DNA from: Comamonadaceae bacterium
GTDB taxonomy: Bacteria > Pseudomonadota > Gammaproteobacteria > Burkholderiales > Burkholderiaceae_C
Reading direction: 5' to 3'
DNA length: 64,000 nt
Assembly: GCA_027490925.1 (NCBI GenBank)
Contig: JAIXXF010000031.1
Location: 1-64,000, forward strand
The position numbers and the translations under genes were made by a program. Below are positions 1-64,000 of this stretch, piece by piece. Every line of letters starts with the position of its first letter. Within the stretch, counting starts at the first letter, position 1. The notes beneath the pieces are model-generated. The model was not told where the DNA came from and made no database searches. It worked only from the letters and a program-made list of their open reading frames with translations.

Positions 1-69
1 AATTTCTCCTCCAGGGGAATAGGCACAAGTTGATGGCGCTTGGTCCGCGAGGGCGAATGCCACCTGCCA

Positions 70-146
70 GGAGTGGTAGTTCAGTTGGTTAGAATACCGG
101 CCTGTCACGCCGGGGGTCGCGGGTTCGAGTCCCGTCCACTCCGCCA
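70..146 (+). tRNA. tRNA-Asp (GTC)
   Basis: A complete 77-nt cloverleaf. The acceptor arms GGAGTGG and CCACTCC pair, the D-arm contains TTCAGTTGGTTAGAAT, the anticodon loop CTGTCAC carries GTC for aspartate, the TTCGAGT T-loop is intact, and the 3' CCA is genomically encoded. A strong hairpin terminator follows 27 bases after the CCA, so it looks like the last gene of its transcript. Confidence 0.97.
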
Positions 147-173
147 AATCATGGTTTCTAAAAGAAACGTCCC

Positions 174-205
174 AAAAGCCTCCACCCGGAGGCTTTTGTT
201 TTTCC
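174..205 (+). terminator. Rho-independent terminator after tRNA-Asp
   Basis: A perfect 10-bp stem, AAAAGCCTCC pairing with GGAGGCTTTT around an ACCC loop, is followed by GTTTTT. It separates the tRNA from the senB-like gene that starts 17 bases later. Confidence 0.85.
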
Positions 206-221
206 GGACCCCGCCACGCCG

Positions 222-1199
222 ATGACGCCCCGACGCACCGTGATCGTGACACCGGCGGTGGCGCAGGCGGCCAGCGGGAACTGGCACACCGCTCGGCGTT
301 GGCAACGGCTGCTGTCGCGCCATGGCGAGGTTCGCATCGCCCACCAGTGGCCGGACGCGCAGGCCGATGGCGACACCCACATGATCGCGTTGCACGCCTG
401 GCGCTCGGCCGATGCGGTGGCCGCGTGGGCGTTGCAGCGCGGGCCGGGTGGTTTGGCGGTGGTGTTGACTGGCCCCGATCTGTACCACGACATCCACCAC
501 GACCCCGACGCCCAGCGGTCGTTGCGCCTCGCAGACCGTTTGGTGTGCTTGCATCCGCGTGCGCCAGCGGCGTTGCCACCGGCGTGGGTCCACAAGGCCG
601 TGGTGGTGGTGCAGTCCACCTCCGAGCGCCGCACCTTGCCAAAAACCAACCGCCACGTGCGCGCCGTGATGGTGGGACATCTGCGGGCAGAGAAAGACCC
701 GCTGCTGCTGATGTCGGCGGCGCGCAAGCTGCTGGACCAAGAAACGCTGTTCATTGACCACATTGGTGCCGCTCTCGACCCAGCGCTGGCGCAAGCGGCC
801 TTGCAGACCGCGGCCGATTGCCCACGCTATCGCTGGCTCGGTCCTTTGCCCCACGAGGCGACCCGCCGACGCATTCAACGGGCGCATGTGTTGGTCCACC
901 CGAGCCGCATGGAGGGCGGTGCGCACGTCGTGATGGAGGCGGTGTGCAGCGGCACGCCGGTGATCGCGTCGCGCATCGACGGCAACCTAGGGCTGTTGGG
1001 CGAAGGTTATGGCGGTTACTTTGAGCCGGGGGACGCCGCCGGTTTGGCGGTGTTGATGCGCCAAGCCTGTGCTGCGCCAGACCGCGCGGACGGTTTGCTG
1101 GCACGGTTGCGGCTGCAATGCGACGCGCGTCGGGCACTGTTCGCCCCCGAGGCTGAGCACGCGGCCTTGATGGCCTTGATGGCGTCGCTGGGCGCTTGA
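222..1199 (+). CDS. senB: SenB-type selenosugar synthase (glycosyltransferase, TIGR04348 family)
   Basis: A 325-residue GT-B-like protein that matches the TIGR04348 family in layout. It has an N-terminal VTPAVAQAASGNWHTARRW segment, a central VLTGPDLYHD, then VVGHLRAEKDP (here MVGHLRAEKDP), YRWLGPLPHE, RAHVLVHPSRMEGGAHVVMEAV and GTPVIASRIDGNLGLLG. Members of this family were shown to be SenB, which makes a selenosugar from a UDP-sugar and selenophosphate for selenoneine synthesis. Normally senB sits with senA (EgtB-like) and a selD-like senC. Here the downstream neighbour is a convergent diguanylate cyclase and no partner is visible, although upstream sequence is cut. The ATG follows the tRNA terminator closely, so its promoter must overlap that hairpin or read through it. 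Family assignment is by recognition of motifs. Confidence 0.82.
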   Translation: MTPRRTVIVTPAVAQAASGNWHTARRWQRLLSRHGEVRIAHQWPDAQADGDTHMIALHAWRSADAVAAWALQRGPGGLAVVLTGPDLYHDIHHDPDAQRSLRLADRLVCLHPRAPAALPPAWVHKAVVVVQSTSERRTLPKTNRHVRAVMVGHLRAEKDPLLLMSAARKLLDQETLFIDHIGAALDPALAQAALQTAADCPRYRWLGPLPHEATRRRIQRAHVLVHPSRMEGGAHVVMEAVCSGTPVIASRIDGNLGLLGEGYGGYFEPGDAAGLAVLMRQACAAPDRADGLLARLRLQCDARRALFAPEAEHAALMALMASLGA

Positions 1200-1359
1200 A
1201 TGCCACCGGGCTGGCGCTGACCGAGGCTGGCTGGTGACAGCTTGTCGTGGCCTTCAGTGGTCCGCAGGTGCTTGGAGTGGCCCGATTGGCCACCACCGGC
1301 AATGTGTGGTGTGCGACCGCAGCATATGTCCGGCACAAGGAGGGCTGCGCCATAGCCCG

Positions 1360-2958
1360 TCAGGTCGCGCGGTCGAACTCCAGTTGGCCTGAACGTTTGG
1401 CGTCGTACAGGGCGCGGTCCGCGCTGTCGAGCAGTTCGGCGGCGTCGATGCCCGATTCTGGGAACACCGCGATGCCCACGCTGATGCTGGCCCGCGGCAG
1501 GGTGTCTGGGAAGGGCTGTGCCATGTTGGCCATCAACTTGTTGGCGATGGTCCAGGCGCTGTCCAGGTCGGCCCCAATCAGCATCACCGCGAACTCGTCT
1601 CCGCCGATGCGGGCGGCCACATCGGACGCGCGGATGGACCGGGTGATGCGGTCGGCCACGGTGTTCAAGACCCGGTCGCCAGTGCTGTGGCCGTACAAAT
1701 CGTTGATGGATTTGAAGTCGTTCAGGTCGATCGCCAGCACCGTCAGGTGGGCGTTGTAGCGTTGCGCCAGAGCCAGTTGGCGCTTGAGCAGCGCGTCGAA
1801 CAGCACCCGGTTGGCCAGGCCGGTCAGGCCATCGTGGTGGGCCAAGTGCTGGGCATGGGTCAGGCGGGCTTCTGCCTGCGTCAGCGCGTCGCCCACCGCA
1901 CGCACCTCGGTCATCCACGTCGGGGCGATCTCCACCGGGCGGCCGTGGCCCAGCGCCAGCGCGGGCGCGATCAACCCATGCACCGACACGGCGATCTTTC
2001 CGGCCAGTCGGCTTGCCAGACACAGGCCCAGCCCGAGCGCCAGGGCCGCGCCCGCCACCACCACGGCGATCCAACGGTACAGCTCTGCCGACACCAGCGC
2101 CCGGGGCGCAGCCACCATGACGCTCCACCGCGACACGGGCGAACGGCTGAACGACAGCACCACGGGGAGGCCTTCTTTGGTGTCGGTTTCCAGGGTCGCC
2201 TCGCGTTCGGAGGTGACCCGTGCGGCGATCGGGCCGGCGGCTTTTTGCCCGACAAAGGCGTCGGCGTCCCGCGTGCGGGCCACGATGGTACCGGTCCCAT
2301 CCATCACCGCGGCGATCCAGCCGTCGGGCAGTTCCTGGCGTTTCAGGAGCCCGCCCACCCGGTCGGCCGACAAGCCCACGGCCAGCGCGTACGGCACAGC
2401 GTCGCCGCGCACCACTGGGATGCCAATCGCCAAGGTTGGCTGGCCCGACGCCCCCGCGCGGTACAGGTCGGTCAGCACCGGCGTTTGGGTCTCCACCACC
2501 CGCTGAAGCTCCGACGGGACGCTGCCGCTCGGCAGGGCAGACCCGTGGGGCAGCAGGGTATTGAGGTGTTGCTGACCGGCGCGGTCGACCAGCATGTAGT
2601 GGCTGGCCATCTGGAATTTCAGGGCCTGGGTGGCGCGCTGGTGGAACGACGCCAAATCACCCGCCGCCAGGTCCGACGAACTGGCCAACACCCGCAGCCC
2701 CGACTCGATGCCAGCGAACTCGCGGTCCAGGGCCGACGTCAGCACCCGCGCCAGCACCAGCGTCTCGCGGTACAGGCGGTCTTTTTGCATCCGGTAGTCC
2801 TGCACCACCAACGCCGCCGACACCACGATCGCTGGCACCAGACAGGCCATCACCAGCGCGGTGAGGCTGGAACGGATGGAGTACGCGCGCGGCTCCCCGG
2901 CGCCGCCTGCGGGGGCAGCGCTGTCGGGACTGACGAAGCCGGTCTGAAAGAGGTTCAT
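1360..2958 (-). CDS. Membrane-anchored diguanylate cyclase with periplasmic sensor domain
   Basis: A 532-residue protein. One membrane segment lies at about residues 31-52, a periplasmic region of about 240 residues resembles a Cache-type sensor, a second membrane segment follows (EL YRWIAVVVAGAALALGLG region), and a GGDEF domain ends the protein. The catalytic motif GGDEF is intact at about 452-456 and is preceded at the standard five-residue spacing by RASD, an RxxD inhibitory site, so product inhibition by c-di-GMP is expected. The start is the Met of MNLFQTG; the open frame extends upstream for another 235 codons, but that part is Arg/Pro/Gly-rich non-protein-like sequence. The signal it senses is unknown. 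It is convergent with senB. Confidence 0.88.
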   Translation of the reverse strand: MNLFQTGFVSPDSAAPAGGAGEPRAYSIRSSLTALVMACLVPAIVVSAALVVQDYRMQKDRLYRETLVLARVLTSALDREFAGIESGLRVLASSSDLAAGDLASFHQRATQALKFQMASHYMLVDRAGQQHLNTLLPHGSALPSGSVPSELQRVVETQTPVLTDLYRAGASGQPTLAIGIPVVRGDAVPYALAVGLSADRVGGLLKRQELPDGWIAAVMDGTGTIVARTRDADAFVGQKAAGPIAARVTSEREATLETDTKEGLPVVLSFSRSPVSRWSVMVAAPRALVSAELYRWIAVVVAGAALALGLGLCLASRLAGKIAVSVHGLIAPALALGHGRPVEIAPTWMTEVRAVGDALTQAEARLTHAQHLAHHDGLTGLANRVLFDALLKRQLALAQRYNAHLTVLAIDLNDFKSINDLYGHSTGDRVLNTVADRITRSIRASDVAARIGGDEFAVMLIGADLDSAWTIANKLMANMAQPFPDTLPRASISVGIAVFPESGIDAAELLDSADRALYDAKRSGQLEFDRAT

Positions 2959-3218
2959 CGGGTGGGCGCGCGCGAGGGCACGGTCTCGGGCGTGACGCCA
3001 GTGTGGGCTGAAACGGGGGCTGGCATTCGTTGAAACAACGCACCAGAACAGCCCTAAACCTGTACCCCCCACCCCACGCCCTCGCGCGTCAACCGCCCCG
3101 CCTTTTCGTGCCGACCCCCATAGGCGAGGCGCTTGCGTCGCACCCCATCCCCATCCGCGACACAATGGGCGCACCACTACGCGGTGACCGCTTCGGCGGA
3201 CGCCCACCCCCTGACGAG

Positions 3219-3884
3219 ATGATACGCCACCTGTCTGAAACCACTGGGCAACAACGGCTGCTGTATGGCGCAGCCGTGGGTGGGGCTGCGGCCCTGTTGC
3301 CATTGCCCCTGCTCCCCCCGACCCACGCACTGCTGGCCTGGTGCTTGAGCACGGCCACCTACCTGGCGCTGGCTTGGCGGCTGGCAGCGGTCTTTGACGC
3401 CAACCGCACCCGTGCCCGGGCCCAAGCGCAGGACCCTTCAGGCGCGGTGCTGCTGTTGGCGATGCTGGTGGCGATGGTGGCCTCGGTCGGGGCGATCGCG
3501 GTGTTGTTGCAGCAGGGCAAAGACCTGCTGGGTTGGCAACGCGGCCTGCACACCGGGTTGGCGCTGCTGGCCCTGACCAGCGCGTGGTTGATGATTCATA
3601 CGCTGTTCGCTTTCCGCTATGCCCACCGCTACTACCAGCACAGCGACCAGGGCGACGCGTCATACAGCGGGCCCGGCCTGGTGTTTCCCGGGCGGCGCGA
3701 CCCGGACTACTTCGACTTTCTGTACCACGCGCTGGTGGTGGGCATGACCTCCCAAGTGTCCGATGTGCAAGTCACCTCGCGCGCCATGCGTCACCTCACG
3801 CTGGTGCACAGCGTGTTGTCGTTTGCCTTCAACATGCTGGTGCTGGCGCTGAGCGTCAACCTGGTGGCCAGCGAGTTGCTTTGA
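3219..3884 (+). CDS. DUF1345 family membrane protein
   Basis: A 221-residue integral membrane protein with five or six predicted hydrophobic helices (for example LLLAMLVAMVASVGAIAVLL and LVHSVLSFAFNMLVLALSVNLV). The C-terminal block DPDYFDFLYHALVVGMTSQVSDVQV is characteristic of DUF1345. The start was set at MIRHLSETTG because that gives the usual family length; the frame is open for 63 codons further upstream, but the extra residues are Pro/Arg-rich. Function is unknown in the family. It is divergent from the diguanylate cyclase. Confidence 0.8.
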   Translation: MIRHLSETTGQQRLLYGAAVGGAAALLPLPLLPPTHALLAWCLSTATYLALAWRLAAVFDANRTRARAQAQDPSGAVLLLAMLVAMVASVGAIAVLLQQGKDLLGWQRGLHTGLALLALTSAWLMIHTLFAFRYAHRYYQHSDQGDASYSGPGLVFPGRRDPDYFDFLYHALVVGMTSQVSDVQVTSRAMRHLTLVHSVLSFAFNMLVLALSVNLVASELL

Positions 3885-4033
3885 GGGCGCGGGCCGAAAG
3901 CGTCCCCAACGGATGGCTTGGCTGGCAGGGCGCAACGATGTTTGCGCCATATCGATAGGAAAACATATTGGTTGGGGACTGTCCGGGCGGTCCCTAGAGT
4001 TCGAGGCTTCTGTCATCACCCTCGAGCCACACC

Positions 4034-5575
4034 ATGCTGAACTCAGACAACGCCCAAGACACCCCACCCAAGGCGAACCGCCGCCAGCTGCTCAAAGCCG
4101 GCCTGGCCAGTGCCGCCGCAGCCAGCGCCGGGGCTGCCCAGGCCACGCTGTCTTTGCGCTTGGGCGGCGATGCGAACACCGACGAAGGCCGCTACCTCGG
4201 CCACAGCAGGGTCCGCAGTGGGCCAGTCGGTTTCACTTCCTTCATTCACCCCACCGCCAAGATCCAGACCACACAGTTTTCCATTGGTGCGCAGAGCCTG
4301 ATCGAGGGATTCGTCACGCTCAACGGCGCATCGGCCAGGATTGGCAACGCCACCAACCTGCAGGACAACGACCGCCTGCTCGACTACACCGGCGGGCGCA
4401 TACCCGCCCGGGGTGACCTGCAAATCGGCGACGGCTCCTTCACCGCGCACGGCGTCACCTTCATTGGCAAGGTGCGCATCGGTGACGCGAGCGGCACCGT
4501 CATCAACGCCGTCGTGCAGAACGCCCGCGTGGGCGACGCAAGCCTGACCGGCCTGGCCGCACGCATTCTGGGTGAGGACCCCCACCGACCGATCGACATT
4601 CCTGACGCCAGCCTGGTGCTGTTCGGCGCGCGCATCCGCAGCCAAGCCGATGTGGCGGCCAACATCATTCCCATCCCCGCGCCGTTCTCGCTGTTCGCGT
4701 CCGACGTGGACCAAGAAAACCTGTTGCTGGCGCGGGGCTACAACCTGCTGCACCGCGCGGCGTCCCGCACCCTGCCGTTCTCGGCCGAGGCCAACAGCCC
4801 ACGCAACCCGGGCGCCAACTTCCCCGATGTGGCCACTGCATTCGGCAAGCTGTCGATCGCGCCGCCCACCGTGTCGCGCCGCGGCACCGGCCCGATTCCG
4901 GCCCGACAGGCAACGCTGGGCGACCTGAGCTTCGAGACCTTCCAGCCGTTTCCGCTCGGTGCGCCAGGCACGCCCCTGCCCAACGGCCCGGCACCCGACA
5001 GTCCCGAGGCGGGTGCGCGTTTCATTCGGCCCCGTGTGGCGTCGCCTGAACTGGTGGACAACGGCGCCATCGTGCTCGGTGGGGTGGAGCTCGGTGCCGG
5101 AGTGGTGGTGGGCCCTGGCGCCTACCTGCACGGCGCGGATTCACCGTCCATCGGCATTGGGGCGCGCACCCAGATTGGGCGCCACTCGAGCGTGCACCAA
5201 CTCACCTTCACGTCGGTGCGTGTGGGGACCGATGTGGTCATTGGCAACCGCGTGGTCTTGCACGGCCCGCTGGAGATCGGCAACCGGGTGCGCGTGGGCG
5301 ACGGTGCGGTGCTGTTTGGGCCGCGCATCGCCGATGGCGTGACCATCGGTGCCGGTGCGGTGGTGTTCGGCCCGGTCGAGGTCACGCGCGACGTGCCACC
5401 GGGCGCGATCGTGGTCGCTGCTGGAAACGAGTTCCTGATTGCGCCGTCGCACAACGCGGCCCAAGCCAGTCTGGCGCCGGTGGCGTCCACCCGCACCGAA
5501 TGGCAGTTGGCCGGCGACAGCGGTGGCGGTTGCAGCTGCGGTGCCGGCGCTTTGCTGTTCCACTTCCACAGCTGA
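4034..5575 (+). CDS. Tat-exported gamma-carbonic-anhydrase-like protein with two left-handed beta-helix blocks
   Basis: A 513-residue protein. The N-terminus NRRQLLKAGLASAAAASAGAAQA is a twin-arginine signal peptide. Two hexapeptide-repeat regions follow, at roughly residues 65-180 (GDLQIGDGSFTAHGVTFIG) and 350-465 (VLGGVELGAGVVVGPGAYLHG, then several VxxG turns), separated by a region rich in Pro and Ala. Such folds are seen in gamma-class carbonic anhydrases and acyltransferases. The three zinc His of a carbonic anhydrase are not obvious as a set, so enzymatic activity is uncertain. The C-terminus is odd: GGGCSCGAGALLFHFHS, with two Cys in a Gly-rich tail, ending in a hydrophobic and His segment. 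It stands alone between a DUF1345 gene and ogt. Confidence 0.7.
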   Translation: MLNSDNAQDTPPKANRRQLLKAGLASAAAASAGAAQATLSLRLGGDANTDEGRYLGHSRVRSGPVGFTSFIHPTAKIQTTQFSIGAQSLIEGFVTLNGASARIGNATNLQDNDRLLDYTGGRIPARGDLQIGDGSFTAHGVTFIGKVRIGDASGTVINAVVQNARVGDASLTGLAARILGEDPHRPIDIPDASLVLFGARIRSQADVAANIIPIPAPFSLFASDVDQENLLLARGYNLLHRAASRTLPFSAEANSPRNPGANFPDVATAFGKLSIAPPTVSRRGTGPIPARQATLGDLSFETFQPFPLGAPGTPLPNGPAPDSPEAGARFIRPRVASPELVDNGAIVLGGVELGAGVVVGPGAYLHGADSPSIGIGARTQIGRHSSVHQLTFTSVRVGTDVVIGNRVVLHGPLEIGNRVRVGDGAVLFGPRIADGVTIGAGAVVFGPVEVTRDVPPGAIVVAAGNEFLIAPSHNAAQASLAPVASTRTEWQLAGDSGGGCSCGAGALLFHFHS

Positions 5576-5587
5576 TAGGGTGCTGGG

Positions 5588-6085
5588 TCAGATGGCGCCT
5601 TCAAGCTTCAGCAGGGCGGCCTTGCGGTCCAGCCCACCGGCATAGCCGGTGAGCGCGCCGTTTTTGCCCAGCACCCGGTGGCAGGGCACCACGATGCTGA
5701 CCGGGTTGCGGCCCACCGCCGCACCCAGTGCGCGCACGGCCGCTGGGTGGCCAATGCGCTCGCTCAGCGCGCCGTAGCTGGTGGTTTGCCCGCGCGGGAT
5801 GGTCAGCAGTGAGCGCCACACGTCTTGCTGAAACGGCGTGCCGCCACGCAGGTCCAGCGGGACCGACCACGGTTGGGTGTCGCCTGCGAAATAGGCACGC
5901 AGTTGGTCTTTGGCCTGCGCCAACAGCGCGTGACCGTCGGGCGCGGCCGGCCAAGCGCTGGCATCCGGGCCATGTTGCTGCCCGTCGAACCACAGGCCAC
6001 ACAGCCCGAGCGGCGATACAGCCAGGGTGATGGGCCCCAGCGGGCTCTGAAAGCGGCTTTGCACCGTGTGTGGGTCGAATTTCAT
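5588..6085 (-). CDS. ogt: Methylated-DNA--protein-cysteine S-methyltransferase
   Basis: A 165-residue suicide repair protein that removes O6-alkyl groups from guanine. The active-site motif VVPCHRVLG is intact, preceded by RGQTTSYGALSERIG of the winged-helix DNA-binding part and followed by GALTGYAGGLDRKAALLKLE. It is the downstream gene of a pair with the Ada-AlkA fusion, 12 bases apart on the same strand, so both alkylation-repair activities are probably co-transcribed. The start codon lies at the edge of a repeat element (6085-6144). Confidence 0.95.
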   Translation of the reverse strand: MKFDPHTVQSRFQSPLGPITLAVSPLGLCGLWFDGQQHGPDASAWPAAPDGHALLAQAKDQLRAYFAGDTQPWSVPLDLRGGTPFQQDVWRSLLTIPRGQTTSYGALSERIGHPAAVRALGAAVGRNPVSIVVPCHRVLGKNGALTGYAGGLDRKAALLKLEGAI

Positions 6086-6144
6086 GCCAAAAGTCCTTCA
6101 AGCCCTTACTGATACTGGCGATCTTGCTATTGATTGAGGAGTGG
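6085..6144 (+). repeat. Comamonad interspersed element, copy 1 (ada-alkA/ogt junction)
   Basis: The run CCAAAAGTCCTTCAAGCCC, then TACTGATACTGGCGAT, then TTGCTATTGATTGAGGAG resembles the other copies (22471, 30871, 46066, 55043): an A-rich lead, a GGCT/TCCAGCCC-like block, and a TTGCTAT half-palindrome. The right half of the palindrome is degraded here. It covers the last 15 or so codons and stop of ada-alkA and touches the start of ogt. Confidence 0.6.
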
Positions 6145-7645
6145 TTGGTGTTGCCAGTGTGGCCCAGGCCCGCAACACCGCGTAGCTGCGCCAGGGTGTC
6201 CAGGCGGCAGACACCACCTGCGCATCGCGTTCGCCTTTCACCCCAAGCGCTTTGTGCAGGGCCACGTCACCGGCGGGAAACGCGTCCGGCCAGCGCAAGG
6301 CGCGCATGGCGATGTACTGGGCCGTCCAGTCGCCGATGCCGGGCAAGGTTTTGAGCTGCGCCACCGTGGCGTGGACGTCGACCCCAGGGTGCAACGCCAG
6401 TGTGCCGCTGGCGACCGCCTGCGCCAGCGCGGTGATGGCCGCTTGCCGTTGTTTCACGATGCCGAGTTGACCCAGTGCGTCGCCGCCCGCGTGGGCCAGC
6501 ACGTGGGCGCTGGGGAACAGGCGCGAGACGCCCGGACAAGGCGTGGCAATGGCCTCGCCGAAAGTGGTCACCACCCGTTGTGCCAGCGTGCGTGCGGCGG
6601 CCACGGTGACCTGCTGGCCCAATACCGCGCGCACCGCCAGCTCAAACCCGTCCACGCAGCCGGGCACGCGCAGACCCGCGCTGTCGGGAAAGCGCCCGCC
6701 CAACACGGCGTGGATCGCGGCCGGGTCGGCGTCGAGGTCGAGCCAGGCGCGCACGCGTTGCAGCATCAGCGGCAGCACGGCGCGCAGGCTGTCGCTGACC
6801 TGCAGCGTCACCTGGGGCTGGGCCGCATCCAGGTGGCAGACCACCCAGCCGGTGTGGCGCTGGCCGCCCGAGGTCACGGCCCAGCTGCGGGCGATGCGAC
6901 CCGCCGGTCCATGGGCGCCGTCTGAAAAAACCGCCACCGCTTCCACGCCGTCCAGCTGTCGCTGGCGGAAGAAAGCCAACATCGCCGCTACGTCGTACGG
7001 CGGCCGGTAGCCCAGCCGCACCGTGGTGCCGGGCGTGGCGGCAGGGGGGTGGGGGCCAGCACGCCGCAGCGCCGTTGGGCTCAGCCGGTAGTGCGAAACA
7101 AAGGCGGCATTGAAGCGCCGCAGGCTGCCAAAACCGCTGAGGTGCGCCACCTGCGTGACCGGCAGGGGCGTGTCGGTGAGCAGCTGTTTGGCGGTGAGCA
7201 GGCGGCGGGTTTGCAGGTACTGCAAGGGCGTGACGCCCAGGTGGGCTTCAAAAACACGGCGGACATGCCGGTCGCTGACACCCAGTCGGGCGGCCAGGCG
7301 TTCCACCGTGGGCGGGAGATCTCCCCAGGCTTCGGGCTCGTCCAGCCAGTGCGCCGCCTGGGTGGCGAGCATCCGACCAGCGTCCTCCATCGACCAGTGG
7401 CCTGCGCCCGGTGCCAGCTCTGGCCGGCAGCGCAAACAGGGCCGGAATCCAGCGCGTTCGGCCTGGGCGGCAAGGGCGAAGAAGCGGCAGTTGGTGCGTT
7501 TGGGTGTGCGCACCCGGCAGACGGGCCGGCAGTAAATGCCGGTGGAGGTCACACCGGTGAAAAACCGGCCGTCAAAGCGTGCGTCGCGCGCCGCGAGCGC
7601 GAGGTAGCAGGCGTCGTCTTGGGGCATGGCCGCGGCGGTGGGCAT
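6098..7645 (-). CDS. Ada-AlkA fusion: methylphosphotriester sensor, AraC-type HTH and 3-methyladenine DNA glycosylase II
   Basis: A 515-residue three-part protein. The N-terminal Ada zinc domain has the Cys set CRPVC...TNC...CLRC; the first of these accepts methyl groups from phosphotriesters. An AraC-type HTH follows (about 95-190, LAARLGVSDRHVRRVFEAHLG). The C-terminal half is an AlkA glycosylase with the helix-hairpin-helix LPGIGDWTAQYIAMRALRWP and the catalytic Asp in FPAGDVAL. It combines damage sensing, transcription activation and base excision. The start was placed at MPTAAAMPQDD; an internal Met six codons later is an alternative. Its C-terminal tail is encoded by a repeat element. 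It probably activates its own operon with ogt. Confidence 0.9.
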   Translation of the reverse strand: MPTAAAMPQDDACYLALAARDARFDGRFFTGVTSTGIYCRPVCRVRTPKRTNCRFFALAAQAERAGFRPCLRCRPELAPGAGHWSMEDAGRMLATQAAHWLDEPEAWGDLPPTVERLAARLGVSDRHVRRVFEAHLGVTPLQYLQTRRLLTAKQLLTDTPLPVTQVAHLSGFGSLRRFNAAFVSHYRLSPTALRRAGPHPPAATPGTTVRLGYRPPYDVAAMLAFFRQRQLDGVEAVAVFSDGAHGPAGRIARSWAVTSGGQRHTGWVVCHLDAAQPQVTLQVSDSLRAVLPLMLQRVRAWLDLDADPAAIHAVLGGRFPDSAGLRVPGCVDGFELAVRAVLGQQVTVAAARTLAQRVVTTFGEAIATPCPGVSRLFPSAHVLAHAGGDALGQLGIVKQRQAAITALAQAVASGTLALHPGVDVHATVAQLKTLPGIGDWTAQYIAMRALRWPDAFPAGDVALHKALGVKGERDAQVVSAAWTPWRSYAVLRAWATLATPTTPQSIARSPVSVRA

Positions 7646-7718
7646 GGGAACATCATAGGGCTGGGGCGGCGTCTGACTGGCTGTTTTCGGACCTGTGGTT
7701 GTCAAAGGGGAGCCACCT

Positions 7719-7773
7719 ACAATGCGCGGGCACAACCGCGCGCACACGGACAATGCGCGAGCACGACCGCGCG
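7719..7773. repeat. Two 24-bp direct repeats in the ada-alkA / phosphomannomutase divergent region
   Basis: ACAATGCGCGGGCACAACCG followed by CGCG (7719-7742) recurs 31 bp later as ACAATGCGCGAGCACGACCG plus CGCG (7750-7773), with two mismatches. Each copy contains a short inverted repeat (CGCG...CGCG). A 31-bp period is about three helical turns, so a DNA-binding protein contacting one face is possible. Position suggests control of either divergent gene. Confidence 0.45.
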
Positions 7774-7805
7774 TGTACGGCGCTTACCTTGACCTGAGAC
7801 GTTTC

Positions 7806-9194
7806 ATGACCCTGCACCCCGCCATCTTCAAGGCCTACGACATCCGCGGCGTGGTGCCCGCTACGCTGAACGATGGCGTGGCAGAGGCTCTGGGCCTGGC
7901 CTTCGGCGCCCATGCGCTGGCCCATGGCGAGCGGGTGGTGGCCGTCGGCCGCGACGGCCGCTGGAGTGGCCCGGCGCTGGCGGCGGCGCTGGTCCGGGGT
8001 CTGGTGGCGGCGGGGATCGAGGTGATCGACATCGGCCAGGCGACCACACCCATGCTGTATTTCGCTGCCAGCACGCTGTGCCAGAGTGGCATCGAAGTCA
8101 CCGGCAGCCACAACCCCAAGGACCACAATGGCTTCAAGATGGTGCTGGGTGGCCGCGCGATCTATGGCGATGAAATCCAGGGTCTGTACCGCGCCATGGT
8201 GGACGGCACCGCCCCACGTCGCCCCGGCGGCAGCGTGCGCCATGCGGACGTGCTGGCCGACTACACCGCCCGCATCGTGGGCGACGTGAAGCTCGCGCGA
8301 CCGATGAAGATCGTGGTGGACTGCGGCAACGGCGTGGCCGGTGCCAGCGCGCCCGCGATCTTTCGTGCGCTGGGGTGTGAGGTGACCGAACTCTTCAGCG
8401 AGGTCGATGGCCAGTTCCCCAACCACCACCCCGACCCAAGCAAGCCCGAGAACCTGAAGGACCTGGTCCACGCGTTGCAGCACAGCGACGCGGAGCTGGG
8501 CTTGGCGTTCGACGGCGACGGCGACCGGCTGGGCATCGTCACCAAGGATGGTCAAAACATTTACCCCGACCGGCAAATGGTGCTGTTCGCCCGCGATGTG
8601 TTGTCCCGTGTGCCGGGCGGCACCATCGTGTTCGACGTCAAGTGCTCGCAGCGCCTGGCCCCAGCCATTCAGCAGGCCGGTGGTACGCCTCTGATGCACA
8701 AGACCGGCCACTCGCTCATCAAGGCGCAAATGAAACTGGTCAACTCGCCCTTGGGTGGTGAGATGAGCGGCCACATCTTTTTCAAGGAGCGCTGGTTCGG
8801 CTTCGACGACGGCACCTATGCCGGTTGCCGCCTGCTGGAGATCGTGAGCCGTTCGCCCGACGCGAACGCCGTGCTGAATGCGCTCCCCACCAGCTTCTCC
8901 ACCCCAGAACTCAACGTGCCCTGCGAAGAGGGCGAGCCCCACCGCGTCACCGCGCGGCTGCAGGCCGCTGCCACCGCCCACTTCCCTGCACCAGCGGTGG
9001 TCAACAGCGTGGACGGTGTGCGGGTGGACTGGCCCGATGGCTTTGGGCTGGTGCGTGCCTCCAACACCACCCCGGTGCTGGTGCTGCGTTTTGAAGGCCA
9101 CACCCCAGCGGCGCTGCACCGCATCGAAACGGCCATGCTCCAGCTGCTGCACAGCGTCAAGCCAGACGCCCAGGTGCAGGTCAGCACCCACTGA
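7806..9194 (+). CDS. algC: Phosphomannomutase/phosphoglucomutase
   Basis: A 462-residue alpha-D-phosphohexomutase that interconverts hexose 6- and 1-phosphates for lipopolysaccharide and exopolysaccharide sugars. All four family signatures are visible: the phosphoserine loop TGSHNPKDHNGFKM, the Mg2+ loop FDGDGDRLG, the sugar-specificity loop GEMSGHIFF, and the phosphate-binding loop RASNTTPVL. The start MTLHPAIFKAYDIRG matches the family N-terminus. It is followed 21 bases later by waaA, suggesting an envelope-sugar operon. AlgC-type dual specificity is inferred from the family; substrate preference cannot be read from sequence. Confidence 0.93.
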   Translation: MTLHPAIFKAYDIRGVVPATLNDGVAEALGLAFGAHALAHGERVVAVGRDGRWSGPALAAALVRGLVAAGIEVIDIGQATTPMLYFAASTLCQSGIEVTGSHNPKDHNGFKMVLGGRAIYGDEIQGLYRAMVDGTAPRRPGGSVRHADVLADYTARIVGDVKLARPMKIVVDCGNGVAGASAPAIFRALGCEVTELFSEVDGQFPNHHPDPSKPENLKDLVHALQHSDAELGLAFDGDGDRLGIVTKDGQNIYPDRQMVLFARDVLSRVPGGTIVFDVKCSQRLAPAIQQAGGTPLMHKTGHSLIKAQMKLVNSPLGGEMSGHIFFKERWFGFDDGTYAGCRLLEIVSRSPDANAVLNALPTSFSTPELNVPCEEGEPHRVTARLQAAATAHFPAPAVVNSVDGVRVDWPDGFGLVRASNTTPVLVLRFEGHTPAALHRIETAMLQLLHSVKPDAQVQVSTH

Positions 9195-9215
9195 CGCCCG
9201 GCGGCCCGGTTGACC

Positions 9216-10634
9216 ATGCCGCCCGTGGCCCTGGCGCTGTACTCGCTGTTGACCCGGCTGGTGCAGCCGCTGCTCAGGCGCAAACTCGCCCGCCGCGCGC
9301 TGGCCGAACCAGGCTATGGCGTGGCCGTGCCAGAACGCTTTGGCCATTACAGCCACCCCCCTGTCAACGGCGTGCTGTGGCTGCATGCGGTCTCGCTCGG
9401 CGAAACCCGTGCCGCCGCCGTGCTGCTGGACGCGCTGCGCCAGCGCTGCCCCGACCTGCGCCTGCTGCTCACCCACGGCACCGCCACCGGCCGCGCCGAA
9501 GGTGCCAAGCTGCTGCGCCCGGGTGACCTGCAGGTCTGGCAGCCCTGGGACACGCCCGAAGCGGTGGACCGCCTCCTCGCCCACCACCGGCCGCGTCTGG
9601 GCGTGTTGATGGAGACCGAGGTCTGGCCCAATGCCGTGGCCGCGTGCCGTCGCCTCGGCGTGCCGCTGGTGCTGGCCAACGCCCGCCTGAACGACGCCTC
9701 TTGGCGCCGGGCCCGCCGGTTGCGGTCGCTGTCTGGCCCCGCCTATGCGGGCCTGCACGCGGTCTACGCCCAGAGCGACGCCGACGCCGCCCGGCTGCGC
9801 GACTTGGGCGCACCCGTGGCCGCCGTGCTGGGCAACCTGAAATTCGACGCCCGTCCCGACCCGGACCAATGCGCGCAAGGCGCGGCGTGGCGCGGGCAAC
9901 AAACGCGGCCGGTGGTGACCCTGGCCAGCGCCCGGGAAGGCGAAGAAATGGCCCTGGTGGTGGCCCTGAAAGCCTTTTTAGGAAGTTTTCCGGCTCCAGC
10001 CCCAGTGAATCCTGGAGAAGATGCTACGGATTCGGGAGCAAACGATTCGACACGGACCCGTTCAGAACCGTTGCCTGGCCCCGCCCCGCGCCTGCCGGTG
10101 CAGTGGTTGGTGGTGCCGCGCCACCCGCAGCGTTTCGACGCGGTGGCGTCGCTGTTGCAGGCGGAGGGCTTCAGCGTCTCGCGCCGCAGCGCCTGGGGCA
10201 CTGGCCCGGCAGCGGCCGACGTGTGGCTGGGCGATTCGCTGGGCGAAATGGCCCTGTATTACAGCTTGAGCGACGTCGCGCTGCTGGGGGGCAGTTTCGA
10301 GCCGTTGGGTGGCCAGAACTTGATTGAGGCGATCGCTTGCGGCTGCCCGGTGGTGATGGGCCCATCGGTGTACAACTTCCAGGCGGCGGCCGACGCGGCG
10401 TTGGCCACAGGCGCGGCACTGGCGACGGTGTCCATGCAAGACGCGGTGCAGGCGGTGCTCGGCCAACAGGGTTTGGTTTCAGCGCCCGGGCCGTGGGCCG
10501 CACGGCGTGCCGCCGCCTGCCGGTGGGGTTCAACCCAGGGTGGCACGGCGGCAGCGACTGCCGACCGGCTCGCCGTGCTGTGGGCCAGCGCCTGCGCGCA
10601 GGCCGGGGCGGTCAGTTCGACAGCAGGCCGTTGA
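9216..10634 (+). CDS. waaA: 3-deoxy-D-manno-octulosonic acid (Kdo) transferase
   Basis: A 472-residue GT30 enzyme of the inner membrane that adds Kdo to lipid A precursors. Seen: an N-terminal hydrophobic segment (LALYSLLTRLVQPLL), LWLHAVSLGETRAA, TEVWPN, VPRHPQRF, LGDSLGEMALYYSLSDVALLGGSFEPLGGQNLIEAI. The protein is longer than usual (about 420-430): between the two Rossmann domains there is an extra segment of about 35 residues (AFLGSFPAPAPVNPGEDATD...), whose DNA is a degraded interspersed element. The 3' end overlaps the convergent tolC by 23 bases. The start is the ATG at 9216; a TTG two codons earlier is possible. Confidence 0.92.
   Translation: MPPVALALYSLLTRLVQPLLRRKLARRALAEPGYGVAVPERFGHYSHPPVNGVLWLHAVSLGETRAAAVLLDALRQRCPDLRLLLTHGTATGRAEGAKLLRPGDLQVWQPWDTPEAVDRLLAHHRPRLGVLMETEVWPNAVAACRRLGVPLVLANARLNDASWRRARRLRSLSGPAYAGLHAVYAQSDADAARLRDLGAPVAAVLGNLKFDARPDPDQCAQGAAWRGQQTRPVVTLASAREGEEMALVVALKAFLGSFPAPAPVNPGEDATDSGANDSTRTRSEPLPGPAPRLPVQWLVVPRHPQRFDAVASLLQAEGFSVSRRSAWGTGPAAADVWLGDSLGEMALYYSLSDVALLGGSFEPLGGQNLIEAIACGCPVVMGPSVYNFQAAADAALATGAALATVSMQDAVQAVLGQQGLVSAPGPWAARRAAACRWGSTQGGTAAATADRLAVLWASACAQAGAVSSTAGR
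9981..10040 (+). repeat. Comamonad interspersed element, copy 2, inside waaA
   Basis: TTTTCCGGCTCCAGCCCCAG, then TGAATCCTGGAGAAGATGCTA and a degraded right arm ending GGGAGCA, align with the intergenic copy at 30871-30928. It is translated in frame as part of the WaaA interdomain linker. Confidence 0.55.
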
Positions 10635-11970
10635 CCGCTTGCAGGTCGGCCGCTTGCAGCGTGCCGTTTGCCTGGCGCAAACGCAGGCCGTTCACCAGCA
10701 CGTCGTAGCGCGCCCGGGCCAGATCGCGTTTGGTCTGGAAGAGCTGGCTTTGCGAGTTCAGCACATCGATGTTGATGCGCACGCCCACCTGGTAGCCGAG
10801 CTTGTTGGCGTCCAGCGCACTCTGGGTGGACAGCTCAGCCGCCTCCAGCGCCTTCACTTGACCGGTGCCAGACTGCACCCCAAAGAACGCGGTGCGGGTG
10901 GCCAGTTCCACCGACCGGCGGGCCGCCTGGAGGTCGGCCTGGGCCTTGCCTTCAAGTGACAGCGCTTCACGGACCCGGTTTTGCACCGCAAAGCCCGCGA
11001 ACAAGGGCAAGGTGAGGTTCAGCCCCACCACGCTGGTGTTCACCCGCGTGCCCACCGCCGACGCGCCACCGCCCGAGTTGTTCGGGTTGTTGGCCTGGTT
11101 GTGGCTTGCCACCAGGTCCAGCGTGGGCCGGTGGCCCGCTTCGGCGCGCTGCACTTCAAGTTGCGCCACTTCCAGCGCGGTGCGGGCAAGGCGCAGGCTG
11201 GGGTGGCTGCCCTCGGCCTGTTGCACCCAGGCGTCGGCGTCGGTCGGTTGCAGCGCGGGCAGCTGGGTGGGCAGGGCCAGCGGCTGAGGACGGGCGTTGG
11301 CCACACCGGTCAAGGTGTCCAGCGTCAGTTGGCGCACCCGCAGGTCGTTCTCGGCGGCGATCTCTTGCGCGATCACCAGGTCGAAACGGGCCTGGGCTTC
11401 GCGGGTGTCGGTGATGGTGGAGGTGCCAACCTCGAAGTTGCGCTTGGCAAATGCCAGCTGCTCGCTGGTGGCGGCTTTCTGCGCTTGCACGAAGCGCAGG
11501 TTGTCTTGCGCGGCCAGCACGTCGAAATAGGCCTGTGCCACCCGCACCACCAGGTCTTGTTCGGCCACTTGCAACTGGGCCTGGGCCGAAACCACGCCCT
11601 TCACGCCTTGGCGGTACAGCGCGAGGTTGCCCGGGCGGTAGAGGGGCTGCGTCAGCGCCACGCTGGTGGTGCGCGAGGTGTACTGGCCGCCACCGGTCTG
11701 TCCGTTGGCCAAGCGCACCTCCTGGTCCACTCGGTTGGCGGCAGAGGTCAGGTTGGCGTTGGGCAGCAGGTTGGCTTTGGCCTGATCGGCGCGGTACAGG
11801 TTGGCGTCGTACTGGGCCTTGGCGCTGAGGTAGGTGGGGTCGTTGGCACGCGCCGATTCGTAGAGCGACACCAGGTTTTGCGCGCGGGCGGGCAGGCACG
11901 CCAGGGCGGTGCAGGCGGCGAGGGCGGCCACCCGCCAGGGGGCAGACCAAGGGGGGGGGAGGCGGTTCAT
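10612..11970 (-). CDS. tolC: TolC family outer-membrane efflux protein
   Basis: A 452-residue outer-membrane channel with a Sec signal peptide (cleavage likely after LPARA, about residue 30) and two repeats of the outer-membrane efflux fold. The N-terminal QNLVSLYESARANDPTYLSAKAQYDA and ALTQPLYRPGNLALYRQG are typical of TolC rather than NodT-type lipoproteins. It is the last gene of a minus-strand run tetR-pcm-rhodanese-tolC with gaps of 31, 10 and 19 bases. An RND pump and its membrane-fusion protein lie 3 kb upstream on the same strand, so it is a likely exit channel for that pump. Convergent with and overlapping waaA. Confidence 0.93.
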   Translation of the reverse strand: MNRLPPPWSAPWRVAALAACTALACLPARAQNLVSLYESARANDPTYLSAKAQYDANLYRADQAKANLLPNANLTSAANRVDQEVRLANGQTGGGQYTSRTTSVALTQPLYRPGNLALYRQGVKGVVSAQAQLQVAEQDLVVRVAQAYFDVLAAQDNLRFVQAQKAATSEQLAFAKRNFEVGTSTITDTREAQARFDLVIAQEIAAENDLRVRQLTLDTLTGVANARPQPLALPTQLPALQPTDADAWVQQAEGSHPSLRLARTALEVAQLEVQRAEAGHRPTLDLVASHNQANNPNNSGGGASAVGTRVNTSVVGLNLTLPLFAGFAVQNRVREALSLEGKAQADLQAARRSVELATRTAFFGVQSGTGQVKALEAAELSTQSALDANKLGYQVGVRINIDVLNSQSQLFQTKRDLARARYDVLVNGLRLRQANGTLQAADLQAVNGLLSN

Positions 11971-11989
11971 CGGCAGGGCTTTCTGGGAG

Positions 11990-12331
11990 TCAGTAGAGCG
12001 GTACGCTGGCGTCCAGCTCGCGCGACCAGGCGTCGATGCCGCCGCTCACATTGGCCACGCGGGCGAAGCCGTTGTGCGCCAGATAGGCCGCCACCCGCAG
12101 ACTGCGCGCGCCGTGGTGGCACAGGCAGGCCACCGGGCGGGCCGGGTCCAGTTGGTCGAGGCGTTGCGTGAGCTCGCCCATGGGGATCGCCACCAGCTCA
12201 AAACCACTGGCGGGCACGCTGGCGGTTTGCAACTCCCAGGGTTCGCGCACGTCCAACACCAGCGGCTGGGCGCCTTCGGGCAGGGATTGCAGCCAGGCGG
12301 CGAGGTCAGCGGGTCGGACGTGGTCGATCAT
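11990..12331 (-). CDS. Single-domain rhodanese-like protein
   Basis: A 113-residue protein with the rhodanese fold: LVLDVREPWE near residue 25, GELTQRLDQL, and an active-site loop CLCHHGARSLRVA with a catalytic Cys, ending in GGIDAWSRELD. Such domains move sulfane sulfur. It lies between pcm and tolC, an order commonly seen in Burkholderiales, without a known reason. No signal peptide is present. Confidence 0.9.
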   Translation of the reverse strand: MIDHVRPADLAAWLQSLPEGAQPLVLDVREPWELQTASVPASGFELVAIPMGELTQRLDQLDPARPVACLCHHGARSLRVAAYLAHNGFARVANVSGGIDAWSRELDASVPLY

Positions 12332-12341
12332 GGCAAGGGGG

Positions 12342-13019
12342 TCAGAAGCTGAAGCGCGACGGCTCCGGGAAGTTCAACAGGCGCGGGGCCACGGTGTCCC
12401 AGGGCTGCTCGGTGTGGAATTGCTTGTCGCCACTGCAGGTGACAAAGGTGGCCCGCATCACCGGGTCTTGGCCCACGATGGCCGCCAGCCGCCCGCCGGG
12501 CTGCAGGTGTGCCAGCAGGGCGCTCGGCACTTCGGCCACCGAGCCGCTGAGCACGATCACGTCGAACCGCTGGTCGGCCGCGAGGGGCTTGGAGCCGTCG
12601 CCGTGGACCACCTCGACATTGCCGATGCCAGCGGCCTGAAAGCGGCTGCGCGCCTGGGTGGCGAGGCTGCCGTCGATTTCCACCGTGGTGACGTGGGCCG
12701 CGCGTTGGGCCAGCAGCGCGGCCATATAGCCTGAGCCGGTGCCGATCTCCAGCACCCGGTCGGTGGGCTTGACCGCCACGGTTTGCAGCAGGCGGGCTTC
12801 CACCTTGGGCGCCAGCATCACCTGGCCGGTGCGGGCCGCGGCTTCGGTGTCGGCCTGCAGCGGGATCTCCATGTCCACAAAGGCCAGCGCGCGCATGGCG
12901 GGCGGGCAGAAGGCCTCGCGCTTCACCACCGACAGCAGGTGCAGCACGTCGGCGTCCAGCACCTCCCATGGGCGGATTTGCTGCTCGATCATGTTGAAGC
13001 GGGCTTGTTCGATGTTCAT
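12342..13019 (-). CDS. pcm: Protein-L-isoaspartate O-methyltransferase family protein
   Basis: A 225-residue SAM-dependent methyltransferase. Motif I VLEIGTGSGYMAALLA, motif post-I VTTVEIDG and the N-terminal MIEQQIRPWEVLD are typical. The family repairs isoaspartyl residues in aged proteins. The usual DDGxxGW-type substrate region reads AFVDMEIPLQADT and differs from E. coli Pcm, as in many betaproteobacterial members, so true repair activity is not certain. The start was set at MNIEQARFNM; the frame is open 25 codons further. It lies directly after tetR. Confidence 0.85.
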   Translation of the reverse strand: MNIEQARFNMIEQQIRPWEVLDADVLHLLSVVKREAFCPPAMRALAFVDMEIPLQADTEAAARTGQVMLAPKVEARLLQTVAVKPTDRVLEIGTGSGYMAALLAQRAAHVTTVEIDGSLATQARSRFQAAGIGNVEVVHGDGSKPLAADQRFDVIVLSGSVAEVPSALLAHLQPGGRLAAIVGQDPVMRATFVTCSGDKQFHTEQPWDTVAPRLLNFPEPSRFSF

Positions 13020-13050
13020 GGCGGTGCTCACAGGGGGGGTAGGGTTCAAA

Positions 13051-13737
13051 TCAACCTTTGATTTTAGAAGCCTCGGGCCGGGCCGAGACGCCATGCAGCA
13101 TCACATCCACCTGGCTGGCCAAATACGCCACCGGGTCGATCTCCACGCCCAGGCTGCACGGCGCCATGGAGTGTTTCCACATCATCAAAAAAATCATTGG
13201 TGCGATGCAGCTGTACACCGCGTTGTCCAGGTCCAGGGGGCGAAACTCGCCGCGGTCCATGCCGCGTTGCAAGATCTTGCGGATGAGGCGTCGGCCCGGC
13301 TCCATCACCTCGCGCTGGTAGAAGCTGGCCAGCTCGGGAAAGTTGCGCGCCTCGCTCATCATCAGTTTGGTGATGCCCGAGGCCCGGGTGGCGCCGACCC
13401 GCTCCCACCAGCTCGACATGGCGTACTTCAGCAGCTCGGTGGTGTTGCCGGGAAACGCCTCGAACTCGGCGTTCCATTCCACGAACCGATTGCCAATGCT
13501 GTCGATCACTACCGCCTTGAACAGGTCTTCTTTGCTGGAGAAATACAAAAACAGCGTGCCCTTGGACACCCCAGCCCGCGCCGCGACCTCTTCCACCCGG
13601 GTGCCGGCAAAGCCCTTCTCCACAAACAGGTCCAGCGCCGCTTCCAAAAGCTCGCCCGGCCGCGCCTCTTTGCGCCGCTCGCGCTTGGCTGGCGGTTCTG
13701 CGGGGGTTTGGGAATGGGGTGTGGCGGTCGCAGACAT
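13051..13737 (-). CDS. TetR/AcrR family transcriptional regulator
   Basis: A 228-residue regulator. The N-terminal HTH spans about residues 25-70 ([37 protein letters not shown]), followed by a ligand-binding domain. A 22-bp palindrome covers its start region and a promoter lies just upstream, which fits autorepression. The downstream genes pcm, rhodanese and tolC are on the same transcript direction; the RND operon sits upstream, so control of efflux is likely but no second copy of the operator was found before the pump genes. The start is the Met of [10 protein letters not shown], three bases from the operator. Confidence 0.9.
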
Positions 13738-13739
13738 AT

Positions 13740-13761
13740 TTACTGACTGACTGGTTAGTAA
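13740..13761 (-). promoter_or_regulatory. TetR-type operator
   Basis: An imperfect palindrome with outer arms TTACT and AGTAA and inner TGACT/GGTTA, 22 bp long. It resembles AcrR/TtgR-class operators. It lies immediately after the -10 hexamer and ends three bases before the tetR start codon, so bound repressor would block transcription start. Confidence 0.7.
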
Positions 13762-13788
13762 TGTATCTGCCGCCACGGGCAGGGTCAA
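13760..13788 (-). promoter_or_regulatory. Promoter of tetR-pcm-rhodanese-tolC
   Basis: On the minus strand TTGACC (13788-13783) and TACATT (13765-13760) are separated by exactly 17 bases. The start codon is only 23 bases past the -10, so the 5' leader is very short and lacks a clear Shine-Dalgarno. Confidence 0.6.
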
Positions 13789-13897
13789 GTCAGGGGGGCT
13801 CAAAAGACGTTCGCGCGGCGGCGGCCCCCGTCGCCACGGAGCCCTTTGCGCCCGGAGGGAGCCAGGCTGTGCCAGAGAGGCCAGACCCACCAAGACA

Positions 13898-13929
13898 AAC
13901 GCCCTTTCGCGCGGGCGCGAAAGGGCGTT
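13898..13929 (-). terminator. Strong hairpin terminator after the Gly/Leu-rich gene
   Basis: A perfect 15-bp inverted repeat (AACGCCCTTTCGCGC and its complement around GG). On the minus strand it is followed by TGTCTT. It separates the Gly/Leu-rich gene (stop at 14005) from tetR, so tetR relies on its own promoter. Confidence 0.75.
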
Positions 13930-14004
13930 GTGTCGGGTGCCGGACAGGGTCAGGTCACTCACCGGGCGCGGTCAACCCCTGGCCGACCAGGGGGACAGCG
14001 GGTC

Positions 14005-14472
14005 TCAGAGAGACGACGCGACCGCTTTAGCCACCGGTGTGGATTCGTTTGGCACCGTCGCCAATGGCGGAATCTCAGCGGGTACATCAACTGGCGTTTC
14101 GGCGCCGGGCAGGCCTGGCAAGCCACCCAGGCTGAGGAGGCCGGTCAGGCTGCCCAGCAAACCGGTGACGGTGCCCAGCAGGCCGCCAACCAAACCGCCG
14201 AGGCCACCCAGGCCACCCGCGGGGTCTGAGCCACCGCCCAAAAGGTCACCGCCCAGCAAGCCGCCGAGGCCGCCCAAGGCACCCGTGGCGTCGTCTCCAC
14301 CGCCCAGCAGGCTACCCAGACCTTCGTCGCCGGTCAGGGCGGCCAGCGGTGTGTCTTCCAGCAGCAGTTGGTCGACGGGCAACGCAGACGTCACGGTGGC
14401 GATGGGTTCGGATGCCAGCGCGAGAAAGTCGGCGGCGCCAGTGGCGTTTTCGTTTCGGATGTCGATGGTCAT
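14005..14472 (-). CDS. Small Gly/Leu-rich protein of unknown function
   Basis: A 155-residue protein starting MTIDIRNENATGAADF. Residues about 60-125 are a low-complexity run of LGG/GLGG/LLGG units (for example ALGGLGGLLGGDLLGGG) flanked by a Thr/Ala/Leu-rich N-terminal part and a Pro-rich tail. There is no classical signal peptide. The start is fixed by a good ribosome site, GGGAGAG, before the ATG. It has its own terminator and a candidate promoter, so it is an independent unit lying between the RND pump and tetR. Gly-rich runs like this occur in self-assembling surface proteins and in some bacteriocin precursors; I do not recognise the family. Confidence 0.6.
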   Translation of the reverse strand: MTIDIRNENATGAADFLALASEPIATVTSALPVDQLLLEDTPLAALTGDEGLGSLLGGGDDATGALGGLGGLLGGDLLGGGSDPAGGLGGLGGLVGGLLGTVTGLLGSLTGLLSLGGLPGLPGAETPVDVPAEIPPLATVPNESTPVAKAVASSL

Positions 14473-14545
14473 TTTTCTCTCCCTGTGTTGGTTTAAAAAC
14501 AGACTCGATGGGTCTGGCGCCACAGCGTGTTGATGAGGCCGTTTT

Positions 14546-14573
14546 AGCTTAAGGGTTATTTCGTGACTGACAA
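14546..14573 (-). promoter_or_regulatory. Candidate promoter of the Gly/Leu-rich gene
   Basis: Minus strand TTGTCA (14573-14568) and TAAGCT (14551-14546) with a 16-base spacer, in a locally AT-rich stretch about 75-100 bases before the ATG. Confidence 0.35.
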
Positions 14574-14747
14574 GTGACCCGCAATGAATCAATTGCTATT
14601 CACTTATGACCATCTGTTTCTAAGCCAGCGGGGCGGTGTTTGCGCTGTGGCCGCTGACGCGGTGGGCGCGGTGGCCGTTTCAACCCCGGTGCCGTCCCGC
14701 CAGGGCGCGACGCACGGGCCTCAATGCGGGGCTTGGCGCTCGCCGCG

Positions 14748-17700
14748 TCACACCCGTTTGGCCCAGGCGGCGAGGTCGTCCAGGTAGCAGTACACCACCG
14801 GCACCACCACCAGCGTCAGCAGCGACGACGTGATGACGCCGCCAATCACCGCCTGTCCCATGGGGGCGCGTTGTTCCGAGCCTTCGGTCAGTGCAAAGGC
14901 TAACGGCACCATGCCGAACACCATGGCCAAGGTGGTCATCAAGATCGGGCGCAGCCGCACCTTGGCGGCCAGCAGCAGCGCGTCTTCGCGGCCCAAGCCA
15001 GTGCTGCCCGGCGTGCCGTCGCCTTCGCGCGCGCGGATGGCAAAGTCCACCAGCAAGATCGCGTTCTTGGTGACCAGGCCCATCAGCATCACCACGCCGA
15101 TCACCGAGAACATCGACAGCGTGGAGCCGAACATCAACAGCGCCAGCACCACGCCAATCAGCGTCAGCGGCAGCGCGGTCATCAGTGCCAGCGGTTGCAA
15201 GAAGCTCTTGAACTGGCTCGCCAAAATCATGTATATGAACACAATGGCCAACACCAAGGCCGAGATGGCGTAGCCAAACGACTCCTGCAAATTTTTGGTG
15301 GAGCCGCCGAACTGGTAGCGGTAACCCGGCGGGAAGTTGATCGTGTCCAGCGCCGCGCGAATGTCGTTGGACACCTCGCCCGCAGACCGATTGGCCACGT
15401 TGCCATTGACCGCCACTTCGCGGTTCAGGTCGCGCCGGTTGATCTGGTTGGCGCCGGTGGATTCCTGGATGCTCGCCACCTGGTTCAACCGCACCGTGCG
15501 CTGGGTGCCGTCGGCCCCGGTCAGGGTGAACGGCAGGCGCTCCAGGTCTTGCGGGGCGTTGCGGGCGTCGGGCGACAAGCGCACCTTGACGTCGTAGGTC
15601 TGGTCGTCGGGGGCGCGCCAGTTGCCCACGGTCTGCCCCGCCACCAGGGTGCGCAGCGCGCTGCCAATCGCGCCCACGCCCAGCCCCACATCGGCTGCGG
15701 CGTCGCGCCGTACCGCCACGTTCAGCGTGGGTTTGTCGGCCTTGATGCTGGAGTCCAAATCCACCAGGCCGGGAATGTTGCGGATCTTCTCGTTCACCAG
15801 CCGGGTGAGACGTTCCAGCTCTTTGAGGTCGGGCCCTTGCAAAGAAAACTCGATCTGCTTTTGCCCGCCCACCGAGTCCAGCAGCCCGACGTGGGTGACG
15901 GTGATGCCCGGCACCTGGCGCAGCCGCTCCCGCAGCACGTTGGACATCTGGTCCACGCTGCGGCTGCGTTGGTCGCGGTCCACCAAACGCACATAGACAC
16001 TGGCGTAGATCTTTCCTTGGGCGTTGCCGGTGTTCACGGTGGCCAGGGTGTACTTGACCTCGGGGAACTCGTGCAGGATGGCGTCCACCTGCCGGGCCTT
16101 GGCCTCGGTGACCTCAATGGACGAACCCACTGGCGTGTAGAAGCTCAGCGACGTTTCAGAAAAGTCCGCCTTGGGCACGAACTCGGTGCCCAGCAAGGGC
16201 ACCATGAACACGCTGGTGACGAACACCGCCAGCGCCATGCCCACCGTGGCCAGCTTGTGCCGCAGCGACCAGCGCAGCAGGGTTTGGTAGCCCTCGGCCA
16301 GTTGCTCGGTGCCACGGTCAAACGCACCGGTCACGCGGCCAATGGTCTTGTCGTACCAGGTCACGGGTGGTCCCTGCTTGCCGTGGGTGTCAATCGCCGG
16401 GTCGTGCCACACGCTGGAGAGCATGGGGTCGAGCGTGAAGCTCACGAACATCGAGATCAGCACCGCCGCCACGATGGTGATGCCGAACTCATGGAAGAAC
16501 TTGCCGATGATCCCGCCCATGAAGCCAATCGGCAAAAACACCGCCACGATCGAGAAGGTGGTGGCCAGCACCGCCAGCCCGATTTCTTGCGTGCCTTCCA
16601 TTGAAGCCACGTAAGGCGACTTGCCCATTTGCACATGCCGCACGATGTTCTCGCGCACCACGATGGCGTCGTCGATCAACAAGCCCACACACAGGCTGAG
16701 TGCCATCAGCGTGATCATGTTCACCGTGAAGCCGAACATATGCATGAACAAGAAGGTGCCCACAATGGCGATAGGCAGCGTGAGACCGGTGATGACAGTG
16801 GAGCGCCACGAGTTGAGGAACAAGAACACGATCAGCACGGTGAGCACCGCGCCTTCAATGAGCGTGCGGCGCACGTTGTCCACCGCCACGCGGATGGGGC
16901 GCGAGCCGTCGCTGATCGGCTCCAGCCGCACACCGGGCGGCAACTGCGGCGCGATGTCGGCAATGGCTTTCTTCAGGCCGTCGGTCACCGCGATGGTGTT
17001 GTCGTCCTGGGACTTTTGCACCTGCAGCACCAGAGTGCGTTGGCCGTTGTAGAGCGCCAGGCTCTCCACCTCTTGCGCGCCGTCGCTCACCCGGGCCACC
17101 TGTTCCAACCGAATGGGCGCGGCCGAGCCGCGTTTGGCCACCACGATGCGGTTGAAGTCCTCGGGCCGCTGCATGCGCGAGACCACCTGCACCACCCGCT
17201 CCTGTTCCAGCGACCGCACCGCACCCACCGGCAGGTCTTGGTTTTCGGTGCGCACCGCGTTGGCCACCTGCTCGGCCGTGACGCCCAGCGCCTCCATGGC
17301 CTGCGGGTTAAGGTAGATGTTGACCTCGCGCTTGGTGCCGCCCACCAGGGTGACGGAGCCCACGCCGCGCACGTTTTCCAACCGCTTCTTCAGCACCTGG
17401 TCGGCCCAGCTGGTGAGTTCCACCGGGGACATGGAAGCAGCCGCCGCAGCGCCGGGCCGCCCCAAGCATGGCGCGGCCCCCTCGGGGGGCAGCGAACCAC
17501 ACGCAGTGGGGAGCGTGGGGGCGTCAGGCAACACCGCCACAGACCAAATCGCCCGGCTCGCCGGATCAAACCGCAGCACACGCGGTTCGTCCACCTCGTC
17601 GCGGAACGTGGGGCGGATGGCGGCAATGCGTTCGCGCACGTCTTCGGCCGCCTTGCGCCCGTCCACCGACAACTGGAACTCCACGATCACCACCGATTGG

Positions 17701-17960
17701 CTCTCGTAGCTGCGCGAGGTCAGCGCGTTGATGCCCGCGATCGCGTTCACGCCTTCTTCCACCTTCTTGGTGACCTCGCTCTCCACGATCTCGGGCGACG
17801 CGCCGGGGTACGACGTGGTGATGACCACCACCGGGAAGTCGATGTTGGGGAACTGGTCCACCTGCAACCGCTGGTAAGAGAACATGCCCAGCACCACCAG
17901 CGCGAGCATCACCATGGTCGCAAAGACCGGGTTCTTGAGACTGACCTGGGTGAACCACAT
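14748..17960 (-). CDS. RND efflux transporter, HAE1 family inner-membrane pump
   Basis: A 1070-residue proton-driven pump with the standard layout: TM1 (ATMVMLALVVLGMFSYQRL), a first periplasmic loop, TM2-6, a second loop and TM8-12. Motifs such as VVITTSYPGASPEIVESEVTKKVE, GLLIDDAIVVRENI and TKNAILLVDFAIRAREG support it. It is longer than usual because about 30 residues (containing ACGSLPPEGAAPCLGRPG) are inserted in the first periplasmic domain just after AVLPDAPT; this is a translated 80-bp repeat. The gene starts 3 bases after the membrane-fusion gene. Substrate is not readable. Confidence 0.95.
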   Translation of the reverse strand: MWFTQVSLKNPVFATMVMLALVVLGMFSYQRLQVDQFPNIDFPVVVITTSYPGASPEIVESEVTKKVEEGVNAIAGINALTSRSYESQSVVIVEFQLSVDGRKAAEDVRERIAAIRPTFRDEVDEPRVLRFDPASRAIWSVAVLPDAPTLPTACGSLPPEGAAPCLGRPGAAAAASMSPVELTSWADQVLKKRLENVRGVGSVTLVGGTKREVNIYLNPQAMEALGVTAEQVANAVRTENQDLPVGAVRSLEQERVVQVVSRMQRPEDFNRIVVAKRGSAAPIRLEQVARVSDGAQEVESLALYNGQRTLVLQVQKSQDDNTIAVTDGLKKAIADIAPQLPPGVRLEPISDGSRPIRVAVDNVRRTLIEGAVLTVLIVFLFLNSWRSTVITGLTLPIAIVGTFLFMHMFGFTVNMITLMALSLCVGLLIDDAIVVRENIVRHVQMGKSPYVASMEGTQEIGLAVLATTFSIVAVFLPIGFMGGIIGKFFHEFGITIVAAVLISMFVSFTLDPMLSSVWHDPAIDTHGKQGPPVTWYDKTIGRVTGAFDRGTEQLAEGYQTLLRWSLRHKLATVGMALAVFVTSVFMVPLLGTEFVPKADFSETSLSFYTPVGSSIEVTEAKARQVDAILHEFPEVKYTLATVNTGNAQGKIYASVYVRLVDRDQRSRSVDQMSNVLRERLRQVPGITVTHVGLLDSVGGQKQIEFSLQGPDLKELERLTRLVNEKIRNIPGLVDLDSSIKADKPTLNVAVRRDAAADVGLGVGAIGSALRTLVAGQTVGNWRAPDDQTYDVKVRLSPDARNAPQDLERLPFTLTGADGTQRTVRLNQVASIQESTGANQINRRDLNREVAVNGNVANRSAGEVSNDIRAALDTINFPPGYRYQFGGSTKNLQESFGYAISALVLAIVFIYMILASQFKSFLQPLALMTALPLTLIGVVLALLMFGSTLSMFSVIGVVMLMGLVTKNAILLVDFAIRAREGDGTPGSTGLGREDALLLAAKVRLRPILMTTLAMVFGMVPLAFALTEGSEQRAPMGQAVIGGVITSSLLTLVVVPVVYCYLDDLAAWAKRV
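17443..17522. repeat. 80-bp repeat A, translated inside the RND pump gene
   Basis: 79 of 80 bases match repeat B (18007-18086); the one difference is T versus A in CCAAGCATGG / CCAAGCAAGG. It contains two hairpin-forming parts, GCCCCC-TC-GGGGGC and CCACACGC...GCGTGGGG. I recognise this as a repeat common between genes in Comamonadaceae; here it lies inside a reading frame. Confidence 0.85.
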
Positions 17961-17963
17961 GGC

Positions 17964-19205
17964 TCAGCGTGCCGGGGCAGGGTTGGATGCGGCGTCAACA
18001 GAAGACGCCGCAGCGCCGGGCCGCCCCAAGCAAGGCGCGGCCCCCTCGGGGGGCAGCGAACCACACGCAGTGGGGAGCGTGGGGGCCAGTTTCACGGGGG
18101 TGCCCTCCCGCAGCGCGCCCACCGAGCCGCGCACCACCTGCGTGCCTGTGGGCAGGCCGGTCACAGCCACCCAGCGTTCGCCCGCGTGCTCGCCGCTTTG
18201 GCCGGTGCCCACGGGCAGATGAACGATCTGGCTGTTGTTCACCGCCTGCACATAAGGCGCGGGTTTGTCGGTGCGCACCGCCGTCAACGGCACGGCCAAA
18301 GCGGTGACCGCGCCGGTGCCCAACACGCCTTGTAAGAAGGTGCCCTGGCGCAACCCCTCGGTGGTGGGCAGGGCCAAATACATCACCACGCTGCGGCTGC
18401 CCGCTTGCACGGTGGGGTTGATGCGCGCCACCTTGGCGGCCAGGGTGCGCGGGGCGCGGGCGCTGTCCGCGTCCAGTCGCAGCACAGCGCTTTGGCCCAC
18501 CCGCACGTCCAGCGCGTCGCTGGCGCTCAGCGTGGCCTCCAGTTCCAGCTGGCGCAAATCCACAATTTCAATGACGCGGGCGTCCACGCCCACCCGTTCA
18601 CCGGGCTGTACCAGCCGCTGTGCCACCAGGCCCGCCATGGGCGCCACCAGCACGCTGTCTTGCACCGCTTTGTTGGCAATGTCCACCGCCGCCAGCGCCG
18701 CTTGGTAGGTGGCCTGCGCGCCGTTCAGGTTGGCTTGGGACGTGTCCAGCGCCGTGGCAGAAATAAAGCCCTGCTTCACCAGCGCCTGGTTGTTGTCCAG
18801 CTGCCGCTGGGCAATGGCCACCTGTGCCTTGGCCGCGTCCGCCTGGTCTTGCGCCTGCCGCTGCCGCGCGCGGAACTCGGTCGGCTCAATGCGCGCCACC
18901 ACCTGGCCCGCCTTCACCGCGTCCCCCTCCCGCACCACCAGCGCCTGCACCTCGCCCGCCACGCGGGCCTTCACCACGGCCGAGTTCACCGCCCGCACCG
19001 TGCCCGAAATGGGCACACCCACCTGCAAGGCCTGCTCGACAGCGGCCACCAGATCCGCTGGGGTGAGTTCCACCACGGTTTGGGCTTGGGTGTTGGCCGC
19101 CAAGGCGGCCTGCTGGGCTTTGCGGCCGGAGAGGGCGCGGAAGACGCCTGCGGCTAAGAGGGCCAAGACCAGGGCGGCAATGGCCCATTTCCACCAGCGT
19201 TTCAT
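17964..19205 (-). CDS. RND efflux periplasmic adaptor (membrane fusion protein)
   Basis: A 413-residue adaptor. An N-terminal membrane anchor (WWKWAIAALVLALLAAGVF), a lipoyl half-motif (GTVRAVNSAVVKARVAGEVQ), a coiled-coil hairpin (about 100-190) and beta-barrel domain (LVAPMAGLVAQRLVQPGERV) are visible. The start MKRWWKW has an AAGGAA ribosome site; the frame is open 43 codons further upstream without one. The C-terminus after GTPVKLAPT is not native: it is the translated repeat B, read in the same frame as in the pump, followed by SSVDAASNPAPAR. It precedes the RND pump with a 3-base gap. Confidence 0.93.
   Translation of the reverse strand: MKRWWKWAIAALVLALLAAGVFRALSGRKAQQAALAANTQAQTVVELTPADLVAAVEQALQVGVPISGTVRAVNSAVVKARVAGEVQALVVREGDAVKAGQVVARIEPTEFRARQRQAQDQADAAKAQVAIAQRQLDNNQALVKQGFISATALDTSQANLNGAQATYQAALAAVDIANKAVQDSVLVAPMAGLVAQRLVQPGERVGVDARVIEIVDLRQLELEATLSASDALDVRVGQSAVLRLDADSARAPRTLAAKVARINPTVQAGSRSVVMYLALPTTEGLRQGTFLQGVLGTGAVTALAVPLTAVRTDKPAPYVQAVNNSQIVHLPVGTGQSGEHAGERWVAVTGLPTGTQVVRGSVGALREGTPVKLAPTLPTACGSLPPEGAAPCLGRPGAAASSVDAASNPAPAR
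18007..18086. repeat. 80-bp repeat B, translated as the C-terminus of the membrane-fusion protein
   Basis: Second copy of the repeat at 17443-17522, in the same orientation, 564 bases away. It encodes the same peptide in the same frame, and both copies are preceded in the protein by APT or PT followed by LPTACGS. Confidence 0.85.
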
Positions 19206-19469
19206 CGATGATTCCTTGGTTGCTGGAGCGTCTGAGAGACGTGATGTCGAAAACACATGGCGAGCGGACGACCGACACCAATCGAGTGAAGCGTCATTGT
19301 TGACACCTAATGTGATACCGCCCGGCCAGAACAATGAAATTGGTCATTGAAATAAAAAACGTGGCCGTAATCGATCAACGAAAACGCAAGAAACCGGATA
19401 GAGCTGAGCCGTCGTTCTGCTGCGATAAAGGGGACACCAGATTGTCAAGCCGCGGCGGCATTGACGGAT

Positions 19470-19793
19470 ATGCTGTGTCACATGGTCGATATTGCTTTTT
19501 TCAACGCTGTTGTTTATCGAATCACTTATCCGAACGGAAAAATCTACGTTGGTCAGGACCGAACCAACAGCATCAACTACTTCGGAAGTGCTAGTTCGGA
19601 GGTCATTGCGGCGGACTTTTCAGCCGAGCAGCGAAAAAGTTTCACGATCACCCGCGACATTCTTTGGGGGTCGCCGTCTGCAACGAGGGCTGAGATAAAT
19701 CGGGTCGAACTCCACTTCATCACAACTTTGCGTGCCAACGACCCGGCTGTGGGTTACAACCACTGGCCACCTTTCCCTGCTGCGGAGTGTTGA
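19470..19793 (+). CDS. Small GIY-YIG nuclease family protein
   Basis: A protein of about 107 residues with VVYRITYPNGKIYVGQDRT, the two-strand GIY-YIG core, then INYFGSAS, a FTITRDILW segment and a C-terminal VELHFITTLRANDPAVGYN. Catalytic-type residues of the family (Tyr pair, Arg in QDRT region, Glu in VELHF) are present. Orphan single-domain members of this sort occur sporadically in Comamonadaceae. The start is uncertain: ATG at 19470 or 19482, neither with a strong ribosome site. Local GC is clearly lower than that of its neighbours, which suggests transfer. It is divergent from the pump operon. Confidence 0.7.
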   Translation: MLCHMVDIAFFNAVVYRITYPNGKIYVGQDRTNSINYFGSASSEVIAADFSAEQRKSFTITRDILWGSPSATRAEINRVELHFITTLRANDPAVGYNHWPPFPAAEC

Positions 19794-19904
19794 CGTTGAT
19801 CTTCGCCGGGCAATGCTTAAACACTCCCCCCATTTTTCTAAGCCTGCGGCCAGAGCTGACGGCCGATGGATAAGGGGCGCGCGGCGCAATGGCTCTACGA
19901 GCCA

Positions 19905-21113
19905 TCAATAAAACGCCTGCAACCCCGTCTGAGCCCGTCCCAAAATCAGCGCATGCACATCATGCGTTCCCTCGTAGGTGTTCACCGTTTCCAGATTGAT
20001 CATGTGGCGGATGACGTGGTACTCGTCGTGGATGCCGTTGCCGCCGTGCATGTCTCGGGCCAGGCGGGCAATGTCCAGCGCTTTGCCGCAGCTGTTGCGT
20101 TTGATCAGGCTGATCATTTCGGGCTGGTCTTGGCCTTGGTCCATCAGGCGGCCCACGCGCAAGCAGCCTTGTAGGCCGAGCGCGATTTCGGTTTGCATGT
20201 CGGCCAGTTTTTTCTGGATGAGCTGGTTTTGCGCCAGCGGGCGGCCAAACTGCACCCGGTCCAGGGTGTACTGGCGGGCGGCGTGCCAGCAAAATTCGGC
20301 AGCACCCAACGCGCCCCAGGCAATGCCGTAGCGGGCCTTGTTGAGGCAGCCAAACGGGCCTTTCAACCCGGCCACGTGGGGCAGCAGGTTGGCCTCGGGC
20401 ACAAACACGTCGTCCATCACAATTTCACCGGTGATGCTGGCGCGCAGGCTCATCTTGCCTTCGATCTTGGGGGCGCTCAGGCCCGGCATGCCTTTTTCCA
20501 GCACAAAGCCGCGGATGCATTCCTGCCCGCCCATCGAGCCGTCCTCGTTGGCCAATTTGGCCCAAACCACGAACACGTCGGCGATCGGGCTGTTGGTGAT
20601 CCACATCTTGCTGCCCTTGAGCAGGTAGCCGCTCACACCGTCACGTTCAGCCGGTTTGGCCCGCGTCAGCATGCCGGCCGGGTCGGAGCCGTGGTTGGGT
20701 TCGGTCAGGCCAAAGCAGCCCACCCATTCGCCGGTGGCGAGCTTTGGCAGGTACTTTTGCTTTTGCGCTTCGCTGCCGTAGGCGTTGATGGGGTGCATGA
20801 CCAGTGAGCTTTGTACGCTGATGGCGCTGCGGTAGCCGCTGTCCACCCGCTCCACTTCACGGGCGATCAGACCGTAGGCCACGTAACTCAGGCCTGCGCA
20901 GCCGAAGCCTTCGATGGTGGAGCCGAGGAAACCCATGGCCCCGGCCTCGTTCATGATCTCGCGGTCGAACTTTTCGTGGCGCGCCGCCATCAAAACGCGG
21001 GTTTGCAGTTTGTCTTGGCAAAAGGCGTGTGCGGCTTCGGCGATGGCGCGTTCTTCATCGGTGAGCTGCTGACCCAGCAAAAACGGGTCTTGCCAGTCGA
21101 ATTTGGCTTTCAT
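19905..21113 (-). CDS. gcdH: Glutaryl-CoA dehydrogenase (acyl-CoA dehydrogenase family)
   Basis: A 402-residue flavoenzyme that oxidises and decarboxylates glutaryl-CoA to crotonyl-CoA in lysine and tryptophan breakdown. Typical blocks are [35 protein letters not shown], and [40 protein letters not shown]; the Glu in TYEGTHD is the catalytic base. The start [10 protein letters not shown] has a GAGGAC ribosome site; the frame continues 11 codons upstream without one. No partner genes of the pathway lie alongside. Confidence 0.93.
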
Positions 21114-21210
21114 GCGGGTGTCCTCGGGTGGTGGCGGCCGGGCCAACGGGGCCCGGCTTGGGGGGTGATTCGAGTGTAATCAGGCCAGTGTTGAACAAAG
21201 GGTCATCCAC

Positions 21211-21750
21211 ATGACAAGTACAGAAACCATCATTCTCGGCGGCGGGTGCTTTTGGTGCACCGAGGCCGTGTTTGTCCGAGTGCGTGGCATCACCGACGTG
21301 GAGTCGGGCTACGCCAACGGCCACACCCAAAACCCCACTTACGAGCAGGTGTGCACCGGCACCACCGGCCACAACGAGGTGGTGAAGCTGGCGTACGACA
21401 CGGCCCACATCTCGCTGCGCGAGATTCTGGAAATCTTCTACCTCATTCATGACCCCACCACGCCCAACCGCCAGGGCAACGACGTGGGCACCCAGTACCG
21501 CAGCGGCATTTACACCACCACGCCCGCGCAACTGGCCGAGGCCGAGGCCTTTGTGCGCGCCCTGGACGCGTCGGGCGCATACAGCCGCCCCATCGTCACC
21601 GAGGTCACGGCGCTGCAAAACTACACCGCCGCCGAGGACTACCACCAAGACTTCTTCGAGCGCAACCCCCACCAGGGTTACTGCGTGGCGGTGGCGGGCC
21701 CCAAGGTGGCCAAATTCAAAAAGACGTTTGCCGATCGGGTGAAGGATTGA
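21211..21750 (+). CDS. msrA: Peptide methionine sulfoxide reductase A
   Basis: A 179-residue enzyme reducing S-methionine sulfoxide. The active-site motif GGGCFWCTEAVF is at residues 10-21, with GYANG, GHNEVVKL, and RQGNDVGTQYRSGIY. The C-terminal NPHQGYCVAVAGPKVAKFKK is also typical. Its stop codon overlaps the TTG start of the ABC ATPase (TTGA), so it is likely co-transcribed with the metal-uptake-like cluster. Confidence 0.95.
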   Translation: MTSTETIILGGGCFWCTEAVFVRVRGITDVESGYANGHTQNPTYEQVCTGTTGHNEVVKLAYDTAHISLREILEIFYLIHDPTTPNRQGNDVGTQYRSGIYTTTPAQLAEAEAFVRALDASGAYSRPIVTEVTALQNYTAAEDYHQDFFERNPHQGYCVAVAGPKVAKFKKTFADRVKD

Positions 21751-22493
21751 TTAACACGCAGGGTGTTCGGTTCGCCTACCCCGGCGCTGCCGCGCTGGCG
21801 TTTCCCGACGTGGCGGTACCGCAGGGCGGCACGCTGCTCCTGCGCGGCGATTCCGGCAGCGGTAAGTCCACCTGGCTGGCGCTGGTGGCGGGGCTGCGCA
21901 GCGCCAGCGCGGGCCGTGTGGTGGTGGCGGACCAGGCCCTGGCCGAACTGCCCCCCGCCGCCCGCGACGCCTGGCGCGCCCGCACCCTGGGCTGGGTACC
22001 GCAGCGGCTGCAACTGAGCGAGGCGCTGTCGGTGCACGACAACCTGGCGCTGGCCTTCTACGCCGCCGGTCTGCCCATCAACCACACGGCGCTGGCGGAC
22101 ACGCTGGCCGCGCTGGACCTCACCGCGCTGGCCGCGCGCAAGCCGCACACCTTGTCTGGCGGGCAGGCGCAGCGCGTGGCCGTGGCGCGGGCGGTGTTGC
22201 GCCGCCCGCGCGTGATCTTGGCCGACGAGCCTACCGCCAGCCTGGACGACACCGCCGCCGCTGCGAGCCTGCACCTGTTGCACACCACCGCGCAGCGCTG
22301 TGGCGCGACCCTAGTGGTGGCCACCCACGACGCCCGCGTGCCCCGCGCCTGGCCGCACGCCGCGCTGGTGCGTCTGGGCGAACCCACCCCGCCGCTGGCG
22401 GCCATGCCCGGCTGCGGGCCAGACCCCGAAAAAATGCCCCCAGCGGCACACGCGCGTTCTGTTGGTGGTCAAACTGGCCACCAACCCACGTGA
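21747..22493 (+). CDS. ABC transporter ATP-binding protein (LolD/MacB-like), first gene of a metal-uptake-like cluster
   Basis: A 248-residue ATPase with Walker A GDSGSGKST, signature LSGGQAQRVAVARA, Walker B VILADEPTASLDD and a VATHD H-loop. The only plausible start is TTG overlapping the msrA stop. The C-terminal 30 or so residues (GPDPEKMPPAAHARSV...) are not typical of the family and the last codons are inside a repeat element. It pairs with the permease 17 bases downstream. ATPases of this subfamily occur in the zinc-responsive operons of Pseudomonas (PA4063-4066) and Vibrio (zrg); zinc as substrate here is inference from the neighbours. Confidence 0.88.
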   Translation: MINTQGVRFAYPGAAALAFPDVAVPQGGTLLLRGDSGSGKSTWLALVAGLRSASAGRVVVADQALAELPPAARDAWRARTLGWVPQRLQLSEALSVHDNLALAFYAAGLPINHTALADTLAALDLTALAARKPHTLSGGQAQRVAVARAVLRRPRVILADEPTASLDDTAAAASLHLLHTTAQRCGATLVVATHDARVPRAWPHAALVRLGEPTPPLAAMPGCGPDPEKMPPAAHARSVGGQTGHQPT

Positions 22494-22524
22494 AATAAGG
22501 CGTTGTTGCTATGAATACCGCAGC
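22471..22524 (+). repeat. Comamonad interspersed element, copy 3 (ATPase/permease junction)
   Basis: AAACTGGCCACCAACCCACG, TGAAATAAGGCGTTGTTGCT and ATGAATACCGCAGC match the family layout. The terminal palindrome GCTAT...GCAGC contains the permease start codon, and the TAAGG that acts as its ribosome site is also within the element. Confidence 0.6.
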
Positions 22525-23725
22525 ATTGTCTTGGCGTTACCTGTCGGCACGGCCCCTGGCAGCGGCCCTGAACGTGCTGTTGCTGGCGTTGGCGCTGGCC
22601 GCCATCACCGTGGTGTTGCTGGTGCGGGCGCAGGTGGACCGCGCCTTCGAGCGCGACCTGGCAGGCATCGACGTGGTGGTGGGCGCCAAAGGCAGCCCAC
22701 TGCAGCTCATCTTGTCGGGCGTGTTCCACCTGGACGTGCCGCCCGGTAACGTCGCGCTGGCCGACGTGGCGGCGCTGCACACCCACCCGCAGGTGGCCGA
22801 ACTCATTCCCCTCAGTTTGGGCGACAGCTGGCGCGGGCACCGCATCGTCGGCACCACCCCGGCCTACCTGCAGCACTACGGCGTCACCGTGGCGCAAGGT
22901 ACGCTGTGGGCCCAACCTTTGCAGGCCGTGCTGGGCGCCCAGGTGGCGCAAGCCAAAGACGGCCAAGCCGCTTTGAAGGTGGGCGACCAATTTGTGGGCT
23001 CCCACGGGCTGGGTGGGGGCGGCCACCCGCACGGCGACCAGCCCTACACCGTGAGCGGTGTGCTCGCGCCGTGCGGCTGCGTGCTGGACCGCCTGGTGCT
23101 GACCAGCCTGGAATCGGTGTGGGCGGTGCACGAAGGCGACATCGCCCAGGACGAGGCCGACCGCGCAGCGCTGGCCGCCGAACGCGAGGTGACCTTGGCG
23201 CTGATCCGCTACAAAAGCCCGCTGGCGGCGTTGGGCTTTCCGCGCTTCGTCAACACCACCACACCCATGCAGGCGGCCGCTCCGGCGGTGGAAATCACGC
23301 GCCTGTTGCGCCTGGTGGGGGTGGGCAGCGAGGTGCTGCGTGGCTTTGGCTGGGTGCTGCTGGCGGTGGCGGCGTTGAGTACCTTCATCGCCCTGTGGCA
23401 CGCGGTGCGTGAACGCCGGGCCGACCTGGCCACGCTGCGCATGCTGGGCGCGCCGCCGCGCCGGGTGGCCGCGCTGCTGCTGGCCGAGGCGGGCTGGTTG
23501 GCCCTGCTGGCCACCGCGCTCGGGCTGGCGCTGGGCCACGGCCTGACCGGCCTGCTTGGTTGGGCCTTGCCCCCCGACCAGGCCCTGGGCCTGACCGGTG
23601 CCCTGTGGGTCGCCGACGAACTGTGGGTGCCCGCGCTGGCCCTGGGCGTGGCGGCGCTTGCCGCGCTGCTGCCCGCCTGGCAGGCCTACCGGGTGGACGT
23701 GGCCGAGCTGCTGAACCCGGCGTGA
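22511..23725 (+). CDS. MacB/FtsX-like ABC permease with His-rich loop
   Basis: A 404-residue permease. A first membrane helix (NVLLLALALAAITVVLLV) is followed by a periplasmic domain of about 240 residues, then three helices near the C-terminus (RGFGWVLLAVAALSTFIALW; LLLAEAGWLALLATALGLALG; WVPALALGVAALAALLPAW). The periplasmic part has SHGLGGGGHPHGDQPY, a His/Gly loop, and LAPCGCVLDRL, both suited to metal binding. Members of this subfamily stand next to DUF3299 and DUF2796 proteins in zinc-regulated operons. Start codon and ribosome site lie in a repeat element. Confidence 0.85.
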   Translation: MNTAALSWRYLSARPLAAALNVLLLALALAAITVVLLVRAQVDRAFERDLAGIDVVVGAKGSPLQLILSGVFHLDVPPGNVALADVAALHTHPQVAELIPLSLGDSWRGHRIVGTTPAYLQHYGVTVAQGTLWAQPLQAVLGAQVAQAKDGQAALKVGDQFVGSHGLGGGGHPHGDQPYTVSGVLAPCGCVLDRLVLTSLESVWAVHEGDIAQDEADRAALAAEREVTLALIRYKSPLAALGFPRFVNTTTPMQAAAPAVEITRLLRLVGVGSEVLRGFGWVLLAVAALSTFIALWHAVRERRADLATLRMLGAPPRRVAALLLAEAGWLALLATALGLALGHGLTGLLGWALPPDQALGLTGALWVADELWVPALALGVAALAALLPAWQAYRVDVAELLNPA

Positions 23726-23990
23726 ATGCGGGCCGCGGCCAGGGGCTGCCCTGACGCGCATGGCCCGGTGTGGTGGACGGCCGGGCAGACGGGTGGATGG
23801 TTGAGTCGGTGGATGGTGACGTTGGATGGGTGGTCGGTGAGTCTCGATGCGGGTATAGAAGTGGGAGTAGAGGTGGGGGAAGGGATGGTTGTGTGAAGTT
23901 GGCTGGACACGTCGGGTGGGTTCGCTGGGCCGCGAGCGTGTTCAAAAACGGTTGGTTTTTAATGAATGTCGTTTTTTTTAGAGGTTTTTC

Positions 23991-24245
23991 ATGTCTAAAC
24001 AGTCTTTAGCCCCTGTGAAATCTGGTTTCATTGCTCTGCTTTTAGGAGCGTCTTCGGCCTGGGCCGCACCCGACGCGGCGGTGCAGAAAGACATTGAGCG
24101 CCACCGCGCTATGGCCGCTGCGCACGAAGCCGCCGCCCAGTGCCTGGCCGCAGGCAAAAAGCACGACGACTGTGGCAAACAATTGCAGGCCGCCTGCAAG
24201 GGCTTGGGCATTGGCAAATACTGCGGCATGCGTCACGAACACTGA
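23991..24245 (+). CDS. Small exported Cys/His-rich protein
   Basis: An 84-residue protein with a Sec signal peptide (KSGFIALLLGASSAWAA, cut near residue 25). The mature part of about 59 residues has six His, four Cys and three Met: IERHRAMAAAHEAAAQC, KKHDDCGKQLQAACKG, YCGMRHEH. This composition suits metal binding. It has an AGAGG ribosome site. It sits between the permease and the DUF3299 gene, the place where a periplasmic binding component might be expected. I do not know a named family. Its signal-peptide DNA resembles an interspersed element (24000-24050). Confidence 0.75.
   Translation: MSKQSLAPVKSGFIALLLGASSAWAAPDAAVQKDIERHRAMAAAHEAAAQCLAAGKKHDDCGKQLQAACKGLGIGKYCGMRHEH
24000..24050 (+). 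repeat. Possible degraded comamonad element (copy 4) forming a signal peptide
   Basis: CAGTCTTTAGCCCCTGTGAA then ATCTGGTTTCATTGCTCTGC shares the exact 12-mer TGTGAAATCTGG with the intergenic copy at 30871-30928, preceded by AGCCC and followed by TTGCT, all in the family order. The palindrome is no longer recognisable. Confidence 0.4.
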
Positions 24246-24260
24246 CCAGGAGCCACCCCC

Positions 24261-24893
24261 ATGACCCCCATTTCGTTCGCCGCTCGGCCCGCGCTGCTGG
24301 TGCTGGCCTTGCTCGGTCCCGCCATTGGCCTGGCCCAGCTCAGTTCGCCATTGCCGCCTGGCAGCATCAAGTCCACCCAGCCCGCCAACGCCAACGCCAG
24401 TGGCTCGGCGGGCGGCGCCAAGCCCAATGCCGCTGGCGGCGTGGTCAACCCCCCGTTGGGCAGCATCGACGGCATCGCAGGCAGCGGCCCCGGGGTTCAC
24501 AGCCCGAACAGCCCGTTTGCCCCGCTGCCCGAGCGGGCCGACGTGGTGCCGTGGTCCACCCTGACCACGGTCAAGACCCGGGTGGTGAAAAACCGCATCC
24601 TGCCGGAGTTCAGCCCGCCGGTGCTGGCGCTCGACCGCAAGCCGCAGCGGGTGCAGGGCTTCATGATGCCGCTGGAGCCGGGTGAAAAACAGCGCCACTT
24701 TTTGCTGACCTCGGTGCCCATGAGCTGTTCGTTCTGTTTGCCGGGCGGGCCTGAGAGCATGGTGGAGGTGCGCACCAAAAACCCGGTGCGCTACACCCTG
24801 GAGCCCGTGGTGGTGGAGGGCGACTTCGCGGTGCTGGCCGACGACCCGCAAGGCCTGTACTACCGCATCACCAACGCCGTCTCCGCGCGCTGA
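24261..24893 (+). CDS. DUF3299 family exported protein
   Basis: A 210-residue protein with an N-terminal signal peptide (LLVLALLGPAIGLA) and a Gly/Asn/Ala-rich linker. The C-terminal half carries the DUF3299 pattern VQGFMMPLEPGEKQRHFLLTSVPMSCSFCLPGGPESMVEV, where the SCSFC pair is conserved. In Pseudomonas and Vibrio such genes accompany a MacB-like permease and ATPase in zinc-repressed operons, and their role is unclear. It follows the 84-residue protein by 15 bases. Confidence 0.85.
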   Translation: MTPISFAARPALLVLALLGPAIGLAQLSSPLPPGSIKSTQPANANASGSAGGAKPNAAGGVVNPPLGSIDGIAGSGPGVHSPNSPFAPLPERADVVPWSTLTTVKTRVVKNRILPEFSPPVLALDRKPQRVQGFMMPLEPGEKQRHFLLTSVPMSCSFCLPGGPESMVEVRTKNPVRYTLEPVVVEGDFAVLADDPQGLYYRITNAVSAR

Positions 24894-24913
24894 CGCCTTA
24901 ACATCCACTGCAC

Positions 24914-25336
24914 ATGCACACCCACCCAAAGTCCACACCGCTGCGCCTGCCCACGCTCGCGCTGTGGCTCGCCTGGGCGCTGAGCCTGGTGCTGTGGCAG
25001 GGCTACGCGCAACTGCACGGCGTGGTGCATGCGCCGGGGCTCCATGCGGCGCACGGCCATGCGAATGGCCACAGCCACGACCATGCGCATGGCGATGCAC
25101 ATGCCTACGATCACACCCCCCTGGTCGACCTGTTGGCCGCGCTGGTTGATGGCCACAACCCCGGCAGCGACTGCCGCCTGTTGGACGCTTCTGGCCACTG
25201 CGACGCCTTGCCCACCCTCCCAACGCTGGCCTTGCCGGCGCTGCTGAGCTGCTGGGCGCTGCACCGCTTCACGGGCGAAGTCACCGCCCGCTGGGCCACG
25301 CTGTTTGACGCGCGCGGCCCGCCCAACTTCCGCTGA
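24914..25336 (+). CDS. His-rich membrane protein, DUF2946-like
   Basis: A 140-residue protein. A membrane helix (LALWLAWALSLVLWQGYA) leads to a very His-rich stretch at about residues 37-72 (HAAHGHANGHSHDHAHGDAH) followed by GSDCRLLDASGHCD. A second helix (LALPALLSCWALHRF) and the ending FDARGPPNFR resemble DUF2946 proteins, which are found in metal-uptake clusters. The His run could buffer zinc or copper in the periplasm. It lies 20 bases after the DUF3299 gene. Confidence 0.7.
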   Translation: MHTHPKSTPLRLPTLALWLAWALSLVLWQGYAQLHGVVHAPGLHAAHGHANGHSHDHAHGDAHAYDHTPLVDLLAALVDGHNPGSDCRLLDASGHCDALPTLPTLALPALLSCWALHRFTGEVTARWATLFDARGPPNFR

Positions 25337-25352
25337 ATCCTCCTTCGTAACG

Positions 25353-25382
25353 CCCCGCCTACCAGGAAGCTGGTACGCGGGG
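25353..25382 (+). terminator. Hairpin between the His-rich gene and the TonB receptor gene
   Basis: A 12-bp interrupted stem, CCCCGC-c-TACCAG / CTGGTA-c-GCGGGG, with a GAAG loop, followed by AGGCGTCTTTGA. It could be a terminator or an attenuator ahead of the receptor gene. Confidence 0.5.
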
Positions 25383-25410
25383 AGGCGTCTTTGATTCAAC
25401 GGAATTGCTC

Positions 25411-27456
25411 ATGAACCCTATTTTTTCCCGCAGTGCTCTGGGCGCTGCCGCGTTCTCGGCCGCCTGCGGCCCGGCGCTGGCCCAAAGTGGTGCGGCCCTG
25501 TCTGAAGTCACCATCACCGGCAACCCGTTGGGCAGCACCGAGCTGATCGTGCCTGCCACCCAGCTCAGCGGCGATGCACTGCTGTTGCGCCAAAAAAGCA
25601 CCATTGGCGAAACGCTGGACGGCTTGCCCGGCGTGTCCAGCACCTACTTTGGCCCCAACTCCAGCCGACCCATCATCCGGGGGCTCGACGGCGACCGGAT
25701 CCGCATCCTGCAAAACAGTGGCGCCAGCATCGACGCCTCTGGCCTGAGTTTTGACCACGCGGTGCCGGTGGACCCGCTGGTGGTGGAGCGGGTGGAGGTG
25801 CTGCGTGGCCCCGGCGCGCTGCAGTACGGCGGTAGCGCGGTGGGCGGCGTGGTGAATCTGATCGACCACCGCATCCATGGCGAGCCTCTGTTTGACGCCC
25901 AGGGTGGCGTCACTGGCCGCGCTGCGCTGCGTTACGGCGGGGCCGAGCGCGAGCGCAGTGGCAGTGCGCTGCTGGAAACCGGCACCGACAAATTCAACCT
26001 GCACATCGATGCCTTCAGACGCCGTACGGCTGACACCCGTGTGCCGGTGGAGCTGGAATGCACCAGGCCCAGCTCGCCCACGCTGGCGCGACGCATCTGC
26101 AACTCCGAAAGTGAGAGTGACGGTCTGGCTGTGGGCGGTACTCTTCTGTTTGACAAAGGCTACCTTGGCTTGTCTACCAGTGGCTTCAACAGCGTTTATG
26201 GCACCGTGGCCGAAGACGAGGTGACCATCGACCTGAAGAGCCGCCGCACAGCGCTGGAAGGCGAGTGGCGCGGCCTGCGTGGGCCGTTCCAATCGGTGAA
26301 AGTGCAGGGCAGCCACACCGACTACCGGCACACCGAATTCGAAGGCCCCGACGCCGGTACGCTGTTCACCAACAACGGCAACGACTTGCGCATTGAGGCG
26401 CGGCAAACCTCCTGGGGCGCGCTCAACGGTGTGGTCGGTTTGCAGTTCGATCGCAACCGCTTTGGTGCCGACGGTGCCGAGGCCTTTGCGCCTTTCTCCC
26501 GCACCCGACAGCGCGCGCTGTTTGCTTACGAAGAACTCACCACCGGCTGGGGCAAGCTGAGCCTAGGCGGGCGGGTGGAGTCGGTGCGGGTGTCGTCGCT
26601 GGGCAACCCGAACGTGGACCGGTTCGAGGTGGGCAGCCGCAGCTTCAACCCGCGCAGCTTGGCCGTGGGCGCTTTGGTCAAACTCTCGACGCAGTGGGAC
26701 TTCACCGCTAACCTGGCCTCTACCGAGCGTGCGCCCAAAGACTACGAGCTGTTTGCCAACGGCCCGCACGTGGCCACCGCCGCCTACGAAGTGGGCGACA
26801 GCGCGCTGAGCAAGGAAAAGTCGACCAACCTCGACTTGGGTGTAGCTTGGTGGTCGGGCCCGAACCGGTTCGCGGTGAATGTATTCGCCAACCGATTCAG
26901 GAACTTCATAGCGCTCGAGTCCACTGGCAATCTGCGCAGCGAGGAGGGTGAACGCAACCCCACCGACCCAGGGGCCGAAGCCTTCCCCGAATTCGCCTAC
27001 AAGGGCGTGCCCGCCCGCTTCCACGGGCTGGAGGCGAGCGGATCGGTGCGCCTGCTCCAGAGCGCCGCCACGGTGGACCTGGAGCTGACCGGTGACCTGG
27101 TGCGGGCCACCAACCGCGACACCTGGCAGCCGCTCCCGCGCATTGCCCCCGCGCGCGCAGGTGCGGCCCTGGTGGTGGCCAGCGGCCCTTGGGGCGGCCG
27201 CGTGGGACTGACCCGCGCGGCAGGGCAAGACCGGGTGCCTGCCGGGGAGCAGGCCACGCCGGGCTACACGCTGTTCAACGCGGCGGTGACTTACAAAGTC
27301 AAGGCAGGGCCGTCCACCCTGCAGCTGTTTGCCCGGCTGGACAACCTGACCGACCGGCTCGCTTACAGCGCCACGTCCATCCTCACCCAGACCGCGCCTG
27401 GCAAAGCGCCGCTGGGGGGGCGTAGGCTGAAGGTGGGTGCGCAGGCGTCGTTCTGA
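25411..27456 (+). CDS. TonB-dependent receptor, ZnuD-like
   Basis: A 681-residue outer-membrane receptor with signal peptide (ending CGPALA), plug domain (SEVTITGNPLGS, IGETLDGLPGVSSTYFGPNSSRPIIRGLDGDRIRIL, VERVEVLRGPGALQYGGSAVGGVVNLID) and a 22-strand barrel ending LPLGGRRLKVGAQASF (terminal Phe; here PLGGRRLKVG). The TonB box is not certain; SEVTITG may serve. Layout and plug are close to ZnuD and related zinc or copper receptors. The Cys pair CTRPSSPTLARRIC in an external loop could be a metal or disulfide site. It closes the cluster begun at 21747. Zinc specificity is inference. Confidence 0.88.
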   Translation: MNPIFSRSALGAAAFSAACGPALAQSGAALSEVTITGNPLGSTELIVPATQLSGDALLLRQKSTIGETLDGLPGVSSTYFGPNSSRPIIRGLDGDRIRILQNSGASIDASGLSFDHAVPVDPLVVERVEVLRGPGALQYGGSAVGGVVNLIDHRIHGEPLFDAQGGVTGRAALRYGGAERERSGSALLETGTDKFNLHIDAFRRRTADTRVPVELECTRPSSPTLARRICNSESESDGLAVGGTLLFDKGYLGLSTSGFNSVYGTVAEDEVTIDLKSRRTALEGEWRGLRGPFQSVKVQGSHTDYRHTEFEGPDAGTLFTNNGNDLRIEARQTSWGALNGVVGLQFDRNRFGADGAEAFAPFSRTRQRALFAYEELTTGWGKLSLGGRVESVRVSSLGNPNVDRFEVGSRSFNPRSLAVGALVKLSTQWDFTANLASTERAPKDYELFANGPHVATAAYEVGDSALSKEKSTNLDLGVAWWSGPNRFAVNVFANRFRNFIALESTGNLRSEEGERNPTDPGAEAFPEFAYKGVPARFHGLEASGSVRLLQSAATVDLELTGDLVRATNRDTWQPLPRIAPARAGAALVVASGPWGGRVGLTRAAGQDRVPAGEQATPGYTLFNAAVTYKVKAGPSTLQLFARLDNLTDRLAYSATSILTQTAPGKAPLGGRRLKVGAQASF

Positions 27457-27505
27457 CCAAGCACGGTGGCCGAGGTTCGCCCGCTCCAGCCGTTAGCATC
27501 GGGGC

Positions 27506-28471
27506 ATGAACCAACCTGTGCTGGACGCCCTGATTCCCGTGGTGCTGTTGATCGCGGTCGGGTTCGTGTCGGGGCGGCTCGGCTTCATCAAGGCCAGCGC
27601 GGTCAAGGACCTGTCCAACCTGGTGTTTTTGGTGCTCACGCCCGCGCTGCTGTTCCGCACCATGGGCACGGTGAAGGTGCAGCAACTGGACTTTCGGCCC
27701 GTGGCGATTTACTTCGTCGCGGCCGGGTTGATCTTTGCGGCCATTCTGGCGTTGCGCGGCCTCAACCGGCGCGCCGCGGTGCTGGCGCTGGCCAGCACCT
27801 TCAGCAACACGCTGATGATTGGCGTGCCGCTGGTGGGCCTGGCCTACGGGCAGGCCGGGTTGGTCGTGCTGTTCACTCTGGTCTCGGTCCATGCGCTGGT
27901 GTTGCTGACCTCGGCCACGCTGGTGCTGGAGTTTGCGGTGGCGCGCGAGGCCGCGGGCGCCCGCCCGCCCGGCCTGCGCCAGCTGCTGGGCACGGCTGCC
28001 AAGGCCGCGCGTGGCGCGGTGATCCACCCGGTGCCGCTGCCGATTTTGGCGGGTCTGCTGTTCGCACAAACCGGGCTCACCCTCCCGGCGGTGGTGGACA
28101 AACCCCTGCAGCTGCTGGGCAGCGCTTTCAGCCCGCTGGCGCTGGTGCTGGTGGGGGTCACGCTGGCCAGCACCGCGATTGGCCCGCATTTCAAAGGCGC
28201 GCTGGCGTTGGCCACGGTGAAAAACGTGGTGCACCCGCTGTTGCTGGCGGGCATTGCTTGGGCCTTGGGGCTGTCTGGCCTGACGCTACTGGTGATGGTG
28301 GTGACCGCGTCGCTGCCCATCGGGGCCAACGTGTTTCTGTTTTCGCAACGCTACCAGGTGGCCGAGGACCTGGTGACCGCCAGCGTGACGGTGTCCAGCC
28401 TGCTGGGCTTGTTCACGGTGTCGGCGGTGATGGCCTTGCTCACCGCCTTTCCACACGTCACCGCGGGGTGA
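27506..28471 (+). CDS. AEC family transporter (auxin efflux carrier-like)
   Basis: A 321-residue membrane protein with ten predicted helices in the AEC arrangement (five plus five). PVVLLIAVGFVSGRLGFI at the N-terminus, LASTFSNTLMIGVPLVGLAYG and ASLPIGANVFLFSQRYQ at the second half are family hallmarks. Bacterial members export or import small organic acids such as malate or malonate. It stands alone between the TonB receptor and pdxH. Confidence 0.9.
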   Translation: MNQPVLDALIPVVLLIAVGFVSGRLGFIKASAVKDLSNLVFLVLTPALLFRTMGTVKVQQLDFRPVAIYFVAAGLIFAAILALRGLNRRAAVLALASTFSNTLMIGVPLVGLAYGQAGLVVLFTLVSVHALVLLTSATLVLEFAVAREAAGARPPGLRQLLGTAAKAARGAVIHPVPLPILAGLLFAQTGLTLPAVVDKPLQLLGSAFSPLALVLVGVTLASTAIGPHFKGALALATVKNVVHPLLLAGIAWALGLSGLTLLVMVVTASLPIGANVFLFSQRYQVAEDLVTASVTVSSLLGLFTVSAVMALLTAFPHVTAG

Positions 28472-28538
28472 CGCCGATCGCGTGGGCCGGGGCCGTTGGC
28501 AGGCCCACGGTGTCAGCGGTTCCAGCGGTTCCAGTGGT

Positions 28539-29171
28539 TCAGGGCGCGAGGCGTTCGCGCACCCAGGCACCGCCGTCAAGCCGGTAACGCAGCCGGTCGT
28601 GCAGTCGGCTTTTGCGGCCTTGCCAAAACTGCCAATGGTCGGGCTCCAACCGGTAGCCCCCCCAGTGGGGCGGGCGCGGCGGTTGCAACAAAAACTTGGC
28701 GCCGTACTGGGCGGCGTTGGTGACCAGCACGCTGCGGTCGGGGATCACCTCGCTCTGTGGGCTGGCCCAGGCGCCTATGCGCGAGTCCAGCGGGCGGCTG
28801 TGGAAATAGGCGTCGCTTTCTTCGTCGCTGACCTTGCGGACCACGCCCTCGATGCGCACCACCCGCTCCAGCTCCACCCAGTGGAATTGCAGCGCGGCGT
28901 AGGGGTTGCCCGCCAGTTCTTGCCCCTTGCGGCTCTGGTAGTTGGTGTACCAGACGATACCGCGCTCGTCGCAGCCCTTGATCAACACCACCCGGGTGCT
29001 GGGCCGCAGGTCGCTGCCGACGGTGGCCAGCGTCATCGCGTTGGGCTCGGGCAGTTCGGCGGCAATGGCTTCTTCGAGCCAGCGGTTGAATTGCTTCAGG
29101 GGGTCGGCGTCGGACGCCGACTCGTTCAATTCGGCGCGCTCGTAGCTTTTGCGCAGGTCGGCAATGTTCAT
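28539..29171 (-). CDS. pdxH: Pyridoxamine 5'-phosphate oxidase
   Basis: A 210-residue FMN enzyme that makes pyridoxal phosphate. The start [42 protein letters not shown] (FMN and substrate binding), [14 protein letters not shown] and the ending [19 protein letters not shown]...RLHDRLRY...WVRERLAP are fully typical. It is divergent from xdhC with only 55 bases between the two starts. Confidence 0.96.
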
Positions 29172-29226
29172 GCAGCCCAGTATAGGCAGGCCCTGGAACG
29201 CGCCAACCCGTGGGGTATAAAGCGCC

Positions 29227-30189
29227 ATGGAAAACTTGGATTTGCGGGTGCTGGCCGACGCGCTGGCCTGGAAACAGCAGGGCCACGCGGTCACTTTGGT
29301 CACCTTGCTGGAGACTTGGGGCACCTCCCCCCGGCCCCCTGGCGCCTTGCTGGCTTTTCGGGGCGACGGCGCGTTCAGCGGCGCCCACACGGGCCATGCG
29401 GACGACCTGATCGTGCGCACCCGCGCGGCCTTGCAGCTCGAAGCCCGCAACGACCTGCCGTCTGAAATCATTCACGCGCTGACCCAAGAAGAAGCCGAGC
29501 GCAAGGGCCTGCCCTGTGGCGGCAACCTTCGGGTGGTGCAAGAGCCCATTGGCGACCCCGGCTGGATCGCCGAGCTGCTGCAACGCACCGGCGCCCACCA
29601 AAAAGTCGCCCGCACCCTGACGTTGGCCACTGGCGCGGTGCAACTGCAAGAAGGCGCCCGTGTGTGCACCGAGCGCTTTGCGTTCGACGGCCTCACCCTG
29701 CGGCACTGCCTGGGCCCGCGCTGGCGTGTGGTGTTGATCGGGGCCAGCCAATTGGCGCAGGCGGTGGCGGGCATCGCCCGGCAACTCGACATGGAGGTGC
29801 TGGTCTGCGACCCGCGCCCAGGCCACAGCCCGGACCGCGACGTGCCCGGCATCACCCGCTTGCACGGTGAGCCCGAGGCGGCGCTGGCCCAGGCCCAGCC
29901 CGACCCGCACACCGCTGTGCTGGCCCTGAGCCACGAGCCCGCGCTGGACGATCCAGGTCTGGCCGCGGCCCTGCGGTCGCCCGCGTACTACATCGGTGCG
30001 CTGGGGTCGTCGCGCAACCACGCGATGCGCCAGCAGCGCCTCGCCGAGCGCCACGGTTTCAGCCCCGACGAGTTGGCCCGCGTCGTGGGCCCGGCCGGTC
30101 TCAAGCTGGGCGGCAAAACCCCGTCGGAGATGGCTTTGTCTGTGGTGGCGCAGATGGTGCAGGTCAAGAACGCGCTGGCGGCGGCATGA
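29227..30189 (+). CDS. XdhC/CoxI family protein
   Basis: A 320-residue protein with an N-terminal XdhC domain ([37 protein letters not shown]) and a C-terminal Rossmann domain ([40 protein letters not shown]). XdhC proteins deliver sulfurated molybdenum cofactor to xanthine dehydrogenase-type enzymes. Its stop overlaps the next gene by four bases (ATGA), a MobA-like transferase, which fits cofactor maturation. No molybdenum hydroxylase genes lie in this window. Confidence 0.9.
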
Positions 30190-30728
30190 GCCTGCCGACG
30201 GTGGTGGTGCTCGCCTCGGGCAAAGGAGAGCGCTTCAAGGCGTCGGGCGGGCAGGTCTACAAACTGCACGCCTTGCTGGCGGGCAAACCGGTGCTGGCAC
30301 ACACGCTCGACGCGGTGAAGGCCAGTGGTCTGCCGTGGCACCTGGAAGACCGGGGCCACCCAGGCATGGGCGACTCCATCGCGGCGGCGGTGCGTGCCAC
30401 TCCCGGTGCGCCGGGCTGGCTGATCCTGCCGGGGGACCTGCCGCTGGTGATGCCGCAAACCTTGTTGGCGTTGGCCGCCGCACTGGCGCAGCACGAGGCG
30501 GTGGCGCCGGTCCATCGTGGCGAGCGCGGCCACCCGGTCGGGTTCGCCGCCACCTGCGGCCCCGAGCTGATGCGGTTGAGCGGGGCCGAGGGCGCGGCGT
30601 CGGTGTTGAAAGCCCGCACGGCGGTGCGCCTGCCGGTGGACGACGTGGGCGTGGTCACCGACGTGGACACGCTGGACGCGCTCGCCGCCGCCGAGGCCGT
30701 GTACCAAGCCCGACTTGCGGGCGCGTGA
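30186..30728 (+). CDS. MobA-like NTP transferase (molybdenum cofactor cytidylyltransferase type)
   Basis: A 180-residue nucleotidyltransferase. LASGKGERFKASGG replaces the usual LAAGxGxRxG loop, and PGWLILPGDLPLVMPQTL contains the metal-binding Asp. Members paired with xdhC attach CMP to molybdopterin for the xanthine oxidase family. Translation is coupled to xdhC by ATGA overlap. Confidence 0.88.
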   Translation: MSLPTVVVLASGKGERFKASGGQVYKLHALLAGKPVLAHTLDAVKASGLPWHLEDRGHPGMGDSIAAAVRATPGAPGWLILPGDLPLVMPQTLLALAAALAQHEAVAPVHRGERGHPVGFAATCGPELMRLSGAEGAASVLKARTAVRLPVDDVGVVTDVDTLDALAAAEAVYQARLAGA

Positions 30729-30870
30729 AGACCCTGGCGTCGCTTGGCGGCGGTCAGCAAGACCCAGCGGGGCGCACCGGAACCCAGCGCGGCGTGCTTG
30801 GGCCTGGTGTGGGCCAAGGGCGGAATGGTGTTTTTTTGACGGCCACCCACCCCACCGGGTGGATTACAGA

Positions 30871-30928
30871 CCAATTTGGCTACCAGCCCTTGTGAAATCT
30901 GGCGTATTTGCTATTTTAAATATAGCAA
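30871..30928 (+). repeat. Comamonad interspersed element, copy 5 (best preserved)
   Basis: CCAATTTGGCTACCAGCCCT, TGTGAAATCTGGCGTA, then a perfect 7-bp palindrome TTGCTAT-TTTAAAT-ATAGCAA (30908-30928). It lies in the gap between the convergent mobA-like and gloA genes and could form a bidirectional terminator hairpin. It serves as the reference copy for this family in the window. Confidence 0.75.
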
Positions 30929-31002
30929 TCGCCATGAAGCGGTACCGCTGACCACACCGCCCTGACACCGTTTCGGCCGCTGCTGCGGCCTCCGCCGTAC
31001 CT

Positions 31003-31413
31003 TCACCTCAGACCTTGACCGCCTGCGCCTTCGGCGCGCTGGATCAACTCGATCTTGTAGCCGTCTGGGTCTGTCACGAAGGCGATCACCGTGGTGCCAC
31101 CGGCCACTGGACCCGCCTCGCGGGTGACCAGGCCACCCGCGGCCTTGACCTGCGCCACCGCCGCATAGGCGTCGGGCACGCCCAGCGCGATGTGGCCGTA
31201 AGCCGTGCCCATGTCGTACTGCGTCACGCCCCAGTTGTGGGTCAGTTCCAGTTCGGCGTGCTCGGGGTTGCTGCCGTAACCCAGAAACGCCAGCGAGTAC
31301 TTGTATTGGGGGTTTTCGGAGGTGCGCAGCAAGGTCATGCCCAGCACGCGGGTGTAGAAGTCGATCGAGCGTTGCAGGTCGCCCACTCGGAGCATGGTGT
31401 GAAGGATTCGCAT
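31003..31413 (-). CDS. gloA: Lactoylglutathione lyase (glyoxalase I)
   Basis: A 136-residue metalloenzyme that converts the methylglyoxal-glutathione adduct to S-lactoylglutathione. [26 protein letters not shown] (first metal His), [24 protein letters not shown] (Glu and second His) and [12 protein letters not shown] (second Glu) give the H-E-H-E metal set. Length is standard. A GTG one codon upstream is a less likely start. The thioesterase gene ends 22 bases upstream on the same strand. Confidence 0.96.
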
Positions 31414-31435
31414 CACCGCATTGTGCCGCCCGCAC

Positions 31436-32056
31436 TCAGGCCTTGCGCGGGACCGCCTCGAACACCAGGCAGGTGGTGGTGGCGTGGGCGTAGAGCTTGC
31501 CGTCGGCCCCGACGATGCGCGCTTCGGCGGTGGCCAATTGGCGGCCGGTGTGCAGCACAGTGCCCACGGCGCGCAGCGGACCCGACGCGTGGGATGCGGC
31601 CCGCACGATGTTCACCCCCAACTCGGCGGTGGTGTAAGCCCGGCCCGCGGGCAGCGTGGTGTGCACCGCGCAGCCCAGGGCCGAGTCCAGCAGCGTGGCA
31701 TACCAGCCGCCGTGCACCGTGCCCAGTGGGTTGTAGTGCTTGAGCTGTGGCGTGCCCTGGAACACGGCCTTGCCCAGCGCGATGTCCACCAGGCAGAAAT
31801 CCATGGTGTCGCAAATGTGGGGGTAGGGCGCGCGCCCGTCCAACATGGCCTGCATCTGCGCCAGCCCCGTTTGGCCCACCAGTGCCTCGGGCTGGGCCAG
31901 CCCGGCACGGCCGCCCCCGGCCAGCATGCGTGCGCGCACCGCGGCCTCTTGCGCCAGCCATTGGCGGGCGATGTCGGCGGCGGGTGTGTCGGCGGTGGGC
32001 GTGTCGAGGGGGGCGCCGGTCGTGGGGGACGGTGGTTGCGACGTGGGTGGGTTCAT
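31436..32056 (-). CDS. PaaI-type hotdog-fold thioesterase
   Basis: A 206-residue protein. The C-terminal 130 residues are a hotdog domain: [47 protein letters not shown], with the HGG loop and acidic residue typical of PaaI. The first 70 residues (Pro/Thr-rich, then a helical part) are extra and of unknown role. The substrate is probably an acyl-CoA. It lies 22 bases before gloA. Confidence 0.85.
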
Positions 32057-32180
32057 GGTGGGGACAAAAACAAAGGCGGTTGGGCCTGCCACTGTACCGC
32101 TGGGCGCATGCCATGTGGGGTGCGCCGCTGGGCGGCCGAATGCCCGCGCGGACGAGAGGACGGGCCGACGGTGGCCGTGG

Positions 32181-34442
32181 CTAGGCGGTGGCGCAGCCAG
32201 CGCTTTCCACAGCGCGTTCCACACAACGCTCCGGCGGGGGTGGCCAGGACAGCACCGCGCTGGCGGGCAGCACGGTCACGATCTCGGCGCCGCCGCCCGG
32301 TCGGTGGGTGGCGTGGATGCTGCCGCCGTGGGCCAGCACGATGCGGCGGCTGATGGTCAGGCCCAAGCCGGTACCCCCCGGGCGCGGCCCGGGTCGGCTG
32401 GACTGGGCGAAGGTGTCGAAGATGCGTTCCAGCTCGCCGGGTGGGATGCCCGGGCCGCGGTCGGTCACCCGGAGTTCGAGTGCGCCGTCGGCCCGCAAGC
32501 CGCCGTACAAACCGACGGTGCTGCCCTCGGGCGAATGGTGCAAGGCGTTGGCCAGCACGTTGCGCAAAACCTGTTGCAAGCGGAACGGGTCGGCCATCAG
32601 CGTCAGGGGCGGGCCGGTGTCGTCTGGGCCGCCGCAGCCACCCGTCGCCGATGGGGCGGTCTCCACGCGCCAGTCCACCGTCACCCGATGGCGTTGTGCG
32701 ATCGGCCGCAGCTCTTTGACCACGTCATGCACCAGCGGCGCCAGCGCACAGGGCTGCAGGCTCAGCGCATCGGCCGCGCGGTCCATTTTGGCCAGGTCCA
32801 GCAGGCCGTTGACCAGTCGCAGCATGCGCTGGCCGCCCGCGTGGATGTCGATGAACATGTCTTGCAGCGCTGGATGGGGGTTGGCCATGGCCTCTCCCAG
32901 TTCGGAGTAGCCCAGGATGGACTGCAGCGGTGTGCGCAGTTCGTGGCTGACGTGCGCGATGAACTCGGCCTGGGCGCGCTGCGCCCGCTCGGCGGTGTCT
33001 TTGCCCAGGCGGATGCTGCGCTCGGCCTCGCGGAACTCGGTCACGTCCACAATGCTGCCCACCAGGCCCGCCGGTTGGCCCTGTGCGTCGGTGAAGCGCA
33101 CCTTGGTCACCACCGTGTCGCGGGGTGGATTGCCGGGGCGCTCCAGGCGGCTTTCGTAGCGCGCCGGTTCTTCCGACTTCAACAGCCGCTGGTCGTACAT
33201 GGTGTGCACCGCAGCGGCGGGACCGAACAGCGCCGCGGCGTCGCGGCCGATGACCTCGTCGCGCGCAAAACCCATCAGGGTCAGCCAGGCCTGGTTCACC
33301 ATCACCAGCCGGCCTGCGTGGTCTTTCACAAACACCGGTGTGGGGCTGGCCTCCAGCAAGCGCGCGCTGAAGACCAGTTGTGCAGCCACGTCTTGCTCGC
33401 TTTGGCGTAGTGCGGCTTGTACCCGGGCGTGGCCGATCAGGCTGCGCCAGGCGGCCAGCGCCAGACCTGCGATCAGGGCCAGCGCCACCAGGCAGGCGGT
33501 GGCCACCCAGCCGGCCGTGTGCCGCCATTCAGCGAGCACCTGTGCGTGGTCGCGCTCCACCACCACCACCAGCGGCCGCTGCCGCAGTGTGCGGAACGCC
33601 GTGACCACCTCCCGCCCGCCCAAGCCTTGCCCCACGAAGCTGCCGCTCTCGCGCGCTGGCAAGAAGTCGGTGAAGAACGCGTGGGCTGTGGGCGGCGGGC
33701 TGTTCAGGGCGATGCCGTCGGACGCGCTCAGCAGTGCGCCCTGCACGGTGAGCAGTGCGGCTGCACGCCCGCCGTCGCCCAGCATCAAGGGGTACTCGTT
33801 GGCAAAGTAGTCGGGGTTGAGCGCGGCCACCAGGTACCGCGCCGGGCCTTTGTGGGCGGGCAATACCCGGGTCAGCGGGAGGAAGTGGTGGGGCGTGGGG
33901 GCGGCGGCAGAGACAGCGGCCGTGGCCGGATAAGGGACGTTGGCGAGGTCGCGGCCGGGCAGCAGCGGGCCCAGGCGGTCGAGTGCACCTGGCAACGGCC
34001 GGGGCGCCAGCGCGGGGTCGAGCCGGTGCCCCATGTTGTCGGGCGACGAGCTGTGCAACACCTGGCCCTGCGCGTCCACCACCGACAGGCTGCGCAGCAC
34101 TGGCAGGCCCTGCAAGGCTTGGCGCAGGCGGTCGTTCTGGCGCGCGGTGTCGGCCCCAGGGGGCGCTTGGCCAAGGTGCTCGGCCAAGGCGGTCAGGGTC
34201 ACGTCCACCGCGTTGAAGGTGCGGTTGGCCTGGTCTTCCAGGCTGCGGGCGAGCAGCTCGGCGCTGTGCAGTTCTCGCCGGTGCGCGTCGTGCAGTTGGT
34301 AGGCCAAAAAGGCCCCGGCCAGCGACAGCACCCACAGCGCCAGCAGGGCCGAGGCCACCAGCACCGAGCCCGGGCGGAGCCACCCCGGCGGGGCGCCGCG
34401 GCTGGGTCCAGGGTCGGTCCCAGTGTGGGTGACTGGCCCCAC
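32181..34442 (-). CDS. Membrane sensor histidine kinase with periplasmic Cache-like and PAS domains
   Basis: A kinase of about 753 residues. A first membrane segment at about 28-50 (VLVASALLALWVLSLAGAFLAYQ), a periplasmic domain of about 250 residues, a second membrane segment (WVATACLVALALIAGLALAAW), a PAS domain (ARLLEASPTPVFVKDHAGRLVMVNQAWLTLMGF), HisKA with HVSHELRTPL, and an ATPase domain with N-box LANALHHSPEG, DRGPGIPP and GTGLGLTISRRI. There is no Met near the start; GTG at 34442 is the best choice, 48 bases after the binding-protein gene. It is third in an operon with an HD-GYP regulator and a periplasmic binding protein, so it probably phosphorylates that regulator. Confidence 0.87.
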   Translation of the reverse strand: MGPVTHTGTDPGPSRGAPPGWLRPGSVLVASALLALWVLSLAGAFLAYQLHDAHRRELHSAELLARSLEDQANRTFNAVDVTLTALAEHLGQAPPGADTARQNDRLRQALQGLPVLRSLSVVDAQGQVLHSSSPDNMGHRLDPALAPRPLPGALDRLGPLLPGRDLANVPYPATAAVSAAAPTPHHFLPLTRVLPAHKGPARYLVAALNPDYFANEYPLMLGDGGRAAALLTVQGALLSASDGIALNSPPPTAHAFFTDFLPARESGSFVGQGLGGREVVTAFRTLRQRPLVVVVERDHAQVLAEWRHTAGWVATACLVALALIAGLALAAWRSLIGHARVQAALRQSEQDVAAQLVFSARLLEASPTPVFVKDHAGRLVMVNQAWLTLMGFARDEVIGRDAAALFGPAAAVHTMYDQRLLKSEEPARYESRLERPGNPPRDTVVTKVRFTDAQGQPAGLVGSIVDVTEFREAERSIRLGKDTAERAQRAQAEFIAHVSHELRTPLQSILGYSELGEAMANPHPALQDMFIDIHAGGQRMLRLVNGLLDLAKMDRAADALSLQPCALAPLVHDVVKELRPIAQRHRVTVDWRVETAPSATGGCGGPDDTGPPLTLMADPFRLQQVLRNVLANALHHSPEGSTVGLYGGLRADGALELRVTDRGPGIPPGELERIFDTFAQSSRPGPRPGGTGLGLTISRRIVLAHGGSIHATHRPGGGAEIVTVLPASAVLSWPPPPERCVERAVESAGCATA

Positions 34443-34489
34443 TCTTGGGCAGATGCCCGGGTTGGCCGTGGGGGTGAGGGCGGTCGGGC

Positions 34490-35323
34490 TTATTTCAGCA
34501 CCACGATGTCGGTCAGGCCATGCCGCCGCGCGGCAGCCGCGAGCCGACCGTCTTGCTGGATGCTGGCCACGAAGCGGTTCAGGGTGGCGAGCCAGGCCTC
34601 GTCGCCTGGCTTGATGGCGTAGGCGTAGGGCAGCACGTGGAAGGGCTGGGGCGGTGCCACCAGACGCGCCCAGTCGGCGTTGTCCAGCAGGCGTCGGCTG
34701 TAGGGGTAGTCGGTCATGAACACGTCCACCCGCCCGGCTTCCAGTTCTTGCTCGCGTTGTTGCGGCGGTTGGATCACCACCATGCGGGCGTGACGCAGCC
34801 GTGCGGCCATGACCGGCTCCATGAAGGTGCCCGCCTGCACGGCGACCTGCACGCCGGGGCGGTCGATGTCGTCCCAGGTCTTGATCACCCGGCTGCTGCG
34901 GGTGGTGACGCCATAGATGTCGCTTTGCAGGTAAGGCCGTGTGAACCAGAGCTTGTCTTGCCGCTGCGGCAACACCCCGACGGCGAACATCGCCACGTCG
35001 CAGCGGTCTTGCAGCAGGTCGTCGGCGAGTTGCGGGAAGGACGAGTCGACATGCTGCACGCGGGCGCCCAGGTCGCGGCCCAGTGCCTGAGACAGGTCGA
35101 TGTCGATGCCCACCAGCTGTTGGGTGCGCGGGCTGCGGAAGGTCACGCCGTAATAGCTGGGCCAGATGCACACCCGCAGCGCGCCGCTGCGCGCCACCCG
35201 GTCTTGCGTGGGCCCGGCCTGGGCCCGCTGGGGTGCGACCACTGCGGCCAGCACAGCCACCACCGCGCCCAGCGCGAACACGCGGCACAGCGCCCGGCGC
35301 CGCAGACCGCCCCACCCGTTCAT
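34490..35323 (-). CDS. Periplasmic amino-acid-type solute-binding protein in a signalling operon
   Basis: A 277-residue type II periplasmic binding protein (SBP_bac_3). A signal peptide (FALGAVVAVLAAVVAPQRAQA) precedes GALRVCIWPSYYGVTFR, VGIDIDLSQALGRDLGARV, QLADDLLQDRCDVAMFAVGVLPQR and VDVFMTDYPYSRRL. The normal position for an ABC permease is occupied by a histidine kinase gene, and the upstream HD-GYP gene overlaps its start by four bases (ATGA). Most likely it binds a ligand and reports to the kinase. Some such proteins bind quinate, amino acids or lignin-type acids; ligand is unknown. Confidence 0.85.
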   Translation of the reverse strand: MNGWGGLRRRALCRVFALGAVVAVLAAVVAPQRAQAGPTQDRVARSGALRVCIWPSYYGVTFRSPRTQQLVGIDIDLSQALGRDLGARVQHVDSSFPQLADDLLQDRCDVAMFAVGVLPQRQDKLWFTRPYLQSDIYGVTTRSSRVIKTWDDIDRPGVQVAVQAGTFMEPVMAARLRHARMVVIQPPQQREQELEAGRVDVFMTDYPYSRRLLDNADWARLVAPPQPFHVLPYAYAIKPGDEAWLATLNRFVASIQQDGRLAAAARRHGLTDIVVLK

Positions 35324-36441
35324 GCGGCGGCCCCAGGCGCCATTGACAGCGCAGCGGCGCCCAACGGGGTGGGTTCGGCGTGGCGCAGACGGATCGCTTG
35401 CACCTGCGGCAGCACCGCCAGGAAGCGGTGCAAGATGTGGGGGTCGAAGTGGTGGCCTGCCTGCTCGCGCATGAAGTCCACCGCCTGCGCCACCGGCCAG
35501 GCGGGCTTGTACGGGCGCTCAGAGGTGAGCGCATCGAACACGTCGGCCACCGCCACGATGCGGGCCGACTCGGGGATGGCGGTGCCCGCCAAGCCGCGCG
35601 GGTAGCCCGTGCCGTCCCACTTTTCGTGGTGGTTCAGCGCGATGTCCCGGGCCATGCGCATCAGCGCATCGTCCGAACCCGACAGCAGCGCCGCGCCCAC
35701 GGTGGTGTGGGTTTGCATGACCTCGCGTTCTTCGGGGGTCAGGGCGCCGGGCTTGCGCAAGATGCCGTCGGGGATGCCGATCTTGCCTATGTCGTGCATC
35801 GGGCTGGCGTGGCGCAGCAACTCGCAGGCGGGGTCGTCCCAGCCCAGCGCCTGGGCCAGCAGCGCGGAGGTCTGGCTCATGCGCAGCACGTGGGCGCCGG
35901 TCTCGGTGTCGCGCAGTTCGGCGGCATGCGCCAGGCGTTGCACCACGTCCACCTGCAGCCGGTGCACCTGGTCGGATTTCTCGTGCACCAAATGCTCCAG
36001 GGTGGAGCGGTCGCGCTGCAACCGCTGGCGCGCCATTTCGGCCAGCAGCAGGTTGTGCACCCGCGCCAGCAGCTCATGCCGATTGAACGGCTTGTGCAAA
36101 AAGTCGTTCGCGCCCGCGTTCAGCGCCCGCAGCAGCACCTCTTGCCCGCACTGGGCGGTCAGCACCAGCACCGGGCAAGCGGGCGCCGGGTCCAGGTGCT
36201 GCAGCTGCGCCATCACGCCGAAGCCGTCGAGGTGCGGCATGTTCAGGTCCAGCAGGATCAGGTCGGGCGGGGCTTGGCGGCACCGCGCCGCGACCTGGCG
36301 CGGGTCGTCCATCAGGGTGATTTGGGTGTAGCCCGCGTGCTGCAGCATCAGCCGCAGCAGCTTGAGGTTGGCGGGCTCGTCGTCCACCACCAGGATGCGG
36401 GCGCCCAGCACAAGCGAGGTGTCGAGATCGGTGGGGACCAT
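35320..36441 (-). CDS. Response regulator with HD-GYP c-di-GMP phosphodiesterase domain
   Basis: A 373-residue protein. The receiver domain has ILVVDDEPAN, the phosphoacceptor Asp in LILLDLNMP, LTAQ and HKPF. The output is an HD-GYP domain with MHDIGKIGIPD and LNHHEKWDGTGYPRGLAG, so the catalytic set is complete and hydrolysis of c-di-GMP is expected. First gene of the operon that continues with the binding protein and the kinase. It lies next to, but is separate from, a second two-component system upstream. Together with the diguanylate cyclase at 1360 it gives the window both c-di-GMP synthesis and breakdown. Confidence 0.93.
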   Translation of the reverse strand: MVPTDLDTSLVLGARILVVDDEPANLKLLRLMLQHAGYTQITLMDDPRQVAARCRQAPPDLILLDLNMPHLDGFGVMAQLQHLDPAPACPVLVLTAQCGQEVLLRALNAGANDFLHKPFNRHELLARVHNLLLAEMARQRLQRDRSTLEHLVHEKSDQVHRLQVDVVQRLAHAAELRDTETGAHVLRMSQTSALLAQALGWDDPACELLRHASPMHDIGKIGIPDGILRKPGALTPEEREVMQTHTTVGAALLSGSDDALMRMARDIALNHHEKWDGTGYPRGLAGTAIPESARIVAVADVFDALTSERPYKPAWPVAQAVDFMREQAGHHFDPHILHRFLAVLPQVQAIRLRHAEPTPLGAAALSMAPGAAA

Positions 36442-36654
36442 GGGTGGCGGGGCTTCCCGGTGTTCGCAGCGGCAGGGTGGGGCGGCGGGGTGGGGCGGGG
36501 CATGTGGCCCCGTTCACACACCTTGTTGTCGGCCACCGCGGCCAGACCTTGAGCCCCTCGGGTGCGGGGTCTGTCGGGGCGGTTGCCTGCCACCGCGGGC
36601 TGGAAACGTCGCCCGGTGCCGCCGCCCCGGTTCGCCCGCGCGGGCGCCAAGCGG

Positions 36655-38007
36655 TCAGGCGCTGGCGGGCAACATCACCTGGGCTTCAAAACCCCTTGCC
36701 TGGCCAGGTGGCGGGGAATGCAAGGTCCATTGGCCGCGGTGCCGCGCCACGATGGTGCCGACGATGGACATGCCCAGCCCGTACCCGGCGGTGCTGCGCC
36801 CGTGCTTCACGTGGCGCCGACGGATCTGCGCCAGCTGGTCGGCGTTGACGCCTGGACCCGCGTCACGCACCCGCAGCGTGGCCGGTGCTTCAACGATCAC
36901 CTCGATTGGGCTGCCCTGGCCGTGGCGGACCGCGTTCTCCACCAAATTGCGCACCACGATGGCCAGCGTGTCGAAGTCGCCCTGCACCACCACGTCGTGG
37001 TCGGGCGGCACCCGCAGGTGCACCCGGTTCAGCAACGCCGGGTCGCTCCAAAAATCTTGCACCACCGTGGCGGCCACCACACCCAAGTTGACCGGCTCTC
37101 CGCTTAGGGCGGCGCCCGACTCGGCGCGCGAGAGTTGCAGCAACTTCTCGGCGCGCCGGTTCAGATCCACCAGCGAGTCCAGCGCCTTGCGCGCCTCGGC
37201 CGCCTGGGGCGGGGTCAGCGCCATGGCCAGCAGTGCGTGCAGGCGCAGCCGGGCGGTGGCCAGCGGGGTGCGCAGTTCGTGGGCGGCGTTGGCGGCCAGG
37301 GCTTTTTCGGTCTGCAACGCGTCGCCCAGCCGCAGTAGCAAGCGGTTGGTGCTGTCGGCGATCACTTGCAACTCGGTCGGTCGCGGGGTGTCGGGCAGCG
37401 GCTGGAGGTTGTTGCCGTTGCGCTGACCGATCTCGCCTGCGATCAGCCCGACCTCGGCCAAGCCCTTGCGGGTGATGGTGTGGATCAACCAGCCCAGCAG
37501 GGGCAGCACCAGCAGCATCGGCACGACCAGCGTGAGCAGGGTCTCGAACATCGCCTCGCGGCGGTGGGTGAGGGAGTCGGCGATGTGGATGTAGACCGGG
37601 AACTCGGGGTGCTTCTGGGTGTAGACCCGCCAGTCTTTCAAGTCGGTGAAGCCGCTTTCCAAGGGCACCTGCAGGGCGTCGGCCGGGGCGTCGCTGGACC
37701 GCAGCAGCACGTCGCGCTGGGCGTTGACCACTTGGTAGGACATGTGGTCGTCGGTGAAGTTGGCGTCGCCGTCCTGCACCATGGTGCTGTGCCGCCAGCC
37801 GTCCCCGGCGGGCTGGGTCAGCTGCAGGTCGTGCAGCGCCAGGTCGAGCAGGCGGTGGCCGGTGTCCACCAGCGCGTTGTCCATGCCCTCGTTGACCTCG
37901 AACTGCGCCATGGTCGCGCCTGCGGCGGCCAGCAGCAGCCAGACGCTGCCCAGCGCCCACAGCAATGAGCGCGACAGCCGGGCCGCCAGGCTGGTGGGGC
38001 GGGTCAT
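36655..38007 (-). CDS. QseC/TctE-like sensor histidine kinase
   Basis: A 450-residue kinase. A first membrane helix (LLWALGSVWLLLAAAGATMAQF) and second (LLTLVVPMLLVLPLLGWLIHTI) flank a periplasmic domain of about 140 residues containing acidic HSTMVQDGDANFTDDHMSYQV. HisKA has NAAHELRTPLATARLRLHAL; the ATPase part has NLVENAVRHGQG, VRDAGPGV and GYGLGMSIVGTI. The start overlaps the regulator stop by four bases (ATGA). Sensor family resembles those that respond to metals, envelope cations or electron-carrier state; a signal cannot be assigned. Confidence 0.92.
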   Translation of the reverse strand: MTRPTSLAARLSRSLLWALGSVWLLLAAAGATMAQFEVNEGMDNALVDTGHRLLDLALHDLQLTQPAGDGWRHSTMVQDGDANFTDDHMSYQVVNAQRDVLLRSSDAPADALQVPLESGFTDLKDWRVYTQKHPEFPVYIHIADSLTHRREAMFETLLTLVVPMLLVLPLLGWLIHTITRKGLAEVGLIAGEIGQRNGNNLQPLPDTPRPTELQVIADSTNRLLLRLGDALQTEKALAANAAHELRTPLATARLRLHALLAMALTPPQAAEARKALDSLVDLNRRAEKLLQLSRAESGAALSGEPVNLGVVAATVVQDFWSDPALLNRVHLRVPPDHDVVVQGDFDTLAIVVRNLVENAVRHGQGSPIEVIVEAPATLRVRDAGPGVNADQLAQIRRRHVKHGRSTAGYGLGMSIVGTIVARHRGQWTLHSPPPGQARGFEAQVMLPASA

Positions 38008-38669
38008 GCGCCGTCGCCCACGAGCCGGTAGCCCATGCCGCGCACGTTCTGGATGCTGCCGGTGCCGAGCTTGCGGCGCAGGTTGTAGATGAACACCTCG
38101 AGCGTGTTGCTGCCGACCTCGTCGTCCAGGCTGTAGAGCGCTTCCATCAGCGACGACTTCAGGTGAATGCGGTCCAGCCGCGACGCCAGCACCCGCAGCA
38201 GCGCCCATTCCTTGGCGGTGAGCGACACCGCTTCGTCCCGGCGCAAGACCGTCATCTGACCGAGGTCGATCACCAATTCACCCACCGTGACCACCGACGA
38301 TGCCCCGCCGCTGCGGCGCCGCTCGATGGCGCGCAGCCGCGCCAGCAGCTCGTCGGGGTCGAATGGCTTGACCAAGTAGTCGTCGGCGCCGCTGTCTAGT
38401 CCCCGCACCCGGTCAGACACCTGGTCGCGCGCGGTCAGCACAATGATGGGCAGCTGCGGCGCGCGGCGGCGGGCGCTGGGGATCAGGTCCAGGCCGTCGC
38501 CGTCGGGCAAGTGCAGGTCGAGCAGCATCGCGTCCCAAGGGGCCAGGGGCAACAGCTGGCGGGCTGCGGCCACGGTCAGCGCGTGGTCCACGGCGAAGCC
38601 TTTGCCGTCCAGGTAGGCCTTGACCGCTTCGGCCAGGGCCACATCGTCTTCAACCAACAAAACTCTCAT
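38004..38669 (-). CDS. OmpR-family response regulator (QseB/PmrA-like)
   Basis: A 221-residue regulator. The receiver has VLLVEDDVALAEAV, AMLLDLHLPDGDG (phosphoacceptor Asp), IVLTARD and YLVKPF. The C-terminal winged helix has SLTAKEWALLRVLASRLDRIHLKSSLMEALYSLDDEVGSNTLEVFIYNLRRKLG. Closest to QseB, PmrA and TctD types, whose sites are TTAAG direct repeats 11 bp apart; one such site is found at 39633-39649 in front of the PepSY-cytochrome genes. It is divergent from the outer-membrane protein gene at 38913. Confidence 0.94.
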   Translation of the reverse strand: MRVLLVEDDVALAEAVKAYLDGKGFAVDHALTVAAARQLLPLAPWDAMLLDLHLPDGDGLDLIPSARRRAPQLPIIVLTARDQVSDRVRGLDSGADDYLVKPFDPDELLARLRAIERRRSGGASSVVTVGELVIDLGQMTVLRRDEAVSLTAKEWALLRVLASRLDRIHLKSSLMEALYSLDDEVGSNTLEVFIYNLRRKLGTGSIQNVRGMGYRLVGDGA

Positions 38670-38762
38670 CGTGTGTGCAGGGGTGGTGGCACCAGGGTGG
38701 GTGGTCCGTGGCCTGACCTCGGTCCGCTGTGCGCCGGTTCAAAATCGCCATTGAAACGGTGG

Positions 38763-38793
38763 ACAATGAACCGGCCCTGAAGGGCTTCATTGT
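38763..38793. promoter_or_regulatory. 31-bp inverted repeat in the regulator/outer-membrane protein divergent region
   Basis: Outer arms ACAATGAA and TTCATTGT and inner arms GCCCT and AGGGC are all perfect, with a CCG bulge on the left and GA in the centre. It lies 94 bases before the response-regulator start and 120 before the outer-membrane gene, a position for an operator shared by both directions. Confidence 0.5.
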
Positions 38794-38912
38794 CGCGCCA
38801 GTCGGCCGATACAACCGTGCACACTGCGCTGAACCCCGGGGCACCGGCGTGAACGTCATTGCCGCCGCCGTACACCCCCACAATACCGCCATTTTTCCCC
38901 CAAGGAGACCCT

Positions 38913-39608
38913 GTGAACCCCAGCCATCCCCACACCCCTGCCCACACCCGCGCCCTGGTTCGCGCGCCCCGCCCTGCTTGGGCCTTGGTCGCGGGCCTGG
39001 CGTTGGCTGCCATGGGCACGGCCCACGCGGGTCGCCCCCTGAACGTGGACGACGCGAACGTCAACGACCCCGGCGCGGGCCACCTGGAGGCCTGGTACGC
39101 CAAATTGCCGGGCGCCACGCGCACCCTGAACCTGGCACCCGCGTACGCGCCGGTCCAGGGGTTGGAGTTATCGGCCGCTTTGGTGCGCGACCGCACGGCG
39201 CAACTCAACACGGTGAGTGTGCAGGGCAAGTTCCAGCTGACGCCACCCCAATCCGGTGGGTGCCACCAAGCGGCGGTATTGGGTGTGGCCCGCCCCAACG
39301 GCCAGCGGGGCGTCACGCCTTACCTGACAGGCATCGCCACCTGTGAGGTGGGGCCCGGGGCGGTGCACATGAACCTGGGCGCCAACCGTGCGCCGGGTGG
39401 CCCCACGCTGCCCACCGCGGGTGTGGCCTGGGAACAGGCCTTTGGCGGCCTGACCGGTCACCTCGAATGGCTGGTGCAACGCAACGCCAAACCCTCGCTG
39501 GGCCTGGGCTTGCGCACCGAGATCGCCAAGGGCGTTCAGATCGACGGCAGCGTGGGCCGCAGCGGCGGTGAGAACCTCTACAGCGTGGGCATGAAGTTCC
39601 AGTTCTGA
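38913..39608 (+). CDS. Exported beta-barrel-like outer-membrane protein of unknown function
   Basis: A 231-residue protein. The GTG start is chosen because AAGGAGA lies four bases before it; the frame runs further upstream but without a ribosome site. A signal peptide (WALVAGLALAAMGTAHAG) precedes GRPLNVDDANVNDPGAGHLEAWYA, then alternating strands and a terminal Phe (LYSVGMKFQF), a pattern of small outer-membrane barrels. One Cys pair (GGCHQAA and ATCEVG) may form a disulfide. It is adjacent to the PepSY-cytochrome pair and the two-component system. Confidence 0.7.
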   Translation: MNPSHPHTPAHTRALVRAPRPAWALVAGLALAAMGTAHAGRPLNVDDANVNDPGAGHLEAWYAKLPGATRTLNLAPAYAPVQGLELSAALVRDRTAQLNTVSVQGKFQLTPPQSGGCHQAAVLGVARPNGQRGVTPYLTGIATCEVGPGAVHMNLGANRAPGGPTLPTAGVAWEQAFGGLTGHLEWLVQRNAKPSLGLGLRTEIAKGVQIDGSVGRSGGENLYSVGMKFQF

Positions 39609-39632
39609 ATGCGCCGCTGTTTTTTGGGCGTT

Positions 39633-39649
39633 CTTAAGAGTGCGTTAAG
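39633..39649 (+). promoter_or_regulatory. PmrA/QseB-like binding box before the PepSY gene
   Basis: CTTAAG-AGTGC-GTTAAG: two half-sites with an 11-bp period, the consensus of PmrA and QseB. It lies 64 bases upstream of the PepSY start codon, 2-3 kb from the only OmpR-family regulator of that class in the window. Confidence 0.65.
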
Positions 39650-39712
39650 GCGGGGGCGTTTCAATCCCTCCACTAGCCCTTGAGCTGGCAACCTTCACCT
39701 ACAGAGAACACC

Positions 39713-39982
39713 ATGAAACACACCCTCCTCGCCGCCCTGCTGGTCGCCACCTCCGCCGTTTCCACTGTGGCAGTGGCCGGCCCCACCTGCAACGTGCCAA
39801 AGGCCCAATGGATGAACGAAGCCGACTTCAAAAAAGGCCTGGAGCAACAGGGCTACCAGATCAAGCAGTTCAAGGTCACCAAAGGCCAGTGCTACGAGAT
39901 CTACGGCTTTGACAAATCGGGCAAGAAGGTCGAGATCTATTTCAACCCTGGCAATGGCCAGGTTCTCGAAACCAAGTCCTGA
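39713..39982 (+). CDS. PepSY domain exported small protein
   Basis: An 89-residue protein with a signal peptide (LLAALLVATSAVSTVAVAG) and a single PepSY-like domain: WMNEADFKKGLEQQGYQIKQFKV, then QCYEIYGFDKSGKKVEIYFNPGNGQVLE. Two Cys remain in the mature part. Small PepSY proteins often stand next to a cytochrome b561 and a two-component system in Proteobacteria, as here. Five bases separate it from the cytochrome gene. Confidence 0.9.
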   Translation: MKHTLLAALLVATSAVSTVAVAGPTCNVPKAQWMNEADFKKGLEQQGYQIKQFKVTKGQCYEIYGFDKSGKKVEIYFNPGNGQVLETKS

Positions 39983-39987
39983 TCCCG

Positions 39988-40536
39988 ATGGCCGCCACCC
40001 GAGCCCGCCCTGTGCCGACCGCTTCAGTGCCGGTGTGGGACCTGTTCGTGCGCCTCTTCCATTGGGGTTTGGTGGGCTGCGTGCTCACCAACTACTTTTG
40101 GCTGGACGATGGAGAAGACCTGCACCAGTGGCTGGGCTATGCGGCTTCTGCGCTGGTGGTGGCGCGCACCGTATGGGGCTTTGTGGGCACACGCCACGCG
40201 CGCTTCAGCCAGTTCTTTCCCACACCGTCGCGCTTGCGGCGCCATGTGGCGGCTTTGCTGGCGGGCCGACACGAGTTCCATGAAGGCCACAACCCGCTGG
40301 GCGCGTTGATGATGCTCGCGTTGATGGCCACGGTGCTGGCGCTCGGCCTGACCGGGTGGATGCAGACGCTGGACGCGTTCTTTGGCGATGCCTGGTTGCA
40401 AGACGCGCACGAGTGGCTGGGCAGCGCCTTGATTGCTTTGGCTTTTGTGCACGCATTGGCCGCGATCGCCATGGGCCGCTGGGAGCGCACCTATTTGGTT
40501 CGGGCCATGGTCACCGGTCGCAAAGAACGCTGGTGA
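39988..40536 (+). CDS. Cytochrome b561-type membrane protein
   Basis: A 182-residue four-helix cytochrome b. VWDLFVRLFHWGLVGCVLTNYFWLD contains the first haem His region, LHQWLGYAASALVVARTVWGFVG the second, EFHEGHNPLGALMMLALMATVLALGLTGWMQ and DAHEWLGSALIALAFVHALAAI supply the rest. Such proteins pass electrons across the inner membrane to periplasmic partners. Probably co-transcribed with the PepSY gene and controlled by the QseB-like regulator. Confidence 0.92.
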   Translation: MAATRARPVPTASVPVWDLFVRLFHWGLVGCVLTNYFWLDDGEDLHQWLGYAASALVVARTVWGFVGTRHARFSQFFPTPSRLRRHVAALLAGRHEFHEGHNPLGALMMLALMATVLALGLTGWMQTLDAFFGDAWLQDAHEWLGSALIALAFVHALAAIAMGRWERTYLVRAMVTGRKERW

Positions 40537-40596
40537 CCTGAGCGGCCGACCCCCTTGCGGCGACTGGCGAAGCGCACCGGCCCCGCACCACGCAAA

Positions 40597-40633
40597 ACGG
40601 CTGGCGAAAGGCATTCGCCAGCCGTTTTTTTTT
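40597..40633. terminator. Bidirectional Rho-independent terminator
   Basis: A perfect 12-bp stem ACGGCTGGCGAA / TTCGCCAGCCGT with an AGGCA loop, followed by nine T on the plus strand; on the minus strand the stem is followed by TTTT. It serves both the cytochrome gene and the convergent helicase gene. Confidence 0.93.
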
Positions 40634-40682
40634 GGGCGCAAGCCCCCAGGTCGCGGCCAGGCCTTGGCCGGGACCGTGGGTG

Positions 40683-42371
40683 TCAGCGGCCGAACGAGCG
40701 GCCGGGGCCGCCCTGGCCGCGCGGGCCAAAGCCGCCGCCACCGCCCGAGCGGTTGGGGCGCCCGCCGCCACCGCCCCGGCGGCCACGCTCGGCCATGCTG
40801 TCGATGCTGGTGCGCAGCGGGTCGGGCTGGTTCGTTGGGCCGCCACCGGCGTGCCGACCACCGCCCTGGCCACGGTGCGGCGCGTCGCCGTAACCGCCGC
40901 CGTGGTGACGGGGTTGGCGTGGCGGCTGGCCGTCGTTCACAAACCCGCGCGGCGGCTGGTCCCTGAGCGAGGGCTGGGCGGCGCGGCCATTGGCCTGCGC
41001 CGGGCGACCTTGGCCTCGGCCCTGGCCGCCGCCGTTGCCTTGCCCACCGCCGTTGCCGTTACCGTTGCCGCGGCCGCCTTGGCCAGCCTTGTTGTCGCGC
41101 ATGCGCTGCATCATCTCGGTGCGGGCGGCTTTGGCGGCGGCTTGCATCACCTCGCGGCTCGGCGGTTTGCCCAGGCCACCCCAGATGGTCTGACGGCCCA
41201 TGGCCAATGGCTCGGCTTTTTCACCCGGTTCCGGGCCAAAGCCTTCGACCGGCTGCACCGGGATCTGCTGCTTGGTGAAGCGCTCGATGTCCTGCATGAA
41301 GCCTTCTTCGTCCAGACACACCAGGTTCACCGCCTCGCCGCTGTTGCCCGCCCGGCCGGTGCGGCCAATGCGGTGCACGTAGTCTTCCGATACGTTGGGG
41401 ATTTCGTAGTTCACCACGTGCGGGAGTTCGTCGATGTCGATGCCGCGGGCAGCGATGTCGGTCGCCACCAGCGCGCGCACCTCGCCGCTTTTGAAGCCCG
41501 CCAGGGCCTGGGTGCGGGCGCCCTGGCTCTTGTTGCCGTGCAGCGCCATCGCCGTGATGCCGTTTTTCTCCAGAAACTCGGCCACGTTGTTGGCCCCGAA
41601 CTTGGTGCGGGTGAACACCAGCACCTGGCTCCAGTTGCGCTCTTTGATGATGTGGGCGAGCAGGGCTTTCTTCTTGCCGCGGCCCACAGGGTGGATCACT
41701 GGGGTGATGCGTTGCACCGTGGTGTTGCGCGGCGTGACTTGGATGTGCAGCGGGTCGTGCAGCAGGCCTGCGGCCAGGTCGCGGATCTCGTCGCTGAAGG
41801 TGGCCGAGAACAGCAGGCTCTGCTTGTCGCGCGGCACCAGTGCCAGCACCTTCTTCACGTCGTGGATGAAGCCCATGTCAAGCATGCGGTCGGCTTCGTC
41901 CAACACCAGCACTTCCACGGTAGACAGGTCTAGCATGCCTTGCTGCGATAAGTCCAGCAGGCGGCCAGGCGTGGCGACCAAAATGTCCACGCCGCTTTTG
42001 AGCTTGCTGATCTGCGGGTTCATGCCCACACCGCCAAAAATCACGGTGGATTTGAGGTTCAGGTATTTGCCGTATTCGCGGGCCGACTCTTCCACCTGCG
42101 CCGCCAGCTCGCGGGTCGGGGTCAGCACCAAGGCGCGAACGCCGACGCCGCCAAACTTGTTTTTCACCCCGTCGTTGACCGACAGGATCTGCAAGATGGG
42201 CAGCATGAACGCGGCGGTTTTGCCGGTGCCGGTCTGGGCGCCACCGAGCAGGTCGCGGCCTTCCAGCACCGACGGGATGGCCTGGGCCTGGATGGGGGTG
42301 GGGGTCTCGTAGCCCTGCTCGCGCACGGCTTTCACAATGGCCGGGGCCAGGTTCAGTTCTTCAAAGGTCAT
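40683..42371 (-). CDS. rhlE: DEAD-box RNA helicase, RhlE type
   Basis: A 562-residue helicase. The core has the Q motif ([13 protein letters not shown]), [50 protein letters not shown] and [10 protein letters not shown]. After residue 400 comes a basic Gly/Arg/Asn-rich tail of about 150 residues (for example [20 protein letters not shown]), typical of RhlE and of helicases that phase-separate with RNA. Role: RNA remodelling in decay or ribosome assembly. Confidence 0.95.
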
Positions 42372-42736
42372 GGGTGAGCGCCCGTCTCGGACGCCTGGAA
42401 CCGGCCTGTCGGGGCGTGTGCAACGCCGCGTCAGTCAAAGGCCGGTGGGTTTCAGGGTGGGCAAGTGGCCAACCGGAGGTCGGTGGCGCTGCCCCAGCAA
42501 GATGCTGACGTACAGGTCACTGATGCCTGCACGGGGCGGATTGTCGCACGTTGCGGCGCCAGTGAACCGGCAGCCACCCGCCGTTGTGTGGCCCCGGGCG
42601 TGACATTGGCCCGATAATCCACTATCCCCGGCGTTGATTCCCGACATCTGCCGCAGGCCCTGTGCCCGCGCGCCGACCCCGCCACGCCAGGCCCCTTGGT
42701 CTGCGGCGGCAACCGTTTTGAAGAGAAAGTGATCCC
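42372..42736. other. Divergent promoter region of rhlE and ettA
   Basis: 365 bases without a convincing gene. It holds the promoters of both divergent genes. On the plus strand GTGACA and TATCCC with a 17-base spacer (42600-42628 area) are a weak candidate for ettA, and GAAGAGAAAG lies near its ATG. No repeat element or operator was recognised. Confidence 0.4.
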
Positions 42737-44398
<1,662 letters not shown>

Positions 44399-44402
44399 GG
44401 CG

Positions 44403-45779
44403 TCAGGCCAACGGCACCGGGGCGCTGGCCCGGGCGTCGCCCGACTCGGCGCGCAACAGGCGCTGTCGCACCAACTGGATGTTGGCGCGCAGTGCATACA
44501 GCTCGTCGGTGAAAGACAGCGGCACCGCGATCTGGCCCGCCACCCGGTCGAGTTCGTCGGTCTCTGTGAGCAGCAGGGCGGGTGGGTCGATCCCGTCGTC
44601 CAGGCGCTGTTCGATGTCGCGCAGCTGACCGTACCAGCGAAACACGCGCGAACGCACGCGCAGGTTGTAGAGCGGCGGCACCACCCGGCTCAGCGGCAGC
44701 AGCAGCACCAGGATCGCACCCAGCGCCAGCCACATCCGGTCGATCAGGTTGGCCAGCCAAAACGGCAGGTAGCGCTGCATCAGCGGCGGACCGTTCTTGA
44801 TGGTGCGCTCGGCTTGTTTGGCCACCGGCAGCTCGTTGTGGTCCAAGTTGGGGAACTGCCGCGCGCGGTTGAACCATCCCGCGTCGCTGTGCAGGCTTTG
44901 CGCGGTTTGTGAGAACAGCTGCAGCAGTGCGGGGTGGGTGTCGGCCCGCGTCAGCAACGCCGTGGTGGTGGCCACCATGCGCATGTTTTGCGGCGGCACG
45001 TCACCGGCCAAATCCACCACGCCCCGGGGCAGGGTGGTGGGCGTCAAGAACGGGAAGCGGCGGGCGTAGGCCTCGCTCTGCGGGAAGTCGAGCAGGCGGA
45101 TGCCGGGGGCCTGCAGCAGCAACTGCACCATCACCGATTCCGGGGCCGACGCGAACACCACCGCGTCCAGCTCCCCTGCCAGCAGGGCGGTGACCGCCGG
45201 GGTTTGCGACAACTGGCTGAGTTGGATCTTGCGTGCATCGAGGCGGTTGGCCTCCAGCAGGCGCGCCATCAGGTTGGGCACACCGCTGCCCGCTGTGCCC
45301 ACGTTCACCCGCAGGCCCTGCAGCTGTGACAGGTTGCTCAAGGTCCGCGCGCGGAGTCGGCCCTTGGTGGGCTTGGCCAGCGCCGCTTCGCGGTAGAACA
45401 ACCACAGCGGCTCGACGAACAGGCTGCCGAGCGATTCGATGTCTTCTTCATCGGCCATTTGGCGTTCGTTGGTGCCGCCCTGCACAAAGCCGAGGTCGAC
45501 CTGGCCACTGCGCAGCAGCTCCAGGTTTTCCGACGAGCCCTCGCTGGGCAACAGCTTGACCTCGATGCCGTAGGGCTTCAGGGCGCGTGCGTAGCGCTTG
45601 CCAAACTCGTCATAGGCGCTTTGGGCCGGGCCTGTGGCCAGGGTGACGGTCTTGGGCGGGTTGGGGTTGAGCCACCAGTAGGCCAGCGCCAGCAGGCCAG
45701 CTGCGAGCAGCAGAAAGGGACCGATCGACACCGCCAGATCGCGGAGAGACAGCAGGGTGTTTCGCAGGGCTTTGGGCAT
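44403..45779 (-). CDS. TAXI family solute-binding protein with two membrane anchors
   Basis: A 458-residue protein. An N-terminal membrane helix (LAVSIGPFLLLAAGLLALAYWWL) is followed by a TAXI-type periplasmic binding domain (TVTLATGPAQSAYDEFGKRYA, VDLGFVQGGT, RVNVGTAGSGVPNL, LLAGELDAVVFASAP) and then a second helix (MWLALGAILVLLLPLSRVV) and a cytoplasmic tail of about 95 residues. TAXI proteins normally feed TRAP transporters, but here no TRAP membrane gene is adjacent and the protein is tethered, so a sensor-like role is possible. Family known from TRAP systems for glutamate and related acids. Confidence 0.88.
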   Translation of the reverse strand: MPKALRNTLLSLRDLAVSIGPFLLLAAGLLALAYWWLNPNPPKTVTLATGPAQSAYDEFGKRYARALKPYGIEVKLLPSEGSSENLELLRSGQVDLGFVQGGTNERQMADEEDIESLGSLFVEPLWLFYREAALAKPTKGRLRARTLSNLSQLQGLRVNVGTAGSGVPNLMARLLEANRLDARKIQLSQLSQTPAVTALLAGELDAVVFASAPESVMVQLLLQAPGIRLLDFPQSEAYARRFPFLTPTTLPRGVVDLAGDVPPQNMRMVATTTALLTRADTHPALLQLFSQTAQSLHSDAGWFNRARQFPNLDHNELPVAKQAERTIKNGPPLMQRYLPFWLANLIDRMWLALGAILVLLLPLSRVVPPLYNLRVRSRVFRWYGQLRDIEQRLDDGIDPPALLLTETDELDRVAGQIAVPLSFTDELYALRANIQLVRQRLLRAESGDARASAPVPLA

Positions 45780-45984
45780 GGCGAAACCTTAGCACGCCCG
45801 ACCTTGGTTCCCGCTGCACGACGGCCAGAGTGGGCGGCCGTTGCCGGGTGGTGTGCGGTGCAGGGGTGTGCGTTGGAGAGGGTGCCGCTGGGCGGTGATG
45901 GACGCTGTTGGCCCGTGTCGTCAGGCCTGTGGCGTGTGTTGGGTGAGCCGGCCGCGGAGGGGCATGGGTCAGCAGCAGCTTTCT

Positions 45985-46042
45985 AGGGTTTTTGGGTTTT
46001 TTGGGCTTTATGGGTTTTTTCGGCCTTTTGGGCCTTTGGGGC
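45985..46042 (+). repeat. G/T-rich degenerate tandem repeat
   Basis: About five units of GGGTTTTT/GGGCTTT type (AGGGTTTTTGGGTTTTTTGG followed by similar units to GGCCTTTGGGG). The G-runs lie on the plus strand with roughly 8-11-base spacing, so a G-rich secondary structure is conceivable. It lies downstream of copA. Confidence 0.5.
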
Positions 46043-46065
46043 GTCGTCTGGCGGTTTTACAGGCT

Positions 46066-46120
46066 GAAAATGGCTCTCAACCCTCGTTATCACTGATTGA
46101 GTAGCTATGTTTTTGGTAGC
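46066..46120 (+). repeat. Comamonad interspersed element, copy 6
   Basis: GAAAATGGCTCTCAACCCTCG, TTATCACTGATTGA, then GCTATGTTTTTGGTAGC (46104-46120), a 4-bp-armed palindrome with A/T-rich centre. Same layout and orientation as copies 5 and 7. Confidence 0.7.
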
Positions 46121-46206
46121 GCCTTCCACCAGGGCGGCATGGGCGCATGGCGCCCTGTGGCCGCGCGGCATGGCCCCACGATGGGGTCCATTCCGGGCGA
46201 CCCGGG

Positions 46207-48546
<2,340 letters not shown>

Positions 48547-48794
48547 GGGGTGGGTTCCGGGGCAAATGAAGGGCGGGTGAAGTCGCAGACCTGTGTGAAA
48601 CCAAGGGACAGCGCACGCGCCAAGCCGAAGGGGATGCCCGTGGGCAGCGGCGCAGGGCCCCAATGGATCGGATGCGGTCCGGACAGGTCTGGCATTGGGG
48701 TCCGCTCCAGCCACCGATTGGTCAGCGACACCCATGCAATTGGCGCCGCGTGGGCGCGTGCCAAGGGGCCCGCACATGTTTTTTTCAAAAACGC

Positions 48795-48822
48795 TTGCAA
48801 ATGTGAAAAAAACACATATCAT
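48795..48822 (+). promoter_or_regulatory. Promoter of the ERAERP-repeat protein
   Basis: TTGCAA (48795-48800) and TATCAT (48817-48822) with a 16-base spacer. The spacer coincides almost exactly with palindrome 1, so a bound protein would exclude RNA polymerase. The predicted transcript start lies at about 48829, just before palindrome 2. Confidence 0.6.
48801..48817. promoter_or_regulatory. Operator palindrome 1: ATGTG-N7-CACAT
   Basis: ATGTG and CACAT separated by seven A. It fills the spacer of the promoter at 48795-48822. Left flank AA, right flank AT. Confidence 0.65.
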
Positions 48823-48831
48823 CAGATCCGT

Positions 48832-48852
48832 AAATGTGCACGGTGCACATTT
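48832..48852. promoter_or_regulatory. Operator palindrome 2: AAATGTGCAC-G-GTGCACATTT
   Basis: A perfect 10-1-10 inverted repeat (arms AAATGTGCAC and GTGCACATTT), containing ATGTG-N7-CACAT at 48834-48850. It starts 33 bp after palindrome 1 and ends 15 bases before the start codon, in the predicted leader of the mRNA. Confidence 0.75.
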
Positions 48853-48867
48853 ATTCAGGAGAAAACC

Positions 48868-49155
48868 ATGAACCAGTCGAAACTCATCCCCTTGGCCGCC
48901 GTGTTGCTGGCCGCCACTTTGTCGTCCACCGCATTCGCCAAATCCGAGCGCGGTGAGCGTGCTGAACGTCCTGAGCGTGCAGAGCGCGCAGAACGTGCGG
49001 AACGCCCTGAGCGCGCCGAACGCCCAGAGCGTGCAGAGCGCCCTGAGCGGGCAGAGCGCCCTGAGCGGGCAGAGCGCCCTGAGCGGGCAGAGCGTCCTGA
49101 GCGCGCCGAACGCCCAGAGCGTGCAGAGCGCCCTGAGCGGATCGGCCGCCGTTGA
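48868..49155 (+). CDS. Exported protein made of ERAERP repeats
   Basis: A 95-residue protein. A clear Sec signal peptide ([20 protein letters not shown], about residues 5-24) is followed by a mature part of about 70 residues almost wholly built of Glu, Arg, Ala and Pro in hexads of ERAERP. Glu and Arg are nearly equal in number, so it is a polyampholyte, probably an extended or helical rod without hydrophobic core. AGGAGA is well placed before the ATG. Promoter and two operators precede it. No family is known to me; a role in metal or envelope stress is only suggested by the neighbouring copA and barrel gene. Confidence 0.8.
48946..49140 (+). repeat. Tandem 18-bp coding repeat of the ERAERP protein
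   Basis: About eleven units of the type GAGCGGGCAGAGCGCCCT. A 44-bp block starting CTGAGCGCGCCGAACGCCCA is perfectly repeated at 49007-49050 and 49097-49140, 90 bases apart, showing recent expansion by duplication. Confidence 0.9.
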
Positions 49156-49237
49156 GCCACGCGTTGCCCGGAACTGATCCCGCCGGGCGGCGTGTGCCCC
49201 TTGGGTCACCCCAGACACACCAAACACCCCACCCGCC

Positions 49238-50020
49238 ATGACCTCTTCGCTCCAACCCCATCGCGGCACCGCCCAGCTTGGCTGGTGGTGGCTGCTGACC
49301 CTCGTTCTGACCGCCCCGGCGCAGGCCGTGCCGAAATTCGACCCGGTGGGCTTGGACGTGGGCCTGTCTGTGGACTACGCCAACGGCGTCCTGCGCGACC
49401 TGCCCGCGGCCCGCGCGCTGACCACCACCTTGGTGACGCGCTACAACACCGGCGACTGGCAGTTCGGCATCGACCTGCCTTACCTCGTGCTGGAAGAACC
49501 TGCGCCCGCCGGCAGTGCCAACGCCAACGCCAACGCCAAAGTGCGCGGCTGGGGCGACGTGGGCCTGAAGGTGCGCCGCACGCTGTGGGCCAGCAGCCGG
49601 CCCACCCAGGGCCTGGACCTGACCTTGAAAGTGAAAACCAACACCGGCAACGCCGCGCGTGGCCTGGGCACCGGCGGCACCGACGTGGCCCTGCAACTCG
49701 AGGGCTACCGAGCCTTCGGCGACTGGTTGCTGTTTGGCCATCTTGGCCAGCGCAAGACCGGCGCGTCCGATTTGCTGCCCGCCGCCACCAACCCGGTGTT
49801 CACCGAGGTCGGCGTGCAAAAGCGCTGGGCGCCGGGCACCGACCTCGGCGTGTTCCATAACCACCGGCAGGCCAACGGCCGCAGCGGCCCGTTGTCCGAA
49901 GCGACCGCCTTCTACCAAACCAAATGGGGCACCGATGTCGTGCAGCTGTCTTTGACCAAAGGCTTCACCGACGCCAGCCCGCGCTGGGGTGTGGGGCTGG
50001 CCTACACCGTGCGCTTTTGA
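49238..50020 (+). CDS. Outer-membrane beta-barrel protein of unknown function
   Basis: A 260-residue protein with a signal peptide ([16 protein letters not shown]) and a run of alternating hydrophobic strands: [81 protein letters not shown], ending VGLAYTVRF with a terminal Phe. The layout is like small outer-membrane transporters or sensor-type barrels. An Asn/Ala run (ANANANAK) lies in an external loop. It follows the ERAERP gene by 82 bases and precedes the DUF6502 gene. Confidence 0.75.
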
Positions 50021-50026
50021 GGTTGT

Positions 50027-50045
50027 AAATGTGTGAACAGCACAT
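50027..50045. promoter_or_regulatory. Operator palindrome 3: ATGTG-N7-CACAT before the DUF6502 gene
   Basis: AA-ATGTG-TGAACAG-CACAT, with the same seven-base spacing as palindromes 1 and 2. The preceding bases TTGTAA mirror TTGCAA at palindrome 1. A possible -10, TAGACT, lies at 50053-50058, only seven bases before the ATG, so the mRNA could be leaderless. Confidence 0.65.
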
Positions 50046-50064
50046 GCGCAGCTAGACTTGTTCC

Positions 50065-50946
50065 ATGAGCATTCCAGACGCCGAACACGACGCTTCAGCC
50101 GCTGGCAGCGGCAACGCCCTGTCGTCTGAGCAGGCCGCCCTGCTGGACACGTTCCGCGCGCTGCTGCGTCCGCTGGCGCAATTGGCGATCTCCAAAGGCG
50201 TGACTTACGCGGCGATGGACGACCTGCTGCGCGCCACCCTAGTTGAAGCCGCCCGGCGCCAGTTCGGAGGCAGCTCTGGCCACGGGCTGGTGAGCCGTGT
50301 CAGCACCGCCACCGGCCTGAACCGCCGCGAGGTCACCCGTTTGGTGTCGCAAACGCCCACAGCGGTCAGCCCCAAACGCTGGCTGGCCGGTGAGGTGTTC
50401 ACCAAGTGGCTGAGCGACGTGGTCTACAAAGACCCGGTGGATGGCAAACCCATGGCTTTGCCCCGACAGGGCGCGGAGCCGAGCTTTGAGGCGCTGGCCT
50501 TCGCGATCACCAAAGATGTTCACCCCCGCAGTTTGCTGGAGGAACTCTGCCGCCTGGGCATGGCCGCCGTGGACGAGGCCACCGACCGCGTGGTGCTGGT
50601 CAAAGACGCCATGGTGCCGAAAAACGATTTCACCAAGATGGTGGCCTTTGTGGCGGGCAACGTGGGCGACCACCTGCAAGGCAGCGTGGCCAACGTGCTG
50701 GGCGATGGCAATGTGCACTTTGACCAGGCCATCGTGGCCGACGAGCTGTCAACCGCCTCCATCCACGAAGCCCGGGCGCTGATTCAGCGCCAGTGGCAAA
50801 CCATGTTCGACGCGCTGATCCCGGAGCTCAGCGCGCTGATCGAGCGCGACCAATCCAGCGGTGCGCCGCAAGACCGTCAGATCCGCATTGGTCTGTATTC
50901 CTTCGACCGACCCGTGGGCACCGACGGCACGCCCCTGGGCTCATGA
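50065..50946 (+). CDS. DUF6502 family protein, probable HTH regulator
   Basis: A 293-residue protein. N-terminal helices (LLDTFRALLRPLAQLAISKGVTYAAMDDLLRATLVEAARR) precede a helix-turn-helix-like segment at about residues 76-95 (VSRVSTATGLNRREVTRLV). The rest is helical with AGEVFTKWLSDVVYKD and DVHPRSLLEELCRLGMAAVDE. No Shine-Dalgarno is visible. DUF6502 genes are often found with DUF5666 genes, as here, and no function has been assigned that I know. Because the palindrome in its promoter also occurs at the ERAERP promoter, I infer that it is an autoregulator of the module. Confidence 0.78.
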   Translation: MSIPDAEHDASAAGSGNALSSEQAALLDTFRALLRPLAQLAISKGVTYAAMDDLLRATLVEAARRQFGGSSGHGLVSRVSTATGLNRREVTRLVSQTPTAVSPKRWLAGEVFTKWLSDVVYKDPVDGKPMALPRQGAEPSFEALAFAITKDVHPRSLLEELCRLGMAAVDEATDRVVLVKDAMVPKNDFTKMVAFVAGNVGDHLQGSVANVLGDGNVHFDQAIVADELSTASIHEARALIQRQWQTMFDALIPELSALIERDQSSGAPQDRQIRIGLYSFDRPVGTDGTPLGS

Positions 50947-51043
50947 CCCATCACCCTCATCAACCTTGTCACCCCGTTTGCCACCGCCGCACGCCTTCGC
51001 ACTTTTCACACATCCACACGCCACACACCCAGAGGAGAAACCT

Positions 51044-52136
51044 GTGTCCAACCGCCCCACCCACCTGAACGCCCGCGCCACCCGCCAAGCCATCGCCTCC
51101 GGCTGTGGCGAACCCGGCGCGGCAGCGCCCTTCGTGCTCACACGCCGCGGCTTCACGCTGGCGGCCCTGTCGTCCGTCGTGCTCGCCGCATGTGGCGGTG
51201 GCGGTGGTGGAGGTGAACGGCGGTGCGATCACCACCGACGCGGCCGGTGTGGCCAGCGCCACCGCCAACACCGTGGCGATCCGCAGCGAAATCAAGGGCC
51301 CGGTGAGTGCCATCAGCGGGAATGTGCTCACCATCTTGGGCCAGCAGATCAACATCGTTGCGGGCACGGTGTTCGACGACAGCCTCGGGGGGCTGGCCAA
51401 CGTCCGCACGAACGACGTGCTGGAGGTGTATGGCCTGCTGGTCAGCCCGGGCAACTACAACGCGACGCGCGTGGAACGGGTGACACCCACCATGCCCGGC
51501 GTGAACGCCAACTTCAAGCTGCGCGGCGTGGTCGCCAGCCTCAACACCACCAACCGCACCTTCACCATCGGCACCGTGACCGTGGGCTACAACACCCTGA
51601 ACGTGACGCCGCAAAACGGTCAGTTTGTTCGCGCGACCCTGTCCGTGCTGCCCGTGAATGGCGTGTTCCAGGCGACGTCCATCACCAACTCGGCGACCTT
51701 GGCGGCCGCGGCGTCCAACGGCGTGGAGGCCGAGGTGGAGGGCTATGTCACCGCCTTCGCCAGCGCCACCAGCTTCAGCGTGAATGGGGTGCCGGTGGAC
51801 GCTCGCAGCGCCTCCCGCGTGCCCGCATCCGGGTTGGCGCTCGGCGCCGAGGTGGAGGTCAGCGGCACGGTACAAAGCGGTGTGCTGGTGGCCCGCGAGG
51901 TCAAGCTGAAAGACCCGGCCGATGACCAGAAACTGGAAGTCAAGGGCGAGACGTCACTCGTGGACAAACAGGCCAAGACCTTCACCGTGCGTGGCGTCAA
52001 GGTCAACTACGGCAGCGCCACCTTCACCCGAGGCAGCGCCGACGCCCTTGCCAACGGGCAAACGATCGAAGCCAAAGGCGTGCTAGGCAGCGACCGCGTG
52101 ACCCTGGTCGCCACGGAAGTGAAGATCGACGCCTGA
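51044..52136 (+). CDS. DUF5666 lipoprotein, reading frame broken in the glycine linker
   Basis: The gene begins at GTG 51044 after AGGAGA and encodes a twin-arginine-like lipoprotein signal (LTRRGFTLAALSSVVLAAC) and seven Gly. Near 51194-51214 (GGCGGTGGCGGTGGTGGAGG) the frame must shift by one base to continue into the mature protein, VNGGAITTDAAGVASATAN..., which has four to five DUF5666 repeats (GPVSAISGNVLTILGQQINI; LRGVVASLNTTNRTFTIGTVTV; VEGYVTAFASATSFSVNGVPV; VKGETSLVDKQAKTFTVRGVKV) and ends at 52136. As written, neither frame gives signal plus repeats. It may be a sequencing error, a true frameshift, or slippage switching in the Gly tract. It follows the DUF6502 gene by 97 bases. Confidence 0.7.
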
Positions 52137-52153
52137 TCCCTTGCTGGGTCAAG

Positions 52154-52178
52154 GCCTGACCTGACTTGACCTGACTTG
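52154..52178. repeat. Short direct repeat after the DUF5666 gene
   Basis: CCTGACCTGACTTGACCTGA followed by CTTGG: a TTGACCTGAC unit repeated about twice. No function is apparent. Confidence 0.4.
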
Positions 52179-52388
52179 GCCACGGCCGCGGCGTTGACTG
52201 CAGCATCTGACGCATGGCCTGACCCCTGGTCCCACGCCACGCGCGGAGGGTAAGGGGGCTGGGCGTCGGTGTCGGCGTTGGTCTGGTTCGCGCGGTGCAA
52301 GGCACGCCGCAGCGGCGGCACGGTGCCTGCAGGGCCTGCCCCCGCGATTCGTTTTACAGTGGGGACGGCGCCACCCAAGGGGAAACAA

Positions 52389-52580
52389 ATGTTTGAGTTC
52401 CAATTGCCCGATCTGTCCTGCGGCCACTGCGTGGCTGCGGTCACCCAGGCGTTGAAAGCCGCCGATCCCGCCGCCACTGTGGCGGTGGATTTGCCCCAGC
52501 ACACCGTGCAGGTGACCAGTGGGCTGCCGCGCGCGGCCATTGCCGCTGCCTTGACCGAGGCCGGTTACCCACCGGCATGA
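52389..52580 (+). CDS. Heavy-metal-associated domain protein (CopZ-like)
   Basis: A 63-residue single HMA domain: FQLPDLSCGHCVAAVTQAL with the metal-binding CxxC (CGHC), DPAATVAVDLPQHTVQV and AAIAAALTEAGYPPA. Such chaperones hand Cu(I) to P-type ATPases. AAGGGGAA is well placed. It lies 6 kb from copA on the other strand and is transcribed alone; it ends inside the convergent hydrolase gene (16-base overlap). Confidence 0.9.
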   Translation: MFEFQLPDLSCGHCVAAVTQALKAADPAATVAVDLPQHTVQVTSGLPRAAIAAALTEAGYPPA

Positions 52581-53452
52581 GTCGCTTGGCGGGACCCATT
52601 GTTGCCACCCGCCCCCGGCCTTGCCGCAAAGCGCGCGACGCGGTCGGCGAGCACCTCCGCGTGGGTGAAAACCATGTCATGCCCCGCGTCCAACGTGTCC
52701 ACAGCCGCCTGCCCCGATGGGCCCACACCAGCCAGCACAGCCGCCAGTGGGGCGGTGTCGTCGCGCAGGCCTTGGATGAACAGCACCGGCCCGGGGTACC
52801 GCGCCAGCCACGCCTGCGGTGTGGAGCCGATGACCACATGCCGCATGGTGCGTGAGTAGGAAAGCCAGGTGTGGCGAAGCGTGTCGCGCGCCACCTCGGG
52901 CGGCACGCCAGGCAAAAAGCGCGGCATCCACGGCATCAGCCACGGCCGCAGGTGGCACATTGCCCAGCACGCGACGCGGGCCACCGGCGTCTCCAGCGCC
53001 AGCCAGCGGTTGAACAGCGATTGCCGGGCGATTTGCCGCCGGGCGTCGCCTTCGTTCCGGTACCAAGGCAAGGCCATGAGCACCAGACCATCCACCTGCG
53101 CGGGGTGCTCACTGGCGTAGGCCAGCGCCAGGAGCGCGCCCATGGAGTGGCCCACCCAATGCGCGTGGGCCACGCCATGGTGGCGCAAGGTGGCGTCCAG
53201 GGCCGCGAGGTGGTCGGCCACCGTGTAGCCCAGCGGCGGCTTGGGTGAGCGGCCAAAACCCAACGCGTCCACCAACATCACACGGTATGGGCCCGCCAAG
53301 CGATGGAACACCGGGCCCCACGACGCGGTGGACCCCGCCAGGCCATGCAGAAAGACCAGGGTGGGTGCATCGGCCGGGCCCAGGCACACCGCGTGCAGCA
53401 CCGGCGGGCCTGGCGGACCTTTTGATGGCGCGGGTTGGGGGATCGGCTTCAT
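52565..53452 (-). CDS. Alpha/beta hydrolase
   Basis: A 295-residue hydrolase. LVFLHGLAGSTASWGPVFHRLA carries the oxyanion HG, VGHSMGALLALAYA the nucleophile Ser, and the C-terminal DAGHDMVF the catalytic His; an Asp lies in GLRDDTAP. A cap of about 80 residues (residues 135-215) is rich in Trp and Arg. Substrate unknown. It is first or second in a minus-strand group with the small gene at 53468 and the MFS gene. Confidence 0.88.
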   Translation of the reverse strand: MKPIPQPAPSKGPPGPPVLHAVCLGPADAPTLVFLHGLAGSTASWGPVFHRLAGPYRVMLVDALGFGRSPKPPLGYTVADHLAALDATLRHHGVAHAHWVGHSMGALLALAYASEHPAQVDGLVLMALPWYRNEGDARRQIARQSLFNRWLALETPVARVACWAMCHLRPWLMPWMPRFLPGVPPEVARDTLRHTWLSYSRTMRHVVIGSTPQAWLARYPGPVLFIQGLRDDTAPLAAVLAGVGPSGQAAVDTLDAGHDMVFTHAEVLADRVARFAARPGAGGNNGSRQATHAGG

Positions 53453-53467
53453 GGTTTGGGTGACCGG

Positions 53468-53788
53468 TCAGCGGTGTGCCCCCCCAGGGCTGGCCCTGGC
53501 CTTGTCCAGCCACATTTGCAGGCTGTCGAAGAGGTCACGTTGGCTGAATGAGCAGCTTTCTTCTGAGAACAGCGCGCTGGACTCCAGCCGGTCGAGCAGC
53601 TGGTGCAGCACCTCCGGGAAGCGTGGCGGCAGGGTCGCCAGCCACTCGGTTTCTGTGCGGCAGGCGTCGGAGAACTGGCCCGCGGTCAGGCGGCCCTCGC
53701 GCACCTGTTGGAAGGCGGCTTCCAGACGCACCCAAGCGGGGTGGGGTGTGGGCGGTGTCGCGGGGGCGGTGGATGGTGGCGTGGTCAT
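53468..53788 (-). CDS. Small conserved-looking protein of unknown function
   Basis: A 106-residue, mostly helical protein: WVRLEAAFQQVREGRLTAGQFSDACRTETEWLATLPPRFPEVLHQLLDRLESSALFSEESCSFSQRDLFDSLQMWLDKA. The first 18 residues are Pro/Thr-rich. The start overlaps the MFS stop by four bases (ATGA), so translation is coupled. The acidic SEESCSFS with a Cys is notable. I do not recognise a family. Confidence 0.7.
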   Translation of the reverse strand: MTTPPSTAPATPPTPHPAWVRLEAAFQQVREGRLTAGQFSDACRTETEWLATLPPRFPEVLHQLLDRLESSALFSEESCSFSQRDLFDSLQMWLDKARASPGGAHR

Positions 53789-54912
53789 GGGCGAGAGCGT
53801 AGCAAGGTCAAAGCGCCCAGGCCCGCAAAGCCTGCGCCCAGCCACGCGAGGTGCTGAAACCCCACCACCTGGCTGGCGGGCCCGCCCACCGCCGCGCCCA
53901 GCGCGGTGCCGAAGTACAACATCGACGCGTTCAGGCTCATCAGCATGGGCGCCTGCGCGGGCGACGCGGTGGACAGCCGCATTTGCTGCGGGGTCATCAT
54001 GCCGAACCCGGCCACGCCCCACATCATGAACACCCCCGCCATCCAAGCGGCGTGTCCGGCGGTGAGCGGCACCAGCAACATGGTCAGGGTGAGCACCGCC
54101 AGTTGCCACCGCAGCGTGGGCAGGGCGCCATATCGGTCGGTTGCCCAACCGCCCGACACCGTGCCCACCATGCCCGCCACACCAAACGCCATGAGCGTCA
54201 GGGAGAGCTGGGTGCTGTCCATCGGTACCAGCGACTGCAACACCGGCCCGATGTAGGCAAACACAGTGAAGATCGCGCTGAAGTAGCACAGGGTCAGGCC
54301 CAGGGTGCGGCGCACCATGGGCAGTCGCAAGGCCGAGGTCAGGCCCGCCAGGCTCGCGCCGGGGGCCGTCAGGTGCTGGGGTACCCGCCAGGTGACCAGG
54401 CCGCACATCAGCGCCGACAGCCCGGCCACGGTGGCCACCGGACAGCGCCAGCCCAACCGCCAACCCAGCCATGCGGTGAGCGGCAGGCCCACCACGTAGC
54501 TCATGCTCATGCCCAGAAAGGTGAGCGAGAGCGCCCGCCCGCGCCGTTCGGGCGGGACCAGGGCCACCGCCAGGCTGGCCGCCACAGGCGTGAACACCGC
54601 ACCCGCGCCCATCATGACCCGGCCCAGCAGCATCCAAGTGAAGTGCTGTGACACCGCGCACACCGTGGCCCCGACGGCGAACAACAACAGCCCGAACTGC
54701 AACACCGACTTGCGGGACCAGCCGCCAGTGGCCAACAGCAACAGGGGCGCGAGCAGCGCAGTGGCAAAAGCGTACGCCGTCATCAGTTGGCCCGCCACCG
54801 GCACACCCACCCCCAAAGAGGCGCTGATGGCTTGCAGCACCCCCGCCAGTCCGAACGCCCCGGTGCCGATCACCAGGTTGCACAACGCCAGAAGGTAGAG
54901 CAAACGGGGCAT
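53785..54912 (-). CDS. Major facilitator superfamily transporter (AraJ-like)
   Basis: A 375-residue transporter with twelve predicted helices. GLAGVLQAISASLGVGVPVAGQLMTAYAFATALLAP, the loop motif GRVMMGAGAVFTPVAASLAVALVPPERRGRALSL, and GVAGMVGTVSGGWATDRYG are typical of the DHA1-type arabinose/sugar or drug exporter group. The Met of MPRLLYLLAL was chosen; 24 extra upstream codons are Pro/Arg-rich. Upstream gene of the hydrolase group. Confidence 0.88.
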   Translation of the reverse strand: MPRLLYLLALCNLVIGTGAFGLAGVLQAISASLGVGVPVAGQLMTAYAFATALLAPLLLLATGGWSRKSVLQFGLLLFAVGATVCAVSQHFTWMLLGRVMMGAGAVFTPVAASLAVALVPPERRGRALSLTFLGMSMSYVVGLPLTAWLGWRLGWRCPVATVAGLSALMCGLVTWRVPQHLTAPGASLAGLTSALRLPMVRRTLGLTLCYFSAIFTVFAYIGPVLQSLVPMDSTQLSLTLMAFGVAGMVGTVSGGWATDRYGALPTLRWQLAVLTLTMLLVPLTAGHAAWMAGVFMMWGVAGFGMMTPQQMRLSTASPAQAPMLMSLNASMLYFGTALGAAVGGPASQVVGFQHLAWLGAGFAGLGALTLLRSRP

Positions 54913-55278
54913 GGGCAAGGGCGGTCTGGGGAACGTGCGTGTGGGGGCGTGAGCGTTGGCAAGGCGGGCGGGGGGCCGCGCCACCGGTCGAATTTTGGGG
55001 CCTGGGGTGCCGTTCGGGTCGGTTGCGGGGTTTCAGTGCATCGAAAATGTCTTCGGCCCCCGTCTTAGCGAGGCCGATTGCTATGAAAAAAGTAGCGCGA
55101 TGACCCTGCCGTTGTCGCGATCGGGTCCCGGAGTGGTGGGGCGCATGGCCTGTGAGAAGGGACTGCCAGCGGAGACGCCTGTCACGTGGCGGTGATAGAC
55201 TGAAAGCGGCGTGAGCAGGACCGCAACGCGGCCCACCCGACGCACCCAAACCCGCCTGTTCCAAGACCTTGACCGAGG
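54913..55278. other. Divergent region between the MFS gene and the OmpA-like gene
   Basis: 366 bases. It holds an interspersed element (55043-55096) and the presumed promoters for both directions. A plus-strand TTGTCG...TGATAG pair in the 55105-55200 area is too weak to call. No gene is supported. Confidence 0.4.
55043..55096 (+). repeat. Comamonad interspersed element, copy 7
   Basis: GAAAATGTCTTCGGCCCCCG, TCTTAGCGAGGCCGAT, then TTGCTATGAAAAAAGTAGC with the palindrome GCTA...TAGC at 55080-55096. Orientation as in the other copies. Confidence 0.7.
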
Positions 55279-55899
55279 ATGTTTGATTTGAACGCACGCG
55301 CTGTTTCCCTCCTTGCCACCACCGCCGCGCTGGTGCTGTCTGGCTGTGCGACCAAAGACTACGTGGACGAGCAAACCGACGCCTTGGGCGTGCGCCTCAA
55401 CAGCGACATGATGCGCATGGACACCCGTCTCGCGTCTCTGGACAGTCGCCTGGGCCGGGCCGAAGGCGACATCGCCAGCACCGCCAAGCTCGGTCAGGAC
55501 GCGCTTGACCGTGCCAATGCCGCCCACCGACTGGCCGAAGGCAAACTGTTGTACGAGGTCACCCTGACAGACGACCAGTTTAAGTTCGACAGCAACACCG
55601 CCAACCTGGGCGAAAAGGCCTACGCCGCGCTGGAGGCGCTGGCCACCCAACTCAAGGCCGACAACAAAAACGCGTTCATCGAGATTCAGGGACACACCGA
55701 CGCCCGTGGCCATCCGTCGGTGAACAAACAACTGGGTCAGCGCCGTGCCGAGGCCGTGCGTGACGCGCTCTACGGCCTGGGCATCCCATTGCACCGCATG
55801 GGCACCATCAGCTACGGCAGTAGCCAGCCTGCGGTCAAGGGCAAAGGCCGCGACGCCAACGCCCAAAACCGCCGCGTGGTGGTGCTCGTGCTGTCGTAA
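55279..55899 (+). CDS. OmpA-family peptidoglycan-associated lipoprotein
   Basis: A 206-residue protein. The lipoprotein signal LLATTAALVLSGC (Cys at about 23) is followed by a coiled-coil of about 70 residues (SDMMRMDTRLASLDSRLGRAEGDI) and an OmpA-like domain with FIEIQGHTDARGHPSVNKQLGQRRAEAVRDAL, including the Asp and Arg that hold diaminopimelate. GAGG directly touches the ATG at 55279; a TTG three codons later has better spacing and may be the real start. A terminator follows. Confidence 0.9.
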   Translation: MFDLNARAVSLLATTAALVLSGCATKDYVDEQTDALGVRLNSDMMRMDTRLASLDSRLGRAEGDIASTAKLGQDALDRANAAHRLAEGKLLYEVTLTDDQFKFDSNTANLGEKAYAALEALATQLKADNKNAFIEIQGHTDARGHPSVNKQLGQRRAEAVRDALYGLGIPLHRMGTISYGSSQPAVKGKGRDANAQNRRVVVLVLS

Positions 55900-55921
55900 C
55901 CCACCACCGGCGTCAGCCCAC

Positions 55922-55952
55922 AGCCCGGCCGCCCCAGCAGCCGGGCTTTTTT
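55922..55952 (+). terminator. Rho-independent terminator after the OmpA-like gene
   Basis: Stem AGCCCGGC / GCCGGGCT with a ten-base loop, followed by six T. Confidence 0.88.
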
Positions 55953-56061
55953 GTGCCTGCGCCGCGCGCGACACCTCTGTTGCCGCTCGCGCGCCCGCTG
56001 GCGTATGCTGAACGGCACACGCCGCCGCATGGTTGCGGCCGCCGCTGAGGAGCGACACCAC

Positions 56062-57813
56062 ATGGGTTCCCCCACCCGCCCAGCCGCCGCGGCACCCCCG
56101 CCGCTGGCCCATCACCGGTTCTGGCCGCCGCGTCTGCCGCACAGAATCGTCCCACCGGCCACCTCGCTGTGGCACAACCTCGCCGTCAGCGCGCTGCGCC
56201 ATCCTGACCACCCTGCGTTGGTGTTTTTCGACCGCGTCACCCGCTACGCTGAACTGGCGCAGCAGGCCGAGCGGCTGGCGGCCCACCTGCACCACGCCGG
56301 TGTGACCCGGGGCGATCGGGTGCTGCTGATGATGCAAAACGGCCCCGCCTTGGTGGTGGCGCATTTTGCGATCTTGCGGGCGAACGCGGTGGTGGTGCCT
56401 GTGAACCCGATGAACCGGGCCGAAGAACTGCGGCACGCCATCACCGACTCTGGGGCCCGGGCAGCCATCACCACCAGCGACCTCGCCGCCGAATTGGCCC
56501 GTGCCAGCAGCGCCGTGTCGCCTCACCAGGCATTGCGGCACCTGGTGGTGGCGCACTGGGCCGACGCGCTGGACGCCAGCGGCGAGGCGGCGGCGCCCAC
56601 GGCGTGGCGCGATTGGCTGGGCACGCGTCACCCCTTGCCACCCCTGGTGGGCGGCACTGTCACCGCCTGGGTGGACGCCCTGGCGACCGACGCCCCCGCG
56701 CCGCCGGTGCTCGTCGGGCCAGACGACTTGGCCCTGCTGCCCTACACCAGCGGCACCACCGGGCTGCCCAAGGGTTGCATGCACCCGCACCGCACCGTGA
56801 TGCACAACGCGGTCGCCGCGAGCGGTTGGGTGCACAGCGGCCCCCACAGCACCGTGCTCGCGGTGATCCCCATGTTTCACATCACCGGCATGGTCTCGGG
56901 CCTGCATGCGGCGGTGTACGCCGCCGCCACCCTGGTGCTCATGCCGCGCTGGGACCGTGAGCTGGCGGGGCGCTGGTTGTCCCGCTGGCGGGTGACGCAC
57001 TGGACCAATATCCCCACCATGGTGATCGACCTGTTGGCCAGCCCCCAGGCGGCGTCGTTCGACCTGTCCAGCGTGCAGTACATCGGTGGCGGCGGGGCGG
57101 CCATGCCGCGCGCGGTGGCCGAGCGTTTGCTGTCGCAGTACGGGCTGCACTACAACGAGGGCTACGGCCTCACCGAGACCGCCGCGCCCACGCACAGCAA
57201 CCCGCCCCACGCCCCCAAGCCGCAGTGCCTGGGCATTCCCTTTGTGGGTGTGGAAGCCCACGTGGTGGATCCCGAGACGCTGCAACCGCTGCCGCCGCAC
57301 GCGCAGGGCGAGATCGTGGTGCGCGGGCCGCAGGTGTTCAACGGATACTGGCAGCGACCCGATGCCACCGCCGAGGCTTTCGTTCAGATCAACGGACAGC
57401 GATTCTTCCGCACGGGTGACCTGGGCCATGTGGACGACGACGGGTACTACTTCCTGACCGACCGCCTGAAACGCATGATCAACGCCTCGGGCTTCAAGGT
57501 GTGGCCCGCCGAGGTCGAGGCGCTGCTGTTCCGCCACCCCGGGGTGCAAGAGGCCTGTGTGATCGCCACGCCCGACGCGTACCGAGGCCAGTCGGTCAAG
57601 GCGGTGGTGGTGCGGCGCCCTGGGCACGCTGAACTGACCGAGCAAGGCCTGATGGATTGGTGCCGCACCGAGATGTCGGCCTACAAGGTGCCCCGCAAAG
57701 TCAGCTTCGTGGACGCCTTGCCCAAAAGCGGCAGTGGCAAGGTGATGTGGCGCGCGTTGCAGGAACAGGAAGTGGCAGGCACCACCACACGCCCGCCCGA
57801 TGCGTCAGAATGA
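56062..57813 (+). CDS. Acyl-CoA synthetase (AMP-forming)
   Basis: A 583-residue ANL-family ligase that activates a fatty or aromatic acid through an acyl-adenylate. A3 core YTSGTTGLPKGCMHPHRT, YGLTETAAPTHSN, the A7/A8 motif FRTGDLGHVDDDGYYFLTDRLKRMI and the catalytic Lys in PKSGSGKVMWR are all intact. The start at MGSPTRPAAAA is fixed by GAGGAG; earlier codons lack a ribosome site. The methionine synthase-like gene follows after 20 bases, perhaps in one transcript. Substrate chain length is undetermined. Confidence 0.93.
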   Translation: MGSPTRPAAAAPPPLAHHRFWPPRLPHRIVPPATSLWHNLAVSALRHPDHPALVFFDRVTRYAELAQQAERLAAHLHHAGVTRGDRVLLMMQNGPALVVAHFAILRANAVVVPVNPMNRAEELRHAITDSGARAAITTSDLAAELARASSAVSPHQALRHLVVAHWADALDASGEAAAPTAWRDWLGTRHPLPPLVGGTVTAWVDALATDAPAPPVLVGPDDLALLPYTSGTTGLPKGCMHPHRTVMHNAVAASGWVHSGPHSTVLAVIPMFHITGMVSGLHAAVYAAATLVLMPRWDRELAGRWLSRWRVTHWTNIPTMVIDLLASPQAASFDLSSVQYIGGGGAAMPRAVAERLLSQYGLHYNEGYGLTETAAPTHSNPPHAPKPQCLGIPFVGVEAHVVDPETLQPLPPHAQGEIVVRGPQVFNGYWQRPDATAEAFVQINGQRFFRTGDLGHVDDDGYYFLTDRLKRMINASGFKVWPAEVEALLFRHPGVQEACVIATPDAYRGQSVKAVVVRRPGHAELTEQGLMDWCRTEMSAYKVPRKVSFVDALPKSGSGKVMWRALQEQEVAGTTTRPPDASE

Positions 57814-57833
57814 ACCCACCACAGGAGACCGCC

Positions 57834-58868
57834 ATGTTTCAGACCGCCATCGCTGGCAGCTTGCCCAAACCTGCCTGGCTTTCAGAGACCCACAAGCTCT
57901 GGCCCCAGTGGAAAGCGCAGGGCGCTGAATTGCAGCAGGCCAAGGCCGACGCCACGCTGCTGTGGATCAAGGCGCAAGAAGACGCTGGCCTCGACATCGT
58001 GGGCGATGGCGAGCAATCTCGCCAGCACTTTGTGCACGGTTTTCTGGAGCAGGTTGAGGGCATTGACTTTGAGCACAAGGTCAAGATGGGCATTCGCAAC
58101 AACCGCTACGACGCCATGGTGCCCCAGGTGGTGTCTGCACTGAAGCTCAAAGGCCGCGTCCACGCCTTCGAGGCGCAACTGGCCCGCGCCCACACGCGCC
58201 GCCTGCTCAAGTTCACCTTGCCCGGGCCCATGACCATCGTGGACACGGTGTCTGACCGGTTTTATGGCGACAAGGTCAAGATGGCATTCGCTTTCGCCGA
58301 GCTGCTCAACCAAGAAGCGTTGGCTCTGCAGGCCGACGGCGTGGACATCGTCCAGTTCGACGAGCCCGCCTTCAACGTGTACATGAAAGAGGCTGCCGAC
58401 TGGGGCGTGAAAGCGCTGGAACGCGCGGCCCAAGGGCTGACGTGCAAGACCGCGGTGCACATTTGCTACGGCTACGGCATCCAGGCCAACCTCGACTGGA
58501 AGAACACCTTGGGCGACGAGTGGCGCCAGTACGAGCAGATTTTTCCGGCGCTCGCCAAGAGCAGCATTCAGCAGGTCAGCCTGGAGTGTTACCACTCGCA
58601 TGTGCCCCCCGACCTGATGAAGCTGCTCGATGGGAAAGACGTCATGGTGGGCGTGATCGACGTCGCCAGCGACGTGGTGGAAACGCCCGAGCAGGTGGCC
58701 GACACGATCGGCCTGGCGCTGAAGTTCGTGCCCAAGCACCGGCTCTTCCCCTGCACCAACTGCGGTTTGGCGCCCATGGACCGAGCGGTTGCCCTGCAGA
58801 AACTCGACGCGCTGGCCAAAGGCGCGGCCTTGGCCCGAAAGCGCCACCGTGAAGCCGCCCAAGACTGA
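57834..58868 (+). CDS. Core-type methionine synthase (MetE C-terminal domain family)
   Basis: A 344-residue TIM barrel homologous to the C-terminal half of cobalamin-independent methionine synthase, without the N-terminal half. The zinc-ligand set is present: HIC (in AVHICYGYG), a Glu in SLECYHSH and the Cys of TNCGLAP. QFDEPAFNVYM and the N-terminal AGSLPKPAWL are typical. Such short proteins act with a corrinoid or small methyl-donor protein, or in another methyl transfer, rather than with methyltetrahydrofolate-triglutamate. AGGAGA precedes the start. The His-rich cupin gene follows after 26 bases. Confidence 0.88.
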   Translation: MFQTAIAGSLPKPAWLSETHKLWPQWKAQGAELQQAKADATLLWIKAQEDAGLDIVGDGEQSRQHFVHGFLEQVEGIDFEHKVKMGIRNNRYDAMVPQVVSALKLKGRVHAFEAQLARAHTRRLLKFTLPGPMTIVDTVSDRFYGDKVKMAFAFAELLNQEALALQADGVDIVQFDEPAFNVYMKEAADWGVKALERAAQGLTCKTAVHICYGYGIQANLDWKNTLGDEWRQYEQIFPALAKSSIQQVSLECYHSHVPPDLMKLLDGKDVMVGVIDVASDVVETPEQVADTIGLALKFVPKHRLFPCTNCGLAPMDRAVALQKLDALAKGAALARKRHREAAQD

Positions 58869-58894
58869 ACCCCCGCAACCCTATCGAGCGCCCC

Positions 58895-59425
58895 ATGACC
58901 CACTCTCACGATCACGACCCGTCTCACGACCACCCACACGATCACACGCACGGTCCTGCAAACGAGGAACCCTGGAAGCACAACGGCGTTCGGGTGGTGC
59001 CTGGCAACCAGTTGGACAGCAACACCGCGCAGACCCCCGGCATGGACCGCAAGGCGGCCATCAACTTCGCCCGGGTGGGGGCTGAAAAGCTGTGGGCGGG
59101 CACAGTGACCATCCACGCCAACGCCAAGACCGGTGCGCACCACCACGGCCACCTGGAAAGCGTGATCTATGTCATCAAGGGCCGCGCCCGCATGCGCTGG
59201 GGCGACCGGCTCCAGTTCACCGCCGAGGCCGGGCCAGGCGACTTCATTTACGTACCCCCTTACGTGCCGCACCAGGAAATTAACGCCAGCCCTACCGAGG
59301 CGTTGGAGTGCGTGCTGTGCCGCAGCGACGGCGAAGCGGTCGCGGTGAACCTGGACATCGCACCGGCCGAAGACCCTGAAACGGTGCTCTGGGTGGACCC
59401 GACGCACCCGACTGGCGCGGTCTGA
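58895..59425 (+). CDS. Cupin-domain protein with His-rich N-terminus
   Basis: A 176-residue protein. The first 25 residues are an unusual His/Asp run (THSHDHDPSHDHPHDHTHG). A single cupin barrel follows, with metal ligands in TGAHHHGHLESVIYVIKGRARMRWGD and GDFIYVPPYVPHQEIN. The His tail may store or deliver a metal such as Zn, Ni or Co to the cupin. Probably co-transcribed with the methionine synthase-like gene, which needs zinc. Confidence 0.85.
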   Translation: MTHSHDHDPSHDHPHDHTHGPANEEPWKHNGVRVVPGNQLDSNTAQTPGMDRKAAINFARVGAEKLWAGTVTIHANAKTGAHHHGHLESVIYVIKGRARMRWGDRLQFTAEAGPGDFIYVPPYVPHQEINASPTEALECVLCRSDGEAVAVNLDIAPAEDPETVLWVDPTHPTGAV

Positions 59426-59474
59426 CGCATCGCCGTGGCGGGCGGCGCGGTCGCCCGGGCCAGCGCGGGTGCGG

Positions 59475-60500
59475 TCAGTGGTCGGCCACTTTCAACACTA
59501 GCTTGCCAAAGTTGGCGCCGGTGAACAACTGCGTCAGTGCGGTCGGGAAGTGGCTCAGGCCCTCCACCACGTCTTCGCGGCTCGTCATCCGGCCGTCTTT
59601 CAGGTAGCCCGCCATCTCGGCCACCGCCAGGGGGTAGCGGTCCGCGTAATCGAACACCACGATCCCTTCCATGCGCGCCCGGTTCACCAGCAGGCTGAGG
59701 TAGTTTTTGGGGCCCTGCACCGCGGTGGTCGCGTTGTACTGGCTGATCGCACCGCAGATGACGATGCGCGCTTTGCGGTTGATGCGGGTGAGCACCGTGT
59801 CCAGGATCTCGCCGCCCACGTTGTCAAAGTAAATGTCCACGCCGTCGGGACAGTGCTGCTTGAGACCGTCTTTGACGCTGCTGTTTTTGTAGTCGATGCA
59901 CGCGTCGAACCCGAGCGTGTTCACCACCCAGTCGCACTTGGCCTGACCACCCGCGATGCCGACCACGCGGCAGCCCTTGATTTTCGCCAACTGCCCCACG
60001 GTTTGCCCCACCGCACCGGCGGCGCCCGACACCACCAACGTCTCACCGGCCTTGGGTTGACCCACGTCCATCAGACCGAAGTAGCCGGTCATGCCCGGCA
60101 TCCCCAGCACGTTGAGCCACTGCGTCAGGCTGCCAAGACGCAGGTCGACGGCCACCAAGCCGCTGCGGCGAATTTGATCCGCTGGAATCAGCAGGTACTC
60201 CTGCACGCCCAAGCCAGCCGACACGTGGTCGCCCACCGCGAATTTCGGGTTTTTAGAGGCCACCACAAGGCCCACACCGCCGGCGCGCATGACCTCCCCC
60301 AGGCCCACTGGGGCGATGTAGCTCTTCCCCTCGTTCATCCAGCCGCGCATCGCCGGGTCCAGCGACAAAGCCAAAGTTTTCACCAGCACGCCACCGTCGT
60401 CCGGCTGCGCCACCGGTTCGGTCGTGTGTTGCCAGTTGGCGGCGGTGGGCAGGCCCACCGGGCGCGCGGCGAGTCGGATCTGGTGGTTGATGAGGGCCAT
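59475..60500 (-). CDS. NADP-dependent medium-chain oxidoreductase (CurA/PTGR type)
   Basis: A 341-residue zinc-independent MDR reductase. The N-terminus NHQIRLAARPVGLPTAANW, LDPAMRGWMNEGKSYIAPVGLGEVMRAGGVG and the Rossmann motif SGAAGAVGQTVGQLAKIKGCRVVG, with DGVDIYFDNVGGEILDTVL, are standard for double-bond reductases such as curcumin or alkenal reductases. The start has AGGAGA upstream. It is convergent with the cupin gene and divergent from egtB. Confidence 0.92.
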   Translation of the reverse strand: MALINHQIRLAARPVGLPTAANWQHTTEPVAQPDDGGVLVKTLALSLDPAMRGWMNEGKSYIAPVGLGEVMRAGGVGLVVASKNPKFAVGDHVSAGLGVQEYLLIPADQIRRSGLVAVDLRLGSLTQWLNVLGMPGMTGYFGLMDVGQPKAGETLVVSGAAGAVGQTVGQLAKIKGCRVVGIAGGQAKCDWVVNTLGFDACIDYKNSSVKDGLKQHCPDGVDIYFDNVGGEILDTVLTRINRKARIVICGAISQYNATTAVQGPKNYLSLLVNRARMEGIVVFDYADRYPLAVAEMAGYLKDGRMTSREDVVEGLSHFPTALTQLFTGANFGKLVLKVADH

Positions 60501-60743
60501 GGGTTGTCTCCTGGTGGTTCCAAGCGCCGTATTTGTCGGCACACTGTGTTGGCAGGGCGTGCGGGGAAGCGCCCCGTTTGCGCCCGCATGGTAGCCCGCC
60601 ACGACGAGGCGGCCGGTAGCCCAGGCGACAGCGCGGTCGCGGTCACACCCCTGTGTTGTAATGATTTGAATGGGTCACCGACCCATGGTCAGGCCTTCGC
60701 CACCACCCCCTTTTCTGGAGATCCCTGCCGAGTGCCCGACTTG

Positions 60744-62147
60744 ATGCCCCCCACCGACCGCACCTCGTTCCAGGCCGTGGTCGGCTTCCGTTCCAGCGCA
60801 CCGGGCACCCATGCGAGTGGCTCTGAGGCACGGCGCGCGTTGGTGCTGCAGCGCTACGCCGAGGTGCGCGCCCACAGCCTAGACCGGGCAGCGCCTTTGT
60901 CGGCCGAAGACCAATGCGTGCAGTCCATGCCAGACGCCAGCCCGACCAAATGGCACTTGGCCCACACCAGTTGGTTTTTCGAGGCCTTTGTTTTGGTGCC
61001 CCACTGCACCGGCTACCGCGCCTTCGACCCGCGGTTTTTTCGTTTGTTCAACTCTTACTACGAAGCCCTGGGCCCGCGCCACCCGCGTCACCAGCGGGGT
61101 TTGCTGACCCGACCATCGTCGGCAGAGGTGCTCGGCTACCGCCAGCACGTAGACACGGCACTGGTCCGTTGGTTGCGCGGCTGCAGCGACGCCGCCTGGG
61201 CAACCGTGGAGCCACTCATCACGCTGGGTTTGCAGCACGAGCAGCAACATCAGGAGTTGTTGCTCACCGACGCGCTGCACCTGCTGTGGTGCAACCCCCT
61301 GTTACCTGTCTATGCCGCGGCTCCGGCGGCCTCGGTTGCCGCAGCGCCCCGCCCCGCACGGCCCGCCCTTGACCCACTGCGCTGGCTGCGACCCAACGCC
61401 GGACCCCACCCGGTGGGCCATGCGGGCGAGGGGTTCGCGTTTGACAACGAAGGGCCACGCCACACCGTCTGGTTGACACCTTGCGAGGTGGCCCACCGGC
61501 TGGTCACCTGCGGCGAATTCGCACAGTTCATTGCCAGCGGCGGTTACCAGCGCCCCGACTGGTGGCTGGCCGATGGCTGGGCCGCAGCGCAGGCGGGCGG
61601 CTGGCAAGCACCGCTGTATTGGCTGCGCGCCGACGACCCGCGCCTTCCGCCGCTCGCCAGCCCTGCGTCAGGCCCTGGTTTTGCGTCGGCAGGCGTTGAC
61701 TCGGCAGCCGTTGACTCGGCAGAGTGGTGGGTGTTTGGCTTGCACGGGGCGCAGCCGATGCGCCCGGACGACCCTGTGAGCCACCTCAGCTTTTACGAGG
61801 CGGCGGCGTTCGCCGAATGGGCCTCCACGCAGCCGGGCATGGCGGGCGTGCGTTTGCCAACCGAGTTCGAGTGGGAGGCGGCTTGCGGCTTGCCCGGCAT
61901 GAAACAGACGCACGGCGCGGTGTGGCAGTGGACCCGATCGGCCTACGACCCGTATCCTGGTTTTCAGCCCAACCCCGGCGCGGTGGGCGAGTACAACGGC
62001 AAGTTCATGGCCAATCAATACGTGCTGCGCGGCAGCAGCCAAGCCACGCCATCAGGTCATGGCCGGCCCACCTACCGCAACTTTTTTCCGGCGGGTGCGC
62101 GTTGGCAATTCAGCGGGCTTCGCCTCGCGCGGGACGCCACATGTTGA
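60744..62147 (+). CDS. egtB: Ergothioneine biosynthesis sulfoxide synthase EgtB
   Basis: A 467-residue non-haem iron enzyme joining a sulfur donor to the trimethylated histidine (hercynine). The N-terminal DinB-like domain has the iron ligands: His in TKWHLAHTSWFFE (about 71) and HX3HXE in LGLQHEQQHQELLL (165, 169, 171). The C-terminal formylglycine-generating-type domain contains GGYQRPDWWLADGWAA, VRLPTEFEWEAA, VWQWTRSAYDPYPGF and YRNFFPAGARWQFSGLRLAR. The seven-base overlap with egtD shows coupling. No egtA or egtC is present, so donor choice (cysteine or gamma-Glu-Cys) is open; the two-gene layout fits the direct-cysteine type. Confidence 0.95.
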   Translation: MPPTDRTSFQAVVGFRSSAPGTHASGSEARRALVLQRYAEVRAHSLDRAAPLSAEDQCVQSMPDASPTKWHLAHTSWFFEAFVLVPHCTGYRAFDPRFFRLFNSYYEALGPRHPRHQRGLLTRPSSAEVLGYRQHVDTALVRWLRGCSDAAWATVEPLITLGLQHEQQHQELLLTDALHLLWCNPLLPVYAAAPAASVAAAPRPARPALDPLRWLRPNAGPHPVGHAGEGFAFDNEGPRHTVWLTPCEVAHRLVTCGEFAQFIASGGYQRPDWWLADGWAAAQAGGWQAPLYWLRADDPRLPPLASPASGPGFASAGVDSAAVDSAEWWVFGLHGAQPMRPDDPVSHLSFYEAAAFAEWASTQPGMAGVRLPTEFEWEAACGLPGMKQTHGAVWQWTRSAYDPYPGFQPNPGAVGEYNGKFMANQYVLRGSSQATPSGHGRPTYRNFFPAGARWQFSGLRLARDATC

Positions 62148-63115
62148 CCGCCACCGCCGTGCGGTCAACGGTCCCAGGCGCGCCGTCGCTCGCGCCGGGT
62201 GGGTTCGGCGCCGACCTGCTCGCCGCACTTGGCCAGCGCCCGCGCAGCATTTCGCCCAAGTATTTCTACGACGCGCCCGGCTCGGCGTTGTTTGACGCGA
62301 TTTGCGAACTGCCCGAGTACTACCCGACGCGAACGGAGTTGGGCATCTTGCAGGCCCACGTCGCCGACATGGCCGACTGCATTGGACCTGGCGCCGAGCT
62401 GATCGAGTTTGGCGCAGGCTCTCTGACCAAAGTGCGGTGGTTGCTGGACGCCCTGGAAAGCCCTGCCGCCTTTTTGCCGATTGACATCTCGGGCGACCAC
62501 CTGATGGCCGCCGCCCGCGCCCTGCAACACGACCACCCCACGCTCCGTGTGTTCCCGTTGGTGGCCGACTACACCCGGCCGTTCCATTTGCCACCCGTGG
62601 CGCTTGGCCGCCGGGTGGGTTTCTTTCCGGGGTCGACCCTGGGCAACTTCACGCCGGCCCAGGCCTTGTACTTTCTGCGCATGGCGGCCCGCCAGCTGGT
62701 CGGGGGTGGGCTGCTGCTCGGCGTGGACCTGATCAAGTCGCCCGAGGTGCTGCACGCGGCTTACAACGACGCGGCCGGGGTCACCGCCGCCTTCAACCTC
62801 AACCTGTTGCACCGTGCCAACCGCGAGTTGGGGGCTGATTTCGCTGTGGACCAGTTCGCCCACAGCGCGTTCTACAACGCGCCCCAGCGCCGCATTGAAA
62901 TGCACCTGATGAGCCGCTGCCGCCAGTCGGTCACGCTCGCCGGTCGGACGTTCGAGTTCGCCGCTGGCGAAACGTTGCACACCGAGAACTCGCACAAATT
63001 CACGGTCGACGGCTTGCGCGACCTGGCCCGACAAGCGGGCTTCACCCCCGGACCGGTGTGGACCGACCCGGCACAATGGTTCAGCCTGCACTGGCTGCAA
63101 GCCCCCACCCACTGA
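62141..63115 (+). CDS. egtD: L-histidine N(alpha)-methyltransferase EgtD
   Basis: A 324-residue SAM-dependent methyltransferase making hercynine from histidine. ISPKYFYDAPGSALFDAICELPEYYPTRTE, the SAM loop LIEFGAGSLTKVRWLLDAL, FFPGSTLGNFTPAQA and the C-terminal ENSHKFTVDGLRDLARQAGF are the EgtD signatures. The ATG overlaps the last codons of egtB. Together the two genes can supply ergothioneine when combined with a beta-lyase (EgtE) from elsewhere. Confidence 0.96.
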   Translation: MLTATAVRSTVPGAPSLAPGGFGADLLAALGQRPRSISPKYFYDAPGSALFDAICELPEYYPTRTELGILQAHVADMADCIGPGAELIEFGAGSLTKVRWLLDALESPAAFLPIDISGDHLMAAARALQHDHPTLRVFPLVADYTRPFHLPPVALGRRVGFFPGSTLGNFTPAQALYFLRMAARQLVGGGLLLGVDLIKSPEVLHAAYNDAAGVTAAFNLNLLHRANRELGADFAVDQFAHSAFYNAPQRRIEMHLMSRCRQSVTLAGRTFEFAAGETLHTENSHKFTVDGLRDLARQAGFTPGPVWTDPAQWFSLHWLQAPTH

Positions 63116-63131
63116 ACATTCGGAGCAAGCG

Positions 63132-63413
63132 ATGAAAGCAACCTGGAACGGCGCCGTGATCGCCGAGAGCGACGACACCGTGGTGGTCGAAGGCAACCAC
63201 TATTTCCCCGACGCCTCGCTCAAGCGCGAGTACGTCACCTTCAGCAACCACAAGACCACTTGTGCCTGGAAAGGCCAGGCCAGTTATTTGTCGCTGCTTG
63301 TCAACGGTGAAATGAACACCGACGCTGCCTGGTACTACGCCGACCCGAAACCCGAGGCCGAGGCCATTCGCGGCCGCGTGGCGTTCTGGAAAGGCGTCAA
63401 GGTCGCGCCCTGA
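63132..63413 (+). CDS. DUF427 family protein
   Basis: A 93-residue protein covering one DUF427 domain: MKATWNGAVIAESDDTVVVEGNHYFPDASL, TTCAWKGQASYLSLLVNGE, AAWYYADPKPEAEAIRGRVAFWKGVKV. Family members are often near ergothioneine or oxidative-stress genes, role unknown. It follows egtD by 16 bases, probably in the same operon. Confidence 0.92.
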   Translation: MKATWNGAVIAESDDTVVVEGNHYFPDASLKREYVTFSNHKTTCAWKGQASYLSLLVNGEMNTDAAWYYADPKPEAEAIRGRVAFWKGVKVAP

Positions 63414-63429
63414 GCCCGCGCATGGCCCC

Positions 63430-63450
63430 GCACCCCAGTGCCTGGGGTGC
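63430..63450 (+). terminator. Possible hairpin terminator after the ergothioneine operon
   Basis: A perfect 8-bp stem GCACCCCA / TGGGGTGC with a five-base loop GTGCC. There is no T-run, so it may be only a weak or Rho-assisted stop. Confidence 0.4.
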
Positions 63451-63469
63451 GCCGCGTTAAGCTCAAGGC

Positions 63470-64000
63470 ATGACGCAGGCCCACCCGCTTTCCCACCCGC
63501 TGCCCGCGCCGCGCAGCCACCTGTCCCCGCTGTTCAACCTGCCTGACCAAGTGTTGCCCGCACTGGGCGCGCGTGGTTACGCGTTGCTCGACGCCGCGGG
63601 CGTGGCGAGCGTGACCGGTTGCGCGCTGTCGGATTTGGGCGCGCTCACGCCCGACTGGCGAGACTTGCCGCCCGACGCCCACCTGAAAGACGGCGGCCGC
63701 TACCGGCGTCGGCGGCACGCGTGTTTCGTGGTCGGTGCAGACCACGCCAAAACCGTCCCACACCGCGCCCATTGGCAACCGGTGGAGTACAACGCGCTGC
63801 ACGGCGGCATGTCCCGCTGGTTCGAGCCCATGCAACCCGCCACCTGCCAGAACCCGGTGTGGCACCGGTTGCTTCAGGGTCTGGCCCGCGTGTTCGACGG
63901 TGCGGTCGGCGAGGCCACCACCTGGCATGTGGAAGCGCACCAATTCCGCATCGACACGACCGACGGCATTGGAAGACCCACCCCGGAAGGCGCCCACCGC
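63470..64000 (+). CDS. 2OG-Fe(II) dioxygenase family protein, 3' end cut by window
   Basis: The first 177 codons of a gene still open at the end of the window. YRRRRHACFVVG, VEYNALHGGMSRWFEPM, TWHVEAHQFRIDTTDG and the final GRPTPEGAHR resemble the PF10014 2-oxoglutarate dioxygenases (isoleucine hydroxylase-like), in which the HRD that follows the cut begins the iron-binding site. The last residue seen is Arg of that motif. Not enough is present to name a substrate. Confidence 0.75.
   Translation, partial: MTQAHPLSHPLPAPRSHLSPLFNLPDQVLPALGARGYALLDAAGVASVTGCALSDLGALTPDWRDLPPDAHLKDGGRYRRRRHACFVVGADHAKTVPHRAHWQPVEYNALHGGMSRWFEPMQPATCQNPVWHRLLQGLARVFDGAVGEATTWHVEAHQFRIDTTDGIGRPTPEGAHR

Follow-up and report, generated by a model that had tools for sequence, protein, structure and literature searches.

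In-frame copies of a dispersed repeat, most likely the Beta-proteobacterial repeat element, in both genes of an RND pump-adaptor operon, and probable repeated insertion at one pump loop

The palindromic elements of Rickettsia described by Ogata et al. reportedly form a dispersed repeat that lies in frame in many genes. Intragenic REPs of the GTAG/CGTC type were likewise found in frame, in uvrA and other repair genes, with many inserts of 20 to 30 residues (Di Nocera et al. 2013, PMC3733652). In the accessible part of that paper, REPs are described once at about the same recB site in two Xanthomonas, and the authors consider that inserts in loops or linkers may be neutral and raise, as speculation, altered repair proteins. 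The enterobacterial RU-1, RU-2 and RU-3 repeats are, in the available sections of the report, MITE-like small mobile sequences of 103 to 168 bp, which are intergenic with open frames and also lie in genes, a HlyD-labelled one among them (Delihas 2007, PMC2759123). The Beta-proteobacterial repeat element (BRE), as described in the accessible part of its paper, measures 75 to 91 bp in Bordetella, with partial copies of about 40 to 60 bp, and occurs in tandem with no or few nucleotides between the copies (Hot et al. 2011, PMC3110155). According to the same part of the text, BREs are chromosomal only and mainly intergenic, some lying wholly within ORFs; Polaromonas JS666 is the richest host with 29 copies, and BREs adjoin lexA in Bordetella pertussis, B. 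bronchiseptica and B. parapertussis (PMC3110155). For repeats read in frame in Comamonadaceae or Variovorax, literature searches gave nothing closer than the papers cited here.

The window analysed here, a stretch of 64,000 nucleotides from a Comamonadaceae bacterium, carries an RND operon in which both genes contain a copy of one repeat. This repeat is most likely BRE and is called so below. The features are, in window coordinates:

14748 to 17960, minus strand: RND permease (pump) gene, 1070 aa, ACR_tran family (PF00873, E 1.9e-269)
17433 to 17522, minus strand: insert in the pump protein, residues 147-176 (APTLPTACGSLPPEGAAPCLGRPGAAAAAS), a low-confidence loop in the model
17440 to 17526, plus strand: repeat copy 1, core 17450-17521 (nhmmer, 60.9 bits), in the pump gene and antisense to it
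17964 to 19205, minus strand: RND periplasmic adaptor gene, 413 aa (TIGR01730 RND_mfp, E 3.9e-57)
18006 to 18086, minus strand: adaptor-tail segment that derives from the repeat, about residues 374-400, followed by the native end ..NPAPAR*
18003 to 18089, plus strand: repeat copy 2, core 18014-18085 (nhmmer, 60.8 bits), inside and antisense to the adaptor gene, close to the 3' end of that gene

The direct repeat (17436-17522 and 18000-18086) is 97% identical over 87 nt. Within it, an 80-nt pair (17443-17522 and 18007-18086), with the copies 564 nt apart, agrees at 79 of 80 bases, and the sole difference is a synonymous CCA/CCT change in a proline codon. Both copies translate as APTLPTACGSLPPEGAAPCLGRPGAA and the reading frame stays open through both, as the original prediction had described. 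A 40-nt core pattern (three or fewer mismatches) gave two matches in the window and none in 100 shuffles; the pair is therefore not due to chance. Direct-repeat comparison showed that the similarity stops at the element edges and that the flanking DNA is unmatched. An Rfam scan of 14500-19500 returned two matches, both far under the cut-off and neither on the repeats.

In the pump, the PF00873 match forms a single stretch from residue 4 to 1060 that runs across the insert. The structural model of the protein was of low confidence (mean pLDDT 62.8, pTM 0.41), and all 50 structural matches listed for it were RND pumps. The insert is flanked in this low-confidence model by a predicted strand (137-145) and a predicted helix (179-195), and lies opposite a gap in the structural match with solved MdtB. 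From the model and the MdtB match, the loop is predicted to fall in the porter region, in a sub-domain that we take to be PN2, and the strand and helix positions together with MdtB bear out, in broad terms, the earlier placement of the insert in the first periplasmic domain. The second copy lies at the adaptor C-terminus, also as predicted; the native end ..PAR* is kept directly in front of the ATG of the pump, an arrangement shared with PCRC01, the closest relative found. The tail segment was modelled at low confidence, as expected of a flexible tail.

The adaptor of PCRC01 (G001) is 89% and the pump N-terminus 88% identical to those of the window. Its adaptor tail has no repeat segment, and alignment of the pumps, a check that the original prediction had proposed, gave a loop of 8 residues in PCRC01 versus 31 in the window (D146 counted). 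Among 132 loci with distinct loop DNA, the loop ranged from 6 to 150 nt, measured 18 or 21 nt in 75, and had a length divisible by 3 in every one. Insert-free relatives are thus the rule; the finding named beforehand as a refutation, that the peptide is normal in the family, was not made, and judging from the sequences compared, the repeat peptide is not part of the normal pump family sequence. Adaptor tails at 110 loci (a set that contains the window as well as some duplicates, with two tails cut by contig ends) had 0 to 45 residues and were mostly Ala/Pro-rich, and that of the window was the only one with an in-frame BRE. Five Ramlibacter adaptor tails resemble yet another repeat, the DNA being visibly palindromic at two of these loci (L082 and L043). 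At a Polaromonas locus (L064), a BRE copy lies between the adaptor and pump genes.

The genome of the window, a draft of 47 contigs, contains six copies of the repeat, two in the operon and four at 72-84% identity. At the family level, the repeat was present in 22 of 24 genomes of the window's family and in none of 16 genomes from sixteen other families; in an order-wide sample, with at most four candidates scored per genome, 22 of 200 genomes had it, 17 of them from other families. PCRC01 gave at least 44 matches and Polaromonas JS666 at least 43 (E <= 0.01; 40 of 85 candidates scored), and seven further genomes gave at least 40 to 54 each, the counts in these nine genomes being lower bounds with 40 candidates scored in each. 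One genome gave none. The element has a core of 72 nt plus short tails, partial matches were also seen, and tandem arrays with a period of about 78-92 nt occurred in seven genomes (G002, G008, G079, G080, G158, G188 and G208).

The close agreement of the window pair, 97-99% at a distance of 564 nt versus 72-84% for the other four copies of the genome, might indicate that only one insertion took place and that the other gene received its copy from there, through local copying or gene conversion. Equally close copies occur elsewhere in the genus, however, with 98% identity for one in PCRC01, so that two arrivals fit equally well. Moreover, the similarity ends at the element boundary, and some relatives hold another palindromic sequence in the adaptor tail. 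We regard local copying as possible, with the odds against it, and infer that both copies are insertions. An assembly artefact appears very improbable. Repeats can confuse the assembly of such a draft, but the element is shorter than usual sequencing reads, both frames are kept, and the same kind of insertion is found in the named isolates Variovorax ginsengisoli and Polaromonas eurypsychrophila. Both segments probably represent recent copies of a mobile, structured dispersed repeat, most likely BRE, that is tolerated at permissive sites.

Copies were also found in frame in other genes. In five genomes, 12 of 96 copies or tandem clusters, taken among the best-scoring with three clusters at stretch edges excluded, were called in frame within genes: 1 of 6 in the genome of the window (G000), 3 of 21 in G001, 2 of 24 in G002, 6 of 27 in G080 and 0 of 18 in G079. 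The adaptor copy of the window was missed by the gene caller and raises the count to 13 by hand. The genome-wide count that had been proposed as a check thus gave, for the window's own genome, six copies with one called in a gene and the adaptor copy added. As a control of the caller, none of 540 stretches was flagged after deletion of 1 nt, and 436 of the 540 were found, in genes that the caller had picked itself. Among the genes hit are those of an M20 peptidase, a biotin carboxylase, UvrA, PriA, a cyclopropane-fatty-acid (CFA) synthase, a P-type ATPase that carries two copies, and a histidine kinase that carries a tandem pair. Protein-family matches flank or span the insert in the biotin carboxylase, CFA synthase, UvrA, PriA and a copper-type ATPase. 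Compared with copy-free counterparts in the window's genome, three copy-bearing genes of G001 showed net length differences of 75, 69 and 153 nt, all multiples of 3. All six frames were open in 97 of 168 copies, versus a mean of 77.1 in dinucleotide shuffles (sd 5.8, maximum 90, n = 100), weak evidence in that the copies are mutually related.

In the pumps, the position of the insertions was uniform. Across the 132 loci, all nine in-pump BREs lie in the same loop; the other 328,545 nt of coding sequence examined in the pumps, 69 of which were covered in full, contained none. Six of the nine pumps come from the window and 80 named loci; the other three (L237, L246 and L247) come from a set of 25 genomes picked mostly for long loops, and their BREs are partial, weak matches (17-25 bits). 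The BRE-bearing pumps belong to Polaromonas, Variovorax, the window's genus and further genera. On a quick tree, BRE presence in the loop required eight changes, gains or losses, seven of them forced by well-supported branches, and the label was almost as scattered as when shuffled (8 versus a mean of 8.9; 65 of 500 as low). The insert of L104 and L115 is one shared event, and insert-free pumps neighbour L080, L044, L106 and the window. The eight changes are most simply read as separate insertions, with the reservation that changes on a quick tree may include losses.

A second, palindromic repeat, which reads RPELVEG, fills the same loop in L100, L110 and L241, whose genomes gave 23, 52 and 66 matches to it (E <= 0.1; arms counted singly). 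The genome of L110 gave no BRE match, and a literature search on peptides read from this second repeat gave one paper, which was unrelated. In L240 the loop holds an (NP)n tract. The common factor of the pump-loop insertions is the site and not the repeat. A preference of the element's enzyme for the DNA of the loop, in place of tolerance at the site, would also place nine of nine in-pump BREs in one loop. Both orientations occur among the nine, though, the loop DNA differs between pump lineages, and the loop also holds an unrelated repeat family and a simple (NP)n repeat; we consider target recognition improbable.

The original prediction had further suggested that the two inserts, each with two cysteines, could touch in the periplasm. 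Matching segments in loop and tail would in that case be adaptive, tuning assembly or substrate range through contact by their prolines or two cysteines. The same peptide in both genes of one operon, the loop in the porter region and the repeated use of that loop in several lineages, which could also mean benefit, speak in favour of this. The adaptors of the eight other BRE-bearing pumps, however, are all free of BRE, and the adaptor tail of the window is a low-confidence part of its model. The two orientations in the loop yield unrelated peptides, the second repeat family occupies the same loop, and the insert of L106 contains no cysteine, which removes the two cysteines as a general feature. 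Constraint on the peptide could be followed in two pairs. In L246/L247 the insert had a dN/dS of 1.19, based on 2.8 synonymous and 8.2 non-synonymous differences, versus 0.055 and 0.14 for the flanks. The insert of L104/L115 had a dN/dS of 0.28 and two indels, with flanks at 0.035 and 0, and its pN of 0.196 was far above the 0.012 and 0 of the flanks. Constraint was thus not visible in the first pair, with a ratio near 1, and weak in the second, whose ratio would favour an adaptive insert. The proposed contact found no support in these data, and an adaptive origin of the inserts appears quite unlikely. A functional role is possible, with little support; the inserts are most likely tolerated passengers, which would be neutral for efflux, and not a new machine part.

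A conserved fold was seen at the level of the alignment. A single copy folded no better than shuffles on either strand (z 0.37 and -0.01), and RNAalifold on 35 diverse copies gave 12 pairs, of which two showed two-sided change; its covariation term came to only -0.03. A fuller structure drawn by hand consists of a closing helix, which joins C-rich and G-rich segments close to the element ends, a C5/G5 hairpin, a short stem and a variable hairpin. In this structure, which was drawn from the tested sequences themselves and is biased in its own favour to that extent, 89.7% of cells were paired versus 85.5% in shuffled alignments, two-sided changes occurred in 8 of 18 pairs versus 4.3, and 26 cells showed such changes versus 8.1 (0 of 500 as high in each case). 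The number of pair types, 19 versus 15.4, was less clear, with 17 of 500 as high. Sliding the structure lowered the pairing to 44-67%. The variable hairpin alone had 71.7% of its cells paired, and its two-sided changes can be seen directly, for example in L179 and L180. Given the two-sided changes across the alignment, the conserved quantity of the element would most likely be the shape of the nucleic acid, not the peptide. Literature searches returned no match for a BRE fold or for one RND-pump loop reused by unrelated repeats, and the accessible part of the BRE paper makes no mention of a fold (PMC3110155).

The element probably moves by transposition. Matches in a plasmid database came from seven records, most above 0.5 Mb, and none of the seven best places fell within a listed gene of the incomplete gene table. 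No target-site duplication was seen in the few occupied/empty pairs, which were not clean insertions, at least 18 nt of the empty site being unaligned. A link to RAYT was considered as well. Y1_Tnp genes were found once in 10 and twice in one (G080) of 11 genomes that are family members or stand behind copy-bearing loci of Comamonadaceae type, and none of 16 Y1_Tnp loci from 12 genomes, some of them cut by contig ends, had a BRE within about 1.5 kb. Since G208 and G188, in addition, have copies and no such gene, the RAYT link was rejected.

Taken together, a non-autonomous short repeat of Comamonadaceae and related families would be spread by an enzyme and would settle mostly between genes. 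A copy inside a gene would survive only if its length keeps the frame, if the frame in which it is read is free of stops and if the site tolerates 20 to 30 residues, which are rich in Pro, Gly and Ala; most copies are open in most frames. The pump loop and the adaptor tail would be two such permissive sites. We give a small chance to a stronger version, in which BRE is itself coding-tolerant, being freer of stops in all six frames than expected from its composition and in this way fit for genes, and in which the pump loop is a standing trap for active repeats where porter insertions of 20 to 50 residues may occasionally alter the pump. In this loop, the conversion of non-coding dispersed repeats into protein can be counted, with about seven or eight events at one place. 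With two unrelated repeat families and uninserted neighbouring pumps at hand, whether such peptides are neutral or useful becomes directly testable, and the conserved fold provides a handle on how the element moves.

Compared with the BRE as far as the accessible text describes it (PMC3110155), the element has the same size (72-nt core plus tails, periods of 78-92 nt) and tandem habit, the same hosts, a similar richness in JS666 (at least 43 matches here versus 29, at different thresholds) and the same placement, mostly between genes with some copies inside coding sequence. Because these traits agree, we attribute it most likely to BRE, an assignment made by shared traits and not by comparison of the letters with Bordetella BREs. 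Among 30 lexA loci of the family of G208, in which the three Bordetella species may be absent, no copy was found in the lexA neighbourhood. Beyond what that part of the paper describes, the present analysis adds the conserved fold, named genes in which copies are read in frame, a pump loop used more than once and seven matching plasmid records, the paper giving chromosomes only. The GTAG/CGTC REPs, in the available part of their description (PMC3733652), share the in-frame reading, the 20 to 30 residues and uvrA among the targets; they are single palindromes of 20-40 bp, whereas the element here has several helices and 72-90 nt and belongs to another bacterial group. An identity with these RAYT-associated REPs was rejected on that size and structure, and on the lack of a copy by the Y1_Tnp loci. 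RU-1/2/3, as far as the accessible text goes (PMC2759123), are similar in being intergenic repeats with open frames that also occur inside genes, but they are enterobacterial and longer (103-168 bp versus 72-90 nt in Comamonadaceae and related families). The likeness to the Rickettsia elements that had been proposed for this locus holds in part, the repeat being in frame, translatable and scattered over the genome; as a speciality of Rickettsia it does not hold, given the betaproteobacterial traits of this repeat and what the accessible parts of the REP and RU reports describe (PMC3733652, PMC2759123). By description, the Rickettsia elements and this repeat are both dispersed, in-frame and translatable, with copies in many unrelated genes; the present one differs in its bacteria, in being mostly intergenic and in that a single copy folds no better than its shuffles. 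In-frame repeats coding for 20 to 30 residues were already known, and the present case adds to that kind.

The repeat, likened by its traits to the Beta-proteobacterial repeat element (BRE), occurs in 6 copies in the 2.76-Mb genome to which the window belongs, as against at least 44 in the 3.3-Mb genome of its close relative PCRC01. All 11 family-type genomes searched carry a gene for a Y1 transposase similar in size to RAYTs (loci L377-L386 and L388), and one of them, G080, carries a second Y1 transposase gene (L376). Within about 1.5 kb of the Y1 transposase genes of the 11 family-type genomes, no BRE copy was detected.

The loop of the RND permease in which BRE copies sit also holds other sequences. 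At L240 it is filled by an (NP)n tract, and in three other genomes (L100, L110 and L241) by another dispersed repeat, which is palindromic and is translated as RPELVEG. At the adaptor, the C-termini of five Ramlibacter loci (L043, L052, L063, L073 and L082) read PHPSPLPQAGEGA, TPALPQRGRE or similar, and the tails of L043 and L082 contain palindromic DNA.

In the window itself, a tandem pair of 66-bp units, 76% alike, lies directly downstream of the pump gene at 14183-14314. On the other side of the operon, a small reading frame is placed between the adaptor gene and an acyl-CoA dehydrogenase-like gene:

19461-19793, + strand, small ORF of 110 aa, sequence beginning VYRITYPNGKIYVGQD

Its product appears to be a GIY-YIG-type protein.

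In-frame BRE copies were also observed in genes other than those of the pump operon. One Polaromonas genome has two of them in a gene for a P-type ATPase that carries a heavy-metal domain (L305, 1-2334), and others are contained in uvrA and priA (L274 and L300). The copies in uvrA and priA agree with the intragenic REPs in repair genes described in a published account (PMC3733652).
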